A stretch of 64,000 nucleotides of DNA from a virus. Location of the stretch: positions 17,926 through 81,925 of the IMG/VR virus record IMGVR_UViG_3300015241_000015, one strand, 5' to 3'. Each line of letters starts with the position of its first letter. Positions within the stretch are counted from its first letter, which is position 1. The notes under the pieces are model-generated. The model was not told the DNA's origin, did not search any database, and was given only the letters and a program-made list of their open reading frames with translations. Of the stretch, positions 1 to 64,000 are shown piece after piece. Both the position numbers and the translations under genes were made by a program.

Positions 1-701
1 TCGGCCTTGGCCATAACTTCATCGGCGCTCAGATCCCCGGAATTCCCGGTCAACAACTCATGCGCTTCCCGTAATTGCTGGGTAGCCCGCATAGCCCGGG
101 TCACTACCGGATTGCGGAAGCGGATTTCCGCGCAAATTAGCTCCAGAGTCCGTGATTCATCTTCGATATCCAGATCGTGGTCTTCAGCAAACCACTTGAT
201 GGTTTCTTTGATCACTGACCTGCGGCTCTCAGGCATCCGGTACTTCAACAGCACGATGACATCAGCCTCGTCGATCTGGTCTTCTTCAGCCCGGAATTGC
301 CGTGTGACTTTCTCGAAGTCTTCTTCCTTCATTTCCTGGGCATTTTTAATCAACACCGTGTTGTAGCGCTGTTCCTCTGGAAGATCGATCAGGTAATCGG
401 CGTTCTCGGCCCGTAGTTTCAAGAAGTCTTCCTTGGGAAGCTTCTTCAAGCTCTCGGCCAAGCGCACATAGCGGAACCAAGTGGACCGGCCTACGCCCAG
501 ATGCTGGCGAAATTCGCTTTCCCCATCAAAGCCCATGGCCTGGAACAAGCGCTCACGTTTAACCTCGGCGCCGATCCAGCCCACCAGCAGAGAGGAACGG
601 CAGGACGATTGGGCGGCGGCCGTAGCCTCTTTCAGCAGCGCCGTGGCCCGACGCTTCAGCGTAGCGGGGCTATTATCTTCAACTATTTCTAATGTTCCCA
701 T
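1..701 (-). CDS. hypothetical protein with HTH-like segment, 3' truncated by window edge
   Basis: An open frame starts at an ATG at 701, behind AAGGAGAGTCACC, and stays open for 233 codons to the left edge, so the C-terminus is missing. Residues about 62-82 (SEFRQHLGVGRSTWFRYVR) resemble a helix-turn-helix, which suggests DNA binding. The rest is charged and helical, with no catalytic motif I recognise. It lies just downstream of the primase-helicase on the same strand and is probably co-transcribed with the early operon. A ParB-like or replication accessory role is possible but not shown. Confidence 0.75.
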   Translation of the reverse strand, partial: MGTLEIVEDNSPATLKRRATALLKEATAAAQSSCRSSLLVGWIGAEVKRERLFQAMGFDGESEFRQHLGVGRSTWFRYVRLAESLKKLPKEDFLKLRAENADYLIDLPEEQRYNTVLIKNAQEMKEEDFEKVTRQFRAEEDQIDEADVIVLLKYRMPESRRSVIKETIKWFAEDHDLDIEDESRTLELICAEIRFRNPVVTRAMRATQQLREAHELLTGNSGDLSADEVMAKA

Positions 702-714
702 GGTGACTCTCCTT

Positions 715-2442
715 CTAAAACGGAGCCTCCTCCGCATTTGAATACTCAGATTGCAGCCCGTCTGATTTCTTGTTCCCGCGCCGCGGTGGCTCCCAGCGCA
801 CCCGCTCCACCGTGATCCCCTCTTGTGGGGGATTCTGGTCGATGTACTTGATATAGAAATTGTCCGGGCTCAGCGCCGCCTTGATCTCAATCTCCACCAG
901 CCGTACCCACTCATGCTTGGCCTCATGCCGATTGACAACCCGCAAGCCCAACACCCACTCGGCATACCCGGCAATAGCCGAAGCCCCGCGGATCCGTTCG
1001 GTCAACGTAGCTTCTTCGCTGCCCTTGGTCTCGTGGTGGATCAGTGTGACTTGGCAACCAGTCTTCTCTTGGATCAGCGCCACATTGTCAATGACTCGCT
1101 GCATTGCAGTATTGTCGTTCTCTTCGGCCGTGTGCAGGCGGCGAAATACATCCAAGACTAGGAATTCAGTCTTATGTTTCTCTAATGCCCGTATGAGTTC
1201 ATTGCGGTCGTCTTCGTCATCGATCATCAGGCGCTGCTTCTCTTGGCGGCTATTCACATATAGATTGGCTTTGATGTCTTCCAGTACCACTTCCCGGCCC
1301 CGCGCCAGCTTCTTCAGTCTCCACTGCGTTAGTTGCGGAGCGTCTTCCCTGGTCACATAGGCTACCCGGGCGGGCCGTTCCACATAGAACCCCGCTCCCC
1401 CATTTCCCGGTAGCCACGGTAACCCCGCCGCCAGGCAGATACACAGATCGGCGATTAGTAAACTCTTACCAGCCTTAGGCCGTGCAATGATCATTCCGTT
1501 GGCGCCAGACTGGATCAACCCCTCGACCATCCAGTTCAGCGATGGCGGGGTATGCCGGGTAAATTCGACTACATCGACCAGGATCCCGCTACTTACTTCA
1601 GAGGGCCTCCACGCTGGCGTCTGGTTGGCTTCCTTGACCAGTTCGCCAAACTGATGGCCTTGGGCATACCAATCGACTACGTCGCCCTTCAGGGGCAATC
1701 CTGGTAGCTTTACGACCTTCACTCCCGCGGCATAGCGATAGATGGAATTGGCGACCTGGAGCGCGTGCTTTTCACCCTTCTCGTCGTTGTCCGGGAAAAT
1801 GATTACTTTCTTCCCGGTCAAGAATGGAGAATACTCATCTAGCCACTTCTCCGCTCCCCCGGAATTGCACGTGGCAGCCACCTCGACCACCATCTCCAGA
1901 TCGCGGCGTACCAGATCGACTTTCTTCTCGCCTTCAAAAACCAGAACCTCCCGGGCGGTGATGATATCGGGCAAGCGATAGAGAGCCCGTCGGCACTTAT
2001 CCAGACTCCACACCCAGCCCCCTTGCTCGTCGGGATGGCGGAAACTGATTTTCTTTTTCCCGTAATTGTCCTTGGGATACCGGATCACCTGATAGAGCAA
2101 ATGGCCGTATTCGTCGGTGTAGTCGTAGGCGGCCTCCCAGCGTTGCCCGGAAATAAACCCCTGGCGCAAGCCCATGATCTCGGCGATATTCGCCATTGCC
2201 ACTTCTTTATCGCAGCGGGCGAACTTCATCTCGAAGTCGATTACACCGCCCCCTCCACAACCGGCGCCAGACCAACATTTCCAGACGCCTTTCTCGAAAT
2301 TCACACTGAGCGATGGGGTGCGATCGTCATGGAAGGGGCACTTGGCCGCGTAACTGGAACCCGAGCGCCGCAGACTCTGGCCTTGCAGTCGGGCTTCGAA
2401 GTATTTCTTGAATTCGGCGGTTCCTAACTCGTTCACTTTCAC
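715..2442 (-). CDS. bifunctional DNA primase-helicase
   Basis: Primes and unwinds phage DNA at the fork. The N-terminus has a CHC2-type zinc finger (C35, H38, C56, C62). The middle looks TOPRIM-like, with a glutamate in VFEGEKK (about 170) and an acidic cluster FPDND (about 217-221). The C-terminal half is a RepA/AAA_25-type ATPase with Walker A ARPKAGKS at 320-327 and a Walker B-like FLVLDVFRR. The start is a GTG. The fused domain order is typical of temperate phage primase-helicases. No ori-binding protein is adjacent. Confidence 0.9.
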   Translation of the reverse strand: MKVNELGTAEFKKYFEARLQGQSLRRSGSSYAAKCPFHDDRTPSLSVNFEKGVWKCWSGAGCGGGGVIDFEMKFARCDKEVAMANIAEIMGLRQGFISGQRWEAAYDYTDEYGHLLYQVIRYPKDNYGKKKISFRHPDEQGGWVWSLDKCRRALYRLPDIITAREVLVFEGEKKVDLVRRDLEMVVEVAATCNSGGAEKWLDEYSPFLTGKKVIIFPDNDEKGEKHALQVANSIYRYAAGVKVVKLPGLPLKGDVVDWYAQGHQFGELVKEANQTPAWRPSEVSSGILVDVVEFTRHTPPSLNWMVEGLIQSGANGMIIARPKAGKSLLIADLCICLAAGLPWLPGNGGAGFYVERPARVAYVTREDAPQLTQWRLKKLARGREVVLEDIKANLYVNSRQEKQRLMIDDEDDRNELIRALEKHKTEFLVLDVFRRLHTAEENDNTAMQRVIDNVALIQEKTGCQVTLIHHETKGSEEATLTERIRGASAIAGYAEWVLGLRVVNRHEAKHEWVRLVEIEIKAALSPDNFYIKYIDQNPPQEGITVERVRWEPPRRGNKKSDGLQSEYSNAEEAPF

Positions 2443-2452
2443 TTACACGTAC

Positions 2453-2650
2453 CTATCTGGTCTCTAAAACTAACCGCACAATATCTTTCCCGCACTCCGC
2501 ACATTCCATGACAATCCCACCTTCATCGTTGATCCGCGCCCAGGTGGGTGAATCAGGATGACAGGCCGAATGCAGCACCAGCCACTCTTCCTTTTTTTCA
2601 GGGACGGCAATTATCCCGATCTTCTTCGATCTCAAGTCTTGAACAGACAT
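2453..2650 (-). CDS. small zinc-ribbon-like hypothetical protein
   Basis: A 65-aa protein starting MSVQDL behind GGAGAAGGAGCC. It ends 10 bp before the primase gene on the same strand. A CxxC (CAEC) near the C-terminus and an upstream Cys/His could bind one metal ion. A longer in-frame start upstream has no ribosome site. Function unknown. Confidence 0.65.
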   Translation of the reverse strand: MSVQDLRSKKIGIIAVPEKKEEWLVLHSACHPDSPTWARINDEGGIVMECAECGKDIVRLVLETR

Positions 2651-2795
2651 CCGTCGGCTCCTTCTCCAGCCATCTCTCAATGGCAATTTTGTGATTGTGT
2701 CCCGTCATCAACCCCTCACACTTAGGCCGCTGCCGGAACCAGCGCCACCATTTGAACGCATAGATCAATACATCCCACCAGTGAAGCTTTTGCAT
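2598..2795 (-). CDS. small hypothetical protein, overlapping both neighbours
   Basis: A possible 65-aa protein starting MQKLHWWDVL behind GCAAGG. It overlaps the next gene downstream by 53 bp and the upstream one by 31 bp. Its Trp/Arg-rich start (KWWRWFRQRPK) followed by an acidic tail reads like a protein, but the overlaps make it uncertain. Confidence 0.4.
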   Translation of the reverse strand: MQKLHWWDVLIYAFKWWRWFRQRPKCEGLMTGHNHKIAIERWLEKEPTDVCSRLEIEEDRDNCRP

Positions 2796-2965
2796 ACCTT
2801 GCATTCCTCTATCACTCCACTCCCACCACAGGCCGGGCATATTGCAGTATCGACTTGCACATCGCACGGCAGCTCAACAGCCGGGACTGCCACCGCGCCC
2901 GTTCCCTCACAGTTCAAGCAGAACACGCATACGCAGTCCTCGTAGCCCTTCAGTTCCGCCCACAT
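2765..2965 (-). CDS. DnaJ-type zinc-ribbon small protein
   Basis: A 66-aa protein with CxxCxGxG-like repeats (CLNCEGTG, CPACGGSG, CKVC) similar to the zinc-binding modules of DnaJ. Such small Cys-rich proteins are common in phage early regions and probably fold around one or two zinc ions. The start overlaps the stop of the KTSC gene by one base, so translation is probably coupled. Function unknown. Confidence 0.7.
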   Translation of the reverse strand: MWAELKGYEDCVCVFCLNCEGTGAVAVPAVELPCDVQVDTAICPACGGSGVIEECKVCKSFTGGMY

Positions 2966-3330
2966 TACCCTATCTCCTCTTCCTCCGACTCACTCAAGGC
3001 CCGCGTCTTATACACCTGCTTGATCTGGTTGTGGAAGAATCGCCCCACAGAATCGGCTGTCCGCATCTTTTCGTAAATGATGTCGGGAACCCCGTCATAG
3101 TGGTAAACCTTGCTTACCGACCCATCCCGGTTGCGGAATTGAACGTAAGTAGACCCGTCTGTAGTCCTGCGAATGGCATGGACGTTGCTCGAATCTACAC
3201 GCTCCCAGGGCGGTTCTTGAGGTTTAGGCCGTACCGGCATCAAAGATTCGTCTGAGGGCATCGTAGACGGCGTAGGAGTCATCTCCCGGCTCTCTGTAGA
3301 CTGTTGTTCCGGCTCTTCAGGCGTTTCCAT
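2965..3330 (-). CDS. KTSC-domain protein
   Basis: A 121-aa protein. A Pro/Ser-rich leader (about 1-45) precedes a KTSC domain, seen as SSNVHAIRR, YVQFRNRDGSVSKVYHYDGVP, and ADSVGRFFHNQIKQVY. KTSC domains are short modules often attached to phage or host lysyl-tRNA-synthetase-like proteins; their role is unclear. The start was chosen at the ATG behind GGAAGGGGG. It overlaps the upstream gene by 14 bp. Confidence 0.75.
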   Translation of the reverse strand: METPEEPEQQSTESREMTPTPSTMPSDESLMPVRPKPQEPPWERVDSSNVHAIRRTTDGSTYVQFRNRDGSVSKVYHYDGVPDIIYEKMRTADSVGRFFHNQIKQVYKTRALSESEEEEIG

Positions 3331-3628
3331 GGCTACCCCCTTCCATTTCTCCATCGTTACTCGCGATGCTCCACAGGCTCACTATGTCGTCGGACAATTG
3401 CTGATTACCTCCGGTATAAATTCGGTTCATCATGCGGATCAGCACCGCTATCCCATGGTCTAAGTCTGCTCGCGCCACACTCCCATCAGCGCCGATCTTG
3501 ATTCCCATCAGGCAGCGATTCACGGTGTCCAGAGCCCGGTAAGCCCGGCTAAACATGGCCTGCACCTCTTGGATATCCTCGGGATTGGCGCAGGTAAAGC
3601 TGACTCGAATCTTTTGCAGTTCAGGCAT
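3317..3628 (-). CDS. hypothetical protein
   Basis: A 103-aa soluble, mostly helical protein with no recognised domain. Its start forms an ATGCCTGA overlap with the stop of the next gene upstream, one of several in this operon, which implies coupled translation. Confidence 0.7.
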   Translation of the reverse strand: MPELQKIRVSFTCANPEDIQEVQAMFSRAYRALDTVNRCLMGIKIGADGSVARADLDHGIAVLIRMMNRIYTGGNQQLSDDIVSLWSIASNDGEMEGGSHGNA

Positions 3629-3788
3629 CAATACTCTCCCTCTCGCGGAACTCCTTTTCCCATCGCTCCAGTAGGCCAGAATCCCTGAGGCTCTTTCTAA
3701 AGTAAAACCTCTCCAACTCCGCCTCGTGATCGCAAATAGCCGAGAATTGATCTGTGTTGGCTTTCAGTTTCTCCTGATCGTCAGGCAT
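3621..3788 (-). CDS. small acidic hypothetical protein
   Basis: A 55-aa charged helical protein (MPDDQEKLKAN start) behind GGAGGAGAG. It overlaps both neighbours by 8 bp through ATGCCTGA junctions. No recognised domain. Confidence 0.65.
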   Translation of the reverse strand: MPDDQEKLKANTDQFSAICDHEAELERFYFRKSLRDSGLLERWEKEFRERESIDA

Positions 3789-4128
3789 GATGTCTCTCCT
3801 CCTCCGCCGCCACGTCAGCAAAAGTCTTGTTGCTGATTCTTAGATTCCTCAGGCTGACAATATCGGCGTCCATCTGGCTGATGTTGACCGGATAGGTCAG
3901 CAACACCGAGTCAATCACCTTGTGCATGGCCTCCAAGATATCCCGCTCGATGGGCTGCTCTTCATCCTGACACGCTATGGTCTCTATGAATTCCCGCAAA
4001 GCCTCCATGGCCTTCGCGATCCGTTCATTCATCAGGCCAAAACTGGCCATCACATCTTCCGTGCGGCAGACCACCACAACCTTGGCCGGCCCTGGCAAAT
4101 AGTCTTTTTCAAACATATACACCCTCAT
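3781..4128 (-). CDS. hypothetical protein
   Basis: A 115-aa predicted helical protein with no recognised motif. It shares four bases (ATGA) with the upstream gene and an ATGCCTGA junction with the downstream one, so it belongs to the same translationally coupled string. Confidence 0.7.
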   Translation of the reverse strand: MRVYMFEKDYLPGPAKVVVVCRTEDVMASFGLMNERIAKAMEALREFIETIACQDEEQPIERDILEAMHKVIDSVLLTYPVNISQMDADIVSLRNLRISNKTFADVAAEEERHHA

Positions 4129-4541
4129 TTCGCTAATAGCCGTTTTTCAAAGCACTCCCAACTTTTGCAAAGATGGTCATGCCAATCCCGGTATTCCCGA
4201 TGCCGATCGTTCTTGCCTGACAGAAACTCGTCTTCAGCCAGATTGTCGATCGCCAGCTTGAAAGCCTTCAACGCATTGCCGCGATCCCCATTAGCCCAGC
4301 GCACCAACTCCCGTAAGCGGCTCAGGCCCTTCTTTATGCGCAATTCCGACGGCGTATACCCGTGGGCTCTCTCGGTTCGTTCACAGTAGTATTTCCAGAT
4401 GCGCGGCAACTTCTCTTGCTCCCATGGATCTTCGGTCAGTTTATTCACCATCTCTTCGGCAGTACTAAAACGATGGTGGTGGTTGATTGGTGTTGGTTCA
4501 GGTAAATAGTCTGATTGAAATAGATGCGGCTGAACTTGCAT
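4125..4541 (-). CDS. hypothetical helical protein
   Basis: A 138-aa protein. The start was placed at the ATG behind GGAGGATC in preference to an upstream GTG. Mostly charged helix with several Trp residues; no known domain. It leads a coupled gene string running toward the primase. Confidence 0.7.
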   Translation of the reverse strand: MQVQPHLFQSDYLPEPTPINHHHRFSTAEEMVNKLTEDPWEQEKLPRIWKYYCERTERAHGYTPSELRIKKGLSRLRELVRWANGDRGNALKAFKLAIDNLAEDEFLSGKNDRHREYRDWHDHLCKSWECFEKRLLAK

Positions 4542-4599
4542 GTTGGAAAGATCCTCCAGGGAAGGTGTGCCGGAAACAATAGCACACTTCACCTATCGG

Positions 4600-4827
4600 T
4601 CAATCGCTATTTTTATCTAGTTTGCGTTCCTTCAGCCACTCTAATGCTTCCCACCATGACTGTGGATAGGTATCTTGGTTTCTTCTATATAATTTGATTT
4701 GCACTGCCGGCGGAATAAGCTTAAAGCAACGATAACAGAACGATCTATCTACCGCTTTCTCTTGCTGACAACTAGGGCACACTGTACTTTCGAGGCTATC
4801 GCTTGATAGCTGGTACAAGGTCTTCAT
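4600..4827 (-). CDS. zinc-ribbon hypothetical protein
   Basis: A 75-aa protein with two CxxC pairs (CPSC at about 17-20, CYRC at about 31-34) spaced like a rubredoxin-type zinc ribbon, then a basic tail. Probably a DNA- or protein-binding accessory factor. No close family recognised. Confidence 0.7.
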   Translation of the reverse strand: MKTLYQLSSDSLESTVCPSCQQEKAVDRSFCYRCFKLIPPAVQIKLYRRNQDTYPQSWWEALEWLKERKLDKNSD

Positions 4828-4853
4828 GTACTACCTTCTATCTGTTGCGGTCT

Positions 4854-5072
4854 TTAGTGGGTTGAATCTATATCTTGGGCGTTAACGTGTTTCGGTGAAC
4901 TCCTTTCTTCTTTGGTAGCGGCGTGCCGTGCAGCGTATTCGTGCTCATGGCACCAACAAGAACACCAAGCCTTCGGTTCAACGACCGGAGCCCCCGGTGT
5001 GCTCACATTGGAACAATGCCAGGAACAGCGGCATACGGTTCCTTGGCGAAGCGGGCGGCCGTCAGGGGTCAT
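4854..5072 (-). CDS. Cys-rich small hypothetical protein
   Basis: A 72-aa protein with clustered cysteines and histidines (CRCSWHC, CSCWCHEHE), probably metal binding. Its start overlaps the stop of the Dam methylase by four bases, so the two are probably co-translated. Confidence 0.6.
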   Translation of the reverse strand: MTPDGRPLRQGTVCRCSWHCSNVSTPGAPVVEPKAWCSCWCHEHEYAARHAATKEERSSPKHVNAQDIDSTH

Positions 5073-5470
5073 GCGCTTTCCTTCTTGAAAATCACAACCA
5101 TACTGGGGAACGGGGCTGGCTGAATCGATCCATTGAATTTCAATCGGCCGCGAATGAAGCGAACCTCACGGGCTTGCGGTAGCACCAAATCGTGAAACCA
5201 AGGTGATGACGTTCTTGCCGGTATCAGATACACCGCCAGATCGGCTTCCCGGCCACGCTCCAGCCATTCCCTAATCCCTGGGCCGTAAGGTGGATTGCAA
5301 AACACCCGCCGGCCCGTCCAGGAAACAAACAGCGGCGCCAACCCGTCCTCGATTCCACCCAGCGGGCAAGGATCGAAATCGAAGTGGAATTCCTCGTTGA
5401 GCGACCTATAAAGCCACTCAGGCGTCCTCCACTCCGCCGTGGTCGAACTGAAAATTACCCGGGATGGCAT
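5069..5470 (-). CDS. dam: phage DNA N6-adenine methyltransferase (Dam family)
   Basis: Methylates adenine in phage DNA, commonly to evade restriction. Seen here: TPEWLYRSLNEEFHFDFDPC near the N-terminus and the catalytic NPPYG at residues 59-63, the hallmark of the short phage Dam family (PF05869). The length (133 aa) is slightly below the usual 150-180, so some of the target-recognition region may be reduced. The ATG was preferred over a TTG four codons upstream. Confidence 0.85.
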   Translation of the reverse strand: MPSRVIFSSTTAEWRTPEWLYRSLNEEFHFDFDPCPLGGIEDGLAPLFVSWTGRRVFCNPPYGPGIREWLERGREADLAVYLIPARTSSPWFHDLVLPQAREVRFIRGRLKFNGSIQPAPFPSMVVIFKKESA

Positions 5471-5478
5471 GGCTGATT

Positions 5479-6057
5479 TCAAGTCGTTTTAACTTCTACG
5501 AATCGCGTGACTCGAAAGGTTCCAAACGGGCCACGTTTCTCAGGGCGAAAATCTCCAATGCCCGTACTCACTCCGCCCTCGGCCAGAAGCTGATGGGCTG
5601 TCTCAATCGGAAGCTGATTGTCGTCAATTTGCAGATTGAACTTCGCTGACCACTGGTCGAACCGCGGGCGGTGTCTCATCACGCGCCCCTTTGTCGCCGG
5701 GATCGTGACAGGCCGCGAATCAACCTCGAATCTCTTGGCTGGGCCACCATCTCCGTTCAGAATCGTGACGGTATCGCTGCATATTCGAACGGCCGCCGGC
5801 ACGACAAATTTCAGCGTTTTCCGGGATGAGCGCATCTTGTGATTCGCCCCAGCCGCTCCCATCACGTTCGGAATCGCAAACGCCGAAAAGTAGAAGTGGC
5901 CTGCATCATCAATGTATGCAACCCGCCTCGCGGCTTCGAGTGGATCTTCATGTTGCGCCAATTGCGTTCTCGTGGGCTTTGCCAATTGTGCGCGTTCATC
6001 GAACCGTTGAATAAGCAAAGGCGTCAGTCCAGCAATTTCACATTCGATCAGTTTCAT
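5479..6057 (-). CDS. RAMP-like conserved phage protein
   Basis: A 192-aa protein starting MKLIECEIAGLTPLLIQRF and ending with GIGDFRPEKRGPFGTF. The opening TPLL strand and the Gly-rich G(I)GDFRPEKxGxFG loop recall the ferredoxin-like fold with glycine-rich loop of RAMP (Cas5/Cas7-like) proteins, although no crRNA system of that type is nearby. I know the family only as a recurrent phage hypothetical often near dam or replication genes. It ends 8 bp before dam. Confidence 0.75.
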   Translation of the reverse strand: MKLIECEIAGLTPLLIQRFDERAQLAKPTRTQLAQHEDPLEAARRVAYIDDAGHFYFSAFAIPNVMGAAGANHKMRSSRKTLKFVVPAAVRICSDTVTILNGDGGPAKRFEVDSRPVTIPATKGRVMRHRPRFDQWSAKFNLQIDDNQLPIETAHQLLAEGGVSTGIGDFRPEKRGPFGTFRVTRFVEVKTT

Positions 6058-6145
6058 TGGGTGGATCTCCTTTCAGGTTACGTAAATTTATTTCAGTTCC
6101 ATGGCTTGCCAATTCCTTCCCCTGTTTTGTAAAGTTGTTGACCTT

Positions 6146-6260
6146 GGCGCTGCGAGGCGCGGCACTGCATGGCAAGGCAGGGCACGGCCTGGCACGGCGT
6201 GGCCTGGCAAGGTCGGGCATGGCTTGGCTCTGCACGGCAAGGCAAGGACAGGCGGGGTGT
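6146..6260. repeat. GGCNN pentanucleotide repeat tract
   Basis: On the plus strand 22-23 consecutive 5-bp units fit GGCNN (for example GGCAC, GGCAA, GGCAT, GGCCT), with the GGC kept in phase and the last two bases varying. It lies between the integrase and the RAMP-like gene, where no convincing gene exists. Only about four units deviate at the first or third base. The tract ends against a 7-bp inverted repeat at 6251-6273 (GGCGGGG / CCCCGCC). Confidence 0.85.
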
Positions 6261-6294
6261 GTTAAGCCCCGCCTATTTATTTGCGTGCAATGGC

Positions 6295-7728
6295 TCACTT
6301 CTCCTCCTTGCTTGGAGGGGTCTTGTCGGATGATTTTTGGTGATGCGGATTTGATGCGGATTCTGCTTTATTTTGGTCTATTTTGCTGATGGATGTCGTT
6401 GAAGCTATTGATTCTATTGAGGTTGATTCCAACTCTGGATCAGCATATCGGGGTTCGAATCCCTGGGGGGCAGCCAAATCTTTTGAACAACTTACAGACT
6501 TTTCATTCGTTTTTGATTCGCCCTCGTCTCCTCCATAGTGCGGTTTTGATGCGGATTGACTCTTCTTCTTTCCCTCTTCTTTGGTCTCTTTTGGGGCCTC
6601 GTCGTCCAGGACTTGCACCCACTCCGCATTTGCGCCGGGGATCAGGTGGCCGTAAATGTCGATCGTGACCGAAATACTCTTATGCCCCATCTGCTTTTGC
6701 ACATAGGCCGGAGAGACTCCCGCCTGGATCAGCAGGCTGCCGTAAGTGTGGCGAAGGTCATGAAACCGGAAGCGACGAATACCGGCTTGCTCTAGCGCTG
6801 GATCGAGGTATCGCTTGGCGATATTGTCCGGGAATATCGGTCCACCGGTCTCCGATGGGAACACCAGATCGTCGGAAATACTGGTCTTGCCATCCATGAA
6901 GGCAGGCAGAAGGCGTTCATCTCTCGCCACCACCAGCGCCGTCCGTAATTGTTCTGTCATATCAACGCGACGGGACTCGCCGCTCTTGGGAGAACCAAAG
7001 GTTTTGGATTTCACGTCATAAGTTCTCTCGACCAGGATGAAGCACTCCGGCCCAACACATTCCCCGAACTGAATATGCCCCCACTGCAAGGCGATCAATT
7101 CACCCTTGCGAAGCCCAGCCCGTAAAGCGGCCAGGAAAAAAACGGAGTATCCTGGGCATATCTCGCCAACTGCCGTCAGGAAACGTTGCGCCTCGCTGCG
7201 TGTCATCGAATCCCCTTTAGCTTTGCCCTTTTGCTTCTTGTTGAATTTTCCGATCCGTGAAGCGGGATTGGAAGCAATAATGCCATCTTCGACGGCGGCA
7301 TTCAGACAGGCGCGCAATGCCCCGTATGTTAGGCGTACCGTGTTGCGCGCAAGCTTGCCATTCGATAAATCGCCAACAAAAGACTTCACTTCCTCGCGGG
7401 TTATTTTGGTTAAAGCCTGTGCGCCAAACCTGGGGACCACGCGAAGCCTGAGTTGCTCCTCGTAACTGCCCCAGCTTCTGTGTTTGATTTCCCCTTTGCG
7501 CCCACGAAGCCAGGCGGCGGAATACTGCGAAAATGTTTGCTCTTTGCACGCTTCTTCTTTCGTTTCGAGAAAGCCTAACTGGCCCAAAGCGGCCATACCT
7601 TCGGCTCGCTTCCGAATCTGCTCTGCCAGTTTCGCGTCACCAGTCTTCAGCGATTTCGAGGAGCGTTTTCCTTTGTGGTTAACAAATAACCACCACACGC
7701 CTTTCACTTTTTTCAGTTTGACTCCCAC
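6295..7728 (-). CDS. int: tyrosine integrase (site-specific recombinase)
   Basis: Catalyses integration and excision at attP/attB. It has an N-terminal arm-binding region (about 1-60), a SAM-like core-binding domain (about 65-160) and a catalytic domain with R207 (GLRKGEL), H323-x-x-R326, H349 and the nucleophile Y359 (DIYGH). Beyond Y359 there is an unusual tail of about 115 Ser/Lys-rich residues. Residues about 419-432 (APQGFEPRYADPE) are the antisense translation of a tRNA 3' half, so attP lies inside the coding region. It starts 4 bp after the excisionase-like gene. Confidence 0.95.
   Translation of the reverse strand: MGVKLKKVKGVWWLFVNHKGKRSSKSLKTGDAKLAEQIRKRAEGMAALGQLGFLETKEEACKEQTFSQYSAAWLRGRKGEIKHRSWGSYEEQLRLRVVPRFGAQALTKITREEVKSFVGDLSNGKLARNTVRLTYGALRACLNAAVEDGIIASNPASRIGKFNKKQKGKAKGDSMTRSEAQRFLTAVGEICPGYSVFFLAALRAGLRKGELIALQWGHIQFGECVGPECFILVERTYDVKSKTFGSPKSGESRRVDMTEQLRTALVVARDERLLPAFMDGKTSISDDLVFPSETGGPIFPDNIAKRYLDPALEQAGIRRFRFHDLRHTYGSLLIQAGVSPAYVQKQMGHKSISVTIDIYGHLIPGANAEWVQVLDDEAPKETKEEGKKKSQSASKPHYGGDEGESKTNEKSVSCSKDLAAPQGFEPRYADPELESTSIESIASTTSISKIDQNKAESASNPHHQKSSDKTPPSKEEK
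6432..6475 (+). other. attP: attP core: tRNA 3' half (probably tRNA-Gln, CTG)
   Basis: On the plus strand, inside int, the sequence reads as an anticodon loop CTCTGGA (anticodon CTG after T33), a variable region, a T arm CGGGG-TTCGAAT-CCCTG, an acceptor 3' strand GGGGGCA, G73 and CCA. The discriminator G and the anticodon fit tRNA-Gln. There is no 5' half, so this is not a functional tRNA gene but the phage copy that restores the tRNA on integration. Confidence 0.85.
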
Positions 7729-7731
7729 GAT

Positions 7732-7977
7732 TTATCCTCCCGAAAACATCTTTTTCAACATCGCATCAACTTGCTCTGTTTCAATAGCCACGCTATGAGC
7801 GCGCATCCAGCGATCAAACTCTGACCGTTCAACTCGAAACTTTTTGCCCACACGCGAAGCGGGGAGCGGATCGGAGATCCTGTGTATCCAGCCGAGCAAG
7901 GTCCGCTCCGAGACGCTCGCATAGGTACACAGCGATTTCAGATCCAACCACTCGGACTTAACTTCTTGCTTTCTCAT
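7732..7977 (-). CDS. xis: excisionase-family HTH protein
   Basis: An 81-aa MerR/excisionase-type helix-turn-helix protein: SLCTYASVSERTLLGWI, then RVGKKFRVERSEFDRWM, the usual HTH_17 winged layout. Positioned directly before int on the same strand, it probably controls recombination direction by bending attP DNA. The start is the ATG just after the DUF5131 stop. Confidence 0.8.
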   Translation of the reverse strand: MRKQEVKSEWLDLKSLCTYASVSERTLLGWIHRISDPLPASRVGKKFRVERSEFDRWMRAHSVAIETEQVDAMLKKMFSGG

Positions 7978-7981
7978 AATT

Positions 7982-8878
7982 CTACGCAGCTTTCTGTATG
8001 CCCCCCGGCAATTCGTCCCAGACCCGGCCATCCAAAAGACGACAGGTTTTTGGCTTTCCGACACGGACCCCAGCCAAGCCGTCCCGCCAGTTGTGCGCGG
8101 CGATGACCGACATGCGGGCGTAGCCCTCGATCTGGACGTAGGCGCCGCCGGGATAGCGTGGATCCATGACCAGAGGGGCCGTCAGGTACTCGCCCCACGT
8201 TTTGAAATAAAACGGGACGCCGGCGGCCGAGCATTGATCGCGGATCGAGCGAACCCAGTCGGGGTGTAGCGGCCTGGCGTAAGGGCCAATTTCACCGCCC
8301 ACCATGACCAAATCAAGCTTATAGGGCTGTTCCTTGGCTTCGAGGGCCCAGGAGATGTCCACAGGGCCAAGCATTGGTTCTACGGCCACCCAGCGCGTGG
8401 CGGCAGGGGTTTCTAGGAGCGGGATGATGCGCCATTTTTCCGCTTCCGATTCGACCGAGACGCCCAGCCAGAGATTGGGCAGTGGTTGGGGGTAAAGCCG
8501 TTCCATGATGCTTTTCATTCTGGCGGCCCGCTTGGTCAATACCTGGAACGTGTGACGGGGGTTGTCGTCGACCACTCGCAGGATCTGTTCTATCCAGCCG
8601 TCGTGGGCTTCCTCGTGGAAGAGGTCGCTCATGGTGTTGATCATGATGCGGCGGGGCTTGATCAGATGGTAGGGGCGGTCAAGGGTTTTTCGGGAAAAGC
8701 GGAGTTCCCCGGTCCAGGCAGGCTGGGATTCAAGCACCTCGACCAAGCCGGAGTAGGCTCTAAGTTCGCCATTCACGCGTAGCGCACTACGCGCCGACGA
8801 GCAGTTGCGGCAGCCCTCGCTTACACGCGAACATCCCCGCACGCAATTCCAGGCGACATCGAATATTTCATTCACCAT
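7982..8878 (-). CDS. DUF5131 (phage Gp37/Gp68) family protein
   Basis: A 298-aa protein with an N-terminal Cys cluster (WNCVRGCSRVSEGCRNC), then a TIM-barrel-like body with INTMSDLFHE, FQVLTKR, and LGVSVE. This matches the DUF5131/Gp37-Gp68 family, related to radical SAM-type barrels. The biochemical role in phages is unknown. The start MVNEIFD overlaps the preceding small gene by 11 bp. Confidence 0.85.
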   Translation of the reverse strand: MVNEIFDVAWNCVRGCSRVSEGCRNCSSARSALRVNGELRAYSGLVEVLESQPAWTGELRFSRKTLDRPYHLIKPRRIMINTMSDLFHEEAHDGWIEQILRVVDDNPRHTFQVLTKRAARMKSIMERLYPQPLPNLWLGVSVESEAEKWRIIPLLETPAATRWVAVEPMLGPVDISWALEAKEQPYKLDLVMVGGEIGPYARPLHPDWVRSIRDQCSAAGVPFYFKTWGEYLTAPLVMDPRYPGGAYVQIEGYARMSVIAAHNWRDGLAGVRVGKPKTCRLLDGRVWDELPGGIQKAA

Positions 8879-9047
8879 CTTCGTTCTCTTTCTCGTACTC
8901 GTCGAAACTCTTATTGATGCAGGGTCCGCACACGTGCCAGTCGGCAATAAGATCGTGGTCGGTACAGGGCGCGCCGCAATGGATGCAGACGCCATCCTTG
9001 GGGCAATCGCACTCGCCGTCCTTCCAGTGATCTTGGGGGTAGGTCAT
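8868..9047 (-). CDS. small zinc-binding protein
   Basis: A 59-aa Cys-rich protein (CDCPKDGVCIHCGAPC, then CGPC). The ATG overlaps the stop of the upstream gene and its own stop lies inside the DUF5131 start. Probably a zinc ribbon or an accessory to DUF5131; not further recognised. Confidence 0.7.
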   Translation of the reverse strand: MTYPQDHWKDGECDCPKDGVCIHCGAPCTDHDLIADWHVCGPCINKSFDEYEKENEDGE

Positions 9048-9286
9048 TTACCCCTGGCTTTCAGGATCAACGCTCGCGCTCTGGCTTTGTTGCCAGATCC
9101 AATATGGATAGATGTGTCTTCTACGATCTCTTCAAGGAATCGAACTGCCTCCTCCGCCGCCCCATGCAGTGAGCAAAACTTGAGATGATCTTCGGGGGTC
9201 AGGAACTCCCCATAGCCGAATAGCAACTTGCATCCACAGCCCAGTATGTGAACCTCGTAGCGCTTCGGATGTAACTCCTCGCTCAC
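9044..9286 (-). CDS. small Cys/His protein, paralogue of next gene
   Basis: An 80-aa protein with FCSLHGAAEEAVRFLEE, closely resembling CPLHAAAEEMLRLLEE in the gene immediately upstream. It is a tandem duplicate with an ATGA overlap on both sides. Cys and His spacing suggests metal binding. Function unknown. Confidence 0.75.
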   Translation of the reverse strand: MSEELHPKRYEVHILGCGCKLLFGYGEFLTPEDHLKFCSLHGAAEEAVRFLEEIVEDTSIHIGSGNKARARALILKARGK

Positions 9287-9531
9287 TCCGCCCTTGCCTT
9301 CTCGATGACAGCTTTTACAGCCACGCAGCGCTTACAATGGCAGTCATTAGTAACGCTGTCCGATTCTTCCAGCAGTCTCAGCATCTCCTCTGCCGCAGCG
9401 TGGAGGGGGCACAATTCTACGTGTCTACTTACGAATATCCCGTCATCCCTAGTAAACACCTCAGTCGGCGTGCATTCGTGGCACCTATTCGTACTTTCTT
9501 CCCCCTCGTTTACGCACTTCACTTCACTCAT
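9283..9531 (-). CDS. small Cys/His protein, paralogue of previous gene
   Basis: An 82-aa protein with the same CxLHAAAEExxxLLEE core as its downstream neighbour, plus extra CxxC pairs (CHEC, CHCKRC). Coupled by ATGA overlaps. Function unknown. Confidence 0.75.
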   Translation of the reverse strand: MSEVKCVNEGEESTNRCHECTPTEVFTRDDGIFVSRHVELCPLHAAAEEMLRLLEESDSVTNDCHCKRCVAVKAVIEKARAE

Positions 9532-9734
9532 TCCGCCCTCGCGTTCCTAACCGCCACTTCGAAGGCATCGAGCCAAGCTTTGACTACACTATCGCGTTGG
9601 TCTTTGGTGGCGTCGACTGGAAAACTAAGGCTAGCTTCAAAGCTGCCGTCGGATACCATGACCGACAGTTTGATAGACAGACCGGCGGCGCTAGGCCCGG
9701 CAATAGCGACAGCGGCTTTTTCTTTAGGAATCAT
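9528..9734 (-). CDS. hypothetical protein
   Basis: A 68-aa protein, alternating beta-like N-half and helical C-half, no motif recognised. The start MIPKEK was chosen; an ATG four codons upstream is also possible. Overlaps the upstream membrane protein gene by 11 bp. Confidence 0.65.
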   Translation of the reverse strand: MIPKEKAAVAIAGPSAAGLSIKLSVMVSDGSFEASLSFPVDATKDQRDSVVKAWLDAFEVAVRNARAE

Positions 9735-9894
9735 GCTTTCTCTCATTCTTTTCGAGCAACCGCATCAGTTCGGCGACCATTTCCGTTTCCATCTTGGCGA
9801 TTCGTTTCCGGGTGAAGATCACAAATGTGATCCAGCCCACTACCAGCAGGCTGAACCACATACAATCGGCGATAAACAATTCACGTTCATTCAT
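9724..9894 (-). CDS. single-pass membrane protein
   Basis: A 56-aa protein starting MNERELFIADCMW. It has one transmembrane segment (about 10-28) followed by a basic then acidic helix. It overlaps a second small membrane protein gene upstream by 8 bp. The paired, nested arrangement recalls small phage membrane pairs, but it lies in the early region far from the endolysin, so a spanin role is unlikely. Confidence 0.65.
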   Translation of the reverse strand: MNERELFIADCMWFSLLVVGWITFVIFTRKRIAKMETEMVAELMRLLEKNERKHDS

Positions 9895-10033
9895 TTCGGT
9901 AAAAATCCGTATCCTCAATTGACTCTTTGGGTCCCAAGCGCTTCAGTATCCGCGATACCACCCACATGCCGGCCAGAACCGCAATTGCCAGCCCACCTAA
10001 AACCATCCAGATTGTTGGGGTCATTACTTGCAT
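9887..10033 (-). CDS. single-pass membrane protein
   Basis: A 48-aa protein: one hydrophobic segment (IWMVLGGLAIAVLAGMWVV) then a short basic-acidic tail. A strong ribosome site (GGAGGA) precedes the ATG and is part of a potential hairpin. First gene of the string running to DUF5131. Confidence 0.65.
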   Translation of the reverse strand: MQVMTPTIWMVLGGLAIAVLAGMWVVSRILKRLGPKESIEDTDFYRNE

Positions 10034-10289
10034 TGGTCGTCCTCCATTAAGGACGATCATTGTATCCCCAAATTAAAGGTGCCGGGATTCGGGTCGTCAC
10101 TGCCCCGGCTTACAGTCAGGAAGGAAGTCTATGTGCTTCCGACGACCGAATCTGGCGGGCGCCGGGTCCAAGACTTGGGCTAGATACTGATCGCGATCCC
10201 AGACAACGCCTACACGTAAGCGCCGCTGTTGATGGACCGGATACTGATCGCCCTTTTGCTTGGAACACCGGCTTGCCCATAAAAACCCC
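10034..10289. promoter_or_regulatory. intergenic regulatory region with 12-bp direct repeat
   Basis: No convincing gene. The 12-mer GATACTGATCGC occurs at 10193-10204 and again at 10240-10251. Near the left end GATCGTCCT and AGGACGACC can pair around the ribosome site of the downstream minus gene, so its translation may be folded shut. A minus-strand TACAAT hexamer lies just upstream of that hairpin. Confidence 0.45.
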
Positions 10290-11102
10290 CTACTTCTTGC
10301 TAACCATCTTCGAGGGAACCTGAATGACCTCGACCCCCGGCCAAGCCATCAAGTCTTTCAAGGTGCGGGCCAAAGTGTTGGCATAGGCCCCATTCATCTC
10401 GACTGCCAGAACTGGAACCTCGCCCCGCCCGATCGCCGCGCATAGGATCTTGAGACTGGCATTGCGCTGGGGGTCGGTTGTTCCAATCAGCCGGGCCTTG
10501 TAAGTCATCTTGGCCGTCACACCCTCCACTTGAGGGATGTTGGCTTGAACAATGGGGGCCGGTTCAAATTCCGGCTCCGGCATCGCGATGGGAGCGGCCA
10601 GAACGGCGGCGGCCTCTTCCGGCTTGTTCTGGAGTGTGAGAATCTCGGCCTCGGCCTCCCGGAACTTCCGTTCATCTTCGATTTTCTGCTGCTGGATCTG
10701 CTGTTGCTCTTCGCGCTGGATGCGGTCGAGTTCATCCTGCTTAGCCTTGGCAACACGGCGGGCCTCGGCTTCAAATTCGTTCATGCGCTCCATGGTGTAG
10801 TCCTTGGTGGCTTTCAAGGAATCGAGAATGGCTTTACGCTCAGCGCACAGGTTGTCCCAGGGCTTACGGGCGTCGGCAACCTTGGGATCATAGAATTCGC
10901 CAACTTTCTGGGTGGCATTGGCTCCGACTTTCAGGAGTTGCGCGGCCATCTCGTATTGTTCCCTGGTTTCGATCTTGATGATGGACTTAGCCCGCTCGAA
11001 CAGAGCTAGAGCGGCCGACTTGAATGGATTGGCGCCAGCGACTTTCTTCGGTTCGAGATGGCCTACGTGCTCCGGTATGGATAATTGCGTTGTGGTGCTC
11101 AT
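10290..11102 (-). CDS. coiled-coil protein of recombination operon
   Basis: A 270-aa protein. Residues about 85-175 form a long charged coiled coil (EAEARRVAKAKQDELDRIQREEQQQ), then a Pro-rich linker and a compact C-terminal domain. In many temperate phages such a coiled-coil gene accompanies the RecE/RecT-type pair, as here. A nuclease-inhibitor (Gam-like) or recombination accessory role is an inference. Confidence 0.75.
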   Translation of the reverse strand: MSTTTQLSIPEHVGHLEPKKVAGANPFKSAALALFERAKSIIKIETREQYEMAAQLLKVGANATQKVGEFYDPKVADARKPWDNLCAERKAILDSLKATKDYTMERMNEFEAEARRVAKAKQDELDRIQREEQQQIQQQKIEDERKFREAEAEILTLQNKPEEAAAVLAAPIAMPEPEFEPAPIVQANIPQVEGVTAKMTYKARLIGTTDPQRNASLKILCAAIGRGEVPVLAVEMNGAYANTLARTLKDLMAWPGVEVIQVPSKMVSKK

Positions 11103-11131
11103 AGTTTGTTTCCCCTTGGGTTTGAATTTCT

Positions 11132-11872
11132 TTAAGCTAACACTGGCATTTCTATTTCGGCCTCATCCACGATCTCGGGAATTTCTGGTAGCCGGTGTTT
11201 CTCCCGCAACAACAGATGAACCATGGTCAAGGCGCATCTGAACCAGTTGATCTCTTTCGGATCATCGTGCTTGTCGATCAGAAACGAACCATCGGGCCGC
11301 AAGGAGATGGCGATGCGATACCACTCCTTGACGCCTTTCGGTTTTGGAACCGTGAGCGATTGCGCGGCCGTCTGGAGATGCCAAGCAAAGCTGGGGGCGT
11401 AAGCGGTCTTGATTTCCCAGATGATCGGCATCCGTGGGATTCCGTTCTTCCCAAACGTTCCTACCCGGTCCAGGCGGCATCCGAATTTCATGCCATTGAC
11501 CTCAGTGATCGAGGCGTGCTCAACTTTCTGAGACTGGAGCCCCAATTCCGCGACCGCATTTTCGTAAGCCTGGATGTAGCCGAATATTTCAGGTTGAACT
11601 GAATCCCAATCCAGGTCGCCATGGTCTGGGCTATCCAGGTATTCAGTGGCAGCGTGGACGGCGGTCCCAACTTTCTGTTTGTAGATCACGCGATCAGGCG
11701 GCGCCGCTGACAAATCTGTGAAGCGCAACATCGAGAGTATCTGAGTGAGAGAGGGCACGATCATCCCACTCTCATCTCGATAGCAATGCCGCAGGCGCCC
11801 AAGAGATGAGTCGAAGGACTCGTCAAAGTAGCCGCCCGGGATCTTCGTGCCGTATTTGCCGTTGGTTGCCAT
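11132..11872 (-). CDS. PD-(D/E)XK exonuclease (RecB/Cas4-like) of recombination pair
   Basis: Resects double-strand ends for single-strand annealing. RecB-nuclease motifs are visible: H73 in VGTAVHAATEYL, D135 in CRLDRVG, E153-x-K155 in IIWEIKT and Q167 in HLQTAAQ. At 246 aa it is of normal size. It starts one base after the RecT-like gene ends, so the two form an operon. Confidence 0.85.
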   Translation of the reverse strand: MATNGKYGTKIPGGYFDESFDSSLGRLRHCYRDESGMIVPSLTQILSMLRFTDLSAAPPDRVIYKQKVGTAVHAATEYLDSPDHGDLDWDSVQPEIFGYIQAYENAVAELGLQSQKVEHASITEVNGMKFGCRLDRVGTFGKNGIPRMPIIWEIKTAYAPSFAWHLQTAAQSLTVPKPKGVKEWYRIAISLRPDGSFLIDKHDDPKEINWFRCALTMVHLLLREKHRLPEIPEIVDEAEIEMPVLA

Positions 11873-13051
11873 TTAGGTGAACTTCAGCACGTTGCCGCCG
11901 GCGTGAGTGATGACCTTATTGAATTCGACCAGCGGAATGTCCTTGGTGCTCTCAAGACCCCACTCCTCCCAGATAAAGCGCCGGACCACCGTTTCCGCCT
12001 CGGCAAACCCCGCCGCCTTAGCCGCCCTGATCGTGGCAAAGAGTTTCTTGCGTTGGGTTTCCCCGATCTTCACATACTCGGGTTCCAGGGCTTTCGCTGG
12101 CTTGGCCCAATCCGCCGGGATGGTTCTTTGCTCCTTGCCCGGTTCAGCCTTGGCGCCACCTGCGGGCAGGCCCCCAGCAACAGGTAGATCGGTCAAGTCG
12201 AACCCCTTGGCCAGTTCCTCCATCTCGGCTAGCGATTGCAGGGGCTTCTTAGCGGCCGGTTTCTGAGCGCTCACCATTTCCGGGGCGTTGTCGAAGGCTT
12301 GCATCAAGGCGTCAATCTCGTTGTCAGCCCCAACCTTGGACGGGAGAACATGGATCGTCTCGCGCTCCACCGGTTTCGCCTCAGACACCCCTGATTTAAC
12401 CTCGCGCCGTGGCATCAGGATGGCTTCAGAGGCACTTTCTCCCTCGGATTGGTCCGTTTCCCCCTTCACGATGTCAGCAGCTTCGTCCGGGTCGTAAATG
12501 CCCGACAAGCCGTAGGCCACACGAGCGCACTGGATGTAGGCTTTGTGCCGCAACATTCTCACCGGCATGTTGGTCCACTGGTCGGTCTGGCGATCGCACT
12601 CCACAAAGTATTCTGTGACTTCGATCCATTCCGCCATGCCCCGGCGCTTCATCTTGCAGGTCATTTCTGTGATGTATTTAATCTCGCGGCCTTTCGCATC
12701 CTTCCCAATCTCGAAAACCGGAACCCACCTCAGTCCGTCCAGGTCGCCTACCCGGTTGACTAACTCGACCCAGCCATCGATAGGAACGATTGGAACGACG
12801 CCGCCGCCCTTTGACGCCATAAAGTAGATCTGGCGGGTGAAGGGATTGAGTTTGTACTGCTCGGCCACGGAGATGCACATGACGAACATTTCCGGGGTGG
12901 CGATAATTTTCCCATCCTTGCGCGGGAAAACCGTGTTGACCATGGTTTCGTACAGCGAATGACGATCGATCTTGTAGTGGTTAGCGAAGGACGCTACCAG
13001 TTCGGTAGCCAATGCCCGTTCTAGCGCCGGTACTTGTTGAATTGTTGCCAT
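11873..13051 (-). CDS. bet: RecT/Bet-family single-strand annealing protein
   Basis: Anneals complementary single strands during recombination. The N-terminal 200 residues match the phage Bet/RecT group: FVMCISVAEQYKLNPFTRQIYF, then VPIVPIDGWVELVN, and MPVRMLRHKAYIQCARVAYG. The C-terminal about 190 residues are a variable linker and tail. The start is the ATG behind GGGGGAAATG, not the far upstream one. It pairs with the exonuclease gene that follows. Confidence 0.9.
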   Translation of the reverse strand: MATIQQVPALERALATELVASFANHYKIDRHSLYETMVNTVFPRKDGKIIATPEMFVMCISVAEQYKLNPFTRQIYFMASKGGGVVPIVPIDGWVELVNRVGDLDGLRWVPVFEIGKDAKGREIKYITEMTCKMKRRGMAEWIEVTEYFVECDRQTDQWTNMPVRMLRHKAYIQCARVAYGLSGIYDPDEAADIVKGETDQSEGESASEAILMPRREVKSGVSEAKPVERETIHVLPSKVGADNEIDALMQAFDNAPEMVSAQKPAAKKPLQSLAEMEELAKGFDLTDLPVAGGLPAGGAKAEPGKEQRTIPADWAKPAKALEPEYVKIGETQRKKLFATIRAAKAAGFAEAETVVRRFIWEEWGLESTKDIPLVEFNKVITHAGGNVLKFT

Positions 13052-13055
13052 AAAA

Positions 13056-13265
13056 TCATTTCCCCCTCTTGGTCTTCGAAAAATCTTCACGCCGGCATTC
13101 GAGCACTTCGCACAGACGTTTCATCCGCCAGCCACGGGGAGCCCGTAATCCAGACTCCCAGCGGCTCATGGTTGATTTATCCACGCCACACAACTCGGCC
13201 AGGCGCGTGGTAGACATTCCCTTGGTTTCGCGGAGAAGCCGGAGCTTCCCGCCACTGAACTGCAT
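13056..13265 (-). CDS. XRE/Cro-type HTH regulator
   Basis: A 69-aa helix-turn-helix protein (LRETKGMSTTRLAELCGVDKSTMSRWESG). Its size and position at the head of the minus-strand recombination operon suit a Cro- or Cox-like regulator. A strong site AAGGGGGCCCAT precedes the ATG. No separate long repressor gene with a peptidase domain is seen nearby. Confidence 0.85.
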   Translation of the reverse strand: MQFSGGKLRLLRETKGMSTTRLAELCGVDKSTMSRWESGLRAPRGWRMKRLCEVLECRREDFSKTKRGK

Positions 13266-13284
13266 ATGGGCCCCCTTGGTTTGT

Positions 13285-13509
13285 TCATTGGTCTTTCCTT
13301 TCAGTTTTGGTCGAAGTAATAGGTTCAAACTTTCTAGAATCATCATGACAAGCGCCCCCCGTGGCCGCCGTCAACTTCCGGTCCAGGTCTTGGCGCCGCT
13401 GTTCTAATTGCACAATCTCGGACTGCCGCTCTCGGATGGCGTTGGTCAAATGCGCATGTTGCGCCATGAGCCACCGCCCTGGATAGGAATTACTTTCGCT
13501 GTCGGCCAT
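13285..13509 (-). CDS. hypothetical coiled-coil protein
   Basis: A 74-aa protein, central coiled coil (AIRERQSEIVQLEQRRQDL). Start MADSES behind GGAG. First gene of the leftward operon after the divergent promoter region. Function unknown. Confidence 0.65.
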   Translation of the reverse strand: MADSESNSYPGRWLMAQHAHLTNAIRERQSEIVQLEQRRQDLDRKLTAATGGACHDDSRKFEPITSTKTERKDQ

Positions 13510-13865
13510 AAACAACTCCGCCGCGAACTTCTGGTTCAATAGATTAGAAAATCAATCAGGGAAGGAAACATCGTTGGTTCAAAACACGAACTTGGATGGA
13601 AGAAATCCCACTCTTTTGGCGGCTAGCCCCGATCCGAAAGGCCGAACGCGCCCATTTCTCTTGTGTGTGAACATAGCACAATAGTCAACAAAGGCAACAA
13701 TTATTTTTGATAATATGCAAGCGGACGGTACACGCATGGTCATTGGCCTGTTTCGTTAGAAACCTGTTTTGTGCGGTGTCAATTTGTAGCATTTATTGGG
13801 CAGTTGGACATATCATGATTTCGGTTTTCTTAGAAACACCGAGATCGGCCTGGAGAGAAACGAAG
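13510..13865. promoter_or_regulatory. divergent promoter region
   Basis: No convincing gene. Between the leftward early operon and the rightward genes the sequence is AT-rich around 13675-13725. A minus-strand TTGCCT-16-TATGTT pair and a plus-strand GATAATAT hexamer are visible; both are only weak matches to sigma70 consensus. This is the natural place for the lysis-lysogeny or early operator. Confidence 0.4.
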
Positions 13866-14135
13866 ATGCTGGTGATCTACAAATACCCCCTGCCACTACC
13901 TAACATTGGTGAATTCAATCTTGAAATCCCGAAGTGGTTTGCATTTATTTCGGCTCAACTGCAAGATGGGATCCCATATCTATGGGTCCGAGTGGATAAA
14001 GACGAAGAAGTAGCGAGCATCGCGTTGCACTGGGTGGCGACTGGCGCCCGTGTGGACAAGGATTGGGTTTACATCGCCACCATTCAATTCGGCAACGAGT
14101 TCTACCATCTGCACTGCGACGTGTGGGCGATCTGA
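13866..14135 (+). CDS. DUF7352-like protein
   Basis: An 89-aa protein starting MLVIYKYPLPL, with IPKWFAFISAQLQDGIPYLWVRVD and a C-terminal Y-H-L-H-C-D strand. This pattern fits the short phage DUF7352 family. Role unknown. Behind GGAGAGAAACGAAG. Confidence 0.75.
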   Translation: MLVIYKYPLPLPNIGEFNLEIPKWFAFISAQLQDGIPYLWVRVDKDEEVASIALHWVATGARVDKDWVYIATIQFGNEFYHLHCDVWAI

Positions 14136-14172
14136 CAGTGAGAGATGGCTAATGTTATAATTGTATGTACAA

Positions 14173-14454
14173 ATGCGATTCACTTGGGACGTGTAAAAAA
14201 GCCGCCGGAATCAGGCCAAGCACAAGGTCAGTTTTGAAACGGCCACTTTGGTTTTTAAAGATCCCAACGCCATCAGCATTCAGGATCGCGTGGTTGGCGG
14301 CGAAAAGCGCTGGCAGACCTTGGGGCTGGTGAACGGAATACTGGTTCTTCTGGTGGCCCACACGTTTCACGAAGCAGACGGCGAAGAAACCATACGGATC
14401 ATATCGGCGCGCAAAGCCACGCCACGCGAACGAGCAATCTATGAGAATCACTAA
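14173..14454 (+). pseudogene. brnT: BrnT-family toxin with in-frame stop at codon 8
   Basis: The frame beginning ATG at 14173 reads MRFTWDV then TAA (14194-14196), then continues as a complete BrnT ribonuclease: KHKVSFETATLVFKDP, and the terminal IRIISARKATPRERAIYE. BrnT is the toxin of the BrnT-BrnA toxin-antitoxin pair. No good start codon lies after the stop that would keep the N-terminal strand, so I call it a nonsense pseudogene. Sequencing error is the alternative. Confidence 0.8.
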
Positions 14455-14728
14455 AAAAATGCACAATGAAATAGCGGTCCTCGCGGCCATGAAGGACCAT
14501 GAGATCGATAAATCCGACATCCCGGAGCGGAAGCCCGGCGGTTGGAATGGCGCTATCTGCGGGAAATTCTATCGACCGCCCAAGAGAGCCGTCACCATCC
14601 GGCTGGACGCCGATATTCTTGCTTGGCTCAAAGGTCAAGGCAAGGGCTATCAAACCCGGCTCAACGCGATCTTGCGCGGCAACATGGCAGTCCTAAGCCC
14701 AAAAAGCCAAAAGGCCCCACTGAGATAG
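14441..14728 (+). CDS. brnA: BrnA-family antitoxin
   Basis: A 95-aa protein with KSDIPERKPGGW, then FYRPPKRAVTIRLDADILAW and GYQTRLNAILR: the BrnA antitoxin with its ribbon-helix-helix DNA-binding end. It overlaps the toxin frame by 14 bp, as usual for brnTA. Intact, while the toxin is broken, so it may act as an orphan antitoxin or repressor. Confidence 0.85.
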   Translation: MRITKKMHNEIAVLAAMKDHEIDKSDIPERKPGGWNGAICGKFYRPPKRAVTIRLDADILAWLKGQGKGYQTRLNAILRGNMAVLSPKSQKAPLR

Positions 14729-14737
14729 GGGCCTTTT
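14709..14737. terminator. bidirectional terminator after brnA
   Basis: AAAAGGCCCC, a 9-nt loop, GGGGCCTTTT: a perfect 10-bp stem with A and T tracts on either side. It overlaps the end of brnA. Confidence 0.85.
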
Positions 14738-14810
14738 GGAGCAACAAGCGACACACGATAGTTTGGTTAGCCTACGCATCTTGCCCCATCCCCGATTCGC
14801 CTGTCAAATC

Positions 14811-14843
14811 AAAAGGCCCTCATCGCAAGAATGAGAGCCTTTT
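14811..14843. terminator. second hairpin terminator
   Basis: AAAAGGCCCTCAT and ATGAGAGCCTTTT form a stem with one mismatch and flanking A/T tracts, 70 bp beyond the first terminator. The region 14738-15066 holds only this hairpin and the promoter below. Confidence 0.7.
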
Positions 14844-14966
14844 CTCATGGAGACCCAACCAGACGCTTGAAAGCCATTAGAAGCGTCTACCCGCATCTTC
14901 CCCCTTTTTCTCTGAGTAGTCAACGATTACAACTGTTTCATCTGTAGATTAGAAAACAGAAATGAC

Positions 14967-14996
14967 TTGACATGGGTTTCTGCTTGCGGGAATATT
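14967..14996 (+). promoter_or_regulatory. sigma70-like promoter
   Basis: TTGACA at 14967-14972 and AATATT at 14991-14996 with an 18-bp spacer, pointing at the zinc-protein gene at 15067. Confidence 0.55.
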
Positions 14997-15066
14997 TCAT
15001 CGCCTTTTTGGTTCGACCAGCCCACAAGGCTCATCCACCACCAAGGTGTCGGTTAGAAAAAGCCCA

Positions 15067-15288
15067 ATGCAAATCAAACGCTTATGGCGACCGATGGCTA
15101 TTAGAGTCGAACCGGTCCCAAGAACACAGCCACCTAAGACGTGGGGCGCTCCTCGTTGGACGTGCAAACTTTGTGGATGCACAGACCAACAGCCGTGCAT
15201 TCGGATTCCAGCGTATTTAAACGACGGTATTCCGATGGTATGCACCTGGATCGACAAGGAACGAACGATTTGCAGTAAGCATCTCTAA
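15067..15288 (+). CDS. small zinc-binding protein
   Basis: A 73-aa protein with CKLCGCTDQQPC and a later CTW...CSKH: four or more zinc ligands, a layout common in small phage proteins. No clear ribosome site; an upstream in-frame GTG at 15046 is an alternative start. Function unknown. Confidence 0.65.
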   Translation: MQIKRLWRPMAIRVEPVPRTQPPKTWGAPRWTCKLCGCTDQQPCIRIPAYLNDGIPMVCTWIDKERTICSKHL

Positions 15289-15792
15289 ACGGGCACAGCT
15301 AAAGACTGAAGGTAGCCAAGCGGGTATTCCCCGTTTGGCCGGTTGGTTCCCGGCACTCCTTATCCGAAAAAACAACGGGCCGATTGCCACACACGGCAGT
15401 TTAACGGGTACTTGAATAAATGGCGCAAGATGTGAGTGAAACGCTGAAAATCCGGGCAACGGGCTGGTACTTGATCCAGCAATCGCGGCTAACGTCCCGG
15501 TCGACATGGGAGCGGGTGTTTTACCCGAGGGCATACTAAGGCCAGTTCACTCATAAGATCCTTAAGACTTGGGAGCGACTGTCAGGATTTTCCGTTTCCC
15601 CCGTTTTTATTTTGGGATTAGGAAATAGAAGAATTCTTCTTGATAAGACTCTAGTGGTAGACCTTCTACTCTAAGTGAGTACCAAAGAACACCCTGAGGG
15701 CTAACTCCCAAAGGGATAGCCGCGGTGTACACAGAATGGTTGTTACAACAAGTAATTCTTCTAATAGCAAGAACTGGTTGAAAGTTGAAAAA
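15289..15792. other. intergenic region, one doubtful tiny ORF
   Basis: No convincing gene. An imperfect hairpin at about 15313-15340 (GCCAAGCGGG / CCCCGTTTGGC) may be a processing or terminator-like stem. A 39-codon frame at 15420-15539 lacks a ribosome site and I do not trust it. The right end must hold the promoter for the next gene pair. Confidence 0.4.
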
Positions 15793-16179
15793 ATGAAGGT
15801 CGGTCCAGATAACCAACACACCGTTGTGATCGAACTGAAAGTTCTGTGCGTGTACGTTCTCGACCAGGATTTGAAGGTTGAAGAGGAAATCAATTCTTTG
15901 CTGAATGGTCCGGACCACTGCATTAGCAATGACATTGGGATGCTGGCGGTGATCGACGAGCAATGGGACAAAGAGTGCGCTGGCGGGCACATCTACGCGA
16001 TAGATACTGGGGAACCTTTCACCGAAGGAAACTGTTTTTGCGGAAACACCGAGGCGAAGTATATCCGCGAGGCGACGGAGCAGGATCACGACAACTTTGG
16101 CTACAATGCTTGGTTGCGGAGCAGGGATGAGTGTGAAGTGCTCGACGAGGCCGGCAGTCTGCCTGAGGGAAAGAAATGA
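15793..16179 (+). CDS. hypothetical protein, tandem paralogue 1
   Basis: A 128-aa protein aligned with the next gene: (T)VVIELKVLCV against TVVVELTILCV, NCFCGN against KCFCVQ, and KYIREATEQDHDNFGYNAWL against RYIREATAEDRLRLGYDAWI. The start was set by that alignment; an ATG at 15736 is also open. Function unknown. Confidence 0.75.
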   Translation: MKVGPDNQHTVVIELKVLCVYVLDQDLKVEEEINSLLNGPDHCISNDIGMLAVIDEQWDKECAGGHIYAIDTGEPFTEGNCFCGNTEAKYIREATEQDHDNFGYNAWLRSRDECEVLDEAGSLPEGKK

Positions 16180-16580
16180 ACGATCAGAGCAAGGACACGG
16201 TGGTGGTGGAATTGACGATCTTGTGTGTGGTCGAGACCATGCACGAAAAGACTGAGGCGCGGGCCAATTCGATCAACTTCTGGCTGAATGAATCGAGTCA
16301 TTGCCTGGACAACGAGATTCGGATGTTGGGCGAGATCCAGGGGCAATGGGACCGGGAGTCTGGTCAGACTAGGATCTACCACCGGGCCGAAGAGAAAACT
16401 GCAAGCAAGCAGAAATGCTTTTGCGTCCAGGCTCAGGCTCGGTACATTCGAGAGGCGACTGCGGAGGACCGGCTGCGGTTGGGGTATGACGCTTGGATCG
16501 CCAGCCATGCGCCCAGAGTACAAACGGCGACGAAGAGGCCGGGTTGGTTCATGCAGTTATTGCAGTGGTGGTTTTCTTGA
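16176..16580 (+). CDS. hypothetical protein, tandem paralogue 2
   Basis: A 134-aa homologue of the preceding gene, overlapping it by ATGA. Conserved REATxxDxxxxGYxAW block. The C-terminus is Trp-rich (WFMQLLQWWF). The duplication suggests a dosage or partner relation; no domain recognised. Confidence 0.8.
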   Translation: MNDQSKDTVVVELTILCVVETMHEKTEARANSINFWLNESSHCLDNEIRMLGEIQGQWDRESGQTRIYHRAEEKTASKQKCFCVQAQARYIREATAEDRLRLGYDAWIASHAPRVQTATKRPGWFMQLLQWWFS

Positions 16581-16637
16581 AGTTTTCACAATTTTACCGT
16601 TGATTGAGAATCTAGAATCGGTCATGATGCACGTATC

Positions 16638-17195
16638 ATGCCTGCGGTAGCAGTTTCGAAACCATCGAAGAGATTCAACGAGCGCGCCGCGGTGCTGTTT
16701 CATTCGCAGGAAAACCGGGCTAAAACCAAATACGACAAGAACAACCGGATCACGCGCAAGGGCTACATTCTGCCCTTTGGGCGTCTAGAATTCATGGCTT
16801 GGTTTCTGGCGCAGTTTGGTGGGCAGGAAGGCAGTGTTCAATATTGCACATATTGCCGACGCCCTATCGACGCTTATTCGTGCGTGGTCGATCACAAGAA
16901 TCCGCTGGGCCGGTGGGGATCTCCTGATCTTGGGAATCTCGAAGTAATTTGTGCGACCTGCAACGACATCAAGGGCCAGTTGACGGCTCAGGAGTTCACC
17001 TACTTTCTGACGCTGATGCTGGACATGAGCATTAAATTCGGGGGACAGGCGGTGACTAACATCACCAGCCGTCTGGAATCGCATACCCGTTTGGCTACCA
17101 GCCTGAGACACCAGATGGGGAAGCGGCGCCGCAATGTGGCGGGGGCAATGGGCATCGGAGCGGCTCCCGCTGCATTGGAAGAAGCCCCTTTTTAG
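16638..17195 (+). CDS. HNH endonuclease
   Basis: A 185-aa protein with CTYCRRPI, then VVDHKNPLGR and NLEVICATCNDIKG: the zinc-stabilised beta-beta-alpha-metal HNH core at about 72-120. It could be a free-standing homing-like nuclease or a phage packaging or defence nuclease. It is not next to the terminase, so a packaging role is unlikely. Confidence 0.85.
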   Translation: MPAVAVSKPSKRFNERAAVLFHSQENRAKTKYDKNNRITRKGYILPFGRLEFMAWFLAQFGGQEGSVQYCTYCRRPIDAYSCVVDHKNPLGRWGSPDLGNLEVICATCNDIKGQLTAQEFTYFLTLMLDMSIKFGGQAVTNITSRLESHTRLATSLRHQMGKRRRNVAGAMGIGAAPAALEEAPF

Positions 17196-17262
17196 ATAGT
17201 TAAGGTTCACACATAACAAGAATCCCCTTGCGTTTACCCCCGTTAATTGCAACTATCCAAGC

Positions 17263-17565
17263 ATGTTCAATCTGAATTTGTTCTTAAAAGCGCTGCGCGA
17301 CGATTTGCAACCGGTGGCGATCGCGGCGGCGGCGATAGAGAGTCTGAATGCCGGGGCTTCCGGTCCGGAGAAGCAGCAGGCGGCGCTGAATCTGTTGGGG
17401 GCGGGGCTAATTTTTACCAATTCGATCAATCCGGGAGCGGCTAACAATGCGGCTTTGATCGCTACGGCGGCGATTCCGTTGATCCAGGAGACGGTTGGTT
17501 TGTTCAACGCTTTGCACCTGTTCCACCATGCCGCAGTTCCACCGGTCCATACACCGGGCGCCTAA
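17263..17565 (+). CDS. hypothetical Ala-rich helical protein
   Basis: A 100-aa Ala/Asn-rich helical protein (PVAIAAAAIESLNAGASG), possibly with weak membrane affinity. No ribosome site is visible before the ATG. Function unknown. Confidence 0.65.
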   Translation: MFNLNLFLKALRDDLQPVAIAAAAIESLNAGASGPEKQQAALNLLGAGLIFTNSINPGAANNAALIATAAIPLIQETVGLFNALHLFHHAAVPPVHTPGA

Positions 17566-17578
17566 AGGGAAGGAGATT

Positions 17579-17785
17579 ATGGCAACCACCACAAAAACCA
17601 AAATCAACTTTGAATTCGCCTACAATGAGAATTGCCCAACCTGCACATTAGAAGGCAGCAATACTCCATTGGGGTTTTCGCTCGATGAAGGCGGGATAGT
17701 CTGTGAGTCGGGGCACCGCTTTGACAGTATGCCAGGGAAGGCATCGGAGCCTGTCCAAGAATCGTTTATAGTTCGACAACCATGA
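17579..17785 (+). CDS. small zinc-ribbon protein
   Basis: A 68-aa protein starting MATTTKTK behind GGAAGGAGATT. CPTC at about 19-22 and a later CESGH give a zinc-ribbon half-site pair. Function unknown. Confidence 0.75.
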   Translation: MATTTKTKINFEFAYNENCPTCTLEGSNTPLGFSLDEGGIVCESGHRFDSMPGKASEPVQESFIVRQP

Positions 17786-17837
17786 AGCCAAGACTATTGC
17801 CCCGGCGCTGCGAGGTGGGAAGGTTGAAGTCTCAGAC

Positions 17838-17996
17838 TTGGAATTGACTCCGGGCGGGGATGCCGGCTTCCGGTTGATCCTGCGGGAGCGGCATCTGAGC
17901 GCGATCAAGGCCGAGGCGGAAATTCAGCGCCAGAGCCCCGAACTCTATTTGCAAGAGTGGCTGGAGTTGGCGCTCGATAACGCCTGGGGGCGATGA
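17838..17996 (+). CDS. small hypothetical protein (TTG start)
   Basis: A coding-like frame ends AEIQRQSPELYLQEWLELAL at 17996, just before the receiver-domain gene. The only usable start is a TTG at 17838 with GGAAGG 14 bp upstream, giving 52 aa. The frame is open further upstream without a normal start, so the gene may be longer or a remnant. Confidence 0.45.
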   Translation: MELTPGGDAGFRLILRERHLSAIKAEAEIQRQSPELYLQEWLELALDNAWGR

Positions 17997-17997
17997 A

Positions 17998-18879
17998 TTG
18001 AGCGAACCGCTGACCAGTAACACCATCACCACCATTGCCACTTTCCTGGGCACGGCGGGAGCAGCTTGGTGGGTGGCGTGGATGAAGTCCAAAAAAGATC
18101 GCCATGAGAAACACTTAACCGAGAAAGCGCGAACGGAGCGGGAGCAGGCGGTCGATACCAAACTCGATCACATCAAGCAGACCACCAACGAAACCCGCCA
18201 ATTGACCAATGGCAGTATGGGGGCGCAACTGAAGGCCACCGCCCGGGCCTTGCGGGCTAATTGCGACACCTTGCAGCAACTCTACGAGCTTACCGGGTCG
18301 AATGAACATCGTGTGGCGCTAGAGACCGCGCAGAGTTTGATGAGTGAAGCCGAGAGCCGCATGGTTGAGCATGAGGTTACGGAACAGAAAATCGAACCGT
18401 CGGAACCCCCGCCGGAGATCACCGCCAGGATGGTTCCTCCGGGTTCGGTCAATGTAGTCATGGTTGAGGACAACGACGGCGATGCGCGGTTGATGCTTGA
18501 AATCCTCAAAAACGGGCGTTTCCCGCAGCGGGTCAGAGTCTTCAGCCGGGGCGACGATGCCTTGGACTTCCTATTCCGGCGCGGCGACTATTTAGCCTAT
18601 CCGGTTCTCGGCAATGTGCAGCTGATTGTTCTGGACTTCGCGGTGCCACGGGTTTCGGGTGTGGATATCCTGAAGCAGATCAAAGGAGATCCGAACTTGA
18701 GGATCATTCCGGTGGTGGTGTTTACCGGGTCGTTATTGCCGACGGATATTGAGGCCAGTTACAGACTAGGGGCTAACGGGTGCATCCAGAAGCCTACTAG
18801 CGGGGCGGATTTCAATCGGGTGGTGGGTTCCATGTTCAACTTTTTCCTGAGCGTGAACCAACTGCACCCGTTGCGATGA
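17998..18879 (+). CDS. membrane-anchored response-regulator receiver protein
   Basis: A 293-aa protein. A hydrophobic segment (about 10-29) leads into a coiled coil (about 33-130), a Pro-rich linker, and a CheY-like receiver of the Rcp1 type (about 150-285). Acidic pair E157-D158, phosphoacceptor D213, T243 and K265 are all present, so it should accept phosphate. There is no output domain and no kinase gene in the window. A TTG start follows the previous gene's TGA. Confidence 0.85.
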   Translation: MSEPLTSNTITTIATFLGTAGAAWWVAWMKSKKDRHEKHLTEKARTEREQAVDTKLDHIKQTTNETRQLTNGSMGAQLKATARALRANCDTLQQLYELTGSNEHRVALETAQSLMSEAESRMVEHEVTEQKIEPSEPPPEITARMVPPGSVNVVMVEDNDGDARLMLEILKNGRFPQRVRVFSRGDDALDFLFRRGDYLAYPVLGNVQLIVLDFAVPRVSGVDILKQIKGDPNLRIIPVVVFTGSLLPTDIEASYRLGANGCIQKPTSGADFNRVVGSMFNFFLSVNQLHPLR

Positions 18880-18950
18880 GGACATGACGAAATCATTAAA
18901 AGAATTACTTGAAGCGTCGTGGCGCCGGGACTTGGTGCTATGCTGGCGGC

Positions 18951-19265
18951 ATGGGTATACATGTTAATTCAGGTGGCATAGACAAGAAGCTAGACAAAAT
19001 TCTAGCCATGCTGACCCAAGTATTGCAGAAAGAGGAACAAATGAGCGCAGCTTTAGATGCTTTAACCGCCCAGGTCGCGGCTACTACTACGGTCGAGCAG
19101 TCGGCCATCACCTTGATTCAAGGAATCGCGGCCCAACTGGCTGCATTGGTCGCCGCTGGAACCGTTACCCCGGCCCAACTTACGGCTCTATCCGATCAAC
19201 TGAACGCTTCCGCCACCGCCTTGAGCGCGGCTGTGGTCGCCAACACTCCCGTTCCCCCGGCATAA
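18951..19265 (+). CDS. coiled-coil small phage protein
   Basis: A 104-aa protein with an N-terminal coiled coil (KKLDKILAMLTQVLQKEEQ) and an Ala/Thr-rich C-half. The family recurs in phages of soil bacteria. A TATGCT hexamer just 6 bp before the ATG hints at a leaderless mRNA; an internal ATG at 19041 with AGAGG is the alternative start. Confidence 0.7.
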   Translation: MGIHVNSGGIDKKLDKILAMLTQVLQKEEQMSAALDALTAQVAATTTVEQSAITLIQGIAAQLAALVAAGTVTPAQLTALSDQLNASATALSAAVVANTPVPPA

Positions 19266-19560
19266 CACCCCTTGGCAGGGGGCGCGCATCTGCTTTCAAC
19301 GCGCATGTAACTTCGGTCACCTACGGAAAATCCCCTCCAGCGCCGAAGAGTTCATTGTGGGAGTTGGAATATCTTGAAAATACGCGACGAAGGAATGGCT
19401 CCTTTTCAACTCCCTGCAATTTATTTATCCCTTTTTATAGATTTGCCGATTGAATAAGCGCCAGCAGTTATTTTCAAGGGAACTGTAGAACTCATAATTC
19501 CTCCGGTTTTCTTGATCATACGGGGGCTGCTGGCGCCTTTCTTTCCCCTTCGGTAGCGAT
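19266..19560 (+). other. intergenic region with long-range inverted repeat
   Basis: No gene seen. A perfect 10-bp inverted repeat, GCGCCAGCAG at 19458-19467 and CTGCTGGCGC at 19527-19536, encloses 59 nt, then CTTTCTTTCCCC. It ends 24 bp before the next ATG, which lacks a ribosome site. A structured leader or small RNA is possible. Confidence 0.45.
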
Positions 19561-20238
19561 ATGACAAAATCCCGGCGCTTAACGCCCGACAATTCGCTGT
19601 GGGTCATGGCTGGCAATGCCGGAGACACGGGCGGCCCTTCCCCGGTCAATCCGGTGGGCACGATTCAAATGTTGCCCTCCGGTGACAGTCTGGTAGTCAA
19701 CTACCATCCCGGCGGCCCATTCAATAATGCCTATGTCTACCAGAAGCTTCTCGATGGGCCTGCGGTCCAGGGGTTAACGAATTTCACCCAGACAATCACC
19801 TGGAAGATCCCGGGAACGGTGAACCTGTTACGGGTTCAGGCTCTCGAATTTGAAATGCAGTTGGTCCTGAATGGCGGGATCTATAACATGGCTCACCAGT
19901 GGCTACTGGCGCCGGAAGGGGCGACACTGACCAACACCTGGCGGGTGTTCGATTACCCGTCCAAGACTTGGCATGAGGTTCTGTCCATGCCGATTAGCCT
20001 GTTGCCGAACGTGCTGCATACCTTCGTTGCCGATCACAGCGTGGACCCGGTCGCGCAAACGGTGCATCACAATTCGATCACGATTGACGGGGTTCCGTAT
20101 CCAATCTCGTTTACCCAGCCGGTGACCCCCAACGTGTATCCGGGCGTCTCCGGTCTGAACATCGCGTTTCAACTCGACTCGAACAGCCTGGGCCAGCAGA
20201 TCTATGCCATCGTGCAAACCGGGGCTCAGGTGAGTTAG
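19561..20238 (+). CDS. hypothetical protein, beta-rich
   Basis: A 225-aa protein predicted to be mainly beta strand with many aromatic residues (MAHQWLLAPEG, RVFDYPSKTWHEV). It reads like a lectin or jelly-roll module but has no signal peptide. Terminated region follows. Function unknown. Confidence 0.75.
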   Translation: MTKSRRLTPDNSLWVMAGNAGDTGGPSPVNPVGTIQMLPSGDSLVVNYHPGGPFNNAYVYQKLLDGPAVQGLTNFTQTITWKIPGTVNLLRVQALEFEMQLVLNGGIYNMAHQWLLAPEGATLTNTWRVFDYPSKTWHEVLSMPISLLPNVLHTFVADHSVDPVAQTVHHNSITIDGVPYPISFTQPVTPNVYPGVSGLNIAFQLDSNSLGQQIYAIVQTGAQVS

Positions 20239-20244
20239 GGCAAT

Positions 20245-20272
20245 AAAAAAGGCCGCTCATAGTAGGCGGCCT
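20245..20272 (-). terminator. terminator of the leftward 20-27 kb operon
   Basis: On the minus strand: AGGCCGC, a 9-nt loop, GCGGCCT, then six T. The A tract at 20245-20250 marks the end. It separates convergent genes. Confidence 0.85.
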
Positions 20273-20294
20273 CGGTGGATCTTTCGGAAAGCGT

Positions 20295-20474
20295 TCACTT
20301 ATCGAAGTAGAGGCCCAATTCCCCGCCCATTGGCCGGCTAGTCCACAGGAAGAACAGGAATTGCCCAAAGCCCCAGGCGGCGGGCTGCCAGCGGCCCTGG
20401 CTCATGGCCAGAGCGAAATAGGGAGAGGCTAAGAGACCAGAGAAAGCGATTCGTTTGGGAACGGATAGGCTCAT
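20295..20474 (-). CDS. small membrane protein
   Basis: A 59-aa hydrophobic protein (MSLSVPKRIAF start) with one or two membrane segments. The start overlaps the upstream stop by ATGA. Last gene before the terminator. Function unknown. Confidence 0.65.
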   Translation of the reverse strand: MSLSVPKRIAFSGLLASPYFALAMSQGRWQPAAWGFGQFLFFLWTSRPMGGELGLYFDK

Positions 20475-20653
20475 GGCTTCACCGTCTCGTCTTCGTTGTC
20501 TATGGCATCTTCGTCATGTATGGTTAGTGTCCATCCATTCTTGGTCCACTCCGGCCCCTCCAGAGTTACGGCGGAGTCATTCACGTATTCGGCGCCTTCA
20601 CGGAAGGCAGCGGCTTCAAGTTTGCTTTCAAAGTATTTCTTTGTGGCGGTCAT
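20471..20653 (-). CDS. small hypothetical protein, tandem paralogue
   Basis: A 60-aa protein with VTLEGPEWTKNGWTLTIHDED, paralogous to ITVEGPELTADGWTLTIHKQD in the next gene upstream. ATGA overlaps on both sides. The shared strand-rich core suggests a small beta domain. Function unknown. Confidence 0.75.
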   Translation of the reverse strand: MTATKKYFESKLEAAAFREGAEYVNDSAVTLEGPEWTKNGWTLTIHDEDAIDNEDETVKP

Positions 20654-20901
20654 GGCTTGTCCGTCCCGTCTTGTTTGTGAATGGTCAGGGTCCAACCATC
20701 CGCCGTGAGTTCCGGCCCTTCCACGGTGATGCTGGAGTTGCGAAGGTTTTCAAGCCCGCACTGGACGCGCAGGTAGTCTATCCCGCCCCGGAATGCGTCG
20801 GCCTCGTCCTTGTTTTGAAAGTGGATTTGCTCAGCCCCTGAAAAGGCCAAGTCTAGTCGGGCTTCCATTTCATTTTCGGTCAATTTTCTGGTGGTGGTCA
20901 T
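20650..20901 (-). CDS. small hypothetical protein, tandem paralogue
   Basis: An 83-aa longer copy of the preceding gene family: N-terminal helix with a FQNKDEADAFRGG segment matching FESKLEAAAFREG in its partner, then the GWTLTIH core. Arose by tandem duplication. Confidence 0.75.
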   Translation of the reverse strand: MTTTRKLTENEMEARLDLAFSGAEQIHFQNKDEADAFRGGIDYLRVQCGLENLRNSSITVEGPELTADGWTLTIHKQDGTDKP

Positions 20902-20958
20902 GGTCTGATTACTACTCCTCGGGTCTGATTTATTCCTGTTCCTTGGTTGCTCCCTGGC

Positions 20959-21264
20959 TCATGGTTTCTCTTCGGCGGCCTTCCGCCCTTGTTCGGCTTC
21001 AAACTCTGCTTGGTCCCGGCATTCGATCGAACAAAAACAAATCCTGGGCATTCGGTCTGAGTCGGTGCGGCAGTACATGCAGAAGCTCTTGCCGCAATCG
21101 CAGGCATACCCCGCTGGGCGGCCGCAAGAGCAAAGGCCCAAAGCCGCGTATTGCTCCCGGATGAATGTTTCGGTGGCGCCCAGGCCGTTGACGGCGATCC
21201 GGCCCGCGAATGCCTGTTGATCGAGCCAGGATGCCCCCTGGACGCCTTTCTTCTTGTTGCTCAT
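20959..21264 (-). CDS. zinc-finger hypothetical protein
   Basis: A 101-aa protein with CSCGRPAGYACDCGKSFCMYCRTD and a later CFCSIEC: eight or more cysteines in ribbon-like spacing, probably two zinc sites. The N-terminus is basic, the C-terminus acidic. A regulator is possible. Not further recognised. Confidence 0.75.
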   Translation of the reverse strand: MSNKKKGVQGASWLDQQAFAGRIAVNGLGATETFIREQYAALGLCSCGRPAGYACDCGKSFCMYCRTDSDRMPRICFCSIECRDQAEFEAEQGRKAAEEKP

Positions 21265-21274
21265 ACTGATACCT

Positions 21275-21493
21275 CTAAATCTTTATTGCGCTCATTCTGA
21301 TTTCGTCGGCTTCGGGTCCAAATTCCGGGTAGAATTCTTCGTGCGCGGTCCCGTAAGTTGTTCCAGGTCTCACCCATAGATCGACAATGATTTTTGATGC
21401 CTCGGTCACCTGCATAAGCCCCTCGGGTGTGGTTTTGTAGATCAATAGATCTGGTAGCGCGAGCAAGGCCCGGGCGAGTTCGTGAGAGGTCAT
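21275..21493 (-). CDS. hypothetical protein
   Basis: A 72-aa protein starting MTSHELARALLALPD; ATGA overlap with the upstream gene fixes the start. Helix then strand-rich. ExxELAxxLLxLPD N-termini recur in small phage and plasmid proteins. Function unknown. Confidence 0.75.
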   Translation of the reverse strand: MTSHELARALLALPDLLIYKTTPEGLMQVTEASKIIVDLWVRPGTTYGTAHEEFYPEFGPEADEIRMSAIKI

Positions 21494-21888
21494 ATTGCCT
21501 CGCAGACAAAATGCGTTGGATCGCCAGTCGCCCAGGCGCTCAAATCCTCGACAAGTTGGTTCGAGCGCGAGAACCCGCACCCGTTGACGTAAAACGAGCC
21601 GCCTACGCGATTGTCCTCGTCCACAGACCCGCAGGCATGGCTACCAGATTTTTTGTTGAATTCGGTTTGCTCAACACCGTGTAAGCGAATCCAGAGCGGG
21701 CGCATCACGGCCAAATCCCACGCCTTGCAATGTTGCGTTACGTTGGCGTTCATGTTCAAGGCGCCGTTCGATTGATACTCCAGGTAAAACACGTCAAACA
21801 CTTGACGCATACCGGAACGGGTGACCTTGCGTGAGACAAGGAATAACTTGGTGGCTCTGGGAAGTGCTGCAATCTCTAGCTTGTTCAT
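21490..21888 (-). CDS. hypothetical protein
   Basis: A 132-aa protein starting MNKLEI behind GGAG. It has a C-terminal VNGCGFSRSNQLVEDLSAW block ending near the stop. Family not identified. Confidence 0.75.
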   Translation of the reverse strand: MNKLEIAALPRATKLFLVSRKVTRSGMRQVFDVFYLEYQSNGALNMNANVTQHCKAWDLAVMRPLWIRLHGVEQTEFNKKSGSHACGSVDEDNRVGGSFYVNGCGFSRSNQLVEDLSAWATGDPTHFVCEAI

Positions 21889-21947
21889 ATGGTCTCCTCG
21901 CCGTGTGGCGGACTCATGGTTTGTTTGCGCTGAATTGCGCCGTGCGT

Positions 21948-22103
21948 TTAGGCTCGCCAAGAATCTGCGCGGCTGTCGTTTACATATAGATCAATTGGAT
22001 AGTGGACCGTCCTTCGCGTGCCACACCACAAATAACTAAAAGGCCCGTCGGCAATTTCCCTTGCGAACCATCTTAGCTTGTAAAACTCTGTGAAGTTCTT
22101 CAT
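21948..22103 (-). CDS. small hypothetical protein
   Basis: A 51-aa protein starting MKNFTEFYKLRWF behind AGGGGGCACA. Aromatic- and Arg-rich. The start, ribosome site and fit in the operon support it despite its size. Function unknown. Confidence 0.65.
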   Translation of the reverse strand: MKNFTEFYKLRWFAREIADGPFSYLWCGTRRTVHYPIDLYVNDSRADSWRA

Positions 22104-22129
22104 TGTGCCCCCTGGCCCGGACTGGTTGT

Positions 22130-22423
22130 TTACTCGGTTGAATCGCTTTCGAGCCGCTTCAATAGCATTCCCATATGTTCGTGTTGTAGTTCAGCGGCGC
22201 GCAAGAGTCGAGCCGTACCTAATGCGATGTCATTGGTAAACACGCCCAGATCGGCTATTTGTTTGCTTACATCGGCGATCTGTTTGCTCACCGTCGCAAT
22301 CTGACGGTTATTCTGTGAGATGTGCTCATCCTGTTTGACAGCCTCTTGTTCGCGCTTAAGGGCTAACTCTAGCAAGTGCTGGATCGAATTTTCGATTGCT
22401 TTCATGCGGTCTTCAAAATCCAT
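22130..22423 (-). CDS. coiled-coil protein
   Basis: A 97-aa long amphipathic helix (IATVSKQIADVSKQIADLG), resembling the coiled-coil genes at 31.2-31.6 kb. Start MDFEDRM follows ACCAAAGGGG, a variant of the start-associated sequence in this operon. Probably an oligomer-forming accessory protein. Confidence 0.7.
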   Translation of the reverse strand: MDFEDRMKAIENSIQHLLELALKREQEAVKQDEHISQNNRQIATVSKQIADVSKQIADLGVFTNDIALGTARLLRAAELQHEHMGMLLKRLESDSTE

Positions 22424-22499
22424 GCCTGCCCCTTTGGTTGCGGTTGATTGTGTCGATCCTACTTGAATCACAAATTAAATTGCAAGCGTCTAGAAGTTA

Positions 22500-23231
22500 C
22501 TAAAGCCGAACCTCGATGTCTAAACAAAACGGCCCGTGCTTGATTTTCAGCGTGGCCAAGTACATCTTCGGCGCCACGGTCGCCGGCCCAGGCTCATGCA
22601 GTAAACACGGTTCCACCATCAAGAATTCTACGGTGTACTTGAGATCACTTAACCGCGTCTGCAATCGCTTCCAGCGGGCGTATACCTCCGGTGGTAGCAC
22701 GGGCACGGCGGTCTTGCTACAAGTGTGCTCACGGTCCTTGCAGAGCCTATAGACGGGCTTTTCTAAGCCGTGTGCCTTGTAGACTTCGGCGGCTATCTCG
22801 CTCACTACGGCCCAGCGCGGGAGCAACCCTTCGGCGGCCTGTTGTTTCATTTCCGGCGAGCCGTGTTGTTTCACCCAAGCGTCAATAGCCTGATTTTTTT
22901 CTACTTCGGCCGCGGCCCGTGATTGATCGCGGGCTTGCACCTTGGCAAGCTGGCCGATGATGTCTTCTTGAATGTCTGGAGCTTCCATTTCTCCTTCGGC
23001 ATTCTGGTTCCAGCCAATCTTGAACAGTTCGCGCCGGTATTTCTTGCAAAGATCGATGAACAAATTCCCTTCGGCGTCAACTTGGCAAAGATCGACCTGG
23101 CCGACGGTGATTTCCTGTACCAGCGTCTGCTTGCGAGCTACGGGCGTTAGGCGATTGGCCATGGCGGCCCGCTGGGCGGCGGGACTCAACAGGTACGTAA
23201 TCGAGACTGTGAGCGTTGCGGTCTGCGTCAT
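22500..23231 (-). CDS. hypothetical protein
   Basis: A 243-aa protein, the largest in this operon. Internal helical part (AKVQARDQSRAAAEVEKNQ) and a strand-rich C-terminus; no catalytic motif recognised. Start behind CGAAGGGAAAC. Confidence 0.75.
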   Translation of the reverse strand: MTQTATLTVSITYLLSPAAQRAAMANRLTPVARKQTLVQEITVGQVDLCQVDAEGNLFIDLCKKYRRELFKIGWNQNAEGEMEAPDIQEDIIGQLAKVQARDQSRAAAEVEKNQAIDAWVKQHGSPEMKQQAAEGLLPRWAVVSEIAAEVYKAHGLEKPVYRLCKDREHTCSKTAVPVLPPEVYARWKRLQTRLSDLKYTVEFLMVEPCLLHEPGPATVAPKMYLATLKIKHGPFCLDIEVRL

Positions 23232-23296
23232 TTCGTTTCCCTTCGGCGTTTCTTAGTCTGCGGAAACCCTGTGGGAGAGTCCAGGGCTTGGACAGG

Positions 23297-23776
23297 CTAA
23301 GCAACGTCCTTTACTTCGCGGCAATATTCGACACTGGTATACCCTTGTGAGCACCCCGGCCCAGTTGCCCAGGTGTCGGTTATCTGTTTGAGGCCGCATC
23401 GGGTGCAGACTTCGGTTACGATTACCCCGCCGCCGTTACCCCTTGCTCCGCCGATCTGCTTATAATCGTGTTCATCTTCGGTCGCTGTATCGCCATCCAG
23501 TTCATACTGGCACATTGGTTCCTCTGGGACCAGGGTCACGGAAACGCTCACAGCTTCGCCGATATAGTCTGATTCGTCGATTTGTTCGGCGCCGTGTCCC
23601 TTGGCGGCCGCGTAAGCCGCTTCGCTCACCTCCCGATAGCTCGCGTCTATCCATTGCGTTTTTGTTCGCTGGCCGTAGTCTCCTTCGTTGACCCATGACT
23701 CTAACGCGATCTTCGGTTGATCGGTGGCCATAAGGTCGCAGCCGCCGCATTCTTCTCGGAATTGGTAATAGTTCAT
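23297..23776 (-). CDS. hypothetical protein with C-terminal zinc site
   Basis: A 159-aa protein, start MNYYQF behind ACCGAAGGAG. An EECGGCD pair near the N-terminus and CTRCGLKQITDTWATGP near the C-terminus. The stop codon lies within a compound stem-loop. Function unknown. Confidence 0.75.
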   Translation of the reverse strand: MNYYQFREECGGCDLMATDQPKIALESWVNEGDYGQRTKTQWIDASYREVSEAAYAAAKGHGAEQIDESDYIGEAVSVSVTLVPEEPMCQYELDGDTATEDEHDYKQIGGARGNGGGVIVTEVCTRCGLKQITDTWATGPGCSQGYTSVEYCREVKDVA

Positions 23777-23843
23777 TGGTTGATTCTCCTTCGGTAATTC
23801 TCCCGCTCCAGCGCATCGGGGGTCATGCGCTCTGACTGGAAAA

Positions 23844-24080
23844 TTAGCTAATGTTGCAATGCAGGTTGTAGTTAGCGGCCGTTGCACGAAACCCGGCGAC
23901 TAAATCGCGCCATGCTCCCTCTATGACTCTCACGCATCCCTCATGATCGGTAAATTGCCATCCGTGCATCTTGCGCGGGCGTTTGCCTAATGTCACGTTG
24001 TAACCTTCGGTCTTCTCTACGCTCCAGTGGTAGACCTTCCCATTGTCTGTGCTTGTCATTCTGATTTTCATTGCTTTCAT
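23844..24080 (-). CDS. small hypothetical protein
   Basis: A 78-aa basic protein, start MKAMKIRM behind ACCGAAGGGGGAG. Strand-rich with WSVEKTEGYNVTL. Function unknown. Confidence 0.7.
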   Translation of the reverse strand: MKAMKIRMTSTDNGKVYHWSVEKTEGYNVTLGKRPRKMHGWQFTDHEGCVRVIEGAWRDLVAGFRATAANYNLHCNIS

Positions 24081-24120
24081 TTCTCCCCCTTCGGTTTCGG
24101 ATTCGGCGGCGGGCGCCGGT

Positions 24121-24306
24121 TTAGATATCCTGAAATTCAAACTTCCAACCGTTCAGTTTGATGAACCCCTGCCGCTCTGTATCCCAAGCCCTGAAGCGCG
24201 AGGTTAAATCCGTGTCCGGTTTGATTAGCAGGAATAACTGCAAGTCCATATACTCTGCGATCATTTCCCGCGTGTACCCTTCGAGTACTGCTATGTTGTC
24301 GCTCAC
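24121..24306 (-). CDS. small hypothetical protein
   Basis: A 61-aa protein with a GTG start overlapping the upstream stop (GTGA). Contains YTREMIAEYMDLQLFL. Function unknown. Confidence 0.65.
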   Translation of the reverse strand: MSDNIAVLEGYTREMIAEYMDLQLFLLIKPDTDLTSRFRAWDTERQGFIKLNGWKFEFQDI

Positions 24307-24884
24307 GGTTGCACCTCCGGTTCTTCGGTTTCCGTAGGATCGCCGGTCAAGATCAATACGATATCCAATTCTTTGAGAAGCTCAGGCGTCAAACGGTCTA
24401 ATGAGTCTCCGTTTAAATCCTTGGAATAGATGCCATGGTTCAAAACGTCCCTGCTATTAGGACCGTTGTTTCGAAAGCCGAACCCCTCTTGAAACAATTC
24501 GTTATCCATCCATGCTTCGGGGTCTGGAGTGTCTATCGTCTCCCAGCGAACGAACGTGTGCTTTAGTATGCCCTCCGGGTAATCCTCCGGATACTTCGCC
24601 GGTCGCTCGCCAAAGCCATCTTGCACAATCTTGATATGCTCCCGTTTGAATCCGTAAGTCTTGATAATCTCTTCGATCGTTTCATCGGCCTCTGGGAAAA
24701 ACTCGTCCTCACAAATGGAATAAGCGTCCTCCCAAGTGCGAGCGCGAACGATACCGTTTATCCCAATGCTGTTACGGGAAATCCAAAGGGGCCCAAAGCC
24801 ATCGTCATACGTTTGGATCTTGTACCCGGAGCTATAGGTCGCTCCAGTGAATTCTTGTTCGTCTGTGATTAGTACTGTGGTCAT
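24303..24884 (-). CDS. conserved hypothetical protein
   Basis: A 193-aa acidic protein (pI clearly low). Contains RTWEDAYSICEDEFFPEADETIEE, a segment I associate with a conserved phage and plasmid family of unknown role. High acidity could mean DNA mimicry, but that is speculation. Start behind ACCGAAGGGAC. Confidence 0.75.
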   Translation of the reverse strand: MTTVLITDEQEFTGATYSSGYKIQTYDDGFGPLWISRNSIGINGIVRARTWEDAYSICEDEFFPEADETIEEIIKTYGFKREHIKIVQDGFGERPAKYPEDYPEGILKHTFVRWETIDTPDPEAWMDNELFQEGFGFRNNGPNSRDVLNHGIYSKDLNGDSLDRLTPELLKELDIVLILTGDPTETEEPEVQP

Positions 24885-24926
24885 GTTCTTTGTCCCTTCG
24901 GTTTGGATTCAATGGGGGAGGTGGTT

Positions 24927-25133
24927 TCAAAAGTCTGCGCATTGATCGCAGAGCCACCCTATTTCCCTGTTTTCCCGTGTGGCCGACCTCTCACACCATT
25001 CACACTTGCGTATGTCGGTTCCGTCTTTGTATCGCTCCTCTTGATCTTTGGCGTTTAGGCGCCGCGTTTGTTCCGTAAGGGCATTGTCTTGTTTGATTAT
25101 GCGATTACGCCAATATGTTCTATCGAGTGCCAC
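24927..25133 (-). CDS. small zinc-ribbon protein (GTG start)
   Basis: A 68-aa protein starting at a GTG behind ACCGAAGGG, not at the longer upstream ATG. CEWC and CDQC at the C-terminus bind zinc; a basic helix precedes them. Function unknown. Confidence 0.65.
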   Translation of the reverse strand: MALDRTYWRNRIIKQDNALTEQTRRLNAKDQEERYKDGTDIRKCEWCERSATRENREIGWLCDQCADF

Positions 25134-25177
25134 GTCTATTCCCTTCGGTTCGGATTCGTTGGTGAAGGTGGTTTGTT

Positions 25178-25567
25178 TTACTCTGGGCGCCCAAAGCGAG
25201 TCTCTACAGCACACCAGAGGCTTTCACTATGCGCAGACGCGAATTCAAGTTGAGCTTCGGTGTATTTGTCGAAATACTCTTTGTCCGTGTCTCCAGGGCG
25301 CAAGGTCAAGAATCCCATGAGAGCTTTTACCGTGGCATCCTCGTCAACGCCATGTAGCGGACTACAGGCGAAGTCTGAACCTTCAAACACGACTTGCGAC
25401 TTGCGACCGCCGGGTTCGCGCTGGGTTAAGCAATAGCCCAGTTCGTTCTTTCCCATATGATCGGTCGAATTAAGATCATAGACAACGAGTTTGAATGTGG
25501 GGCCCTTGCCTTTCAGGTACGGCCTGAAGTGTACGGTTCGGATTAGTTCTTTGGCATAGACTGGCAT
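25178..25567 (-). CDS. conserved hypothetical protein
   Basis: A 129-aa protein: RTVHFRPYLKGKGPTFKL, LGYCLTQ, FEGSDFACSPLHGVD, and LTLRPGDTDKEYFDKYT. These blocks recur in a phage and plasmid family without known function. Start MPVYAKE is fixed by ACCGAAGGAAACC. Confidence 0.8.
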   Translation of the reverse strand: MPVYAKELIRTVHFRPYLKGKGPTFKLVVYDLNSTDHMGKNELGYCLTQREPGGRKSQVVFEGSDFACSPLHGVDEDATVKALMGFLTLRPGDTDKEYFDKYTEAQLEFASAHSESLWCAVETRFGRPE

Positions 25568-25638
25568 AATTGGTTTCCTTCGGTCTTTGGTTGAATCCTT
25601 CCAGCAACAGGAATGAGGGTTCCTGTTCCAAGCTGGAT

Positions 25639-26064
25639 TCACCCTGCGATTACGGTTCTATTACGTTCTTTCGTGGCAATTGCTCGTTCTGCTTCGGTCA
25701 TGGCCTCGCTGGCCAGTTCGGCCTCTACGACTCGCCTGTAATTGCTATCCGGTTTGCAGATACAGCTCAAAGAGGCCAAGTGTTCACCTTCGGTATCACG
25801 TAGGCAAGCCCAGAAGGTTTCATGATCGGCGCCGGTCGAACAATCACACTCTGGATTGTCGCAATCGCAACCAATGCAACCTTCTGAGTCATGCTCCCAT
25901 ATCACGGTTAGATCGTTATCCTTTGCCCAAACTTCGGCGGCCGCATATTCCCTAGCACAGCGTTCTTTGCCCTGTCGTTTGGTTTCGGTCTTTGGATCAT
26001 AAGAGAATCCAGCGTTCTCTCGAAAGAATGCTACTGCTTCGGTATTGGCTTTGGTGCGTTTCAT
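25639..26064 (-). CDS. conserved hypothetical protein
   Basis: A 141-aa protein. Tandem helices with an acidic, Cys-rich middle (CIGCDCDNPECDC) and a C-terminal YRRVVEAELASEA. Similar proteins occur in actinobacterial and acidobacterial mobile elements. Its stop begins a compound stem-loop. Confidence 0.75.
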   Translation of the reverse strand: MKRTKANTEAVAFFRENAGFSYDPKTETKRQGKERCAREYAAAEVWAKDNDLTVIWEHDSEGCIGCDCDNPECDCSTGADHETFWACLRDTEGEHLASLSCICKPDSNYRRVVEAELASEAMTEAERAIATKERNRTVIAG

Positions 26065-26195
26065 GGTTTCACCCTCTGGTTCCGTTTGTTCTTGAATTCA
26101 CTCCACAATATAATTGTGGCGATAAAGGCAAACTTGACAATTGCACCAGCTATGTACCACATAACGAGTAGCAAAATTGCGCCTATAAAGTTCAT
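26061..26195 (-). CDS. small membrane protein
   Basis: A 44-aa protein, almost entirely one long hydrophobic stretch (IGAILLLVMWYIAGAIVKF, then IATIILW) with a basic tail. ATGA overlap with the downstream gene, strong GGGG-rich ribosome site. A holin-like or regulatory peptide is possible. Confidence 0.65.
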   Translation of the reverse strand: MNFIGAILLLVMWYIAGAIVKFAFIATIILWSEFKNKRNQRVKP

Positions 26196-26262
26196 GGTTT
26201 CCCCCCCTTTGGTTGCTTAGTCTACAGAAACCCTGCTGGGAGAGAACCAGGGTTTGAATCGA

Positions 26263-26556
26263 CTAAGCGGTTGGCCAGTCCATTGGTGAATCTGACTCGC
26301 ACTTATAGGCGTAATCGGCGGACTCCTCCAGGTCATCATCGTAGTAGCAAACCACTTCCAGGTAGCTACCAAAGTCATGCGGATTTGACTTGATGCCAAG
26401 TCTTGCTCCTTCAGGTTCTGGGCCCAGTGTGGCGCGAATCGCAGTAATGAATCGCTGACACTCGGCACGTGCTAACTGTGGATCGTAGTCCATGGCGCCA
26501 ATTTGCTGGCATGATTCGTTTGCGGGTACAGGTCCGATGTTGATAAAGTCTCGCAT
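26263..26556 (-). CDS. conserved hypothetical protein
   Basis: A 97-aa protein. AECQRFITAIRATLGPEPEGARL followed by KSNPHDFGSYLEVV is a well-conserved pattern in mobile-element genes. Function unknown. Stop codon lies in a stem-loop. Confidence 0.8.
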   Translation of the reverse strand: MRDFINIGPVPANESCQQIGAMDYDPQLARAECQRFITAIRATLGPEPEGARLGIKSNPHDFGSYLEVVCYYDDDLEESADYAYKCESDSPMDWPTA

Positions 26557-26630
26557 GGCGTATTACTCCCTTTAAGGTCGAATTGAATTCTTCTCACGGC
26601 GGATTGGAGGATATCCGCCCGAAGCTGAAT

Positions 26631-26975
26631 TCAATCGATTACGCTTGGGTCGATGTTGCCCTCTGGGCCCAGCTGAGCGAACCGATAACGTTTTCCGACG
26701 AAGTTGCTCTTGCAGCATCGGCAGGTGATATGGGAGAACTCTAGCTCTCCAGATTCATCCATGCTATGATCTTTGGAGCATTCACCCTCATTACAGGCGG
26801 GACAAGTTGATTCGCCGAAGTTAGACAACAGGTAAGGGAGTTGCTCCATGCCAGCTTCGATTTTCTCTATCCAATGCTCGTTTGGAGTGCCGATAAGATC
26901 TTCGGGTAAGTCGCCATTCACGGCGTAAATCATGCAGTCTTCACAGAGCCAGATATCGCGGTCGATGATCTTCAC
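26631..26975 (-). CDS. zinc-binding hypothetical protein
   Basis: A 114-aa protein with a GTG start overlapping the upstream stop. WLCEDCMIYAVNGD near the start, CPAC and CRCC later: two zinc pairs. Function unknown. Confidence 0.75.
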   Translation of the reverse strand: MKIIDRDIWLCEDCMIYAVNGDLPEDLIGTPNEHWIEKIEAGMEQLPYLLSNFGESTCPACNEGECSKDHSMDESGELEFSHITCRCCKSNFVGKRYRFAQLGPEGNIDPSVID

Positions 26976-27142
26976 AGCGTCACCTCGATACTTGATGGGA
27001 GTTGAACGTGAGTCACTGTCCACTTGGGACCAGAACCCCATTTGATCTTTGCGCCTACTGGATATTGCACGTCATGCGGCAATTGGCGAATCAGAACCTT
27101 TTGAGTCTTGTTGTCGCGCTGGATTGTTAGAATGTTTAACAC
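26972..27142 (-). CDS. small hypothetical protein, operon head (GTG start)
   Basis: A 56-aa protein: LNILTIQRDNKTQKV, then QLPHDVQYPVG, and WGSGPKWTVTHVQ. First gene behind the 27.2 kb promoter, with AGAGG as ribosome site. It ends in a GTGA overlap with the next gene. Function unknown. Confidence 0.7.
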   Translation of the reverse strand: MLNILTIQRDNKTQKVLIRQLPHDVQYPVGAKIKWGSGPKWTVTHVQLPSSIEVTL

Positions 27143-27196
27143 TTGGGTACCTCTGCTTTTCGCTTTAGACCCGCACTATCGTTTGGGTATGAACCG

Positions 27197-27225
27197 ACAC
27201 TACGCTGGAACGGAAACCATGTCAA
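27197..27225 (-). promoter_or_regulatory. main promoter of the leftward 20-27 kb operon
   Basis: On the minus strand TTGACA (27220-27225) and TAGTGT (27197-27202) with exactly 17 bp between. It lies 55 bp before the first gene and is the best sigma70 match in this part. Confidence 0.7.
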
Positions 27226-27821
27226 GAGAAATATGCAAGCAAGGTAAATGTAACTCGCAAGATGCCGAGAATCCGAGACTTGGACGGAATTAGGCGATTC
27301 GCAGGTGATCGGCGGAATAGCTCTCTACAGCTACCAAGGACTCATTTTCGACCGTGCTAGTACCTCAGGCCGGTTGAGAAAGACTCTCATAAGCGATTCT
27401 AGCGCGGGTGAATCGAGGGGATTCTGGGCCCAACTGCCGATCGAGCTACGCAAGCCCAAAACTGAAAAATTGGAGCGAACGCCCGTGGATGGATCTTTGC
27501 ACCAGCGGCCGCCAAACCTTCTATAGGATGGGTTCTGAAAGTCGCTGAGCAAGGTCGAAATTCGCCTATACCCTAGCCTACCCGATGTCGAGAACGTGGC
27601 CTATAAACGATTCTAGACGCGGTAAACACCCGCTATTCGCGCCGGTTTGACGGAATTGGAAAATTTAGGGCAGATGCCGTGACTGGTATCTCTCCCTAAG
27701 CGAGCCTAAGAGTTCAAGGAGCAAAGACTCTCCTCCTCCTCCGCTTGGTCCCCCCAAGCTTCGCTGGGCCCCAAAGTCTCAACTCCCAGCATCGACCGAC
27801 AACCCCCAAGTCGCTCACGCG

Positions 27822-27945
27822 CTACCGTATCGATACCCGTATACGATATACCGTATTGTTAACCATAGTTAACTGCTACATGTTAATCGTGATTCACTCG
27901 TTCTGTTAACCAGCGTAACATTAAGATCACATTAATCTTCACGCT
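27822..27945. repeat. AT-rich palindrome cluster within origin candidate
   Basis: TACCGTAT at 27823-27830 and 27849-27856; GTTAACCATAGTTAAC at 27858-27873, with another GTTAAC at 27905-27910 and GTTAAT nearby. Clustered short direct and inverted repeats in AT-rich DNA are typical of initiator binding and unwinding sites. Confidence 0.55.
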
Positions 27946-28307
27946 CCCCTGCCCCACACGCCCTTTCCTGCCCTGTTCCGCTGTTGCGCGCATAGTCGCC
28001 ATGCGGGTTCCGTGCGCTGTTCTGTGCCCAGCTTGCCAGCATCGAGAGCTAGTATCCGTGCAGGCTAGCCTACCCCCCAGTGCGTGAAAGTGCCCTATAA
28101 ACGATCCTGGAGCGGGTAGCACGGGCCAGAGTGTGTGATTACGCGCCAATCGGCGAACGGCCGCGCAAGCCTACCTGGAAATCGCCATGCTCTAGAGCGG
28201 GTGAATGAGACCCTGTGCTTGGCCTACTTCTAGGGGGGTGGGAGGGGGAACCGCGCGGGTGGGTGGGACCAAGACGACTTGGCTCCGACGAAAAGTCAGT
28301 TTGGTTT

Positions 28308-28468
28308 GGTTTTTGGTTTTGTCAGCGACAATAATTTTTGGTGTCGGTTTGGTGTGGAGTTTTGGAGTTTGGTTTTGATTTGGTTGGTCGGTGGTTCTGG
28401 GAATTTTTTGGTTTTGGTTTGATTTGGCGGTTGGTCTGTTATTTTTTTTGATTTTGATTTTGATTTGC
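28308..28468. other. G/T-only-biased low-complexity tract
   Basis: About 160 bp in which the plus strand is overwhelmingly G and T (GGTTTGGTTTTTGG-like). The minus-strand frame through it gives a low-complexity Lys/Pro/Thr peptide and is not a gene. Confidence 0.7.
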
Positions 28469-28564
28469 CCGTAGAGGGAGGGTGGAAGAACCTGGAGAGG
28501 CCCCTTTGATAACCGGCGGAGAGATAGCCATCCACGGGGTCTGGGTGAAATTTTCTGGATTAAT

Positions 28565-28873
28565 TTAAGGAAGTGCTTTCTTTTCCAAGACTTGGACGAA
28601 CTCTTTGCGTTGTAATTGGAGAGGCAATTCAGCGCGGGCGGCTTCTGAAAGCAGCGCTTCCATGTGTTGGATGGTGGCCCATTTGCCGTGAGGGAAGAGT
28701 TCAGGGGTGTCGTAGCATTCTTTGAGTAGGGCTATGAGCCATGCGAGCCAGTGTGGTTCGATCCAAGAGTGGAACCATTCTTCGTAGTCGCGGTCTTGGG
28801 CGAAACGCTGAAGGGCCTGAAAGGACAGCATTGAGCCGATGTAGACTAGGCCGCTCTGAACGTGTTCGCTCAT
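28565..28873 (-). CDS. hypothetical protein
   Basis: A 102-aa helical protein with several Trp residues (WFHSWIEPHWLAWLI). It follows an intergenic block (28890-28965) that is repeated in diverged form after it (28530-28590). Function unknown. Confidence 0.65.
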   Translation of the reverse strand: MSEHVQSGLVYIGSMLSFQALQRFAQDRDYEEWFHSWIEPHWLAWLIALLKECYDTPELFPHGKWATIQHMEALLSEAARAELPLQLQRKEFVQVLEKKALP

Positions 28874-28969
28874 GGGGTATTACTCTACCATCCACCGAAG
28901 GATCCACGGCCTTTGGCTGAAATTTTATGGAAATTTTGGTGGCAAGCCCTTTCTTTTCCAGGACTTGGA

Positions 28970-29053
28970 CTATCGATCCAGCCATGCTTTGAAGCCCAGA
29001 TAGAGGAGGAGCATGGCGAAGAAAATCAGCCCAGCGATGTCGGCACTGTCCAT
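28970..29053 (-). CDS. tiny membrane peptide
   Basis: A 27-aa peptide: MDSADIAG, then one hydrophobic helix ending WLDR. No strong ribosome site. Plausible small membrane peptide, uncertain. Confidence 0.4.
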   Translation of the reverse strand: MDSADIAGLIFFAMLLLYLGFKAWLDR

Positions 29054-29061
29054 GGTGGTGA

Positions 29062-29427
29062 TTATAGACCGGGATCGGCGAATGAGAAGGCCATGCGTTT
29101 GGTTCCGTCGGGCATTTCGATGATTACGCCTGGGAACTTGAAGAGGCCGTAGACGGCGTAGTTGCAGGGCTGGCCGCGGTCTTTGGTGGAGTTGCTGAAG
29201 GCTTTGAAAGAGGGTTTTGAATAGCGGCCGATGCACTCTTGGGTGGCTGAATCGGGGTTGGCGCCGCAGTCTTTGAAGGGTGCGTAATCGGCGACAGCGG
29301 CGATGTGGTGGCAGATGGGGCAGACGAAGCGCCACTGGAGGAAGTCTTGGCCGAAGCGTTGTTTGCCATCGGCCAGCCACTGGTCGTAGGTGGTTAGTGT
29401 GGGGTTGGGCTGTTTTGTTTTTGGCAT
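29062..29427 (-). CDS. zinc-binding conserved hypothetical protein
   Basis: A 121-aa protein, start MPKTKQPN. CPICHHIAAVADY and CIGRYSKP, then GQPCNYAVYGLFKFPGV: a recurrent phage family with two Cys pairs. The much longer upstream extension is low-complexity Arg/Pro translation and was rejected. Confidence 0.75.
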   Translation of the reverse strand: MPKTKQPNPTLTTYDQWLADGKQRFGQDFLQWRFVCPICHHIAAVADYAPFKDCGANPDSATQECIGRYSKPSFKAFSNSTKDRGQPCNYAVYGLFKFPGVIIEMPDGTKRMAFSFADPGL

Positions 29428-29432
29428 CGGGG

Positions 29433-29813
29433 TTACTTGGGCAGTTGAGACATCCCGAGGGTGCATCCGCAGACGATACAGAAGGCGAGGACCAAGGGGG
29501 ATTCGTTGCGGAGGACGCCGAAGGATTCGATGGTGGAGCGGCATTCGGGGCAGTGGGGTTTCTTGGTTTTGGTGATGGGGGTGCGTTCGTCGAGGGCGGT
29601 CGCGGCTTGTTTGGAGAGTTCTTTGAAGTCTTGGACGGGGGTTTCGCTGAAGAAAATGCCCAATTCGAGGCGTTTGGGGATGCCGTCGGGGAAGAGGGAT
29701 TCGACTTGGAGGTGGACGGGATCGCCGGACTTCATGCGATGGATGTTGGACGGTTCGAGGACGAGGGCGAGGAATTTGGATCCGTCGTCTTTGGTGCCAA
29801 CGATCTGGTTCAT
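29433..29813 (-). CDS. zinc-binding hypothetical protein
   Basis: A 126-aa protein, start MNQIVG behind AGAGACC. CPEC and CIVC near the C-terminus. N-half strand-rich. ATGA overlap with the upstream gene. Function unknown. Confidence 0.7.
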   Translation of the reverse strand: MNQIVGTKDDGSKFLALVLEPSNIHRMKSGDPVHLQVESLFPDGIPKRLELGIFFSETPVQDFKELSKQAATALDERTPITKTKKPHCPECRSTIESFGVLRNESPLVLAFCIVCGCTLGMSQLPK

Positions 29814-29989
29814 TTCTGGTCTCTTTCTTCGCGGTTTTCCGGGTAACAGCCACAGGGCCATTCGGGGCATGTTTCATCGACGGGGAGGCCGTCATATTCG
29901 TGGCAGTAATGGATGAAATGGCCGGTAAGGATGCGGTCGCGCCACTTGAGGCATTCGTCGATCCAGGCCGGGTCTAGGGTCTGGTTCAC
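29810..29989 (-). CDS. small Cys-rich protein (GTG start)
   Basis: A 59-aa protein: WIDECLKWRDRILTGHFIHYC, then CPEWPCGC. GTG start overlaps the upstream stop. Possibly metal-binding. Function unknown. Confidence 0.65.
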   Translation of the reverse strand: MNQTLDPAWIDECLKWRDRILTGHFIHYCHEYDGLPVDETCPEWPCGCYPENREERDQK

Positions 29990-30225
29990 TTTGTGCCGCC
30001 GTAAGGGGGACGGACCTTGGCCAATTTCACGGCTAATTTGTTAAGGCGTTCGCCGAGTTGAACCATCATTTCTTCGATATGTGGGATCTTGGAGATTTGT
30101 TGCGGGAACCCCCCTAATCGAGGGCTTTTGATTAATTTGTCTCTTGCTTTCATGTCCTTCTGCATTTTGGCGATGCGATCCAATCTTGCATCGATCCTTT
30201 TCATTCGGCGCCGCCACGTATTCAT
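29986..30225 (-). CDS. basic coiled-coil protein
   Basis: A 79-aa highly basic protein with heptad-like helices (RIAKMQKDMKARDKL, then LGERLNKLAVKL). ATGA-type overlap on both sides. Possibly nucleic-acid binding. Confidence 0.65.
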   Translation of the reverse strand: MNTWRRRMKRIDARLDRIAKMQKDMKARDKLIKSPRLGGFPQQISKIPHIEEMMVQLGERLNKLAVKLAKVRPPYGGTK

Positions 30226-30521
30226 TCAGCCTCCTTGAGAATCAAACACTTGGCTTCTTTTCGCCATTTGGGGTATTCAAAGACGCAGTTGCAGTGGATG
30301 TCGACGCGCTTTCCCTGGTCGAACCACAACTTGATTGCTGGCCAGAAGGGGCTGTTTTTACTTGGCATGGTGAGGATTGGCTCGCCGTCTTTGGCGAGCA
30401 TAAGGATCTTACCGTAAGCTATTTCAAAGATGAATTCTTTGCCGACGGCGGTCTTGATGCGCTGGGTGTGGGCGGACCAATCGAACCTGCCTGGACCGAA
30501 TCGGACTCTTTTGCGTGGCAT
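30222..30521 (-). CDS. hypothetical protein
   Basis: A 99-aa basic protein, strand-rich, no recognised domain. Head of a coupled leftward string. Confidence 0.7.
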   Translation of the reverse strand: MPRKRVRFGPGRFDWSAHTQRIKTAVGKEFIFEIAYGKILMLAKDGEPILTMPSKNSPFWPAIKLWFDQGKRVDIHCNCVFEYPKWRKEAKCLILKEAE

Positions 30522-30635
30522 TTGTGTGGGCCTCCTCCAGAGGTCTTTTACTCTACCATCGAGGGGGATTCCCGTGAAATTTTAAAGATTTGCACAGGGT
30601 CGGGCCGGTATGATTGGCCGCTTAAAGGAGTGAGG

Positions 30636-31133
30636 ATGGCAAACGAAACCGTGGAGACACTCGAAAGGTTCAACGCGCTACTAGATTCGGATGAAGACGA
30701 AGCAAGAAAGGCGTTTCATGGGATCTATCGCGTCCATGATTACGCTGAGGGAAAACGCCAAGTGGGCACGATTGAGTGTGGCAGTTTCGGCTTTGAGGAT
30801 ACGCCGAAAGCCCTTTATCGTCTGTTGTTTCTAGCGAAGCCGAAGCGTGTGGATTTCAGTGATATGTACAAGTCTGAGAGTCTTTTCGCCCTAACCTCGG
30901 TCAACGGCGCCTTCGTGGCCGATTTTCAATTCTATAAGTATGAATTGGCGGCCTATGTATCGGCGGCTAAAGAGCACATTGAAGGACGTGAATCGGGCAT
31001 TATCTGTGGGGTGCCGGGGTCTGATAACGGCATCCGTGCTAAATCGCCGGAATTGCGTTTGTGGGCCTCCACTCTTAAAAAATGCCTAGATAGGACGTGG
31101 ATGGTGTACTGTGGCAATGATTTTGAGGTGTGA
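30636..31133 (+). CDS. hypothetical protein
   Basis: A 165-aa protein starting MANETVETLERFN behind a consensus AAAGGAGTGAGG. A TATGAT hexamer lies 23 bp before the ATG. It has no recognised domain. A 22-codon GTG frame (31130-31198, repeated IKAIKAIK) overlaps its stop and could be a tiny downstream peptide. Confidence 0.75.
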   Translation: MANETVETLERFNALLDSDEDEARKAFHGIYRVHDYAEGKRQVGTIECGSFGFEDTPKALYRLLFLAKPKRVDFSDMYKSESLFALTSVNGAFVADFQFYKYELAAYVSAAKEHIEGRESGIICGVPGSDNGIRAKSPELRLWASTLKKCLDRTWMVYCGNDFEV

Positions 31134-31194
31134 AAATTGGGCCCGACGAGAAGTTGATCAAGGCGATCAAGGCGATCAAGGAGTTCCGCCGCCT

Positions 31195-31380
31195 CTAACT
31201 GGGCCCTTCCAGGCGGTGGATGCGGGCCTCGTGGCTCTTGACGATCTCCAGAAAGTCCTTAGATATTCGCTCAAGGCTGGCGACTGAGCCTTGCAGTTCA
31301 TGAACGTCCTTGGTCAGTAATTGGAGGCTTTCGGCCAAGGCGGCGTGGCGTTCTTCGATGGTTGGCTTGGGCTTGGACAT
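31195..31380 (-). CDS. coiled-coil protein, tandem paralogue
   Basis: A 61-aa protein, MSKPKPTIEERHAALAESLQ, nearly the same as MSDPKPTIDERLSAIAESLQ in the upstream gene. A heptad pattern runs to the end. Tandem duplication of a small coiled-coil gene. Confidence 0.75.
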   Translation of the reverse strand: MSKPKPTIEERHAALAESLQLLTKDVHELQGSVASLERISKDFLEIVKSHEARIHRLEGPS

Positions 31381-31381
31381 C

Positions 31382-31609
31382 TTAAGTGAGTCCCTGGATG
31401 CGGTTGAGGCGGTGCTCGTGGGTCTTGACGATATCGACGACATCCGAGGTAATGCGGGTAAGGCTGGCAACGTCGGCAGTCAGGCTGGCGATATTGGCGG
31501 TGTTTTCACGGGTCAAGATTTGGAGTTCGTGAACGTCGGCGGTCAAGAGTTGCAGGCTCTCGGCAATGGCAGAAAGGCGTTCGTCGATGGTTGGCTTGGG
31601 GTCTGACAT
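31382..31609 (-). CDS. coiled-coil protein, tandem paralogue
   Basis: A 75-aa longer copy with an extra central repeat (ANIASLTADVASLTR). Together with its partner it may form hetero-oligomers. Function unknown. Confidence 0.75.
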   Translation of the reverse strand: MSDPKPTIDERLSAIAESLQLLTADVHELQILTRENTANIASLTADVASLTRITSDVVDIVKTHEHRLNRIQGLT

Positions 31610-31616
31610 GAAATTA

Positions 31617-31850
31617 TTATAATCTAAACGGCTCATCCCCGCATTTCCATGGGTGATTTTCAACAATATGCCGACGGAATCCCGATTCGTTATCGAATCC
31701 CACTAAGTGGACTTCGTCGGCTTTTAAGCCCTTGATGGCGATGCAGAAACGGCAACAGATCTTGGCGGTGGGGTTGCCGATGACGCTTACTTTGACCGGT
31801 TCCCGCCACGGGATCGCCGGGAATTGCCTCTCCAGTTGCTCCTCGGTCAT
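31617..31850 (-). CDS. zinc-finger hypothetical protein
   Basis: A 77-aa protein. CCRFCIAIKGLKADEVHLVGF then HIVENHPW: C2H2-like ligands. Good site AAGGAGAACGAC. Function unknown. Confidence 0.7.
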   Translation of the reverse strand: MTEEQLERQFPAIPWREPVKVSVIGNPTAKICCRFCIAIKGLKADEVHLVGFDNESGFRRHIVENHPWKCGDEPFRL

Positions 31851-31860
31851 GTCGTTCTCC

Positions 31861-32256
31861 TTAAGGCTGGGGGTCTGATGATACCGATCGCGGTATGATC
31901 TTTTCGGCGACATCATTGACGTACTTGCTATTCCAGTCGATGGGCCAGTTCCCGCCCTGGGCGTTGAGCAAGATGTAGCGCAGCACATTCGTGCGCTCCT
32001 CCCCTGTAAACGTCACTTCTGGAAGCGGCTCCTGGGGCATTCGTTCTGCCGAGTTCTCCACAATCGAAACTTGGATAAAACCACGAATATCCGAGCCTCG
32101 TGAGTAGACGAGATCGAAGATATAGGCCATGGCCAGTAGCCATGACCTGCGCTTCTCTACCGGCCAATTGGCGCCACGTTCGGGGAGCGCCTCGATTAAG
32201 CCTCTGATTAGCGGGTGATGGGTGGGGTCGGTGTTCACAGGGTGTGGGTGGTCCAT
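31861..32256 (-). CDS. hypothetical protein
   Basis: A 131-aa protein, start MDHPHPVN without an obvious ribosome site. Contains LAMAYIFDLVYSRG. First gene of a leftward group. Function unknown. Confidence 0.65.
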   Translation of the reverse strand: MDHPHPVNTDPTHHPLIRGLIEALPERGANWPVEKRRSWLLAMAYIFDLVYSRGSDIRGFIQVSIVENSAERMPQEPLPEVTFTGEERTNVLRYILLNAQGGNWPIDWNSKYVNDVAEKIIPRSVSSDPQP

Positions 32257-32334
32257 GGAATGAGATTGTAAGCCCAGAGGCCCTGAACAAGCGGCCCCTG
32301 GACCTTCTATGTATCCCACAGGGAAATCTACCAC

Positions 32335-32366
32335 AGGCCGATCCTCGCTTGCAATTTTGATATGAT
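32335..32366 (+). promoter_or_regulatory. conserved promoter block, copy a
   Basis: AGGCCG-N5-CGCTTGCA followed after 7 bp by TATGAT. The same 19-bp block occurs at 32652 and 33696 with identical internal spacing. Confidence 0.55.
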
Positions 32367-32493
32367 GGAAAAGCCTTCTTTATGGACGGGTGATTTCGCT
32401 TTTGGGGATGGACAGCCCAGGGCGAAAAGGTTTCGTCCCTAAAAAGACGAAAGGCCCGATGTTCTGGGCCAATTCATGAAGGAGGTGGAGCCA

Positions 32494-32598
32494 ATGGACC
32501 TTAAAAAGTCGTCCTGGTTCCGCGTCACGGTATCAATCGAATGGAGATTGATACTCGCGATCGCGGCACTGGTCTTCGTTCTGCTGCTGCTTAAATAA
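32494..32598 (+). CDS. mini membrane peptide 1
   Basis: A 34-aa peptide: MDLKKSSWFRVTVSIEW, then a hydrophobic helix ending VLLLLK. A near-perfect ribosome site (AAGGAGGTGG) and a two-hairpin leader (TTTCGTC/GACGAAA, then GGCCC/GGGCC) precede it, and a terminator follows. Paralogue of the minus-strand peptide at 33774. The architecture resembles type I toxin cassettes, which is only an inference. Confidence 0.75.
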   Translation: MDLKKSSWFRVTVSIEWRLILAIAALVFVLLLLK

Positions 32599-32604
32599 CA
32601 GCAA

Positions 32605-32641
32605 CCCTTGGGCGGTTCACCCTCCGTCCAGGGGCTTTTTT
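32605..32641 (+). terminator. terminator of mini peptide 1
   Basis: CCCTTGG, 16-nt loop, CCAGGGG then CTTTTTT. Confidence 0.8.
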
Positions 32642-32651
32642 ATTCTACCAG

Positions 32652-32679
32652 AGGCCGTTCGTCGCTTGCAATTTATGAT
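32652..32679 (+). promoter_or_regulatory. conserved promoter block, copy b
   Basis: AGGCCG-N5-CGCTTGCA followed after 3 bp by TATGAT, upstream of the gene at 32706. Confidence 0.55.
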
Positions 32680-32705
32680 AAAGTTTTCGGGGTTTGGAGG
32701 GCGCC

Positions 32706-32912
32706 GTGACTTGGTCTGAATCGACGTTTACGGAGTGCGTAAAGGCCCAATGTGGATACTGTTTCCATCCCTCATACCACCCAATTGAATACTCGAAGAC
32801 ATTCGACGGGTGGATCCACGCGCACAAGAAATACAATTTGCATCAACGATGTGGCGCCAAGCTGCTTTGGGCCTTGCGGAAATCACGAAAGGACGCCGTC
32901 AAGAATGCCTGA
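32706..32912 (+). CDS. zinc-binding hypothetical protein (GTG start)
   Basis: A 68-aa protein. FTECVKAQCGYCFHPS and LHQRCG give four Cys ligands with nearby His. GGAGGGCGCC precedes the GTG. Overlaps the next gene by 8 bp (ATGCCTGA). Confidence 0.7.
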   Translation: MTWSESTFTECVKAQCGYCFHPSYHPIEYSKTFDGWIHAHKKYNLHQRCGAKLLWALRKSRKDAVKNA

Positions 32913-33159
32913 TTTTCAGATCCATCCCGATAACAAATGCCCCAAATGTGGACACGAATTGCCCATGGCGAGCAGTCCTACGCACCCAGGAATGCGGCCC
33001 AAAGAAGGCGATCTGTCGATCTGCATTGGCTGTGGCGCCGGGTTGGTCTACACGGCCGACGGTCGAACCCGGCTCATGACCATCCGCGAATTGGGCGAAA
33101 GCCCCGAAGTGCGGCGGCTGCAACGTTCACTCCGCGAGTTCCGGGCGGCAGGCAACTGA
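32905..33159 (+). CDS. zinc-ribbon hypothetical protein
   Basis: An 84-aa protein with CPKCGHEL and CIGCGAGL, a classic two-knuckle ribbon, then a helical tail. Coupled to both neighbours. Function unknown. Confidence 0.8.
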   Translation: MPDFQIHPDNKCPKCGHELPMASSPTHPGMRPKEGDLSICIGCGAGLVYTADGRTRLMTIRELGESPEVRRLQRSLREFRAAGN

Positions 33160-33593
33160 TGTCCAAAGTGCTTAGCCTGACTCAACCCTGGGCTTCCCTG
33201 GTCTGCCTGGGCGCCAAAAAGATCGAAACCCGCTCCTGGCACACCAATTATCGCGGCGGACTCCTGATCCACGCCAGCAAAGCCTATCCCAAGTGGGCCA
33301 AAGAATGCGAAGAGGAAGAGCCGTTCCTGTCCGCCCTGCGCCCCGGAGGCGTCTATTGTGAGCCAGCAGCCGTCTGCGGCCAGATCATTGGTCAATGTCG
33401 ACTCGTGGATTGCATTCACACCCAGGCCGTGGCCCGCCTGAATCCACTCGAAGCCGAGTTTGGCGACTTTTCCCCGGGCCGCTATGCCTGGATACTCGAA
33501 CAGGCTTCCTTCCTGTTCCACCCAATCCCCGCCAAAGGGGCTCTGGGCTTGTGGGAGCATCCATCATTGAATTGGAGCAAGATCGACACGTAA
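33159..33593 (+). CDS. ASCH/PUA-like domain protein
   Basis: A 144-aa protein: LSLTQPWASLVCLGAKKIETRSW, then YRGGLLIHASK, and GQCRLVDC. This is the ASCH fold, which binds RNA or modified nucleosides. Start overlaps the upstream stop (TGATG). Exact ligand unknown. Confidence 0.85.
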   Translation: MSKVLSLTQPWASLVCLGAKKIETRSWHTNYRGGLLIHASKAYPKWAKECEEEEPFLSALRPGGVYCEPAAVCGQIIGQCRLVDCIHTQAVARLNPLEAEFGDFSPGRYAWILEQASFLFHPIPAKGALGLWEHPSLNWSKIDT

Positions 33594-33695
33594 TCGCTCC
33601 AGGATCGTCCGTGTTCCACGCGCTGCAAAAACTGAGGCTACGGTATGTCGGCAACGCTTAAAACGCAAATTTGGAAGGGTGGCCCCAGGGCGAAC

Positions 33696-33730
33696 AGGCC
33701 GTTTGGCGCTTGCAGATTTTGCGATATACT
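33696..33730 (+). promoter_or_regulatory. conserved promoter block, copy c
   Basis: AGGCCG-N5-CGCTTGCA, then TATACT after 10 bp. It points into the 3' end of the minus-strand mini peptide gene, so it could drive an antisense RNA. Confidence 0.5.
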
Positions 33731-33773
33731 GAAAAGGCCCCTTGCTGGATGGACACCAACAAGAGGCCTGCTG

Positions 33774-33881
33774 TCACCGCTTAAACAGCAGCAACAGCAC
33801 TACGGCAACCAACTCCGCGATCACCAGAACCAGCCCTTCGGCCGATACGGTGATCCGGAGTTTGGACGTTTTCAAGTCCAT
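33774..33881 (-). CDS. mini membrane peptide 2
   Basis: A 35-aa peptide MDLKTSKLRITVSAEG plus a hydrophobic helix ending LLLLFKR, paralogous to the peptide at 32494. Its leader on the minus strand (AAGGTTTCGTC, CGTC/GACG, then GGCCCG/CGGGTC and AAGGAGGTGGG) matches that of copy 1. Opposite orientation to copy 1. Confidence 0.75.
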   Translation of the reverse strand: MDLKTSKLRITVSAEGLVLVIAELVAVVLLLLFKR

Positions 33882-34505
33882 GGCTTACCCACCTCCTTCC
33901 AAACTGACCCGGTTTCTCGGGCCTCCCGTCCTCAGACGAAACCTTTGAGCGCCTTGAACCGGCGCGTCCGGCGACGAAATAGCCAAATCAGAAGGAGGCA
34001 AGGCCATCACACCAGGGAAAGGGCGAACAAAAGGCGTAATTCTGGAGCCGTCTGTCTGGCAACCATGGATGAATACAGCACGAAACAGCAAGTCGTTTTT
34101 AATATGGGGGCAATACCGTCACTCTCACCCCCGAAATCGCCAAAAATTAAGTCATTGAAAACAAACAGCCAAGTGCGGTCGCTCCACGGGCTGGATACAA
34201 AGAGTCATCGCAGCGGGAATGAGCCGGTTTTTGAGGCGTTTTCCACAGGGTATGACGCCGGATGTTTACGGCGAAAATTGAAGGTTTCGTATAGTACTAT
34301 GCGAGTCTTTCCAGACCGAGGCAAATTGCACCATTTCTGGTGCAATTTAGTCAAATGAAGTTTTGTAGGAGACCCCACCCGAGTTAAATTTTGCATCGGG
34401 GATTCACCCGGTCGGGATTAAGAGTTTATACGGTGAAATCGCGAAATCGCCATTTGTGGTTTTAAAATGTTTTAGGGGTACGAATTTTTCCCCGAAAAGG
34501 TGGTT
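33882..34505. other. intergenic region with perfect hairpin
   Basis: No credible gene, although one long plus-strand frame crosses terminators here. It contains the conserved leader of mini peptide 2 (about 33882-34010) and a perfect 11-bp hairpin at 34323-34348 (AAATTGCACCA, TTTC, TGGTGCAATTT). A further GGGG/CCCC stem lies just before the next gene. Confidence 0.5.
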
Positions 34506-34727
34506 ATGACTTTACATGAACTTAAGAACGAGTTGATAGGGGCTGGCGCCGAGATTTTGGAGCTTCAGCCGGGGTCAACCGTGCTCCTGGTCATCAACCG
34601 GAGGTGGGTTAGCGGGACCGCCCAAAAGGAAATCCGGGACGGCTTTGCCGCCGCCGGCGTTAAAGTGGTCATGGCTTTGGTGGCCGATGACCCGGATCAG
34701 GCCATCCGGGCTTTGAGGATCGGATGA
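34506..34727 (+). CDS. hypothetical protein
   Basis: A 73-aa alpha/beta protein, start MTLHELKNEL behind AAGGTGG; a GTG six bases upstream is possible. Head of a rightward operon to 36.8 kb. Function unknown. Confidence 0.7.
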   Translation: MTLHELKNELIGAGAEILELQPGSTVLLVINRRWVSGTAQKEIRDGFAAAGVKVVMALVADDPDQAIRALRIG

Positions 34728-34924
34728 CTTGGACCTTCCCTCATATCAACCTCTGGTGGGAGAACGCAGCGTTGTTGTTGTTCCAAACTGTCTCGGTGGT
34801 CTTTCTGTGCAGGATGATGCTTTTGGTTTCGCGGCATGAACGTGAAATGCGGAAGCACCTGAAGGAGATCGAGGAGCTGAGAGATCAGGTCAACAAGCGC
34901 TGGCCAGATTGGAAATCACTATGA
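34724..34924 (+). CDS. single-pass membrane protein
   Basis: A 66-aa protein with one membrane segment (AALLLFQTVSVVFLCRMMLLV) and a C-terminal coiled coil (MRKHLKEIEELRDQV). ATGA overlaps on both sides. Function unknown. Confidence 0.7.
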   Translation: MTWTFPHINLWWENAALLLFQTVSVVFLCRMMLLVSRHEREMRKHLKEIEELRDQVNKRWPDWKSL

Positions 34925-35496
34925 AAAAGATCATCAGCCTATTCCAGCGAAACTATGACGGTGATCGCCTCGTCCGGGATGAAGTCGTTCCTGGCGCCGA
35001 GTGGGTCATCGCGGGCGAGGGAGTGGCAACGCGAAAGTTCGATGGCGCCTGTTGCATGGTGCGCGGCGGGAAACTCTTCAAGCGGTACGACGCCAAGGCT
35101 GGCAGGATCCCGCCAGCAGGATTTGAACCCGCCCAAGACCCGGATGAAACCACCGGACACCTTCCCGGCTGGCTCCCGGTGGGCGAGGGGCCGGAGGACC
35201 GCTGGTTCCGGGCGGCGCTCAAGACTAGGATGGAACTTGAGACGGCGATAGTATCTAAACTCGAAGATGGAACCTATGAGGCTTGCGGACCCCACTTCCA
35301 GAGCAATACGGAGCAATGGCCGGAAGACGGTCTGATCACGCATGGCGCACGCAAACTGCCGGATGCCCCACGAACCTTCGTGGAATTGCGCGAGTATCTG
35401 GAAGATGGAAAGATAGAGGGCATCGTGTGGCATCACCCCGACGGCCGCATGGTGAAGATCAAGGGAAAAGATTTCGGCTTCAAGCGGAGGCGATGA
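34921..35496 (+). CDS. RNA ligase-family nucleotidyltransferase (DUF5565-like)
   Basis: A 191-aa protein. Motif I KxDG is seen as RKFDG with the nucleophile at K39; C-terminal EGIVWHHPDGRMVKIKGKDF supplies the motif IV/V region. Such ligases seal RNA breaks, for example after tRNA cleavage by host anticodon nucleases. No partner kinase (Pnkp-like) gene is visible nearby. Confidence 0.8.
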   Translation: MKKIISLFQRNYDGDRLVRDEVVPGAEWVIAGEGVATRKFDGACCMVRGGKLFKRYDAKAGRIPPAGFEPAQDPDETTGHLPGWLPVGEGPEDRWFRAALKTRMELETAIVSKLEDGTYEACGPHFQSNTEQWPEDGLITHGARKLPDAPRTFVELREYLEDGKIEGIVWHHPDGRMVKIKGKDFGFKRRR

Positions 35497-35717
35497 TGGC
35501 GAAGTGCCCCGACTGCAACAAGGACGCTTGGCTCAATGGGCGATCCGTGGCGCACCGCTTCCTCTATGGCCAAGGTAAGAACGCAGTGGAATTATGGGCG
35601 CTAGTAGCGGTCGGATATTGCTCGGCGTGCGATATTGAATTCTCGGTGGTGGGCGATGAGGAAGCCCAGGCCATTGAGGGGTATCTTAGAACTCAAGAAA
35701 TGATGGGGGAGCCGTGA
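35493..35717 (+). CDS. zinc-ribbon hypothetical protein
   Basis: A 74-aa protein: CPDCNKDAW and CSACDIEF pairs. Overlaps the ligase stop (ATGATGG). May be a ligase partner by context only. Confidence 0.75.
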   Translation: MMAKCPDCNKDAWLNGRSVAHRFLYGQGKNAVELWALVAVGYCSACDIEFSVVGDEEAQAIEGYLRTQEMMGEP

Positions 35718-36118
35718 AGCGTAGAAACTTCCTGGAACTTATGGGGTGGAGTGTGGCCGGATCTTTACTGGTCCCCTCGACCCGTGTGTATTCATTCCCC
35801 AAGGTAATCCGCCGCTATACTACTCCGGATATGTGGTGGATGACCCGCGCATGTACGGGCAATGGTTGGTTCACAACCGACAACGCCCTCTCGATTGAAG
35901 GTGCTTGCGAGATGACGGAGACCCTGCTCCGCACTCCTGATGGAAAGATTGAACGCATCCTAAAGGTCGGCGATCGGATAATCGATCACCAGCGTGACTG
36001 TCCAATTACGTTCTTGAATCTATCCCAAGACTGGATTACCAGAGCGACTTCGGACGCTCGCACGGAAGACATCTTGGCTTCGGGGCGGGTAGGGTGGTGG
36101 CTTCCGGCAGAGGAGTAA
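35714..36118 (+). CDS. twin-arginine-leader protein, tandem paralogue 1
   Basis: A 134-aa protein starting MKRRNFLELMGWSVAGSLL: RRxFL motif plus hydrophobic stretch, a Tat-type leader. The mature part is unrecognised. GTG start coupled to the upstream gene. Tat-like leaders recur in small phage proteins of unknown role. Confidence 0.75.
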   Translation: MKRRNFLELMGWSVAGSLLVPSTRVYSFPKVIRRYTTPDMWWMTRACTGNGWFTTDNALSIEGACEMTETLLRTPDGKIERILKVGDRIIDHQRDCPITFLNLSQDWITRATSDARTEDILASGRVGWWLPAEE

Positions 36119-36121
36119 AGA

Positions 36122-36448
36122 ATGAAACGTAGAAACTTCTTGCAGTGGATGACGGTAGGCGCGGCGGGGCTGGTAATCCCGAATGCCCGGGTGTGGTCGT
36201 TCCCGAAAGAGATCAAGCGCTATGACGGTTCCAACTTCGCGTCGTATGGTGGCTTTATCCGGAACGTTGATCCCCTGCCCGATTCAATCTTTGTCAACGA
36301 TCCTGCTTGGCTTATTCCAGAGAAATATCTAGGGCAAACCCCCATTGATTCTTTTTTCAAGACACGCCCCCTGATGTTTCGTTTACGAGCGACTGAATTC
36401 AAAGGAGGAACTCCGATTGAAATTTGGGATCAAGAGCCCCTGCCGTGA
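36122..36448 (+). CDS. twin-arginine-leader protein, tandem paralogue 2
   Basis: A 108-aa protein: MKRRNFLQWMTVGAAGLVI leader as in its neighbour, followed by VWSFPKEIKRY against VYSFPKVIRRY. The remaining halves diverge. Overlaps the next gene by 32 bp. Confidence 0.75.
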   Translation: MKRRNFLQWMTVGAAGLVIPNARVWSFPKEIKRYDGSNFASYGGFIRNVDPLPDSIFVNDPAWLIPEKYLGQTPIDSFFKTRPLMFRLRATEFKGGTPIEIWDQEPLP

Positions 36449-36803
36449 TTGCCCGTTTCGCAGCGACGTTCGTCCGTACATTTGCAGTGCGCGTAGAATC
36501 GCCAAGGCTCTCGCCGATGACAACAACTGGTTCGCCTGTCACGAAACTACCGGCGTAAGCGCGGGCAAACGGATAAAAGTTGAGAACCATTCTCACTGCA
36601 TGGGCGCCATGCGGGTCTTGTGGAGGTCCGGCCTCATCAATGTAGCCATGCGGTTGGCCCTGTATTTCGATCTACTGAAACGCGAAGACCTGGACACCCC
36701 AGAGCCACCCGTCTTCGGTAGCCTCGAAGAGTTTCGCTGTCATCACGATGGCGATATCTTGCCAAGCAATAAAAAAAGGGCTACGCCGAAACAGTTAGCG
36801 TAG
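36417..36803 (+). CDS. DUF6283-like Cys-rich protein (TTG start)
   Basis: A 128-aa protein with CRDCPFRSDVRPYIC, FACHETTG and HCMGAMR, matching the DUF6283 pattern, probably metal binding. TTG start behind AAAGGAGG. Function unknown. Confidence 0.8.
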   Translation: MKFGIKSPCRDCPFRSDVRPYICSARRIAKALADDNNWFACHETTGVSAGKRIKVENHSHCMGAMRVLWRSGLINVAMRLALYFDLLKREDLDTPEPPVFGSLEEFRCHHDGDILPSNKKRATPKQLA

Positions 36804-36806
36804 CCC
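36771..36806. terminator. strong bidirectional terminator
   Basis: Seven A, then GGGCTACGC, 11-nt loop, GCGTAGCCC. Serves the convergent leftward metalloprotease operon (its T tract) and perhaps the rightward genes. Confidence 0.85.
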
Positions 36807-36830
36807 CCGTCCCAGACCGGGACCGTTCCT

Positions 36831-38096
36831 TTAGTTGGTCACAAAAAATACGTCATAGGCAGTGCGTCCGACTTCCGACGCTTCGTCTCGCCGATCACGT
36901 TTTATGCCTTGATTGACCCGGGCCTTATAGCGGAACTGGTTTCCGAATTCGTCAGTCCGGCGTGATTCGCCATATGCCAGACTGAGCGAGTAAACGCCCA
37001 GTTCCGGCAGGGTATGCAACTCTTCCGGTTGGGATATCCCGTCGTGGTTTGAGTCGATCCATAGGCGTAACCGCGAGAATACCGCGTCATTCTCGTCGAT
37101 GATTCCATCTCCGTTGCCGCCCTGGTCCAGTTCGTCCCACTCGGCCAAAGCCAGAAATCCATTAGCGTGCCTAGTCTTATCCTGTGCCGCGAAATTGCTG
37201 AACAGGTCTTTGCCGCTATGCACCATGCCATCGCCTTCTGGTAAGGCAAGGAAGGCGTTATGGAAGCCAGCGGATGTCCATGAAAGTTGGATTGGACGCC
37301 CATCGCCACGAATGTCAAAGGTTACTCCGTCGGCGAAAGAAGTCATATGAAAACCTTCGCCTTCGGTGTCGATGAGGATCGGATCACAGCCATCTCCAGT
37401 GCTCAGTAATGGGTCAATATTACCTTCATTTCCGCACTTTCCCCCCCCACCGCCGCCTCCGCCGCCTCCACCTGAAGGCGGTGGGTATTGGCTGGCTACT
37501 TGCAGATCGTCGCAAAGGCTACCGTGATTGGGGGCTTCAGTTCCAATACTATCTGGGATATTACGGCCTTGGTCGTTGGGTCCAGAGATTTGGTTCATAA
37601 CAGTCTGGCCGGAGGATTGAGCGCCACCTGTTACATCCTTGAGGCCCATGCTATGGCCAATCTCGTGCATGGCAACCTTCTTGAAAATGGTGCTATATCC
37701 AACTAAGGATGTGGGGTTATAGATTGGTTTCCCATCTGCTCCGTTATTGTTGATACCAATCGTTGTACTAGCAGAGTCAACACTGCTGGATGAATTTATC
37801 GTCGTTCTGGCGCCAGCAGTCGAGCCATCAGGAGTTGTTCCGTTATTCCAGGTCCAGTCTGGAGTCTGGGAACCGGTCGCTTCAGTGAATGTGACGTTGG
37901 AACCGTTGTGGGCATTTGCGGTGTTCCATTCGTCAAACCCTTGCCGAACTTGTGTTTTCTCTGTGTCTGATAAGTTTCCAAGTGAATAGGTGTGTGTGCT
38001 TCCTTGCGCCCAATTGACTCCTGTCGTGGCGGGACAATCGGCGAAAGCGAGCACGGGAGACACACTTAGGCATAGTACTGCTATGATATTTTTCAT
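36831..38096 (-). CDS. secreted zinc metalloprotease with EF-hand C-domain
   Basis: A 421-aa protein. Signal peptide (about 1-19), a metzincin-like domain with HEIGHSMGLKD at 144-154 (HExxHxxGxxD, third ligand Asp as in snapalysin-type enzymes) and a Met-turn candidate VMNQ. A poly-Gly linker (about 208-218) leads to a C-terminal domain with EF-hand loops (NGDGIIDENDAV, DSNHDGISQPEE). It is unlike phage structural genes; probably a moron from the host pool. Confidence 0.85.
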   Translation of the reverse strand: MKNIIAVLCLSVSPVLAFADCPATTGVNWAQGSTHTYSLGNLSDTEKTQVRQGFDEWNTANAHNGSNVTFTEATGSQTPDWTWNNGTTPDGSTAGARTTINSSSSVDSASTTIGINNNGADGKPIYNPTSLVGYSTIFKKVAMHEIGHSMGLKDVTGGAQSSGQTVMNQISGPNDQGRNIPDSIGTEAPNHGSLCDDLQVASQYPPPSGGGGGGGGGGGKCGNEGNIDPLLSTGDGCDPILIDTEGEGFHMTSFADGVTFDIRGDGRPIQLSWTSAGFHNAFLALPEGDGMVHSGKDLFSNFAAQDKTRHANGFLALAEWDELDQGGNGDGIIDENDAVFSRLRLWIDSNHDGISQPEELHTLPELGVYSLSLAYGESRRTDEFGNQFRYKARVNQGIKRDRRDEASEVGRTAYDVFFVTN

Positions 38097-38111
38097 AGAT
38101 TTGTCCTCGTC

Positions 38112-38840
38112 TTATTTCGAGCAGGGGGCTGTGACGGCGGCCCGCAATTCAGTCAAGAAATTGCTCTCGTGGGTAAAGCTAGCGATGGCCGGTTGCTCGG
38201 TATCGGTTGCCCTAACCGAGTCCTGCGACCCTTTTCCCAGAGAGAATGCGCCGCCCCGGAACGCTAAATAAGTTTTGGTTTCCGGGAGATAACGCAAGAG
38301 CAAGGCGTAGCGGGTATTCAATGAGAATAAAGGAAATTCGCCCACGGTTGATGTAACAGAATGGCCGTTAACGGTAGCCCTGCCACCAGGGCGAGTGACA
38401 ATGATATTGTCACCGGGATTGATCTGTCCTTTGACTACCGACTCAACATGAAAACTGCTGTCGGTGAAGAGAAAATCTCCAGCCTCAACAATGGAACTCT
38501 CGGAGGCCGTGAATGACCCAACCACAACGGTATCGCTGTTATAGCAAGCGAAGCTAACTAGGTTGTGATCGGGATAGGATGGAGGAGGTGGGCTGTTTTT
38601 GTCCCTTTCCCCAATGAGAATAAACGTTTGGACTCTGGTGTTTACGTCTCTGCCGGCGCTTATTTCTTCGAGAATCTTCTTAGGCCCGTGGAACTCGTTA
38701 TGAATCTTGGCATGGGCGGTCTTGATGACAATGGATGAAACCGGAGTGACCGGCTTTGGTGTAATCGTCTGGATCGTGGTCTGCTGTCCAAGTGCGCACA
38801 TGGAGAGCAGTAGGACCGCGACGAGTGGGCAATATTTCAT
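38112..38840 (-). CDS. secreted hypothetical protein in protease operon
   Basis: A 242-aa protein with a signal peptide (MKYCPLVAVLLLSMCALGQ). The mature part is beta-rich. Sits 15 bp before the metalloprotease gene on the same strand, so it may be its substrate, chaperone or inhibitor. No family recognised. Confidence 0.75.
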   Translation of the reverse strand: MKYCPLVAVLLLSMCALGQQTTIQTITPKPVTPVSSIVIKTAHAKIHNEFHGPKKILEEISAGRDVNTRVQTFILIGERDKNSPPPPSYPDHNLVSFACYNSDTVVVGSFTASESSIVEAGDFLFTDSSFHVESVVKGQINPGDNIIVTRPGGRATVNGHSVTSTVGEFPLFSLNTRYALLLRYLPETKTYLAFRGGAFSLGKGSQDSVRATDTEQPAIASFTHESNFLTELRAAVTAPCSK

Positions 38841-38971
38841 CGGGACTTCCTTCCTTTGGTTCCGAGTAAGTCTTGCAGCGTTCTAATTTAAACACAAAAA
38901 TCTCTCGCTTGCAATTATCCAAGACTTGGAGTTCAATAGCACTGGTGTTTCGGTAACGGAAAGGCGCAAGA

Positions 38972-39277
38972 ATGCCGAAATTTTGGGTCAATGGGGTGGT
39001 AGCGGCGCGGGACGGTAAGCCGTATATTCAACTCTCCAATGAAAATGGCATGATCGCGCAATTGACGATGGTCGATGCCCGGGCGGTGGCCATGGATATC
39101 TTGGTGATGTGCTCGCGCTCCGAGGCCGACGCCATGCTACTGAAGTTCTTTCGCAAAAACGATTTCCCGGAAAACGCTGCCGGAGCCATGCTGGTGGACT
39201 TTCGTGACTTCCGCCACGACTTGGATATGGAGACAAGCAAAAGATTCGAGGGCGACCCCGAGGACGGGCAAATATGA
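38972..39277 (+). CDS. hypothetical protein
   Basis: A 101-aa alpha/beta protein (QLSNENGMIAQLTMVDARAVA). Upstream lies CGCTTGCAATTA, a partial copy of the promoter block, but without AGGCCG. ATGA overlap with the next gene. Confidence 0.75.
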   Translation: MPKFWVNGVVAARDGKPYIQLSNENGMIAQLTMVDARAVAMDILVMCSRSEADAMLLKFFRKNDFPENAAGAMLVDFRDFRHDLDMETSKRFEGDPEDGQI

Positions 39278-39783
39278 ACGCCCAGCAAGCACAGGTGGAC
39301 CAGAATTTGCAGGAGATCGCCGAGATTCTATTGGCGAAAGTCAAGGAAGGCATGGTGAATGACGCTGTGGTTCCGCCGACTATCTTCCTTGGCACTGCGG
39401 ACGGCAAGATCCACACCTGCTTCCTGGATTTTGGAGACGATGAAACGAAACGCACGAGCTGCCTTCAAGCCACGCAGTTGGCGCGCGAGATTCATGCCGT
39501 CACCGGTTTCTTCGTTACGGATATGTGGATGAAATGCGGGACATGTTTACCTGAAGAAACGCCGCGCCAAGCCATGGAGCGCGATGCCAGAGAGAGAGCC
39601 GGAGTCCGCATAAGCGAACTGCCCGACAAGCGCGAGGCGATCGTGGTTGTGGCTATGGGGCCAGGAGTGAAGAGTTTCACTTTGAGTTTAGAGCACTGGA
39701 AGGAAGGCTCTGTTGTGCGCTTTGGTGAGCCCATACTGTTTGACGGCGTGATCTGCGACCTGTTTCCGCCATGGTGGGATTGA
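39274..39783 (+). CDS. conserved hypothetical protein
   Basis: A 169-aa protein. N-terminal helix, central alpha/beta part with ATQLAREIHAVTGFFVTDMWMKC, strand-rich C-terminus. No function recognised. Confidence 0.75.
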   Translation: MNAQQAQVDQNLQEIAEILLAKVKEGMVNDAVVPPTIFLGTADGKIHTCFLDFGDDETKRTSCLQATQLAREIHAVTGFFVTDMWMKCGTCLPEETPRQAMERDARERAGVRISELPDKREAIVVVAMGPGVKSFTLSLEHWKEGSVVRFGEPILFDGVICDLFPPWWD

Positions 39784-39784
39784 A

Positions 39785-40060
39785 ATGAATGAGTTGGAAA
39801 AGCTTTGTATCTACTGCGAAGAGATGACAACCGATGACGACCGGGTTCTATTGCGCGATGGAGCCGCATACCATCGAGCCTGCTTCCTGCGCCAGTTCCT
39901 GGGGGGAGTCGCGCACATTGAGAGGCGTTGCTCGTGCTTCGTGGAAGGCGCCGAAGAGATCGATCCTCCTGGAGTCACCTTGCGCCAAGGGGCTATGCTG
40001 GCGCTCGAAGCCCATCAGCGGCAATTACAGGCCAGAGAACAGCGGCATAAGGACAACTGA
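39785..40060 (+). CDS. zinc-binding hypothetical protein
   Basis: A 91-aa protein: CIYCEEMTTDDDRV, H and C in YHRACF, then R-R-C-S-C. LIM- or ribbon-like spacing. Helical tail. Function unknown. Confidence 0.7.
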   Translation: MNELEKLCIYCEEMTTDDDRVLLRDGAAYHRACFLRQFLGGVAHIERRCSCFVEGAEEIDPPGVTLRQGAMLALEAHQRQLQAREQRHKDN

Positions 40061-40061
40061 C

Positions 40062-40490
40062 ATGGGAATCGGCAGTTACATCTTGGACGATCAAGGCAAT
40101 CCGGTCATTGAGGCGAATCTCGACAAGTGGGCACGGTGGTTTGAACGCCTGGAGAATAGGGTATTGCGATCCGACCATGTCGGCGAGGTTCACGTATCCA
40201 CAGTATTCCTAGGGGTAGATCACTCTTTTTCATCTGCCCCTAAGCCGATCCTATGGGAGACCATGATCTTTGGCGGTCACTACGACCAGCGCCAATGGCG
40301 TTACGATAGCCGCGAGGCCGCTGAAAAAGGCCACCGGAAAGCGCTGAAGCTAGTAACGGATCGGGCCAAGAAAATATCAGAAGCAGTTAGAGTCATTGAA
40401 ACGGCGGCCAAGCGTGTGGGGATAGAGGATCCCCACGTAGTCGTTGTAGATCCGAGAGAGAAGAAAGATAGAAAGGTAAGACCAAAATGA
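40062..40490 (+). CDS. conserved phage hypothetical protein
   Basis: A 142-aa protein: WARWFERLENRVLRSDHVGEVHVSTVFLGVDHSF, then ETMIFGG and an AAEKGHRKAL helix. A frequent phage family without known function. ATGA overlap with the VWA gene. Confidence 0.8.
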   Translation: MGIGSYILDDQGNPVIEANLDKWARWFERLENRVLRSDHVGEVHVSTVFLGVDHSFSSAPKPILWETMIFGGHYDQRQWRYDSREAAEKGHRKALKLVTDRAKKISEAVRVIETAAKRVGIEDPHVVVVDPREKKDRKVRPK

Positions 40491-41155
40491 AAACAGGACT
40501 CACGCAATTCACGCTCGTACTCGATCGTAGCGGTTCGATGGAATCAATCAAGGATGCCACCATCGCCGGGGTCAACGAGTTCATCCTGGCGCAAAAGCAT
40601 GTGCCAAGCGAAGCCAATATTTACGCCGTCAAATTCGACACTGAATACGAAATAATTTACGAAGGCTCTCTTGGGGCGATGCCACTGCTCGACGGCAACA
40701 GTTATCAGCCACGCGCCAACACCGCTCTCCATGACGCCATAGGCCGAGCCATCACCCACACGGGGCAGACGCTGGCGAGCCAACCGGAGCAGGAGCGGGC
40801 GGAGAAAGTGATTTTTGCCATCATGACCGACGGACTGGAAAACGCCTCACGCGAGTATGACCGCGAGAAGATCGCACAGATGGTTAAGCTCCAGCGGGAA
40901 ATCTACAAATGGGAATTCCTCTATCTGGGCGCGAACCAGGATGCGGTGCTGGTGGGAGAGCAGTTGAATATTCCGAGATCGCACTCTGTAACCTACGCTG
41001 CGGCGCCAGCAAATGTCATGTCTGTTATACGCGGCATGTCGGCCAATGCCCAGATGTATCGCCAGGGGGTAGGTGGAGCAAGGGCGATGGCGTTCACCAA
41101 TGAACAGCGCAACGAGGCTGTCATCGCAGACGATGTGCGAGAAGCCGCGAAGTAA
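40487..41155 (+). CDS. von Willebrand factor A domain protein
   Basis: A 222-aa protein that is essentially one VWA domain: MIDAS motif DRSGSM (D13, S15, S17), a later NTALHDAI threonine and MTDGLENA aspartate. It should bind a divalent metal and a protein partner. It ends 18 bp before the Cas12-like gene, but such VWA genes also occur alone in phages. Confidence 0.85.
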   Translation: MKTGLTQFTLVLDRSGSMESIKDATIAGVNEFILAQKHVPSEANIYAVKFDTEYEIIYEGSLGAMPLLDGNSYQPRANTALHDAIGRAITHTGQTLASQPEQERAEKVIFAIMTDGLENASREYDREKIAQMVKLQREIYKWEFLYLGANQDAVLVGEQLNIPRSHSVTYAAAPANVMSVIRGMSANAQMYRQGVGGARAMAFTNEQRNEAVIADDVREAAK

Positions 41156-41173
41156 GAGGAGAGATAAATCAAG

Positions 41174-42361
41174 ATGGCGTGGACTTGTAACGATTGCGGA
41201 CTAGTACGAGAGAAACCCGAGAAGCGCATCCCCACAGGCTGGAAGAAAATCCCGGCGCATGAAACTCGACTGGAGGCGCTCTACTGCCACGCCTGCCTCT
41301 TGAAGCGCTACTCCCTGCGCGCCATTACCATTCCCGTGGCTTCACCACTGGACTGCGACTGGAAAGAACTGGACGCCAAGCTGGCATCGATGTGGCAAAT
41401 GACCACCCAGATGTCCAACTGGATCATGACGCAACTCTACTCCCGCGATACCATGCGCGTGAACTCGACAGACAAGCTTGCGCCCATGCCGCGCATTTAT
41501 CTCTACCCAGAACTGCGAGTCAAGTGGCCGCAGATGCCCAGCCAATGCACGGCCAGCCTGGAGCAAAGCGTAAGCAAAAAATATCGGGCGCTCCGTCGCT
41601 TCGTGATTGGAAGCTACAGTAAGAGCCTGCCGTCAATGCGCTACCCGACTCCCTTCCCGATCCCAGCCCAGGGCTGGTCGGTGTTCATCGACAACCAATG
41701 TCCGGTGGTCAGTGTGCGGATTGGGGATAGCCGAATGAAACTGCGATTGCGGGGTGGATTCCGCTATCGCCGGCAACTCGGAGCCGTGAAGGAAATGATC
41801 TCGGGCGCGGCCATGACCGGGGAGTTGGCCATCTTCCGCAATCGCGATGAGATTCTGGTCAAACTGGTGGCGTGGTTGCCGCGGCTGGCGCAGAAGAAAC
41901 GCGATGGCGACCTGATAGTCCGCACCACCAAAGAGTCTCTCCTATGCGCGCTCAACGCCAAAGATGAGGTGTTATGGAATTACAACGCCGATCATATCCT
42001 CAAATGGCAGAGCGAACACCGCCGCCGACTGCAACGTTGGGCAGAAGACCAAAAATATGAGCAGCGCCCGGTTCCAACCTTCGCCGCATGGCGCGAGATT
42101 ATGGTGGAGAGGCAACGCGACCGGATGGACAGCGCTTGTCATCAAATCGCGGCGCAACTGATCGGCTACGCGGCCCGCCGCAATTTCGCGCAAGTGATCT
42201 ACGACGATTCAGATACTTCGTTCGCGGCCGAGTTCACATATTTCAAATTGCGGCAATTGATTGAGGAGAAAGCAAATTATGAGGGGATAATTTTTATTCA
42301 CGCAAATCAGGCCACATCTGTTGTAAAATCTGAAACGTTGCCGGACAAGGCAACTGAATAA
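41174..42361 (+). CDS. Cas12/TnpB-like protein, predicted nuclease-dead
   Basis: A 395-aa protein. N-terminal zinc pair C5/C8 and C38/C41; a REC/WED-like middle with YPELRVKWPQMPS and SLPSMRYPTPFPIP, as in small type V effectors; then a RuvC-like half. RuvC-I region LIVRTTKESLLCAL (about 247-260) has no Asp at the catalytic position; RuvC-II reads VIYDDS (341-346) with Asp where Glu is usual. EFTYFKLRQLIEEKANYEGI (353-372) is the typical following helix. The protein stops 23 residues later, without the zinc ribbon and RuvC-III Asp. Family by eye only; a dead RNA-guided DNA binder is inferred. Confidence 0.75.
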   Translation: MAWTCNDCGLVREKPEKRIPTGWKKIPAHETRLEALYCHACLLKRYSLRAITIPVASPLDCDWKELDAKLASMWQMTTQMSNWIMTQLYSRDTMRVNSTDKLAPMPRIYLYPELRVKWPQMPSQCTASLEQSVSKKYRALRRFVIGSYSKSLPSMRYPTPFPIPAQGWSVFIDNQCPVVSVRIGDSRMKLRLRGGFRYRRQLGAVKEMISGAAMTGELAIFRNRDEILVKLVAWLPRLAQKKRDGDLIVRTTKESLLCALNAKDEVLWNYNADHILKWQSEHRRRLQRWAEDQKYEQRPVPTFAAWREIMVERQRDRMDSACHQIAAQLIGYAARRNFAQVIYDDSDTSFAAEFTYFKLRQLIEEKANYEGIIFIHANQATSVVKSETLPDKATE

Positions 42362-42374
42362 AAGAAGAATTTTC

Positions 42375-42492
42375 ATGCTACCGACAAGCTGAGCTGCGGA
42401 ACCGTCTGATACGTTTACCGATCAGCCGCGAGCAGAGAAGCCGCTAAGCGCTACGGATATCGTCCCTTGTGGATGCGGCCCGTAGGGTGACC
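42375..42492 (+). ncRNA. tracr-like guide-scaffold RNA, copy A
   Basis: Begins 14 bp after the Cas12-like stop. About 80% identical by eye to copy B at 44470. Predicted stems: CCGT/ACGG (42402-42405 with 42453-42456), CTGA/TCAG (42406-42409 with 42422-42425) and GTCC/GGAT (42462-42465 with 42471-42474); the last two show compensatory changes against copy B. The 3' end CCCGTAGGGTGACC (42479-42492) is an imperfect antirepeat to the 12-bp array repeat. Confidence 0.75.
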
Positions 42493-43364
42493 TTTTGACA
42501 ACTCAATATGGGCGCTCCGGGGTCCCTAGGTCACTGCGGGGGAACTCTTGGGGTGATAATCGTGGTCGCCTCGGTTCGACTCTGTGCAGTCACTTCGGGG
42601 ACGACTGGTGCGGTCACTTCGGGGATAACCGCCATCGTCACCTCTGGCATTGCTCTTAAATGAAAATCGCTCACCTCGGGTGACGCGCTCTAGGGATCGT
42701 GGTCACTGCGGGTAAAAACGGATGATGGTCGCCTCGGGCTTGACGATTTCGATCACTTCGGGTTGCTGTTGGGATGGTCGCTTCGGGGACGACTGGCGCG
42801 GGTCACCTCGGGTCGACTGGCAAGGCGTCACTTCGGGTCTATCAGATTTGGTCGCCTCGGGGCCGTATCTTCGCTGCTATATTCAAGCGGTTACCTCGGG
42901 TATGTGTCTGTGTTCTTGACTGCGCCTACTGGTCCACTTCGGGACGATGCGACCATGGTCATCTCGGGAAATGTGCCGAGGTCACTTCGGGTTGAGCCTG
43001 ATGGCCCAAAAGTCACCTCGGGATAATCTGTGTGGCTGTCCTTCAATCCAATGGTCACCTCGGTATGGCGCCTGAGCAGTTCACCTCGGGCCAGAGTACC
43101 ACTGCCAACAGTTCTGGTCACCTCGGGCCGGATGCTTTCAATCGATGGTCACCTCGGGACAGGCAAGGTCACTTCGGGTACACCCTGAACCGTCTTTACC
43201 ACTGGCAAAAATCTGGTCACCTCGGGACGCGGTCAAGCCATAAGCGGTCACTTCGGGAGGTCACTTCGGGAAAAGCGACCAATGCAGTCACCTCGGGATA
43301 TCCTCGGATCTAGCAACGGTCACTTCGGGATGGAGGGAAGTCATTGGCTCATTTGGCCAAAGCA

Positions 43365-43402
43365 CCCGTGAGGTGACCTAAATACAAAATGGTTACCTCG
43401 GG
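43365..43402 (+). repeat. antirepeat-loop-repeat hairpin 1
   Basis: CCCGTGAGGTGACC, 12-nt loop TAAATACAAAAT, GGTTACCTCGGG: a fold-back of repeat on antirepeat, as in a single-guide RNA handle. Confidence 0.8.
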
Positions 43403-43438
43403 AGTAGGGATATGGTCTTCTCTCTCAAAGTAGCGGCA

Positions 43439-43474
43439 CCTGAGGTGACCTAAAGACAATTCGGTCACTTCGGG
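43439..43474 (+). repeat. antirepeat-loop-repeat hairpin 2
   Basis: CCTGAGGTGACC, loop TAAAGACAATTC, GGTCACTTCGGG. The loop matches those of the hairpins at 43365 and 44647-44758. Confidence 0.8.
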
Positions 43475-43770
43475 GCAATGATACATCAAGGTCACTTCGG
43501 GAAGAAAATGGCCAGGAAACGCTAGCGCCATTGGGTCACTTCGGGGAGGCGCTCCTTTCAAAAGAAACAAAACTGGTCACTTCGGGAAGGATTCGTACAA
43601 GGCCCGGTCACTTCGGGAACGTTGGCACATGGGTCACTTCGGGAGTATTGCAATTTGGTCACTTCGGGTTATGCCCATGTCGATATGGGTTGGTCACTTC
43701 GGGCTAAGCGCGATTGAAGGTCACTTCGGGATGAGACTATACCTCTTGACGGCCATGACACAATCAAGTC

Positions 43771-44373
43771 ATGGCCAAGCCACTCATCAACGATACCCAC
43801 GGCAATACTTGGCGAGTGTCCGCTGACATTGCCGGAACTCTTCTGGCAACCTTCGTCGCCAGCCAATCCACCATCCCGCTCTACATGTCCGAACGAAGCG
43901 CGCCGGAGACGGTGTACGAAGTAAAGATCCTGCCCAACGGCTTCATTGGAACTTTCTTGGTTCCTAACGCCAAGACCCATGGAGCGAGCGAAGTATGGCT
44001 GGACACCCCTGATCCGACCATCTTCTACTTCTTGCAAATCAAAGGCGGGATACTGCAAGTGCAAATCAATCAGCCCTTCGGAACCCCGCTGGTGGCCGGC
44101 CAACTCTACCAGAACGATGGAACTACACCGATCGCACTCCAGCCTGGCGGGATTGGAACGCCGGTGACTATGCCGGTCCAGACTCAAGGCGAAAACCTGG
44201 GGCTATGGGTGGCGGGTTGTGGGCACTGGTTCACCAACTGGGATATTTTCTCAGCACAGATCTCGGGGCAGACCTCGGCTCTGATATGCTGCCCAGTGTG
44301 CTATTACATTCAGCGGGTGATTACGCCGTACTCGTTGATCCACACCGACGCCAACATGATTATTTTTGCGTGA
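43771..44373 (+). CDS. conserved hypothetical protein between the two guide-RNA loci
   Basis: A 200-aa protein, beta-rich N-terminal half and a C-terminal CGHWFTNWD...ICCPVCYYIQRVITPY block. That end is shared by a phage family I know only as hypothetical. It starts 40 bp after the last repeat of the main array and is followed at its stop by another repeat (44374), so it lies inside the RNA-guided locus or interrupts it. Confidence 0.75.
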   Translation: MAKPLINDTHGNTWRVSADIAGTLLATFVASQSTIPLYMSERSAPETVYEVKILPNGFIGTFLVPNAKTHGASEVWLDTPDPTIFYFLQIKGGILQVQINQPFGTPLVAGQLYQNDGTTPIALQPGGIGTPVTMPVQTQGENLGLWVAGCGHWFTNWDIFSAQISGQTSALICCPVCYYIQRVITPYSLIHTDANMIIFA

Positions 44374-44385
44374 AGTCACTTCGGG
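44374..44385 (+). repeat. isolated array repeat
   Basis: AGTCACTTCGGG immediately after the stop of the gene at 43771, one mismatch from the array repeat. Confidence 0.75.
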
Positions 44386-44469
44386 CGGTGGTCTTGGGAT
44401 GCGGCAGAGCAGGCACGAAAAAGCCTGGAGCCGCTCGCGAAGATGTAAGTGAATGAAAATGAACTTTTT

Positions 44470-44588
44470 ATGCTACCGACAAGCTGAGCCGCATCACCGT
44501 CTGGAACGTTTACCGACCAGCCGCTCGCGGAGAAGCCGACAAGCGTCACGGATATCAGCCACTTACGGCTGCGGCCCGTGAGGTGACC
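44470..44588 (+). ncRNA. tracr-like guide-scaffold RNA, copy B
   Basis: Second copy of the scaffold RNA. Stems CTGG/CCAG (44501-44504 with 44517-44520) and AGCC/GGCT (44557-44560 with 44567-44570) replace A's CTGA/TCAG and GTCC/GGAT pair for pair. The 3' end CCCGTGAGGTGACC (44575-44588) is followed by loop TAAAGATCAAAC and repeat GGTTACCTCGGG (44601-44612): body, antirepeat, loop, repeat, spacer in one transcript order. Confidence 0.75.
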
Positions 44589-44758
44589 TAAAGATCAAAC
44601 GGTTACCTCGGGATCACGGTCTTGGATGTGATCCTCCATCCCGTTATCCGTGAGGTGACCTAAAGACAATTCGGTCACTTCGGGCAGGACTATCTGCCGG
44701 TCGCTTTCAAGCGTGACGGCCCCCTGAGGTGACCTAAAGACAAAATGGTTACCTCGGG
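44575..44758 (+). CRISPR. second, short CRISPR-like array of hairpin repeats
   Basis: Three antirepeat-loop-repeat units: repeats at 44601-44612, 44673-44684 and 44747-44758, antirepeats ending at 44588, 44660 and 44734, each loop exactly 12 nt (TAAAGA-NNNNNN). Unique sequence of 34-36 nt follows the first two repeats. No gene fits here. Confidence 0.7.
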
Positions 44759-44834
44759 TGAAGGAGATGCAAAGGAAGCCGGACTCTACCGGTAGAGGCT
44801 GAAATGCCGATAGAGGCCACAGAGGCAGAACTCC

Positions 44835-45380
44835 ATGGCGGAATTTGAACCAGCGGTGAAGATCGTTCTGAAGCACGAAGGCGGTTTCCAGATTGATCCA
44901 AATGACGACGGGAACTGGACGGGCGGCATAAAGGGGCGCGGAGAATTAAAAGGAACTAATCACGGCATATCTGCGGCATCCTATCCAGCCGAAAATATAA
45001 AAACACTAACAGAAGATCGCGCCAAGGAAATCTATCTGCGCGACTATTGGCTCGATGGGCAGTATCAATCGCTCAAGTCTCAGGATGTCGCCAACAAGCT
45101 GCTCGATTTGTCAGTAACCATGCAGGGGAAAGGCTCGATCGGGTCAGCCATCCGGCTGTTGCAGAAGGCCATCAATGCTTTGTATATGGACGGGCAGGCT
45201 CCTGTGATTGTCGATGGCAGTTGGGGAGCGAGCACTCAGACGGCCGCCAACGCTCTCGATGCGGCGGATCTACTGGCGGCGCTCAAGGATCAGGCGGTCG
45301 GCCACTACCGGCAGATTGCCGAGATGTATCCGCGCAAGGCGGTCTATTTAAAAGGCTGGGAGAAACGAGTTCTTGCATGA
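44835..45380 (+). CDS. endolysin, GH108 muramidase with peptidoglycan-binding domain
   Basis: A 181-aa protein. Glycoside hydrolase 108 domain with catalytic E15 in LKHEGGFQIDPND, then KEIYLRDYW; C-terminal PG_binding_3-type half (AIRLLQKAINALY...VDGSWGASTQTAAN). Cleaves the glycan chain at lysis. No signal peptide, so it needs a holin; the membrane protein at 46383 is the nearest candidate. Confidence 0.9.
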   Translation: MAEFEPAVKIVLKHEGGFQIDPNDDGNWTGGIKGRGELKGTNHGISAASYPAENIKTLTEDRAKEIYLRDYWLDGQYQSLKSQDVANKLLDLSVTMQGKGSIGSAIRLLQKAINALYMDGQAPVIVDGSWGASTQTAANALDAADLLAALKDQAVGHYRQIAEMYPRKAVYLKGWEKRVLA

Positions 45381-45395
45381 AAGTGAAAAGTATGG

Positions 45396-45423
45396 TTGAT
45401 TTAGATGAGACTTAGCTTACACT
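45396..45423 (+). promoter_or_regulatory. promoter for a probably leaderless gene
   Basis: TTGATT (45396-45401), 16 bp, TACACT (45418-45423). The expected transcription start falls on the ATG at 45430, which has no ribosome site. Confidence 0.5.
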
Positions 45424-45429
45424 GTGCAA

Positions 45430-45699
45430 ATGAACGACGTTGAACTTACCCCGCCAGTTGAAATTCCTCCACTAGAAATAGCCCCGATCCCGCCCACACT
45501 CAAAGACGCAGCCGTGCTGATTGAAGAGATTGCCCACCATTTACGGCATTTCGTGAAGCATGACTTGCCAGTACTCGAAAGGCAAGGGCACGATTTCGCA
45601 GTCAGCGTGAAACACAAATTTTCCAACTGGCTGGCCGAGGCTGATGCCTATCTGGCCGCCGAGTCGCCAGTAGAAGTAGCGCCAACGGTGGAGTCTTAG
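45430..45699 (+). CDS. hypothetical protein
   Basis: An 89-aa protein: Pro-rich N-terminus, central amphipathic helix (HHLRHFVKHDLPVLERQG), Ala-rich end. No ribosome site. Between endolysin and packaging genes. Function unknown. Confidence 0.65.
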   Translation: MNDVELTPPVEIPPLEIAPIPPTLKDAAVLIEEIAHHLRHFVKHDLPVLERQGHDFAVSVKHKFSNWLAEADAYLAAESPVEVAPTVES

Positions 45700-45733
45700 A
45701 CTCCTCTTAGGCAACAGAAAGAAGAACGACTTT

Positions 45734-46123
45734 ATGGCAATTCCCTCCTTGAATCCCTACCTTGCTCCCAGTCTGGTATGCCCGGCCTGTGGCGATGTAA
45801 TCGCTCCTGAAGTAGCCCGGATGAACAAGCACCGCGTATCGGAAGTTGTTTATCTATGCGCCAATCCCGCAACCAATTGCGCCTGGAAGGTGAACGTATC
45901 GTTGCAGCATGTTGCGGGCGAGATGACATCGATCGCGCCGACGGACCTCGAAGATCGGCGGAATCAGGCCATGCAGTTCGCGGAGTTCCGCACCAAGCGC
46001 GAAGCCCAAATCAGCCAACTGATCGCCATTCTGCCCAAGCTACTCAAGGTCGCGGACTTGGCCTTGGATACGGCGGAACTGTCTGCCGAGATAGAACAGA
46101 CGGCCGTCGAAGTCGGCATATGA
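45734..46123 (+). CDS. zinc-ribbon hypothetical protein
   Basis: A 129-aa protein. CPACGDV and later CANPATNCAW give a zinc ribbon; the second half is a helix. ATGA overlap with the next gene. Function unknown. Confidence 0.75.
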   Translation: MAIPSLNPYLAPSLVCPACGDVIAPEVARMNKHRVSEVVYLCANPATNCAWKVNVSLQHVAGEMTSIAPTDLEDRRNQAMQFAEFRTKREAQISQLIAILPKLLKVADLALDTAELSAEIEQTAVEVGI

Positions 46124-46386
46124 AAATCGTAGACCTACGGGGCAATCCCTTACAGGAAGGGGACGCGGTGGCTCTACAAGTTGGCGAACGCCAATGTCTA
46201 GGACGGGTCGACAAACTGGATCCCATCCTCGACCGCGGTCCTTATGGCGGTGGCGTTCACGTAGTCATCTCTGTCCAGGTGACTTTCCCGGTGCCGCCAG
46301 GCCATCCTGAGATACCCGTATTTCTCACCGTGGATCCGATTGTCAAACCCAACAAAGACACAATGCTGGTGGTCTCAGAGGCATGA
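46120..46386 (+). CDS. hypothetical beta-rich protein
   Basis: An 88-aa protein, KOW/SH3-like strands (LRGNPLQEGDAVALQVGERQ). Coupled at both ends by short overlaps. Function unknown. Confidence 0.75.
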   Translation: MKIVDLRGNPLQEGDAVALQVGERQCLGRVDKLDPILDRGPYGGGVHVVISVQVTFPVPPGHPEIPVFLTVDPIVKPNKDTMLVVSEA

Positions 46387-46865
46387 CCCAAGTCTACATA
46401 GCGCTAGCCGTAATTGCCGGTGTGGCCGTAGGGGCTTTTCTGTTGCTGATGGGATTGTTCTTCTGGTATCTGCTGCGCACCATGAAGGAAGTCCAGAAGT
46501 CGATTGGGGAGTTTGTCCGAGCCTTGGACCCGCTGGTTCGTACCGGAGCCCTTCAGACCCTCTCTTCATCCTCAGCCACCATGGTCGACATCGGGCAACG
46601 AATGCTGAAATCCATGGGCGCCATCAACGTCACAGTGGCCGCCTTCAATAAAGCCTTCTTCTCGAAAGAAGCTCTTACAGGGATGATTACCGAACCTCCC
46701 GTGGACGACTACGCCTCGCCTGAAGAATCTTTAAACATTGAATACAGCGAAGAGACGGCGGCTTTGCATGAGCGTCAAGATTCCTTGCGCAAGCAGGGCA
46801 TCGAGACCGACGAGAGCCGGATTCCCGCGCCGGCCTCAAACAAGATGTACGGGAGCAATGTGTAA
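46383..46865 (+). CDS. membrane protein, holin candidate
   Basis: A 160-aa protein. One strong membrane segment (about 5-30), then coiled coil (MKEVQKSIGEFVRAL) and a hydrophilic tail. DUF948-like layout. As the nearest membrane protein to the endolysin it could be a holin-like factor, but the long cytoplasmic tail is unusual for that. Confidence 0.7.
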   Translation: MTQVYIALAVIAGVAVGAFLLLMGLFFWYLLRTMKEVQKSIGEFVRALDPLVRTGALQTLSSSSATMVDIGQRMLKSMGAINVTVAAFNKAFFSKEALTGMITEPPVDDYASPEESLNIEYSEETAALHERQDSLRKQGIETDESRIPAPASNKMYGSNV

Positions 46866-47488
46866 TGGCGCCCAAAAAAGGAACAAAGCGGCCAAATCGC
46901 CAGCCGTCCGTATACCGTTCCACCTCTGCTAACCTACGCCGCCATGCCCTACACAAGCTAGGCCGGTCGATTGAAGAAATCGCCATAGAGGAAGGTGTCC
47001 GGCCCGCCGCCATAGCCCGCTCGATTGAATCGGTCGACACCATGCGCTTACTGAATACCCCGGAAGTCATGACGGCGGAGATGATCAATTCGGTGATAGG
47101 GCGAAAGCTGAAATATGATCAGGCGCTCGAAGCCGCGCTGGATGCCGTGATCGTAGGGAAAAAGGGTACGACTACCCCCAACCACAATATCAGGCTCAGG
47201 GCGGTGGCCGAAGTCCGGCAAATGGTCAAGGCCCTCCAGCCCCGCGGCGGTGGGATCAACCTAAACGTCAACAACAGTTCTTCCGCTCTGAGTTCCTCGA
47301 TCGCTTCTTCCGATACCCGATTCATAGGCTTTGAAGAACGGCTGCGCGAAGTCCGCGCCCAGATAGACCAGCACAATCAACTTCCACCTCCCGACTCCAT
47401 AGCGGCGCCGGAAGCCGATAACGAAATTGAAGAGGACGAGGTAGAAGATGGGACAACTAATCCCCAGGGCGAATCCGCATCTGAATGA
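46865..47488 (+). CDS. terS: terminase small subunit
   Basis: A 207-aa protein. HTH at about 34-55 (SIEEIAIEEGVRPAAIARSIES) for packaging-site recognition, then a helical oligomerisation part and an acidic C-terminus. Assigned mainly by position immediately upstream of, and overlapping, the large subunit by 41 bp. Confidence 0.8.
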   Translation: MAPKKGTKRPNRQPSVYRSTSANLRRHALHKLGRSIEEIAIEEGVRPAAIARSIESVDTMRLLNTPEVMTAEMINSVIGRKLKYDQALEAALDAVIVGKKGTTTPNHNIRLRAVAEVRQMVKALQPRGGGINLNVNNSSSALSSSIASSDTRFIGFEERLREVRAQIDQHNQLPPPDSIAAPEADNEIEEDEVEDGTTNPQGESASE

Positions 47489-49730
47489 AGCAATCGAGAT
47501 GCTGGACGAGCATCTCTACCGCTACCAGGGCGACATCAAGAAAGCCTCGGCGTGTCTGACCAGATCCGAGCAGGACTTTGTTACCACGGAAATTGTCCAC
47601 TGCGTCAAGGATGCCCGCTATTACCTAGAAAATTACCACGTCATCCAGACCGAGGATCAAGGCTTAAGCACCCTTAGCCCCTGGTGGGAATCGCAGGAAA
47701 TCTTCTACTACGAGATCCTCTCCATCCAACGCTCGGGCCGCCCGGTAAAGATCGTGGTACTGAAAGCCCGGCAGCAAGGGATCTCGGAGTTCTCTGAAGG
47801 ATTAGTGTTTCATAAGACTATCTTCACTGAAACCTGCAACACTCTGATCGTCGCCCAAGACCCCAGCCAGTCGGACTTCCTGTTCTCGAAATCCCGTACC
47901 GCATACGACTATTTGCCCTGGTGGATGAAACCGGAGCAGCGTTACGACTCCAAGGGCCGCTACATGGTCTTCGACAAGAAGGACGATAGTGAGCGCCAAC
48001 TCTACCCTGGATTGCGCTCTCAGTTCATCGTAGAGGCCGCCAACAAGATGTCCTCAGTGGCCCGCGGTAAGACCATCCGGGCCGCGCACTTCTCGGAACT
48101 GTCATCCTGGGGCGATGGTGGCATTCTAGCCAAGTCGATCTTCCCGACCATGAATGCCCGCGATGAACTGGCCATCATGGAGACCACGGCTTTGGGCAGG
48201 CAGGGGTTTTTCTATAAATTCTGGAAGGAAGTGGAAAAGGGCCGGCACGAGGATTGGGTTCCCACCTTCATCGAGTTCTTCCGCACCGCCAAGAAATACT
48301 CGATCCCCATCAGCGCCGGCCACATCTTCCAGCCTACCCCGGAAGAGAAGGGGCTACGGTCCTCGGTCGAAAAGCGCACTGGCTTCTATATCACCGATGA
48401 AACCCTCAACTGGCGCCGGGCCAAACTGCGGGAGTTCATTACGCTCACCGGTAGCGAGTGGGATTTTTACGGTGAATACCCATCCAATTCGATGGAAGCC
48501 TTTCAGGGAACGGGCGTGTGCGCCTTCCCTCTTCGTCTCCTCCACGCCATCATGCAGCGCGATTGTGCCCAGCCCCGCTGGTATGGAGAGATTTCCTACA
48601 ACCCCGAAGGCACGGGGGCCCACCAGAAGTACAAACTGCACCTGACCGACGTAAAAGATGGCGACCATGTCCCCGAACAGGAGGGATCGGGAACCAGGCT
48701 GCATATCTGGGTTATGCCCGAGGCCGACTACTCCTACTACGTCTCAGCCGATATCTCCGAAGGCGATACCGGAAGCGGCGATTATTCCTGCATAGAGGTC
48801 ATCCGCATCGGCACGGGCCAGGAAGCGGACGAGCAGGTGGCGGAATGGCATGGCTACATGAACCCCACCCCGCTCGGAGACGTATGCACGGCTCTTGGCT
48901 ACATGTACAACGGGGCCCAGATCGCCATCGAGTGTAACGGGGTCGGAATCTCGACCAACAATCAGGTCTGGCGCCGCAATGAATACGACAACATCTACCG
49001 CTGGAAGCATATTGACCGCGTGAAAAACTTTGTCACCGACGCCATGGGCTGGTGGACCAATTCCAAAACCCGCGACATCATCATCACCAAGATGCGCGAA
49101 GCCATCATGGAACGCACCCTGGTACTGCGCAGCCTCCGGCTCCTCGATCAGATGATGGATTTCTCCAAAGAAGAGGGGGCCTCCCGCTACGAAGGCCAGG
49201 AAACCCCCGACGACCGGGTATTCGGGATCATGATTGGCAGTTACTGCGCCCACGAATCGGATTACGGGAAACAGGCCGCCGCCCAGAACACCAAGCGCCG
49301 CCCCGAAGTAGAAGCGTGGCTGCTCTACGATCCGCAAGGCCGTCTGATGAAAGAAACCCAAGACTACGACCAAGCCATGGCCTTCATCTGTTCAAAAGCC
49401 GGATGGTCCATGCGGCCCAAGATGGACAAGTACCGGGTCTCCTGGGTAGTCATGGACGCGAACGGCAAGAAGATCGATGAGATCGACGACTTCGATCTAG
49501 CGCGAACCATGTGCATGTCCAACAAGTACTCCATGCGCCAAGCGGTCAACCGCCTCGATTTCCAGAATACCGACCATTCGATCATCCACGACAAGAGTGG
49601 AGTCCACCAGAAACTCTACGAGCAGGGCGTTCCCCCGGAAATGATTCATGGGGAAATGCTTCTGCACGCGCAATTAGCCGCCGGGCCGCCGTCCGACGCC
49701 GAAATGGCCGATAGCTGGAAGAACCTGTAA
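47448..49730 (+). CDS. terL: terminase large subunit with C-terminal extension
   Basis: Packaging motor and nuclease, 760 aa. Walker A-like KARQQGIS (106-113), catalytic Glu in HFSELSSW (E217), and the RNase H-like nuclease with D435 in SADISEG. Typical TerL length is 450-600; here about 130 residues beyond the nuclease (from about 620) form an extra alpha/beta tail (VEAWLLYDPQGRLM, KYRVSWVVMDANGK repeats). The start lies inside terS. Confidence 0.95.
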   Translation: MGQLIPRANPHLNEAIEMLDEHLYRYQGDIKKASACLTRSEQDFVTTEIVHCVKDARYYLENYHVIQTEDQGLSTLSPWWESQEIFYYEILSIQRSGRPVKIVVLKARQQGISEFSEGLVFHKTIFTETCNTLIVAQDPSQSDFLFSKSRTAYDYLPWWMKPEQRYDSKGRYMVFDKKDDSERQLYPGLRSQFIVEAANKMSSVARGKTIRAAHFSELSSWGDGGILAKSIFPTMNARDELAIMETTALGRQGFFYKFWKEVEKGRHEDWVPTFIEFFRTAKKYSIPISAGHIFQPTPEEKGLRSSVEKRTGFYITDETLNWRRAKLREFITLTGSEWDFYGEYPSNSMEAFQGTGVCAFPLRLLHAIMQRDCAQPRWYGEISYNPEGTGAHQKYKLHLTDVKDGDHVPEQEGSGTRLHIWVMPEADYSYYVSADISEGDTGSGDYSCIEVIRIGTGQEADEQVAEWHGYMNPTPLGDVCTALGYMYNGAQIAIECNGVGISTNNQVWRRNEYDNIYRWKHIDRVKNFVTDAMGWWTNSKTRDIIITKMREAIMERTLVLRSLRLLDQMMDFSKEEGASRYEGQETPDDRVFGIMIGSYCAHESDYGKQAAAQNTKRRPEVEAWLLYDPQGRLMKETQDYDQAMAFICSKAGWSMRPKMDKYRVSWVVMDANGKKIDEIDDFDLARTMCMSNKYSMRQAVNRLDFQNTDHSIIHDKSGVHQKLYEQGVPPEMIHGEMLLHAQLAAGPPSDAEMADSWKNL

Positions 49731-50173
49731 TGCTTTTGGATTTTACAGGCGAGTTGGTGAGGGTTGGGAAGTTCGATCTTGAAGCCTGTCTACTTGCGGA
49801 TAAGCACTATTCCCGCCAGAAGCCGGGAACAAATCAGTTCATGCCTCCCGGCAAGACAATGATTCTGCGCTCTGCGGCGGGTGATATTGTATTTGGCTGG
49901 CTATGGCAACAGAAGCGCGACGACATGCAGGCTGGATACAACTGTTCCATCTTTCGCAATGAGTCGTCGAGATTGTCTAGCGAGATTATTGTGGAGGCCG
50001 AGAACAAGGTTGTGGCTGACTGGGGAAGCAATCGCGGTTTCACGTATGTCAACCCGGAGGGTATCAGAAACAAACGCAATCCGGGGTACTGTTTCAAGGT
50101 TGCTGGCTGGAAACTCATAGGCTATTCGAGTTCCGGCTTGCACCTGTTGGCAAAAACGGAGTTAGGGACTTAG
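49730..50173 (+). CDS. GNAT-like conserved phage protein
   Basis: A 147-aa protein. DKHYSRQKPGTNQFMPPG, FRNESSRLSSEIIVEAE, and PGYCFKVAGWKLIGYS form a recurrent phage family that reads like an acetyltransferase fold, without a proven reaction. Overlaps the TerL stop. It could be a moron in the packaging operon. Confidence 0.8.
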   Translation: MLLDFTGELVRVGKFDLEACLLADKHYSRQKPGTNQFMPPGKTMILRSAAGDIVFGWLWQQKRDDMQAGYNCSIFRNESSRLSSEIIVEAENKVVADWGSNRGFTYVNPEGIRNKRNPGYCFKVAGWKLIGYSSSGLHLLAKTELGT

Positions 50174-50190
50174 ATCCCAAAGGAAAGTAA

Positions 50191-50808
50191 ATGGCGCAAA
50201 TCGCAACTGGATGGGCCTGCCCTCAATGTAAGACTTCACGTATCACGCAGATGCTCTATCAAGAGCAGATGGGATCGCCCAGTATCTTCTGCCAGTCGGG
50301 ACATCGCTACAACGACATTGGAGATTTGAAAGCTATGAACCCGGACAAACTCCCGGTTCCCATCCGGCATACCCTGCAAGAAGGCTACGAGAAAGTCGAT
50401 ATGTCGATCCCCACCGACTTAAAAGTCGAACTGCTCAAGAAGTTTGGATCCCCGGAGCGGCTATCGGCCACCTTGGCCGGCGTGCTACAAGGACTCTCCC
50501 AGCCCCGCGCCTTCCTCATCAACGACGAAGATGTTGAGAACGTAGTCAAACTGACTGGCCGGGAACTGCGCAGCGCCCGGGAACTGGTTGGCCTGTTCTG
50601 GGAGCAGAACGAAACCATCAAGCAACTGCGGGACAACGCTCCTGTGAATGGCGCCGCCAAAACCCCCATGCTCCCGCCAGGGTCAATCGCCGTCGACATG
50701 GGATCGCATCTATCAAAACTGGCCGGGTTGGCCAAATTTCGCAATGAAACCGTGGAGCAAGTGGCTGAGAACGCCATCAAACTCGCGCTAGACAATGGAT
50801 GGGCTTAG
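50191..50808 (+). CDS. hypothetical protein with N-terminal zinc ribbon
   Basis: A 205-aa protein. CPQCKTSRI and CQSGHRYND at the start, then helical segments. Immediately upstream of the portal, behind AAAGGAAAG. Role unknown, possibly packaging related. Confidence 0.75.
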   Translation: MAQIATGWACPQCKTSRITQMLYQEQMGSPSIFCQSGHRYNDIGDLKAMNPDKLPVPIRHTLQEGYEKVDMSIPTDLKVELLKKFGSPERLSATLAGVLQGLSQPRAFLINDEDVENVVKLTGRELRSARELVGLFWEQNETIKQLRDNAPVNGAAKTPMLPPGSIAVDMGSHLSKLAGLAKFRNETVEQVAENAIKLALDNGWA

Positions 50809-50810
50809 AC

Positions 50811-52634
50811 ATGGACTTACGCTTTCCAGAAATTACCCCGCGCTTTGGGGATGCACTCAAAGGCGGCGACCCCGAATGGGCGCCGGGCTACGAGACTTCT
50901 ATCCGGGAATTCTGCGGCAACGCCCGCGAAGAAGCCGAACTCGACCGCAAGTCGTGTGACGAACTGAAGGCTATTGGAAGTTACATAGACTACGTGGAAG
51001 GGCGGCAATGGAAAGGCCAGCGCCCCGCCTACAAGTCGAAGCCGGTGAATCCCAAGGTCGGAGAAAACTTCTGGGAGATGGTTGGCCTGCTGACCGACAT
51101 CAAGCCCATTATGGCGGTGAAATCGGAGAACCCCGACAAGGGCTACCAGGAAGCCGCGTTGATTCTCAATAAAGGCATACGAGCGTGGTCTTACAAAACC
51201 CGCTACGATCAGCGGCTGGCGTTGAACGTCGCCTATGGAATCCTGACCAGTTCGTTTTGTAAGTGGCAATTCAATCCCGACCTGGCCCACGGGGCCGGGG
51301 ATCTAGAAGCCCTGCCCATGGGACCAAACGATCTGCTTCTACTTAAGCCCCAGGTGGAAGACCCCGTACAAACCTCGCTGTGCGTGATTCGCGAGCAGGT
51401 AGTGGATATGGGCTGGCTGAAGCGCAAATATCCCACCAGGGGCCACCTAGTGCGGCCAGACGCCAAATATTCAAGCTATTCAGCCCAGGTAGAGGCCCCC
51501 GCCCGCGTGCCTAGCATGTTGTGGGACATGATGAACGATGGTATGAAGCGGGTCATAGGCGGGCAGCCCCAGGTCAAGAGCAGTGCCTTCCCTAGCGTCA
51601 TGCAGCAGGAATTCTGGTTCCGCGATTATTCAACCAATACCGCGAATGTCCCGGTCACCATGGGAAAGTACTTCTGGAAGTATGTGGTGAATCCGGGTGG
51701 AATGCTTTACCCCCGCGGGCGTGTGGTAGTGCGGGCCGGGGATATCACCATGGACGATCAGGCATCGCCCTACTTTCACGGCAAATACCCGTTCACCATG
51801 CTGAGATTGAACGTAGTCCCCTGGTCGATCTACGGACTCTCCGAGGTCAAGAACTGGATCTCATTGCAGGACATCCTGAACCAGATCCTGGCTGGGATCA
51901 TCGACATGATCAAGCGGGCCGTGAACCCCGGATTCTTTGCTCCGCGCAATGCGTTTACTGAACAGGTGTGGAACACGTTAGATTTCTCAAAGCCGGGCGA
52001 GCGCGCCGCTTACAGTCCTGTGGCTACCCACGAGCCAAAGTTCGCTCCAGCCCCCGTGCTGCCAGGCTACGTGATGCAGACCTACCAGATGATCGAGCGG
52101 TCGCTTGACCAGATGTCAGGGAAATCGGCGGCCAACCAGATGATGGGCAAGAAGCAGATCCCGGGCGCCGACGGTATCGAAGCCATCCAGATGATGCGCA
52201 CCACGCCCATCCGCCTGAAATCCAAAAACATCGAAGGCTTCATGGAGGATGGCGGGAACATGATGGTGTCGAACATGATCCAGTTCTACAACTCCAAACG
52301 CCGCATGTCGCTATGGGGCAGGGCTGGAACTACTTCTGCCGACTTCGATTGGGATCCCGGCACTATGATCCCGGCTGGGGTAAAGCCCGAGGAATTTATC
52401 CGGGCGCTCAACTATCACGTCAAGCCCGGGTCGTTGTTGCAGAGTGAGAAGCGGTCGAAGATCCAGGATGCAATGAATCTGCGGCGGGGTGGAGACTTGG
52501 ATCGGCGCAGCCTGTTCAGGATCATCGACGAGGAAGGCTTGGATGTCGAAGAGGTAGAGGGCAACTTGAAGCGGGAGGTGGAGCAGAAAATTGCCGCCAT
52601 GCCGCAGAAAGGGCCGAAGGGCAAACCCAAATGA
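50811..52634 (+). CDS. portal protein (P22-type)
   Basis: A 607-aa portal: dodecameric DNA channel at the capsid vertex. Recognised by MVGLLTDIKPIMAVKSENPD, the central QDILNQILAGIIDMIKRAVNPG and the length, as in podoviral portals. It follows the terminase as usual. An ATG at 50799 inside the upstream gene is also open. Confidence 0.85.
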   Translation: MDLRFPEITPRFGDALKGGDPEWAPGYETSIREFCGNAREEAELDRKSCDELKAIGSYIDYVEGRQWKGQRPAYKSKPVNPKVGENFWEMVGLLTDIKPIMAVKSENPDKGYQEAALILNKGIRAWSYKTRYDQRLALNVAYGILTSSFCKWQFNPDLAHGAGDLEALPMGPNDLLLLKPQVEDPVQTSLCVIREQVVDMGWLKRKYPTRGHLVRPDAKYSSYSAQVEAPARVPSMLWDMMNDGMKRVIGGQPQVKSSAFPSVMQQEFWFRDYSTNTANVPVTMGKYFWKYVVNPGGMLYPRGRVVVRAGDITMDDQASPYFHGKYPFTMLRLNVVPWSIYGLSEVKNWISLQDILNQILAGIIDMIKRAVNPGFFAPRNAFTEQVWNTLDFSKPGERAAYSPVATHEPKFAPAPVLPGYVMQTYQMIERSLDQMSGKSAANQMMGKKQIPGADGIEAIQMMRTTPIRLKSKNIEGFMEDGGNMMVSNMIQFYNSKRRMSLWGRAGTTSADFDWDPGTMIPAGVKPEEFIRALNYHVKPGSLLQSEKRSKIQDAMNLRRGGDLDRRSLFRIIDEEGLDVEEVEGNLKREVEQKIAAMPQKGPKGKPK

Positions 52635-52852
52635 GCGCCGTTTTTAAAGACACCCCGATGCTGCGTGAACATGTGCTGCTATCGCCGGAAGGCCGGGTGG
52701 TGCGGATTCCCGAGTTCATATTCAAGGCTCTGATGGAGTTTGTGGACAACAAGCATACTGGTTCGGTCGAGGTACATTTCAAAGACGGGGGCTTCTCGGC
52801 GGCGGAATGCTGCTATCGGAGAAGCTATCGTAACGGCAAAGGCGAAGCTTAG
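52631..52852 (+). CDS. hypothetical protein
   Basis: A 73-aa protein. Start overlaps the portal stop by ATGA. Predicted alpha/beta; no family. Possibly a small head accessory. Confidence 0.7.
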   Translation: MSAVFKDTPMLREHVLLSPEGRVVRIPEFIFKALMEFVDNKHTGSVEVHFKDGGFSAAECCYRRSYRNGKGEA

Positions 52853-52884
52853 AGATGTATAATGTTCGACAGGGAGAGCCAATC

Positions 52885-53169
52885 ATGACTGACGAACAAT
52901 TGAACCAAAAGTTCGACAAGATCGACCGGAAGGTTGACGAAAAGTTCGAGAGCCTGCTGGAATTTATGGTCCAGTCGAATAAACAGATACGCGAGTCGAT
53001 CCACGATATGGAGACCAAACTTTTGACCGCCTTCCACTCCTACGCCGAGGGCGTATCGATAAGATTTAAAGAGGTCGAGCATAAGATAAAAGTTACAGAT
53101 ACTCTCTCCCAGCGTATAGATGTGCTTGAACGCCGGGTGCTCAACCTGGAAACCAAGCGGACTGGATAG
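52885..53169 (+). CDS. coiled-coil protein
   Basis: A 94-aa long coiled coil (FDKIDRKVDEKFESLLEFM to IDVLERRVLNLE) with SlyX- or DUF1640-like look. Start behind AGGGAGAGCC. Function unknown. Confidence 0.7.
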   Translation: MTDEQLNQKFDKIDRKVDEKFESLLEFMVQSNKQIRESIHDMETKLLTAFHSYAEGVSIRFKEVEHKIKVTDTLSQRIDVLERRVLNLETKRTG

Positions 53170-53219
53170 CGTCCTGGTCTTGGAATGTGCATTAGGAAAC
53201 TGAAATGAATATTTTCCTG

Positions 53220-53248
53220 TTGACAGAGTTTGACACTTAGTCTTATAT
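53220..53248 (+). promoter_or_regulatory. strong late-region promoter
   Basis: TTGACA (53220-53225), 17 bp, TTATAT (53243-53248): the best sigma70 match in the late region. Confidence 0.75.
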
Positions 53249-53255
53249 GTGAATA

Positions 53256-53357
53256 TTGGTTTGATTGGTCTGATCTAGAGGTTGCCGTTCTCGCATACGG
53301 CTGTAACCTCAAAAAGATGGCCTGAAGGGTGTGGAAGCCTTTCAGGCCCTTTTTATT
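53256..53357 (+). ncRNA. short terminated leader RNA or sRNA
   Basis: From the promoter at 53220 to the terminator at 53319 the transcript would be about 100 nt. It contains hairpin GAGGTT-GCCGT/ACGGC-AACCTC at 53278-53310. No ORF of note. Could be a regulatory RNA or an attenuated leader of the structural operon. Confidence 0.5.
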
Positions 53358-53359
53358 TT
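53319..53359 (+). terminator. intrinsic terminator
   Basis: GGCCTGAAGG, 9-nt loop, CCTTTCAGGCC then CTTTTTATTTT. Confidence 0.85.
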
Positions 53360-53369
53360 GGGAGCAGAA

Positions 53370-53540
53370 ATGCCGCTCGAACCAGGATCATCGCGAGAGA
53401 CAATCAGCCGAAACATCTCGCGGGAAGTCCACCAAGGGAAGCGGCCACAGAAACAGGCTGTGGCAATGGCTCTTGAAAATGCGCGTAGGACTGGGAAGAA
53501 AAAGAAAGGCCGGAGCGCCAAGAGAACCGGTCGATCTTAA
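53370..53540 (+). CDS. DUF6496-like small protein
   Basis: A 56-aa basic protein: MPLEPGSSRETISRNISREV, then QKQAVAMALENARR and a Lys/Arg tail. The QAVAxAL..AR pattern is that of small DUF6496-type phage proteins. Probably a virion-associated DNA-binding protein; unproven. Confidence 0.7.
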   Translation: MPLEPGSSRETISRNISREVHQGKRPQKQAVAMALENARRTGKKKKGRSAKRTGRS

Positions 53541-53626
53541 AAGAGTTTGAAGTGTAGGGCCATGGTGGAGGCCATGGTTAAAAAAACCCGCGCCTTTATA
53601 TCTCGGGCGGAGAAAGGAGACACGAC

Positions 53627-53683
53627 ATGATTAACTTTGAAGTTAAGAATCGCCGGAAGAAAGGCCGTCACGGCAAACGGTAG
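53627..53683 (+). CDS. 18-aa basic micro-ORF
   Basis: MINFEVKNRRKKGRHGKR behind an excellent AAAGGAGACACGAC. Too short for homology. Because of its ribosome site it may be translated, perhaps as a leader peptide before the hairpin at 53689. Confidence 0.4.
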   Translation: MINFEVKNRRKKGRHGKR

Positions 53684-53688
53684 TTTAA

Positions 53689-53745
53689 TTAAGCGAGACC
53701 GGGCTGGAGATTTCTAGAATCGATATCTACCAGCCCGGCGCTTAA
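53689..53745 (+). repeat. long stem-loop between structural genes
   Basis: TTAAGCG and CGCTTAA outside CCGGGCTGG/CCAGCCCGG, with AGAT/ATCT further in: nearly 20 bp with one 3-nt bulge. No T tract, so a processing or stabilising stem is more likely than a terminator. Confidence 0.75.
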
Positions 53746-53764
53746 AGAACCAGGAGACAAGAAA

Positions 53765-53941
53765 ATGGCCAAGGCCACAGCGAAAGTCGACAGAACCTCC
53801 AAAGAGGGTCATGGTGAAGATGGACCGGTTCCTAGCGTAAGCAAGGGAACCTACGTTGCAATAGGGACCGCCGTATCTCTTAGCAACACCGCCACCAGCG
53901 TCAACAAAAAGAGCGGCACTGAACAAAGCGATCAGTGGTAA
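53765..53941 (+). CDS. small hypothetical protein
   Basis: A 58-aa hydrophilic protein (MAKATAKVDRTSKEG start) behind AGGAGACAAG. Ser/Thr/Lys-rich, likely unstructured ends. Function unknown. Confidence 0.65.
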   Translation: MAKATAKVDRTSKEGHGEDGPVPSVSKGTYVAIGTAVSLSNTATSVNKKSGTEQSDQW

Positions 53942-53950
53942 GGAACTATT

Positions 53951-54382
53951 TTGCCATCAGCACAAATGGATGAAACGCCGGCCCTTCCACCGGGTGTATC
54001 AGGTCAGATGGGCGCCGCGCCAGAGAAGACTCCTTTTGGGGGAATAGGCGCGATGATGGCCAAGAAGCCATCGGGTGGCCCACCACCACCCGGAGCCGGT
54101 GGCGCCGATCCGGTAGCGGGATTCAAATCGGCCGCCGAAGCGGTTACCAAGGTCATCGACAACATGGCGACCATGGATCAGGAAGGCGCTCAGTTCGCAG
54201 CGCGAATCAAGCAAATGTTAATGAGTTGGTCGAGTGAGGCAGTGCGCCGCGGTATTAAGGGTGGCGGAGCTGGGCCAGCGGGTCCACCTCCAGGTCCAGG
54301 GGGCCCGGGCGGTCCACCACCGGCAGGCTCGGGACCGGGTGGTACGCCGGCTGACACTGCGCCTAAGGATTTTGTTGGGTAG
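53951..54382 (+). CDS. Pro/Gly-rich hypothetical protein (TTG start)
   Basis: A 143-aa protein. Low-complexity Pro/Gly ends (GPPPGPGGPGG-like) enclose a helical core (AAEAVTKVIDNMATMDQEG). TTG with AAGGA upstream, an ATG five codons later is the alternative. Probably a head accessory. Confidence 0.65.
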   Translation: MPSAQMDETPALPPGVSGQMGAAPEKTPFGGIGAMMAKKPSGGPPPPGAGGADPVAGFKSAAEAVTKVIDNMATMDQEGAQFAARIKQMLMSWSSEAVRRGIKGGGAGPAGPPPGPGGPGGPPPAGSGPGGTPADTAPKDFVG

Positions 54383-54444
54383 TTACTCCGAAACGTTAGC
54401 GTGAACCCTAAAAAGGAAACGCGGCGAAGGAAGGTAAGAGAGCG

Positions 54445-55335
54445 ATGGCGATAGCAAAGAATCTCGAAGAGTTACTGAAGCACATGGATCCAACGGCGGC
54501 AGAATCGCAGCGCAAGTTTTGGGACGCAAACCCAGCGATCGCCGAGACGGTAGACCGTATGACAGTGCCTCAGGCGGAATTCAGCCGGCAACTGAATGCT
54601 AAAGAAGAGCGCGCCAAAGCGGCAGAGAAGTTTTCAGCAGAGTGGAAGAGTTGGTCAGATAAGAATGTCCCAATCCATAAACGGGCGATTGAAGATATCG
54701 ACCGGCTGGAGCAGGAAAAGGCCGATCTGACCCGGCAGGTACAAGAGGCATCGTCACGCACATCGAGTAGCACTGGCATCGATGTAGATGAAGACAAGCT
54801 CATGGATAACGTGTTGCGGAAGATTGAAGGGCGAACGGTGAGTCCCGACAAACTGGCGGAACTGGTTCAGGCCGAGGCCAGCAAACTGGCGGCCAAGACT
54901 AACGAACTGGTACAGGCGGCGCGTAAAGACTTTCTCGAAAACACCTTCCCGGCCACCACCAATTTCCAAGCCGATCTTCTCGAAGTCATGCAGGACTACA
55001 AAGACGAGTTTGGCAAGAAACTGCCCCGCAAAGAGTTTTCAGAGTTCATGCAGGAAAAGGGGATTTTCAGTCCACGCGAGGCGTTTGATCGCTTCACGGA
55101 TACCTCCCGCCGCGAGCGGGAAGTAAAGACTGAAGTAGAGAAGAGGGTCCAGGAAGAGTTGGGGAAACGGAACCTGCCGGGCGTAACGCCGGGGCAGAAC
55201 GTGTCCAGCGATATTGGGCCGCTGCAATTAAGAATTGCCGGTGAAGCCCCGAAGTTTCCGGATAACTCCGAGTTGGGAGACCGCACGGCGGCCTCGATGG
55301 CCGCGAATGAGATGCGGAAAGAAGGATTGTTCTAA
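54445..55335 (+). CDS. scaffolding-like protein
   Basis: A 296-aa predominantly helical, charged protein with coiled coils (AKAAEKFSAEWKSW, DIDRLEQEKADLTRQV), between portal and capsid genes: the position and composition of a phage scaffold. No protease motif seen. Confidence 0.75.
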   Translation: MAIAKNLEELLKHMDPTAAESQRKFWDANPAIAETVDRMTVPQAEFSRQLNAKEERAKAAEKFSAEWKSWSDKNVPIHKRAIEDIDRLEQEKADLTRQVQEASSRTSSSTGIDVDEDKLMDNVLRKIEGRTVSPDKLAELVQAEASKLAAKTNELVQAARKDFLENTFPATTNFQADLLEVMQDYKDEFGKKLPRKEFSEFMQEKGIFSPREAFDRFTDTSRREREVKTEVEKRVQEELGKRNLPGVTPGQNVSSDIGPLQLRIAGEAPKFPDNSELGDRTAASMAANEMRKEGLF

Positions 55336-55487
55336 GAGTAACTGCCACGGAAGGCCGCTAGGCCGAAGCCAACAGCAGCGATACAGCCGTCAACCGGAAG
55401 CCAACCTTGGCGAAGCCGGAATGAGCGGATCAAAGCAAGAGCAAGAAAAATTGTATCTCTGCCCACTAAGGGCGTAAGGAATTTCCG

Positions 55488-56453
55488 ATGGCGCTTACAT
55501 GGCTTGATGTAACTTCGAAGACCAATAAATTCATCATCCCCAGGATGATCGATTCGATCTATAAGAACTCTCCACTGTTCACGCGGCTGCGCACCAAGCA
55601 CATGGAGCAGTTCACGGGCGGCACTTCCATTCGGCATCCAATAGCCTATGCGCGCCTCAAGGGTGGAGCCTTCACTCGTGGTGGATCGTTTGATACCTCT
55701 TACGTTCAGACCGACACGGCGCTGGAAGTTCTGGTCAAAGCCTACTACGTCAACATCACTTTGTTCGGCCTTGATGCGGTATTGAACCGTGGTCCGGAAG
55801 CCGTGATGTCGACGGTCGAGACCAAGATGGCGAACGCCGGTGGCCGTATGGCGGAGTTGCTAGGGACCGACGCTTTCCTGGACGGCCAGGGCACGGACTC
55901 TTCGGCGATTCAGTTGGACGGACTCGAAGCCTCAATCGACGATGGCACCAACTTCGCGTCTTACGGTGGCATAACCCGTGCGGATATCGCCTCGGGCGCG
56001 AACGTGGGGATCAACGCCTACTTGAAGACCATGGCTGGTTCGTTGGCCTTGGCCGATGTGCAGACCGCCTATGGCGCGACTTGGTTTGGGCATGAGCACA
56101 CCGATCTGATCATCTTGACCCAGGCTATCTGGGATATTTTCTGGTCGAAACTGCAACCTCAGCAACGCTTCTTGGAGGCCGAGAAGGACATTGTTGAGGC
56201 CGGGTTCCAGGCGATTCGCTTCAATGGCGCCTCGCTTACTGTCGATCAATATGCGCCGGCTGGCAAGATGTGGTTCCTGAACACCAAGTACATCCAGTTC
56301 TGGATCACGACCTTGGCCAAGTACCAGTTTGGGTTTACCGGCTGGAAAGAAGCGCAGATGAACGACGATGTTTCCGGGCAGTACTTGTTTGCTGGAAATC
56401 TGTTGAATGTGGCGCCTCGCTTGATGGGGCAGATCAAGAGCATCACGTCCTAG
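55488..56453 (+). CDS. major capsid protein
   Basis: A 321-aa protein with HK97-type features: N-terminal helix, RHPIAYARLKGG, an E-loop-like stretch and MWFLNTKYIQFW, DVSGQYLFAGNLLN at the end. Size and place after the scaffold fit. Few signs of cleavage of an N-terminal prodomain. Confidence 0.85.
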   Translation: MALTWLDVTSKTNKFIIPRMIDSIYKNSPLFTRLRTKHMEQFTGGTSIRHPIAYARLKGGAFTRGGSFDTSYVQTDTALEVLVKAYYVNITLFGLDAVLNRGPEAVMSTVETKMANAGGRMAELLGTDAFLDGQGTDSSAIQLDGLEASIDDGTNFASYGGITRADIASGANVGINAYLKTMAGSLALADVQTAYGATWFGHEHTDLIILTQAIWDIFWSKLQPQQRFLEAEKDIVEAGFQAIRFNGASLTVDQYAPAGKMWFLNTKYIQFWITTLAKYQFGFTGWKEAQMNDDVSGQYLFAGNLLNVAPRLMGQIKSITS

Positions 56454-56534
56454 TTGCCTGGCTTATGAGGGGGGCGTTTGAGTAATCGGGCGCCCACCAT
56501 GAGAAGCACGCGGTAGAAGTTAAGGAGAAAATCG

Positions 56535-57143
56535 ATGGCGCAGTTTAATCCGACCAATCAAACAATCCAGGTTACGACCGGCAACGTGCGGACCACGGTG
56601 GACTACCCCAATACTTCCCTGGGGCAGCCGCAGCCATATCCGAGTGTGGTATTCCCCAACTACTTGGGATCGACCTTCTGGGATAACGCCATCAGTACGG
56701 CCAATCCCTACGGGCAGCCGACCAAGTACCGGTATTTGAAATATCTAAGCACGTCCAATCCAACGCTGCTCGCGACCCCGGCGCCGGTGTGGTACACGGA
56801 TGCGACCATGACCATTGTGACGGGCAAGTTCAGCGAGTCGGCTGGTGGTGTGTCGTTCTTTGCCGGGATCATGATGCCGAACACGGGCGACCTGAGCGGG
56901 TTGACGGCGGCTTTGTTGAACGCCAACAGCGGCGCGGCAGTATGGGTGGCGGTAGGCGGGATTGTAACCGGTGTGGCGTCGGCGGCAACGACTGCGGGCG
57001 ACATGCTGTATGCGAACGTCGATTGGACCACCACGGGCGGATTGGCCAGGGTAGCGGCTGGTGGCACGCCGTTGGGCAAGACCAGCGCTTATGCCTACGC
57101 GGCCTCGGCTGGGACCGTCTACGTTAACGCAGAGTCTCTCTAA
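56535..57143 (+). CDS. virion structural protein, decoration-like
   Basis: A 202-aa beta-rich protein with Thr/Gly/Ala bias (TAALLNANSGAAVWVAVGG). Directly after the capsid gene; likely capsid decoration, not proven. Confidence 0.75.
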   Translation: MAQFNPTNQTIQVTTGNVRTTVDYPNTSLGQPQPYPSVVFPNYLGSTFWDNAISTANPYGQPTKYRYLKYLSTSNPTLLATPAPVWYTDATMTIVTGKFSESAGGVSFFAGIMMPNTGDLSGLTAALLNANSGAAVWVAVGGIVTGVASAATTAGDMLYANVDWTTTGGLARVAAGGTPLGKTSAYAYAASAGTVYVNAESL

Positions 57144-57155
57144 GGAGCAAGTTCG

Positions 57156-57506
57156 ATGGCAGGATTCAATGCGGTATATGCGGGGCTAGGCGACAACAAG
57201 ACCGACTATTTGGGCTCGATTCCGGTGGCCATGTTCACCATCACGTTTGGGGCGTCGGACACGTATCTCACCGGCGGGCTGGCGCTGACGGCGGCTCTTT
57301 TTGGACTCTCGCGGCCGATTGCTGGAATCATTGTCGTCGGGCAAAATACGGCGGCTGGTGGCCAGGACTGGGCCTGGAATACGCAAACGCTGAAACTCCA
57401 GGCGTTTCAAAGCACTACGGGCGCGCCGGCGGCGTTGGTGGAATTGGCGAATACTACAACGATTGCCAACTTTGCGTTAACGGTGTTGGTGATTGCTCAG
57501 CGTTGA
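57156..57506 (+). CDS. virion structural protein
   Basis: A 116-aa beta-rich protein (IPVAMFTITFGASDTYLTGG). Family unknown; close to head genes. Confidence 0.7.
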   Translation: MAGFNAVYAGLGDNKTDYLGSIPVAMFTITFGASDTYLTGGLALTAALFGLSRPIAGIIVVGQNTAAGGQDWAWNTQTLKLQAFQSTTGAPAALVELANTTTIANFALTVLVIAQR

Positions 57507-57544
57507 CCGAAGCGAACGCAAGAAAAGCAGTTTCAAAAATGGGC

Positions 57545-57573
57545 ATGGCCGGGTATATCAACTGCCCGGCCAT
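57545..57573 (+). terminator. perfect hairpin, possible terminator
   Basis: ATGGCCGGG, 11-nt loop, CCCGGCCAT, then TCGTTCTT: 9-bp perfect stem with a weak U-tract. Confidence 0.55.
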
Positions 57574-57594
57574 TCGTTCTTAGAGGAGGCAAAA

Positions 57595-57786
57595 ATGTCG
57601 AAAGCTAAAACACCCGAGGCGGTTCCACCAGAGAAGGACAAGGGGCCCGGGCCAGTGAAGGAAAAGATGGATTCCTATCGTAAGGGCGGAAAGGTACGCA
57701 AGAGCGGCAAGGCCCGTCTGCATAAGGGTGAGGTAGTCGAGCCACCTACGAAATCTAAACGTGGCCGCAAGGGCGGGAGGGAGTAA
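57595..57786 (+). CDS. small basic protein with MDSYRKGG motif, paralogue 1
   Basis: A 63-aa protein: MDSYRKGGKVRKSGKARLHKGEVV is nearly repeated in the next gene. The KTG-x-A-x-LHKGE motif occurs widely in small phage virion-region proteins. Basic, so possibly DNA-associated. Confidence 0.75.
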   Translation: MSKAKTPEAVPPEKDKGPGPVKEKMDSYRKGGKVRKSGKARLHKGEVVEPPTKSKRGRKGGRE

Positions 57787-57789
57787 GCC

Positions 57790-58056
57790 ATGGCTGATGA
57801 CGATGACAGCAAACCAGAAAAAAGCAAGACCAGCAAGGCACTGACGGGCGCCGCCAAGGGATACTCGGCCGCCGCGCAGCCACCGCCCGAGCGGGTTTCG
57901 ACGGAGCGTGACAGTGGCTCTGGGCCAGTCAAGGTGCAGATGGATTCTTACCGCAAGGGTGGCAAGGTAAGAAAAACTGGCAAAGCCCGATTACATAAAG
58001 GCGAGGTAGTAGTCGGGAAACGGAGCAAGAAGGCGCGCAAGGGTGGCCGTGAGTAA
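57790..58056 (+). CDS. small basic protein with MDSYRKGG motif, paralogue 2
   Basis: An 88-aa second copy, with an acidic N-terminus (MADDDDSKPEKSK) added to the same basic motif. Tandem duplication; three bases separate the two genes. Function unknown. Confidence 0.75.
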   Translation: MADDDDSKPEKSKTSKALTGAAKGYSAAAQPPPERVSTERDSGSGPVKVQMDSYRKGGKVRKTGKARLHKGEVVVGKRSKKARKGGRE

Positions 58057-58303
58057 GCAAGACTGGAAGCCCGAGAGACCGGAGAAGTCCAATTCCTGGA
58101 AGGTTCCAGAGACGGGCGTCTACTCGGTAAAGCGCGGGGCTCAGGTTATCCCGGCGGAGCGAGTCAGCAGCGGGGGATTTGGGTCCAGGGGATCCTTTGG
58201 ACGGAGCCGGCCTCTTGGTCCAAGAAAGCCCAAGGCGCCGAGACGGCCGCATGTTCATGTTCGTAGACCCAAGGGCCCGCGGCGTGTAGGTAGGAGAAGA
58301 TAA
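58043..58303 (+). CDS. small Arg-rich protein
   Basis: An 86-aa protein with KRGAQVIPAERV, a variant of the neighbouring motif, then a highly Arg/Pro-rich tail. GTG start (58043; 58049 also possible) inside the previous gene. Confidence 0.65.
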   Translation: MAVSKQDWKPERPEKSNSWKVPETGVYSVKRGAQVIPAERVSSGGFGSRGSFGRSRPLGPRKPKAPRRPHVHVRRPKGPRRVGRRR

Positions 58304-58304
58304 G

Positions 58305-59279
58305 TTGCCAGTTGGACCATCCATTGCGACGTCGATCCCGAATCAGGTGAACCAAAGCCAAGCGGCCAGTACTACGCAATATGGCTTGGGCAAAATGATT
58401 GGGCAGGTGATGCAGTGGAATCCGGATGTTCCGCCCACCATGGTGAAGAGTTGGATCAATGAAGCCTATCGGGATGTGATTGACCGGAGACGCTGGGCGG
58501 GGTTGAAGGTTCGGGGGCAGTTGATTACGCCCAATCTGACCACGGCGGGAACGATTTCAATCAATCAGGGCGACACGGTGGTAAACGGTACAGGAACGGC
58601 CTGGACCCAGGACTTAGTGGGCCAGCAGTTGCGGTCGGGATTCAGTACCGGGTTCTTCAATATCCAATCGGTCCAGAGCGCCACACAATTGACCCTGGAC
58701 ATGCCTTGGGGGAATCCGACCATAGTTACCGCTGGATACTCCATCTTCTACACCTGGGTCAACCTGGGGCCAAATATCAAGGTCATACACACCATGGTGA
58801 ACCAGCGTCAGGGGTATCGGATGATCACTGGCATCCCGCAGGAATTCTTGAATCGCCGGGATACCTGGAGGACGGCTACGGGGTGGAGTTGGGGGATTAG
58901 CCCCAAGGAACTAAGCTTCAACGGCTCGCCGCTGTTCGAGATTTACCCGGCGCCAACGTTTCAGCAATGCTTCCCCTACTTGGCCTACATTCAGCCGCCC
59001 GACCTGAATGGCGATCAAGACTACCCGGTGGCGTTCATCGCGTCCGATCTCTTGGTGTTGAGGCCGATCGCCAATGCTCTGGTCTTTCGTGGGCCGAAAC
59101 TGAATCCCTACTACGATCCGACCACGGCTAGCGGGAAACTGCGGGAGTTTGGATCGCGCATTGAGACCATGACCAATGCCGATGACGCGATGGATCCTAA
59201 AGATCTCCAATACGACGATTTCCCCATGGCGAATCCAGGGGCTAGCTGGGCGCAAAATCACGACGAAGGCGGATGGTAA
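58305..59279 (+). CDS. neck / head-tail connector protein
   Basis: A 324-aa protein: helical N-terminus (WINEAYRDVIDRRRW) with a beta insertion (INQGDTVVNGTGTAW), typical of the podoviral gp4-like tail accessory proteins that follow the capsid. TTG start. The DPxTASGKLREF end is also seen in that family. Confidence 0.7.
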   Translation: MPVGPSIATSIPNQVNQSQAASTTQYGLGKMIGQVMQWNPDVPPTMVKSWINEAYRDVIDRRRWAGLKVRGQLITPNLTTAGTISINQGDTVVNGTGTAWTQDLVGQQLRSGFSTGFFNIQSVQSATQLTLDMPWGNPTIVTAGYSIFYTWVNLGPNIKVIHTMVNQRQGYRMITGIPQEFLNRRDTWRTATGWSWGISPKELSFNGSPLFEIYPAPTFQQCFPYLAYIQPPDLNGDQDYPVAFIASDLLVLRPIANALVFRGPKLNPYYDPTTASGKLREFGSRIETMTNADDAMDPKDLQYDDFPMANPGASWAQNHDEGGW

Positions 59280-59281
59280 GA

Positions 59282-59596
59282 ATGAATCGCGAAGTAACAA
59301 CGTGTATCCGGTGTGGGCAGACAGGCGGGATGTTCCGCTACACCACCCGTGGGTATGTTCATCACAACTGCGGGAAGCTAGGGGCGCAGACTATGAACTT
59401 TGCTAAGAACAATTTCAGGTTTGACTCGATGCACATTTCCGATAACCCCAACATGGGGCCGGTCGAGGTCAACTCTCTGCATCATCTGCGGCAACTGGAG
59501 CGGGAGCACGGCGTGATTTCAGTGTTGGCCAACTACGATCGCCAGGATGAGCCTTTACCGGGCGGTAAGCCCAATCAATTTCAGGATCGGAGGTAA
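59282..59596 (+). CDS. zinc-binding hypothetical protein
   Basis: A 104-aa protein with CIRCGQTGG and a HHNCG pair near the N-terminus. Between neck genes. Function unknown. Confidence 0.7.
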   Translation: MNREVTTCIRCGQTGGMFRYTTRGYVHHNCGKLGAQTMNFAKNNFRFDSMHISDNPNMGPVEVNSLHHLRQLEREHGVISVLANYDRQDEPLPGGKPNQFQDRR

Positions 59597-59599
59597 GCG

Positions 59600-59860
59600 A
59601 TGGCGAAGCGAGAAAAAGGGAAGCCCGCGGGCAAGGACATCAAGACGGAAGCGATGCGCTATCCCTGTGAATCGTTGAACGGCATGGGTAGCACGGCGAT
59701 CCCTTTGCAGAACAAGCCCATTGGGCCGTTTGGGAAACTGATCACCAATCACCGTGAGACGACTGAAGCTCCCATGATCCCGCGACCGGGGCGGTGGCTG
59801 GGTGGGCCGGCATTCTGTTGGCCAATGAGCCGGGCCGACGATCAAAAACGAGGCAAATAA
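59600..59860 (+). CDS. hypothetical protein
   Basis: An 86-aa basic protein without recognised motif. Start MAKREK behind GGAGG. Its stop abuts the next gene. Confidence 0.7.
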   Translation: MAKREKGKPAGKDIKTEAMRYPCESLNGMGSTAIPLQNKPIGPFGKLITNHRETTEAPMIPRPGRWLGGPAFCWPMSRADDQKRGK

Positions 59861-60418
59861 ATGGCGACCAGAGCCTATAAATACTTCTCGATTACCACCA
59901 CCAACGTGGCTCAGCCCATGGTGGGAACGACTATCTCGGCGGCGGTCGGGACATCGGATCGGCCGCAGAACATCGCGGTGGCCGACAGCACCATCTTCGA
60001 TCAGGGAACGTGGCTGATCATCGATACCGGTTCCAGCGAAGAGCGGATGATGATCACGAAGATTCCCGACTCGACCCATGTCACGGTGCAGATTCCCGGG
60101 GGGATACTGGCGCCGACCGGTTGTCAGAAGGCCCACGCTTCGGGGGTGGCGATTCGGCCTTCGCGCATGGCTTCGCACTTGTTTATCCAAGCCTTGGATG
60201 GCAACGCCCAGGCGTTGTTCATAGGAGACGATGTATCGGCCAAGATCGACGGAACCCGGTGTATCGCCAAGATCCCGGCAGTGTTTGCGGGGGGCGTACC
60301 GGGCACTTACGTGGAAAACTTTTCAAGCAGCGCTGGCCCGAACACCCTAGACATGGCGCAATTTTGGATAGTGGGAACCATAGGCGATCAGTACTTGCCA
60401 AGCATTGGGGTGGTGTAA
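59861..60418 (+). CDS. virion structural protein
   Basis: A 185-aa beta-rich protein with an Ig/BIG-like repeated strand pattern. Position suggests a tail or neck component. The stop overlaps the next ATG by one base. Confidence 0.7.
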   Translation: MATRAYKYFSITTTNVAQPMVGTTISAAVGTSDRPQNIAVADSTIFDQGTWLIIDTGSSEERMMITKIPDSTHVTVQIPGGILAPTGCQKAHASGVAIRPSRMASHLFIQALDGNAQALFIGDDVSAKIDGTRCIAKIPAVFAGGVPGTYVENFSSSAGPNTLDMAQFWIVGTIGDQYLPSIGVV

Positions 60419-62886
60419 TGCGCAACTGGGCTATTTTGTTGCTGTTAGTTTCAAGCCTGTGCTGGGGGCAAACCAGAACGGGCGGGGGAAATGCCGGTGG
60501 GGTCAGCCGACGATTTGCTGGAGTTCCAAGTGGGGCCTGCGTAGCTACCGATCTCGCGGTTGATACCACCACGGGCACTCTCTATTCGTGCAACGCCACC
60601 GTCTGGCAGGTAATCAGTAGCGGTGGTGGGGCCGTGTCCTCGGTCTTTACCAGAACTGGCGCCGTTGCTGCGGGGACTGGCGATTACACTGCGGCTCAAG
60701 TCACCAATGCTCTGGACACTAGCGTAACGCAGACGGCTAACAAGGTCTATGCTGGACCGACATCGGGCGGGGCTGCCGCTCCTACTTTTAGACTTCTAGT
60801 TGCTGGTGACGTTCCGGCTACATCAACCCTATGGTCTGGATTGGGCGATCCGACCGGCAATCTAGGATTGACGATGGGAAGTAACACATCCACGTTCACT
60901 TTCAATGCTACGACTGGTTCAAGTGATCTGTTCAAAATCACAGACACAAGCAGTAACTCAGGAACTGGAGCACTGTTTTCCGCAATCAAGGCAGCAGGTT
61001 CGTCTACTATACCAGTACGATTAAAGCAGCTTCAAAATAGCGACACGCAGCCATTACTGCAAGCTGAAAATTCTAATGCGGCGGTAAAGCTTGGTTTGTA
61101 CCCTGGGGATATTGGAGGTACTGGAACTGCTCGCATCGATGCGACAGGGGGAGCATTCCTTTTGACTCGTGGCGGTACGAGTTCTCAACTGCTGGGGTTC
61201 TCCGGAATAGACACAACCAAATGGCTCATGACTGCGACATCCAACTACGACGGCGCCACTGGCGGGGAAATCGGATTCCTGTTTAACAATCTGAAGACTA
61301 TCACTTCTTCGGTTTCGCTGCTGTCTGTTCAGAATAACGGAACGGAAATATTCTCTGTAAAAAAGGCTGGCATCGCAGCGCCCTCTATCACCTTTCCCGA
61401 CGCCACGGTTCAGTCCACGGCGGCCGCCAGCACATCGGTCAACGCGCAGACCGGGACGACTTATACGGTGCTGTCTACCGATTCCGGAAAACTGGTCACT
61501 TTCAACAACGCTTCCGCTCAGGCGATAACGCTGCCGCAAGCTACTACGACCGGATTTGGTTCAGGCTTCTTTTTGTATGTTGAAAGTCTGGGCGCGGGCG
61601 TAGTGACAATCACGCCGACCACGTCCACTATCAATGGCGCTTCCAGTGTTAAGTTGACGCAAGATAAAGGTCTGATAATCTTTTCCGACGGCACTAATTA
61701 CCAAGTTAAATTCGGTACTAGCAACTTCATCAACACCGTTGGGACAAATAACACGTTCGTTGGCTCTAGCACTGGGAATTTAACCACAACAGGTACTGGA
61801 CAAAATACAGCTTTAGGTGTAAGTGCTTTAACTGCGCTTGGAACGGCTTCTAACGATACGGCCGTTGGATATCAATCTCTTTTTTCTATTACTAATACTG
61901 CTACTCAAAATACTGCTGTCGGTTCTCAATCTCTAAAAAACAATATTACTGCTACTGGTAACACGGCTGTTGGTTATCTAGCCCTTAGAGATGTAGGAGC
62001 TGCCGGAAATGGCGCTAGTAATACTGCTGTTGGTTGGGCAGCAGGAAATGCCACTACTACTGGAGCAAATAATGTTGCCATCGGTTCAGGGGCAATGCAG
62101 AATGCTGTTGTAACAGGTAGCAGCAATGTAGCTATTGGTTCACCCAGTGCTATCGGGTTATCTTCAGGCTCGGAAAATGTAATGATCGGAAACAGTTCAG
62201 GAGGCAGTATTACGACTGGTAGTGACAACATAACAATCGGGAATGCTGGCTTTCCCGACATAACTACAGGCAGCAAGAATATCTCTATAGGTTACAACGT
62301 AAACGTCCCAACGAATACAGGGTCAAATCAGATGACACTCGGAAATCTGATCTATGCTACTGGCTTGGATGGAACCACTTCCACGATTTCCACCGGAAGC
62401 GTTGGCGTAGGCGTTAAAGTTCCAAACACGAAACTCGACGTCAATGGTTTCATCAACACCACCGGCCAGAAGAGAGTATCTACCCAGTTCGACAAAGCCT
62501 CCGACACCACACTAGCCAACATCACTGGGCTATCCATCACTGTTACGGCGGGGCGTACCTACCATTTTGTGGCGACTCTCCACGTCACCGGGGATGTGGT
62601 AGGCGGGCAGAAGTATGCGATTGGCGGTACGGCCACCGCCACCAATATCATTTACGAGATTTCCACTATCTCTAACGCAGCGAACGCAATTGTTATTTCC
62701 TCGAAACAAACTGCCTTAGGCGGTAGCGCAGGGCAGGCCGGCGCCATCGACGATTTCACCAAAATCGAAGGCACGATCACAGTGAATGCCGGTGGAACAC
62801 TTACGGCTCAATTCGCTGAGAATGCTGCCAGTGGAACATCGTCGGTCCTGGCGGGATCGACATTCATTGCTGAGGACATCCAGTAG
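60418..62886 (+). CDS. tail fibre with signal-peptide-like start and YadA-type head repeats
   Basis: An 822-aa protein. It begins with a signal-like MRNWAILLLLVSSLCWGQ. The middle (about 440-625) has YadA-head repeats: NTAVGxxxL, NNVAIGSGA, SENVMIGNSS. C-terminal jelly-roll-like ITVTAGRTYHFVATLHVTG ... TLTAQFAENAASGTSSV. A receptor-binding fibre resembling trimeric autotransporters. Confidence 0.8.
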   Translation: MRNWAILLLLVSSLCWGQTRTGGGNAGGVSRRFAGVPSGACVATDLAVDTTTGTLYSCNATVWQVISSGGGAVSSVFTRTGAVAAGTGDYTAAQVTNALDTSVTQTANKVYAGPTSGGAAAPTFRLLVAGDVPATSTLWSGLGDPTGNLGLTMGSNTSTFTFNATTGSSDLFKITDTSSNSGTGALFSAIKAAGSSTIPVRLKQLQNSDTQPLLQAENSNAAVKLGLYPGDIGGTGTARIDATGGAFLLTRGGTSSQLLGFSGIDTTKWLMTATSNYDGATGGEIGFLFNNLKTITSSVSLLSVQNNGTEIFSVKKAGIAAPSITFPDATVQSTAAASTSVNAQTGTTYTVLSTDSGKLVTFNNASAQAITLPQATTTGFGSGFFLYVESLGAGVVTITPTTSTINGASSVKLTQDKGLIIFSDGTNYQVKFGTSNFINTVGTNNTFVGSSTGNLTTTGTGQNTALGVSALTALGTASNDTAVGYQSLFSITNTATQNTAVGSQSLKNNITATGNTAVGYLALRDVGAAGNGASNTAVGWAAGNATTTGANNVAIGSGAMQNAVVTGSSNVAIGSPSAIGLSSGSENVMIGNSSGGSITTGSDNITIGNAGFPDITTGSKNISIGYNVNVPTNTGSNQMTLGNLIYATGLDGTTSTISTGSVGVGVKVPNTKLDVNGFINTTGQKRVSTQFDKASDTTLANITGLSITVTAGRTYHFVATLHVTGDVVGGQKYAIGGTATATNIIYEISTISNAANAIVISSKQTALGGSAGQAGAIDDFTKIEGTITVNAGGTLTAQFAENAASGTSSVLAGSTFIAEDIQ

Positions 62887-62888
62887 CC

Positions 62889-64000
62889 ATGAGACGCCTT
62901 ATTTACATTCTGGCGATAGTCCTACTGAGCGCCCTCGACTGCTGGGCTCAGATTTGCGCTCACTATCCCAAGACCCCGGTACAGACGAGCAGCGGCCAAG
63001 CCGTTCCGTTTCCGATCGTTCGGGTATGCGCGGAGCCGGCCACTGGCCTAACCTGTACGCCGCTGGTGAATCTCTTTAGCGACCGGGCTTGCACTCAGGC
63101 GCTGCCGAATCCCATGACCGGAGACGCCCGTGGGAATGTGGATTTCTATACCCCGGCGGCCCGTGTGCATCTTCAAGAAAAGGGTTCGTTCATCAGCCAG
63201 ATCGACATATCCGATGTCTCGGTGGCCGATCCACTACAGCCGGTGTGGGCCGCTCAAGCGCAGCAAACCTGTTCAAGTACGGTCGCTTGGGATACGGGCG
63301 CATCCACCATCTTCAACACGCTCTTGACCGGAAACTGCACAGCCAGCGTAGCCAATGCCGTGATAGGCCGCGTGATCCAGGTCAAGATCGTCCAGGATGG
63401 AGTGGGGTCGAGGACGCTGACTTGGCCGGGAAGTTTTGCCAATCCTTGCACGGTGGCGGCGGGAGTGAATGCGGTCACGGACGCCAGTTTCTGGTTCGAT
63501 GGGACGACCTGGAATTTGTTTGGCGGATGCGGTGGGAGTTCGCAATTCATTGCGCCCAGTTCCCCTGGAGCAACGACGACTACCAGTGGCGCCATTGTGT
63601 TCGATTCGACCAACAAGAACTACCACTTCGGCGGCAACGGCGTGGATAACATCGGGGCACTGGTTCCGTCCAGCGTGACCATTACGAACGGGGATTGCCC
63701 CAAGTGGAGTTTGATATCCGGGACTGTCACCTTGGGAGATACCGGGGGGCCGTGTTCATCCCCCCTTACGATCGCGGCGACAGCCAACAATTTCCTGACA
63801 TCCTACACGGCGGCCACGGGAGCCTTCACTCAGGCTCGACCATCATTCGCCAATCTCTCCGGGTCACTGGCGTCAACGCAATTGCCGAACCCTCTGGCTT
63901 CTACGCGAATCGTGGATGGCGTGACCTTCACCACGATCCAGAGCGCCATAACCGACGCCTGCGCCAACACGCCTCACGCTTCGGTATTCATTCCAGCGGG
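62889..64000 (+). CDS. tail spike-like protein with signal-peptide start, 3' truncated
   Basis: Open from an ATG at 62889 to the right edge (370 codons). MRRLIYILAIVLLSALDCWAQ again looks like a signal peptide. A beta-rich body follows, and VDGVTFTTIQSAITDAC near the edge resembles the start of a pectate-lyase-type beta-helix spike. Function of the missing C-terminus unknown. Confidence 0.75.
   Translation, partial: MRRLIYILAIVLLSALDCWAQICAHYPKTPVQTSSGQAVPFPIVRVCAEPATGLTCTPLVNLFSDRACTQALPNPMTGDARGNVDFYTPAARVHLQEKGSFISQIDISDVSVADPLQPVWAAQAQQTCSSTVAWDTGASTIFNTLLTGNCTASVANAVIGRVIQVKIVQDGVGSRTLTWPGSFANPCTVAAGVNAVTDASFWFDGTTWNLFGGCGGSSQFIAPSSPGATTTTSGAIVFDSTNKNYHFGGNGVDNIGALVPSSVTITNGDCPKWSLISGTVTLGDTGGPCSSPLTIAATANNFLTSYTAATGAFTQARPSFANLSGSLASTQLPNPLASTRIVDGVTFTTIQSAITDACANTPHASVFIPA

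Follow-up and report, generated by a model that had tools for sequence, protein, structure and literature searches.

In the Myxococcus phage Mx8, attP lies inside the integrase gene (int), and integration reportedly replaces the 3' end of int, which alters the specificity of the integrase without inactivating it (PMC6070905). The Islander authors name the integrases of Mx8 and SSV as extending across attP (PMC4383910). An attP within int is therefore already known from Mx8, which is the closest precedent for the locus described here, with archaeal suicidal integrases and integration-dependent immunity as looser analogues.

We analysed a window of 64,000 nucleotides, representing bases 17,926-81,925 of an 81,925-bp virus record. 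It contains an integrase gene and, next to it, a putative excisionase gene:

6295..7728, minus strand: int, encoding a tyrosine recombinase of 477 aa (PF00589, E = 3e-21; SAM-like N-terminal domains; phrog_1 integrase, E = 4.5e-70)
7732..8064, minus strand: putative excisionase (HTH_17; PF12728, E = 7.6e-8), directly upstream of int

The PF00589 domain of Int carries the R...HxxR...H...Y arrangement of phage tyrosine recombinases. Its catalytic residues R207, H323, R326, H349 and Y359 are invariant in an alignment of 17 sequences (A2), and the Y359 named in an earlier sequence-only reading agrees with this. The protein encoded at 7732-8064 also matched phrog_66 (excisionase and transcriptional regulator, E = 2.7e-7). 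Its gene is adjoined by a DUF5131 gene (window 7982-8995; PF07505, E = 1.4e-72) whose DNA is unusually conserved, with about 70-76% identity over about 130 bp to genes of mycobacteriophages, Gordonia phages and cyanophages. Just past the int 3' end, a stretch of about 110 bp (6146-6257) consists of degenerate tandem repeats of GGCACGGCAT type with a 10-bp (5-bp) period. It adjoins a 9-bp stem-loop (6250-6274) and may be a set of iterons or a protein-binding array.

The sequence-only reading had placed an attP core, derived from the 3' half of a tRNA-Gln gene, at 6432-6475 inside int. Both the location and the origin of the core stood, and its end moved by one base, as the tRNA match is one base longer:

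6432..6476, plus strand: attP core of 45 nt, the 3' part of tRNA-Gln(CTG), antisense to int codons 418-433
6433..6439, plus strand: anticodon loop CTCTGGA, the likely crossover region; identity to the host tRNA ends one base to its left

On the plus strand, the core consists of the anticodon loop, 3' anticodon stem, variable loop, T arm, acceptor strand, G73 and CCA, in that order. Int codons 419-432 (AAPQGFEPRYADPE), rightly described before as antisense to the tRNA 3' end, fall wholly within it. A scan with the exact 44-mer 6433-6476 against one genome per species yielded 116 genomic stretches, with Acidobacteriota in 80/80 among the matches listed, and ARAGORN called a complete tRNA-Gln(ctg) gene in 100 of the 116. 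Because of these exact matches, the Acidobacteriota titles listed and the tRNA calls, the match is not due to chance: the core corresponds exactly to the 3' portion of a tRNA gene of the host. Identity reaches one base further left of the 44-mer (A in 114/116 stretches) and then ends. This boundary suggests that crossover likely takes place in the anticodon loop, where the anticodon-loop class of tRNA-targeting integrases crosses over (Islander classes, PMC4383910). Joining the 5' 30 nt of the host tRNA to the phage core gave a valid 74-nt tRNA-Gln(ctg) (ARAGORN). Displaced tRNA-Gln 3' halves also occur in Candidatus Sulfotelmatobacter MAGs (L007, L024, L041 and L072); the first three have a common left flank (GAAACCC..ATTTTCGC), and these halves would be termini of a different element family that uses this tRNA.

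Arm-type repeats lie on both sides of the core, all of them within the int ORF:

6341..6362, plus strand: left arm-type sites, two copies of TGATGCGGATT, within int codons 456-463
6538..6557, plus strand: right arm-type sites, GTGCGGTTTTGATGCGGATT, within int codons 391-397

The direct repeats TGCGGATTTGATGCGGATT (6344-6362) and TGCGGTTTTGATGCGGATT (6539-6557) are identical at 18/19 positions, a match reached by 0/200 shuffles of the flanks. The arm sites contain all three plus-strand copies of the motif GATGCGGATT in the 64-kb window. In the window phage and in three related elements, which target tRNA-Gln or tRNA-Lys, the first base of TGCGGATT is at exactly -78 relative to the anticodon loop. 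On the opposite side, TGC motifs appear again in the three related elements at about +52, +63 and +73. The flanking repeats are very likely Int arm sites, and together with the core they would make up a complete classical attP.

The window has phage genes to the left of attP as well as to the right:

5069..5482, minus strand: Dam-type DNA methyltransferase (PF05869, E = 4.6e-13; phrog_111), a phage gene left of attP
5479..6057, minus strand: gene matching phrog_4652, which marks the left flank of attP as phage DNA
715-2442: primase/helicase, left of the core

To the right of int are genes for the excisionase-like protein, RecT/Bet, terminase (TerL), portal and major head protein (capsid). The core is present in a single copy across the 81,925-bp record, and ARAGORN called no tRNA within the window alone. 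With a single core, phage genes in both flanks and no tRNA anywhere in the record, the sequence is the free attP form, as had been proposed. The phage is likely a temperate tailed phage of soil with a Terriglobales-type Acidobacteriota host. Left of the window, the record contains a 3,619-aa ORF (L002:1877-12736) with matches to SLT transglycosylase and SNF2/DEAD-like helicase, which resembles a giant polyvalent phage protein. The core could be read instead as an attR, a tRNA end displaced by an element that has integrated or decayed, which some genomic copies lacking the tRNA 5' half indeed are (L056, the second copy in L074, and L150). Given the matching arms to the left and right, the phage genes around them and the occurrence of just one core in 82 kb, this is extremely improbable here.

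We searched for related integrases in 396 genomes of the phylum Acidobacteriota, 397 of the same order, and viral contigs. A single-protein query identified no relative among the viral contigs, while a query with the family alignment identified L143-L145 and the very distant L146; the core patterns had no match in viral contigs. In Acidobacteriota, the ORFs of related integrases with 41-51% identity continue in antisense into a tRNA gene, which is that of tRNA-Gln, -Met or -Lys; for more distant ones it is tRNA-Lys and -Gly. Such an antisense overlap was found in 10/10 intact relatives beside a recognised tRNA:

tRNA-Gln target: L120
tRNA-Met target: L132, L133, L135, L140 and L143
tRNA-Lys target: L130, L123 and L126
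tRNA-Gly target: L125

These comparisons indicate that the integrase clade changes its tRNA target while keeping arms and overlap; for the persistence of the overlap across the clade despite such changes we found no description in the literature searched. Integrase-like ORFs of other subfamilies beside the same tRNA-Gln behave differently: eight end 18-78 nt short of it and two overlap it (L022 and L048). The other ends of the Met-targeting elements were looked for and none was identified; the second copy in G549 is another tRNA-Met.

Replacement of the Int C-terminal tail on integration, also part of the sequence-only reading, is visible in three related elements and predicted for the window phage. 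No lysogen of the window phage itself was found among the genomes scanned. Both ends were found for the related elements L074, L051/L056 and L130/L150. In L074, a whole tRNA-Gln (1255-1328) is at one end and a core with one mismatch lies 5.6 kb (5,600 bp) away; its int is frameshifted, so it shows the junction and not a working protein. This 5.6-kb element carries further integrase fragments on the other strand and may be a remnant or a small satellite. L051/L056 are likely two ends within one MAG on separate contigs. The tRNA-Lys element has its ends, L130 and L150, in a single genome, again on separate contigs. When the ends were joined in silico, the tail of the free form differed from that of the integrated form in all three elements. 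The free tails were PFTGSENKENKAVPSANSGKPLQNPHHLRTKKGGEV (L074), PGKGSENKALQQFTSAKSSNLRQNPQPPRNRKNGE (L051/L056) and HNTAPATQQDSAISSADSGKVLQNPQPRRNKNDLKRGD (L130/L150), and the integrated tails after the core were QLSYH (L074 and L051/L056) and QLLCQLSYAPTVGIEPAGQFVIVTFPRTPGCP (L130/L150). In L130 and L131, both at tRNA-Lys, the Int ORF traverses the whole tRNA antisense into host DNA, where L131 has a run of Ns; this integrated state is the one predicted for the window phage after integration.

The part of the window Int that would be exchanged is the following:

6298..6432, minus strand: free-form Int tail, codons 433-477, LESTSIESIASTTSISKIDQNKAESASNPHHQKSSDKTPPSKEEK, with predicted loss from int upon integration

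This tail of 45 aa begins with LEST and ends with KEEK. In its place, the predicted lysogen tail begins with SAVLPLNEGA in 94/96 of the host tRNAs checked and continues with host-specific residues, for a predicted total replacement of 7-196 aa (median 32). AlphaFold2 assigned a pLDDT below 50 to nearly all Int residues 381-477, so the tail is predicted to be disordered.

We consider it probable that the window contains a complete attP in the int 3' end of a temperate phage of Acidobacteriota, and that the tail swap is tolerated rather than selected. Int, probably with the HTH excisionase, would act on the tRNA-Gln(CTG) core, to the left and right of which lie TGCGGATT arm sites with a phasing of 10-11 bp; core and arms alike are translated as part of Int. 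Exchange of strands within the anticodon loop would restore the whole host tRNA-Gln and cut the int frame after codon 432, and the lysogen Int would end with SAVLPLNEGA followed by residues that the host encodes, in varying number. The overlap of attP and int would then be a compact integration module, able to switch tRNA target while keeping its arms. That the swap is tolerated is the likeliest reading, since the affected residues are in a predicted disordered extension past the catalytic domain. Still, neutrality of the window tail is not to be assumed, because the tail change in Mx8 reportedly modifies integrase specificity (PMC6070905).

This precedent points to another reading, in which the swap is a functional switch: free and lysogen Int would differ in activity, specificity or stability, and integration itself would retune the recombinase. 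The layout is the same as that of Mx8 Int, whose altered 3' end is reported to change specificity (PMC6070905), and in every intact relative beside a recognised tRNA the int frame extends into that tRNA. The tail itself, however, bears little sign of such a role. The frame through the core varies across the family, from AAPQGFEPRYADPE in the window to WLPPRDSNPDMLIQS in the Gln relatives and CPPGIRTPIC in the L077 fragment. In a codon-position test for tail selection, the left-arm differences were spread evenly over codon positions, with no codon periodicity. The conserved NPH/NPQ of the free tails was considered as a trace of protein selection and rejected, as it is the arm motif AATCCGCA translated. 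No conserved lysogen tail was seen among the forms compared, and by sequence neither form of Int ends in a recognisable degron. An open stretch of 100 codons from 378 on has a chance probability of about 4%, which is suggestive at most. With the tail also predicted to be disordered, a functional switch seems unlikely, and the earlier claim that the activity or stability of Int is tied to integration state through the swap found no support here.

A related and more speculative proposal, which we regard as distinctly doubtful, is that the Acidobacteriota clade kept attP in int through its target changes (Gln, Met, Lys and Gly) because the host tail or the antisense tRNA overlap tunes the direction of recombination, with the lysogen tails of the window phage and of the Lys-targeting L130 depending on the individual host flank.

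Coupling at the RNA level is improbable. The lysogen int would lack its own 3' end and face a strongly expressed tRNA-Gln head-on, which would damp int (or the tRNA) only when integrated. Although int and tRNA are convergent in all integrated relatives, the same geometry applies to any integrase convergent with a tRNA, including the neighbours that end before it, and the effect on expression is hypothetical.

We also weighed whether the overlap is an artefact of an indel in the linker (codons ~377-390, window 6558-6605), with the real Int ending at a TAA just before the core. Indeed, the window is frameshifted relative to its relatives in this purine-rich linker, and their frame, followed in the window, reaches a TAA about five codons before the core. 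By eye, the shift coincides with a linker lengthened by additional purine-rich sequence and not with the loss of a single base, and this extra length disfavours a one-base assembly error. The present frame is open over the 100 codons, whereas there are 4 stops in one of the alternative frames and 3 in the other. An artefact is therefore quite improbable, and attP would abut int even then.

With this locus, the Mx8 arrangement reaches into a large and poorly studied phylum, and the window phage gains a likely host group and target gene. A clade that retargets tRNAs with arms and overlap kept makes the function of a state-dependent Int tail testable. The arrangement also accounts for tRNA-antisense 'tails' in predicted integrases, such as GFEPRYADPE, WLPPRDSNPDM and RTNDLRIMRPSL.

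Among known systems, ordinary tRNA-targeting tyrosine integrases (lambda/P4-like islands) share the tRNA 3' fragment, the anticodon-loop-centred site, the arms and the excisionase. Their int usually ends before the core, as do the eight ORFs beside the same tRNA-Gln, whereas the window int does not. The mycobacteriophage repressor switch, suggested earlier as the precedent, fits less well than Mx8, where attP is in int. In the integration-dependent immunity of myco- and Gordonia phages, integration into a tRNA gene likewise gives a phage protein a different C-terminus (PMC4929511), but attP is in the repressor gene, whose free-form product has a -DAA tag for degradation; in the window phage, attP is in int and the free tail ends with KEEK. 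The archaeal SSV-type suicidal integrases also have attP within the integrase gene as a compact module (PMC8371274). Integration inactivates their gene by separating its N-terminal from its C-terminal part, while in the window Int the break point is 73 residues past Y359, in the predicted disordered tail, and only this tail would change. Mx8 (NC_003085) is closest: its Int is homologous to the window Int (27% identity over 412 aa, E = 4e-18), and in both, an antisense tRNA T-arm is read as Int codons, at codon 414 of 533 in Mx8 and with the core at codons 418-433 of 477 in the window phage. Replacement of the tail on integration is reported for Mx8, as is a regulatory effect of its tail (PMC6070905); for the window phage, the replacement is predicted and the effect of the tail hypothetical. 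The two differ in target, which is the tRNA-Gln(CTG) of Acidobacteriota for the window phage and its own attB for Mx8, and in the length of the free tail, which is 45 aa in the window Int and about 110 aa in Mx8 Int.
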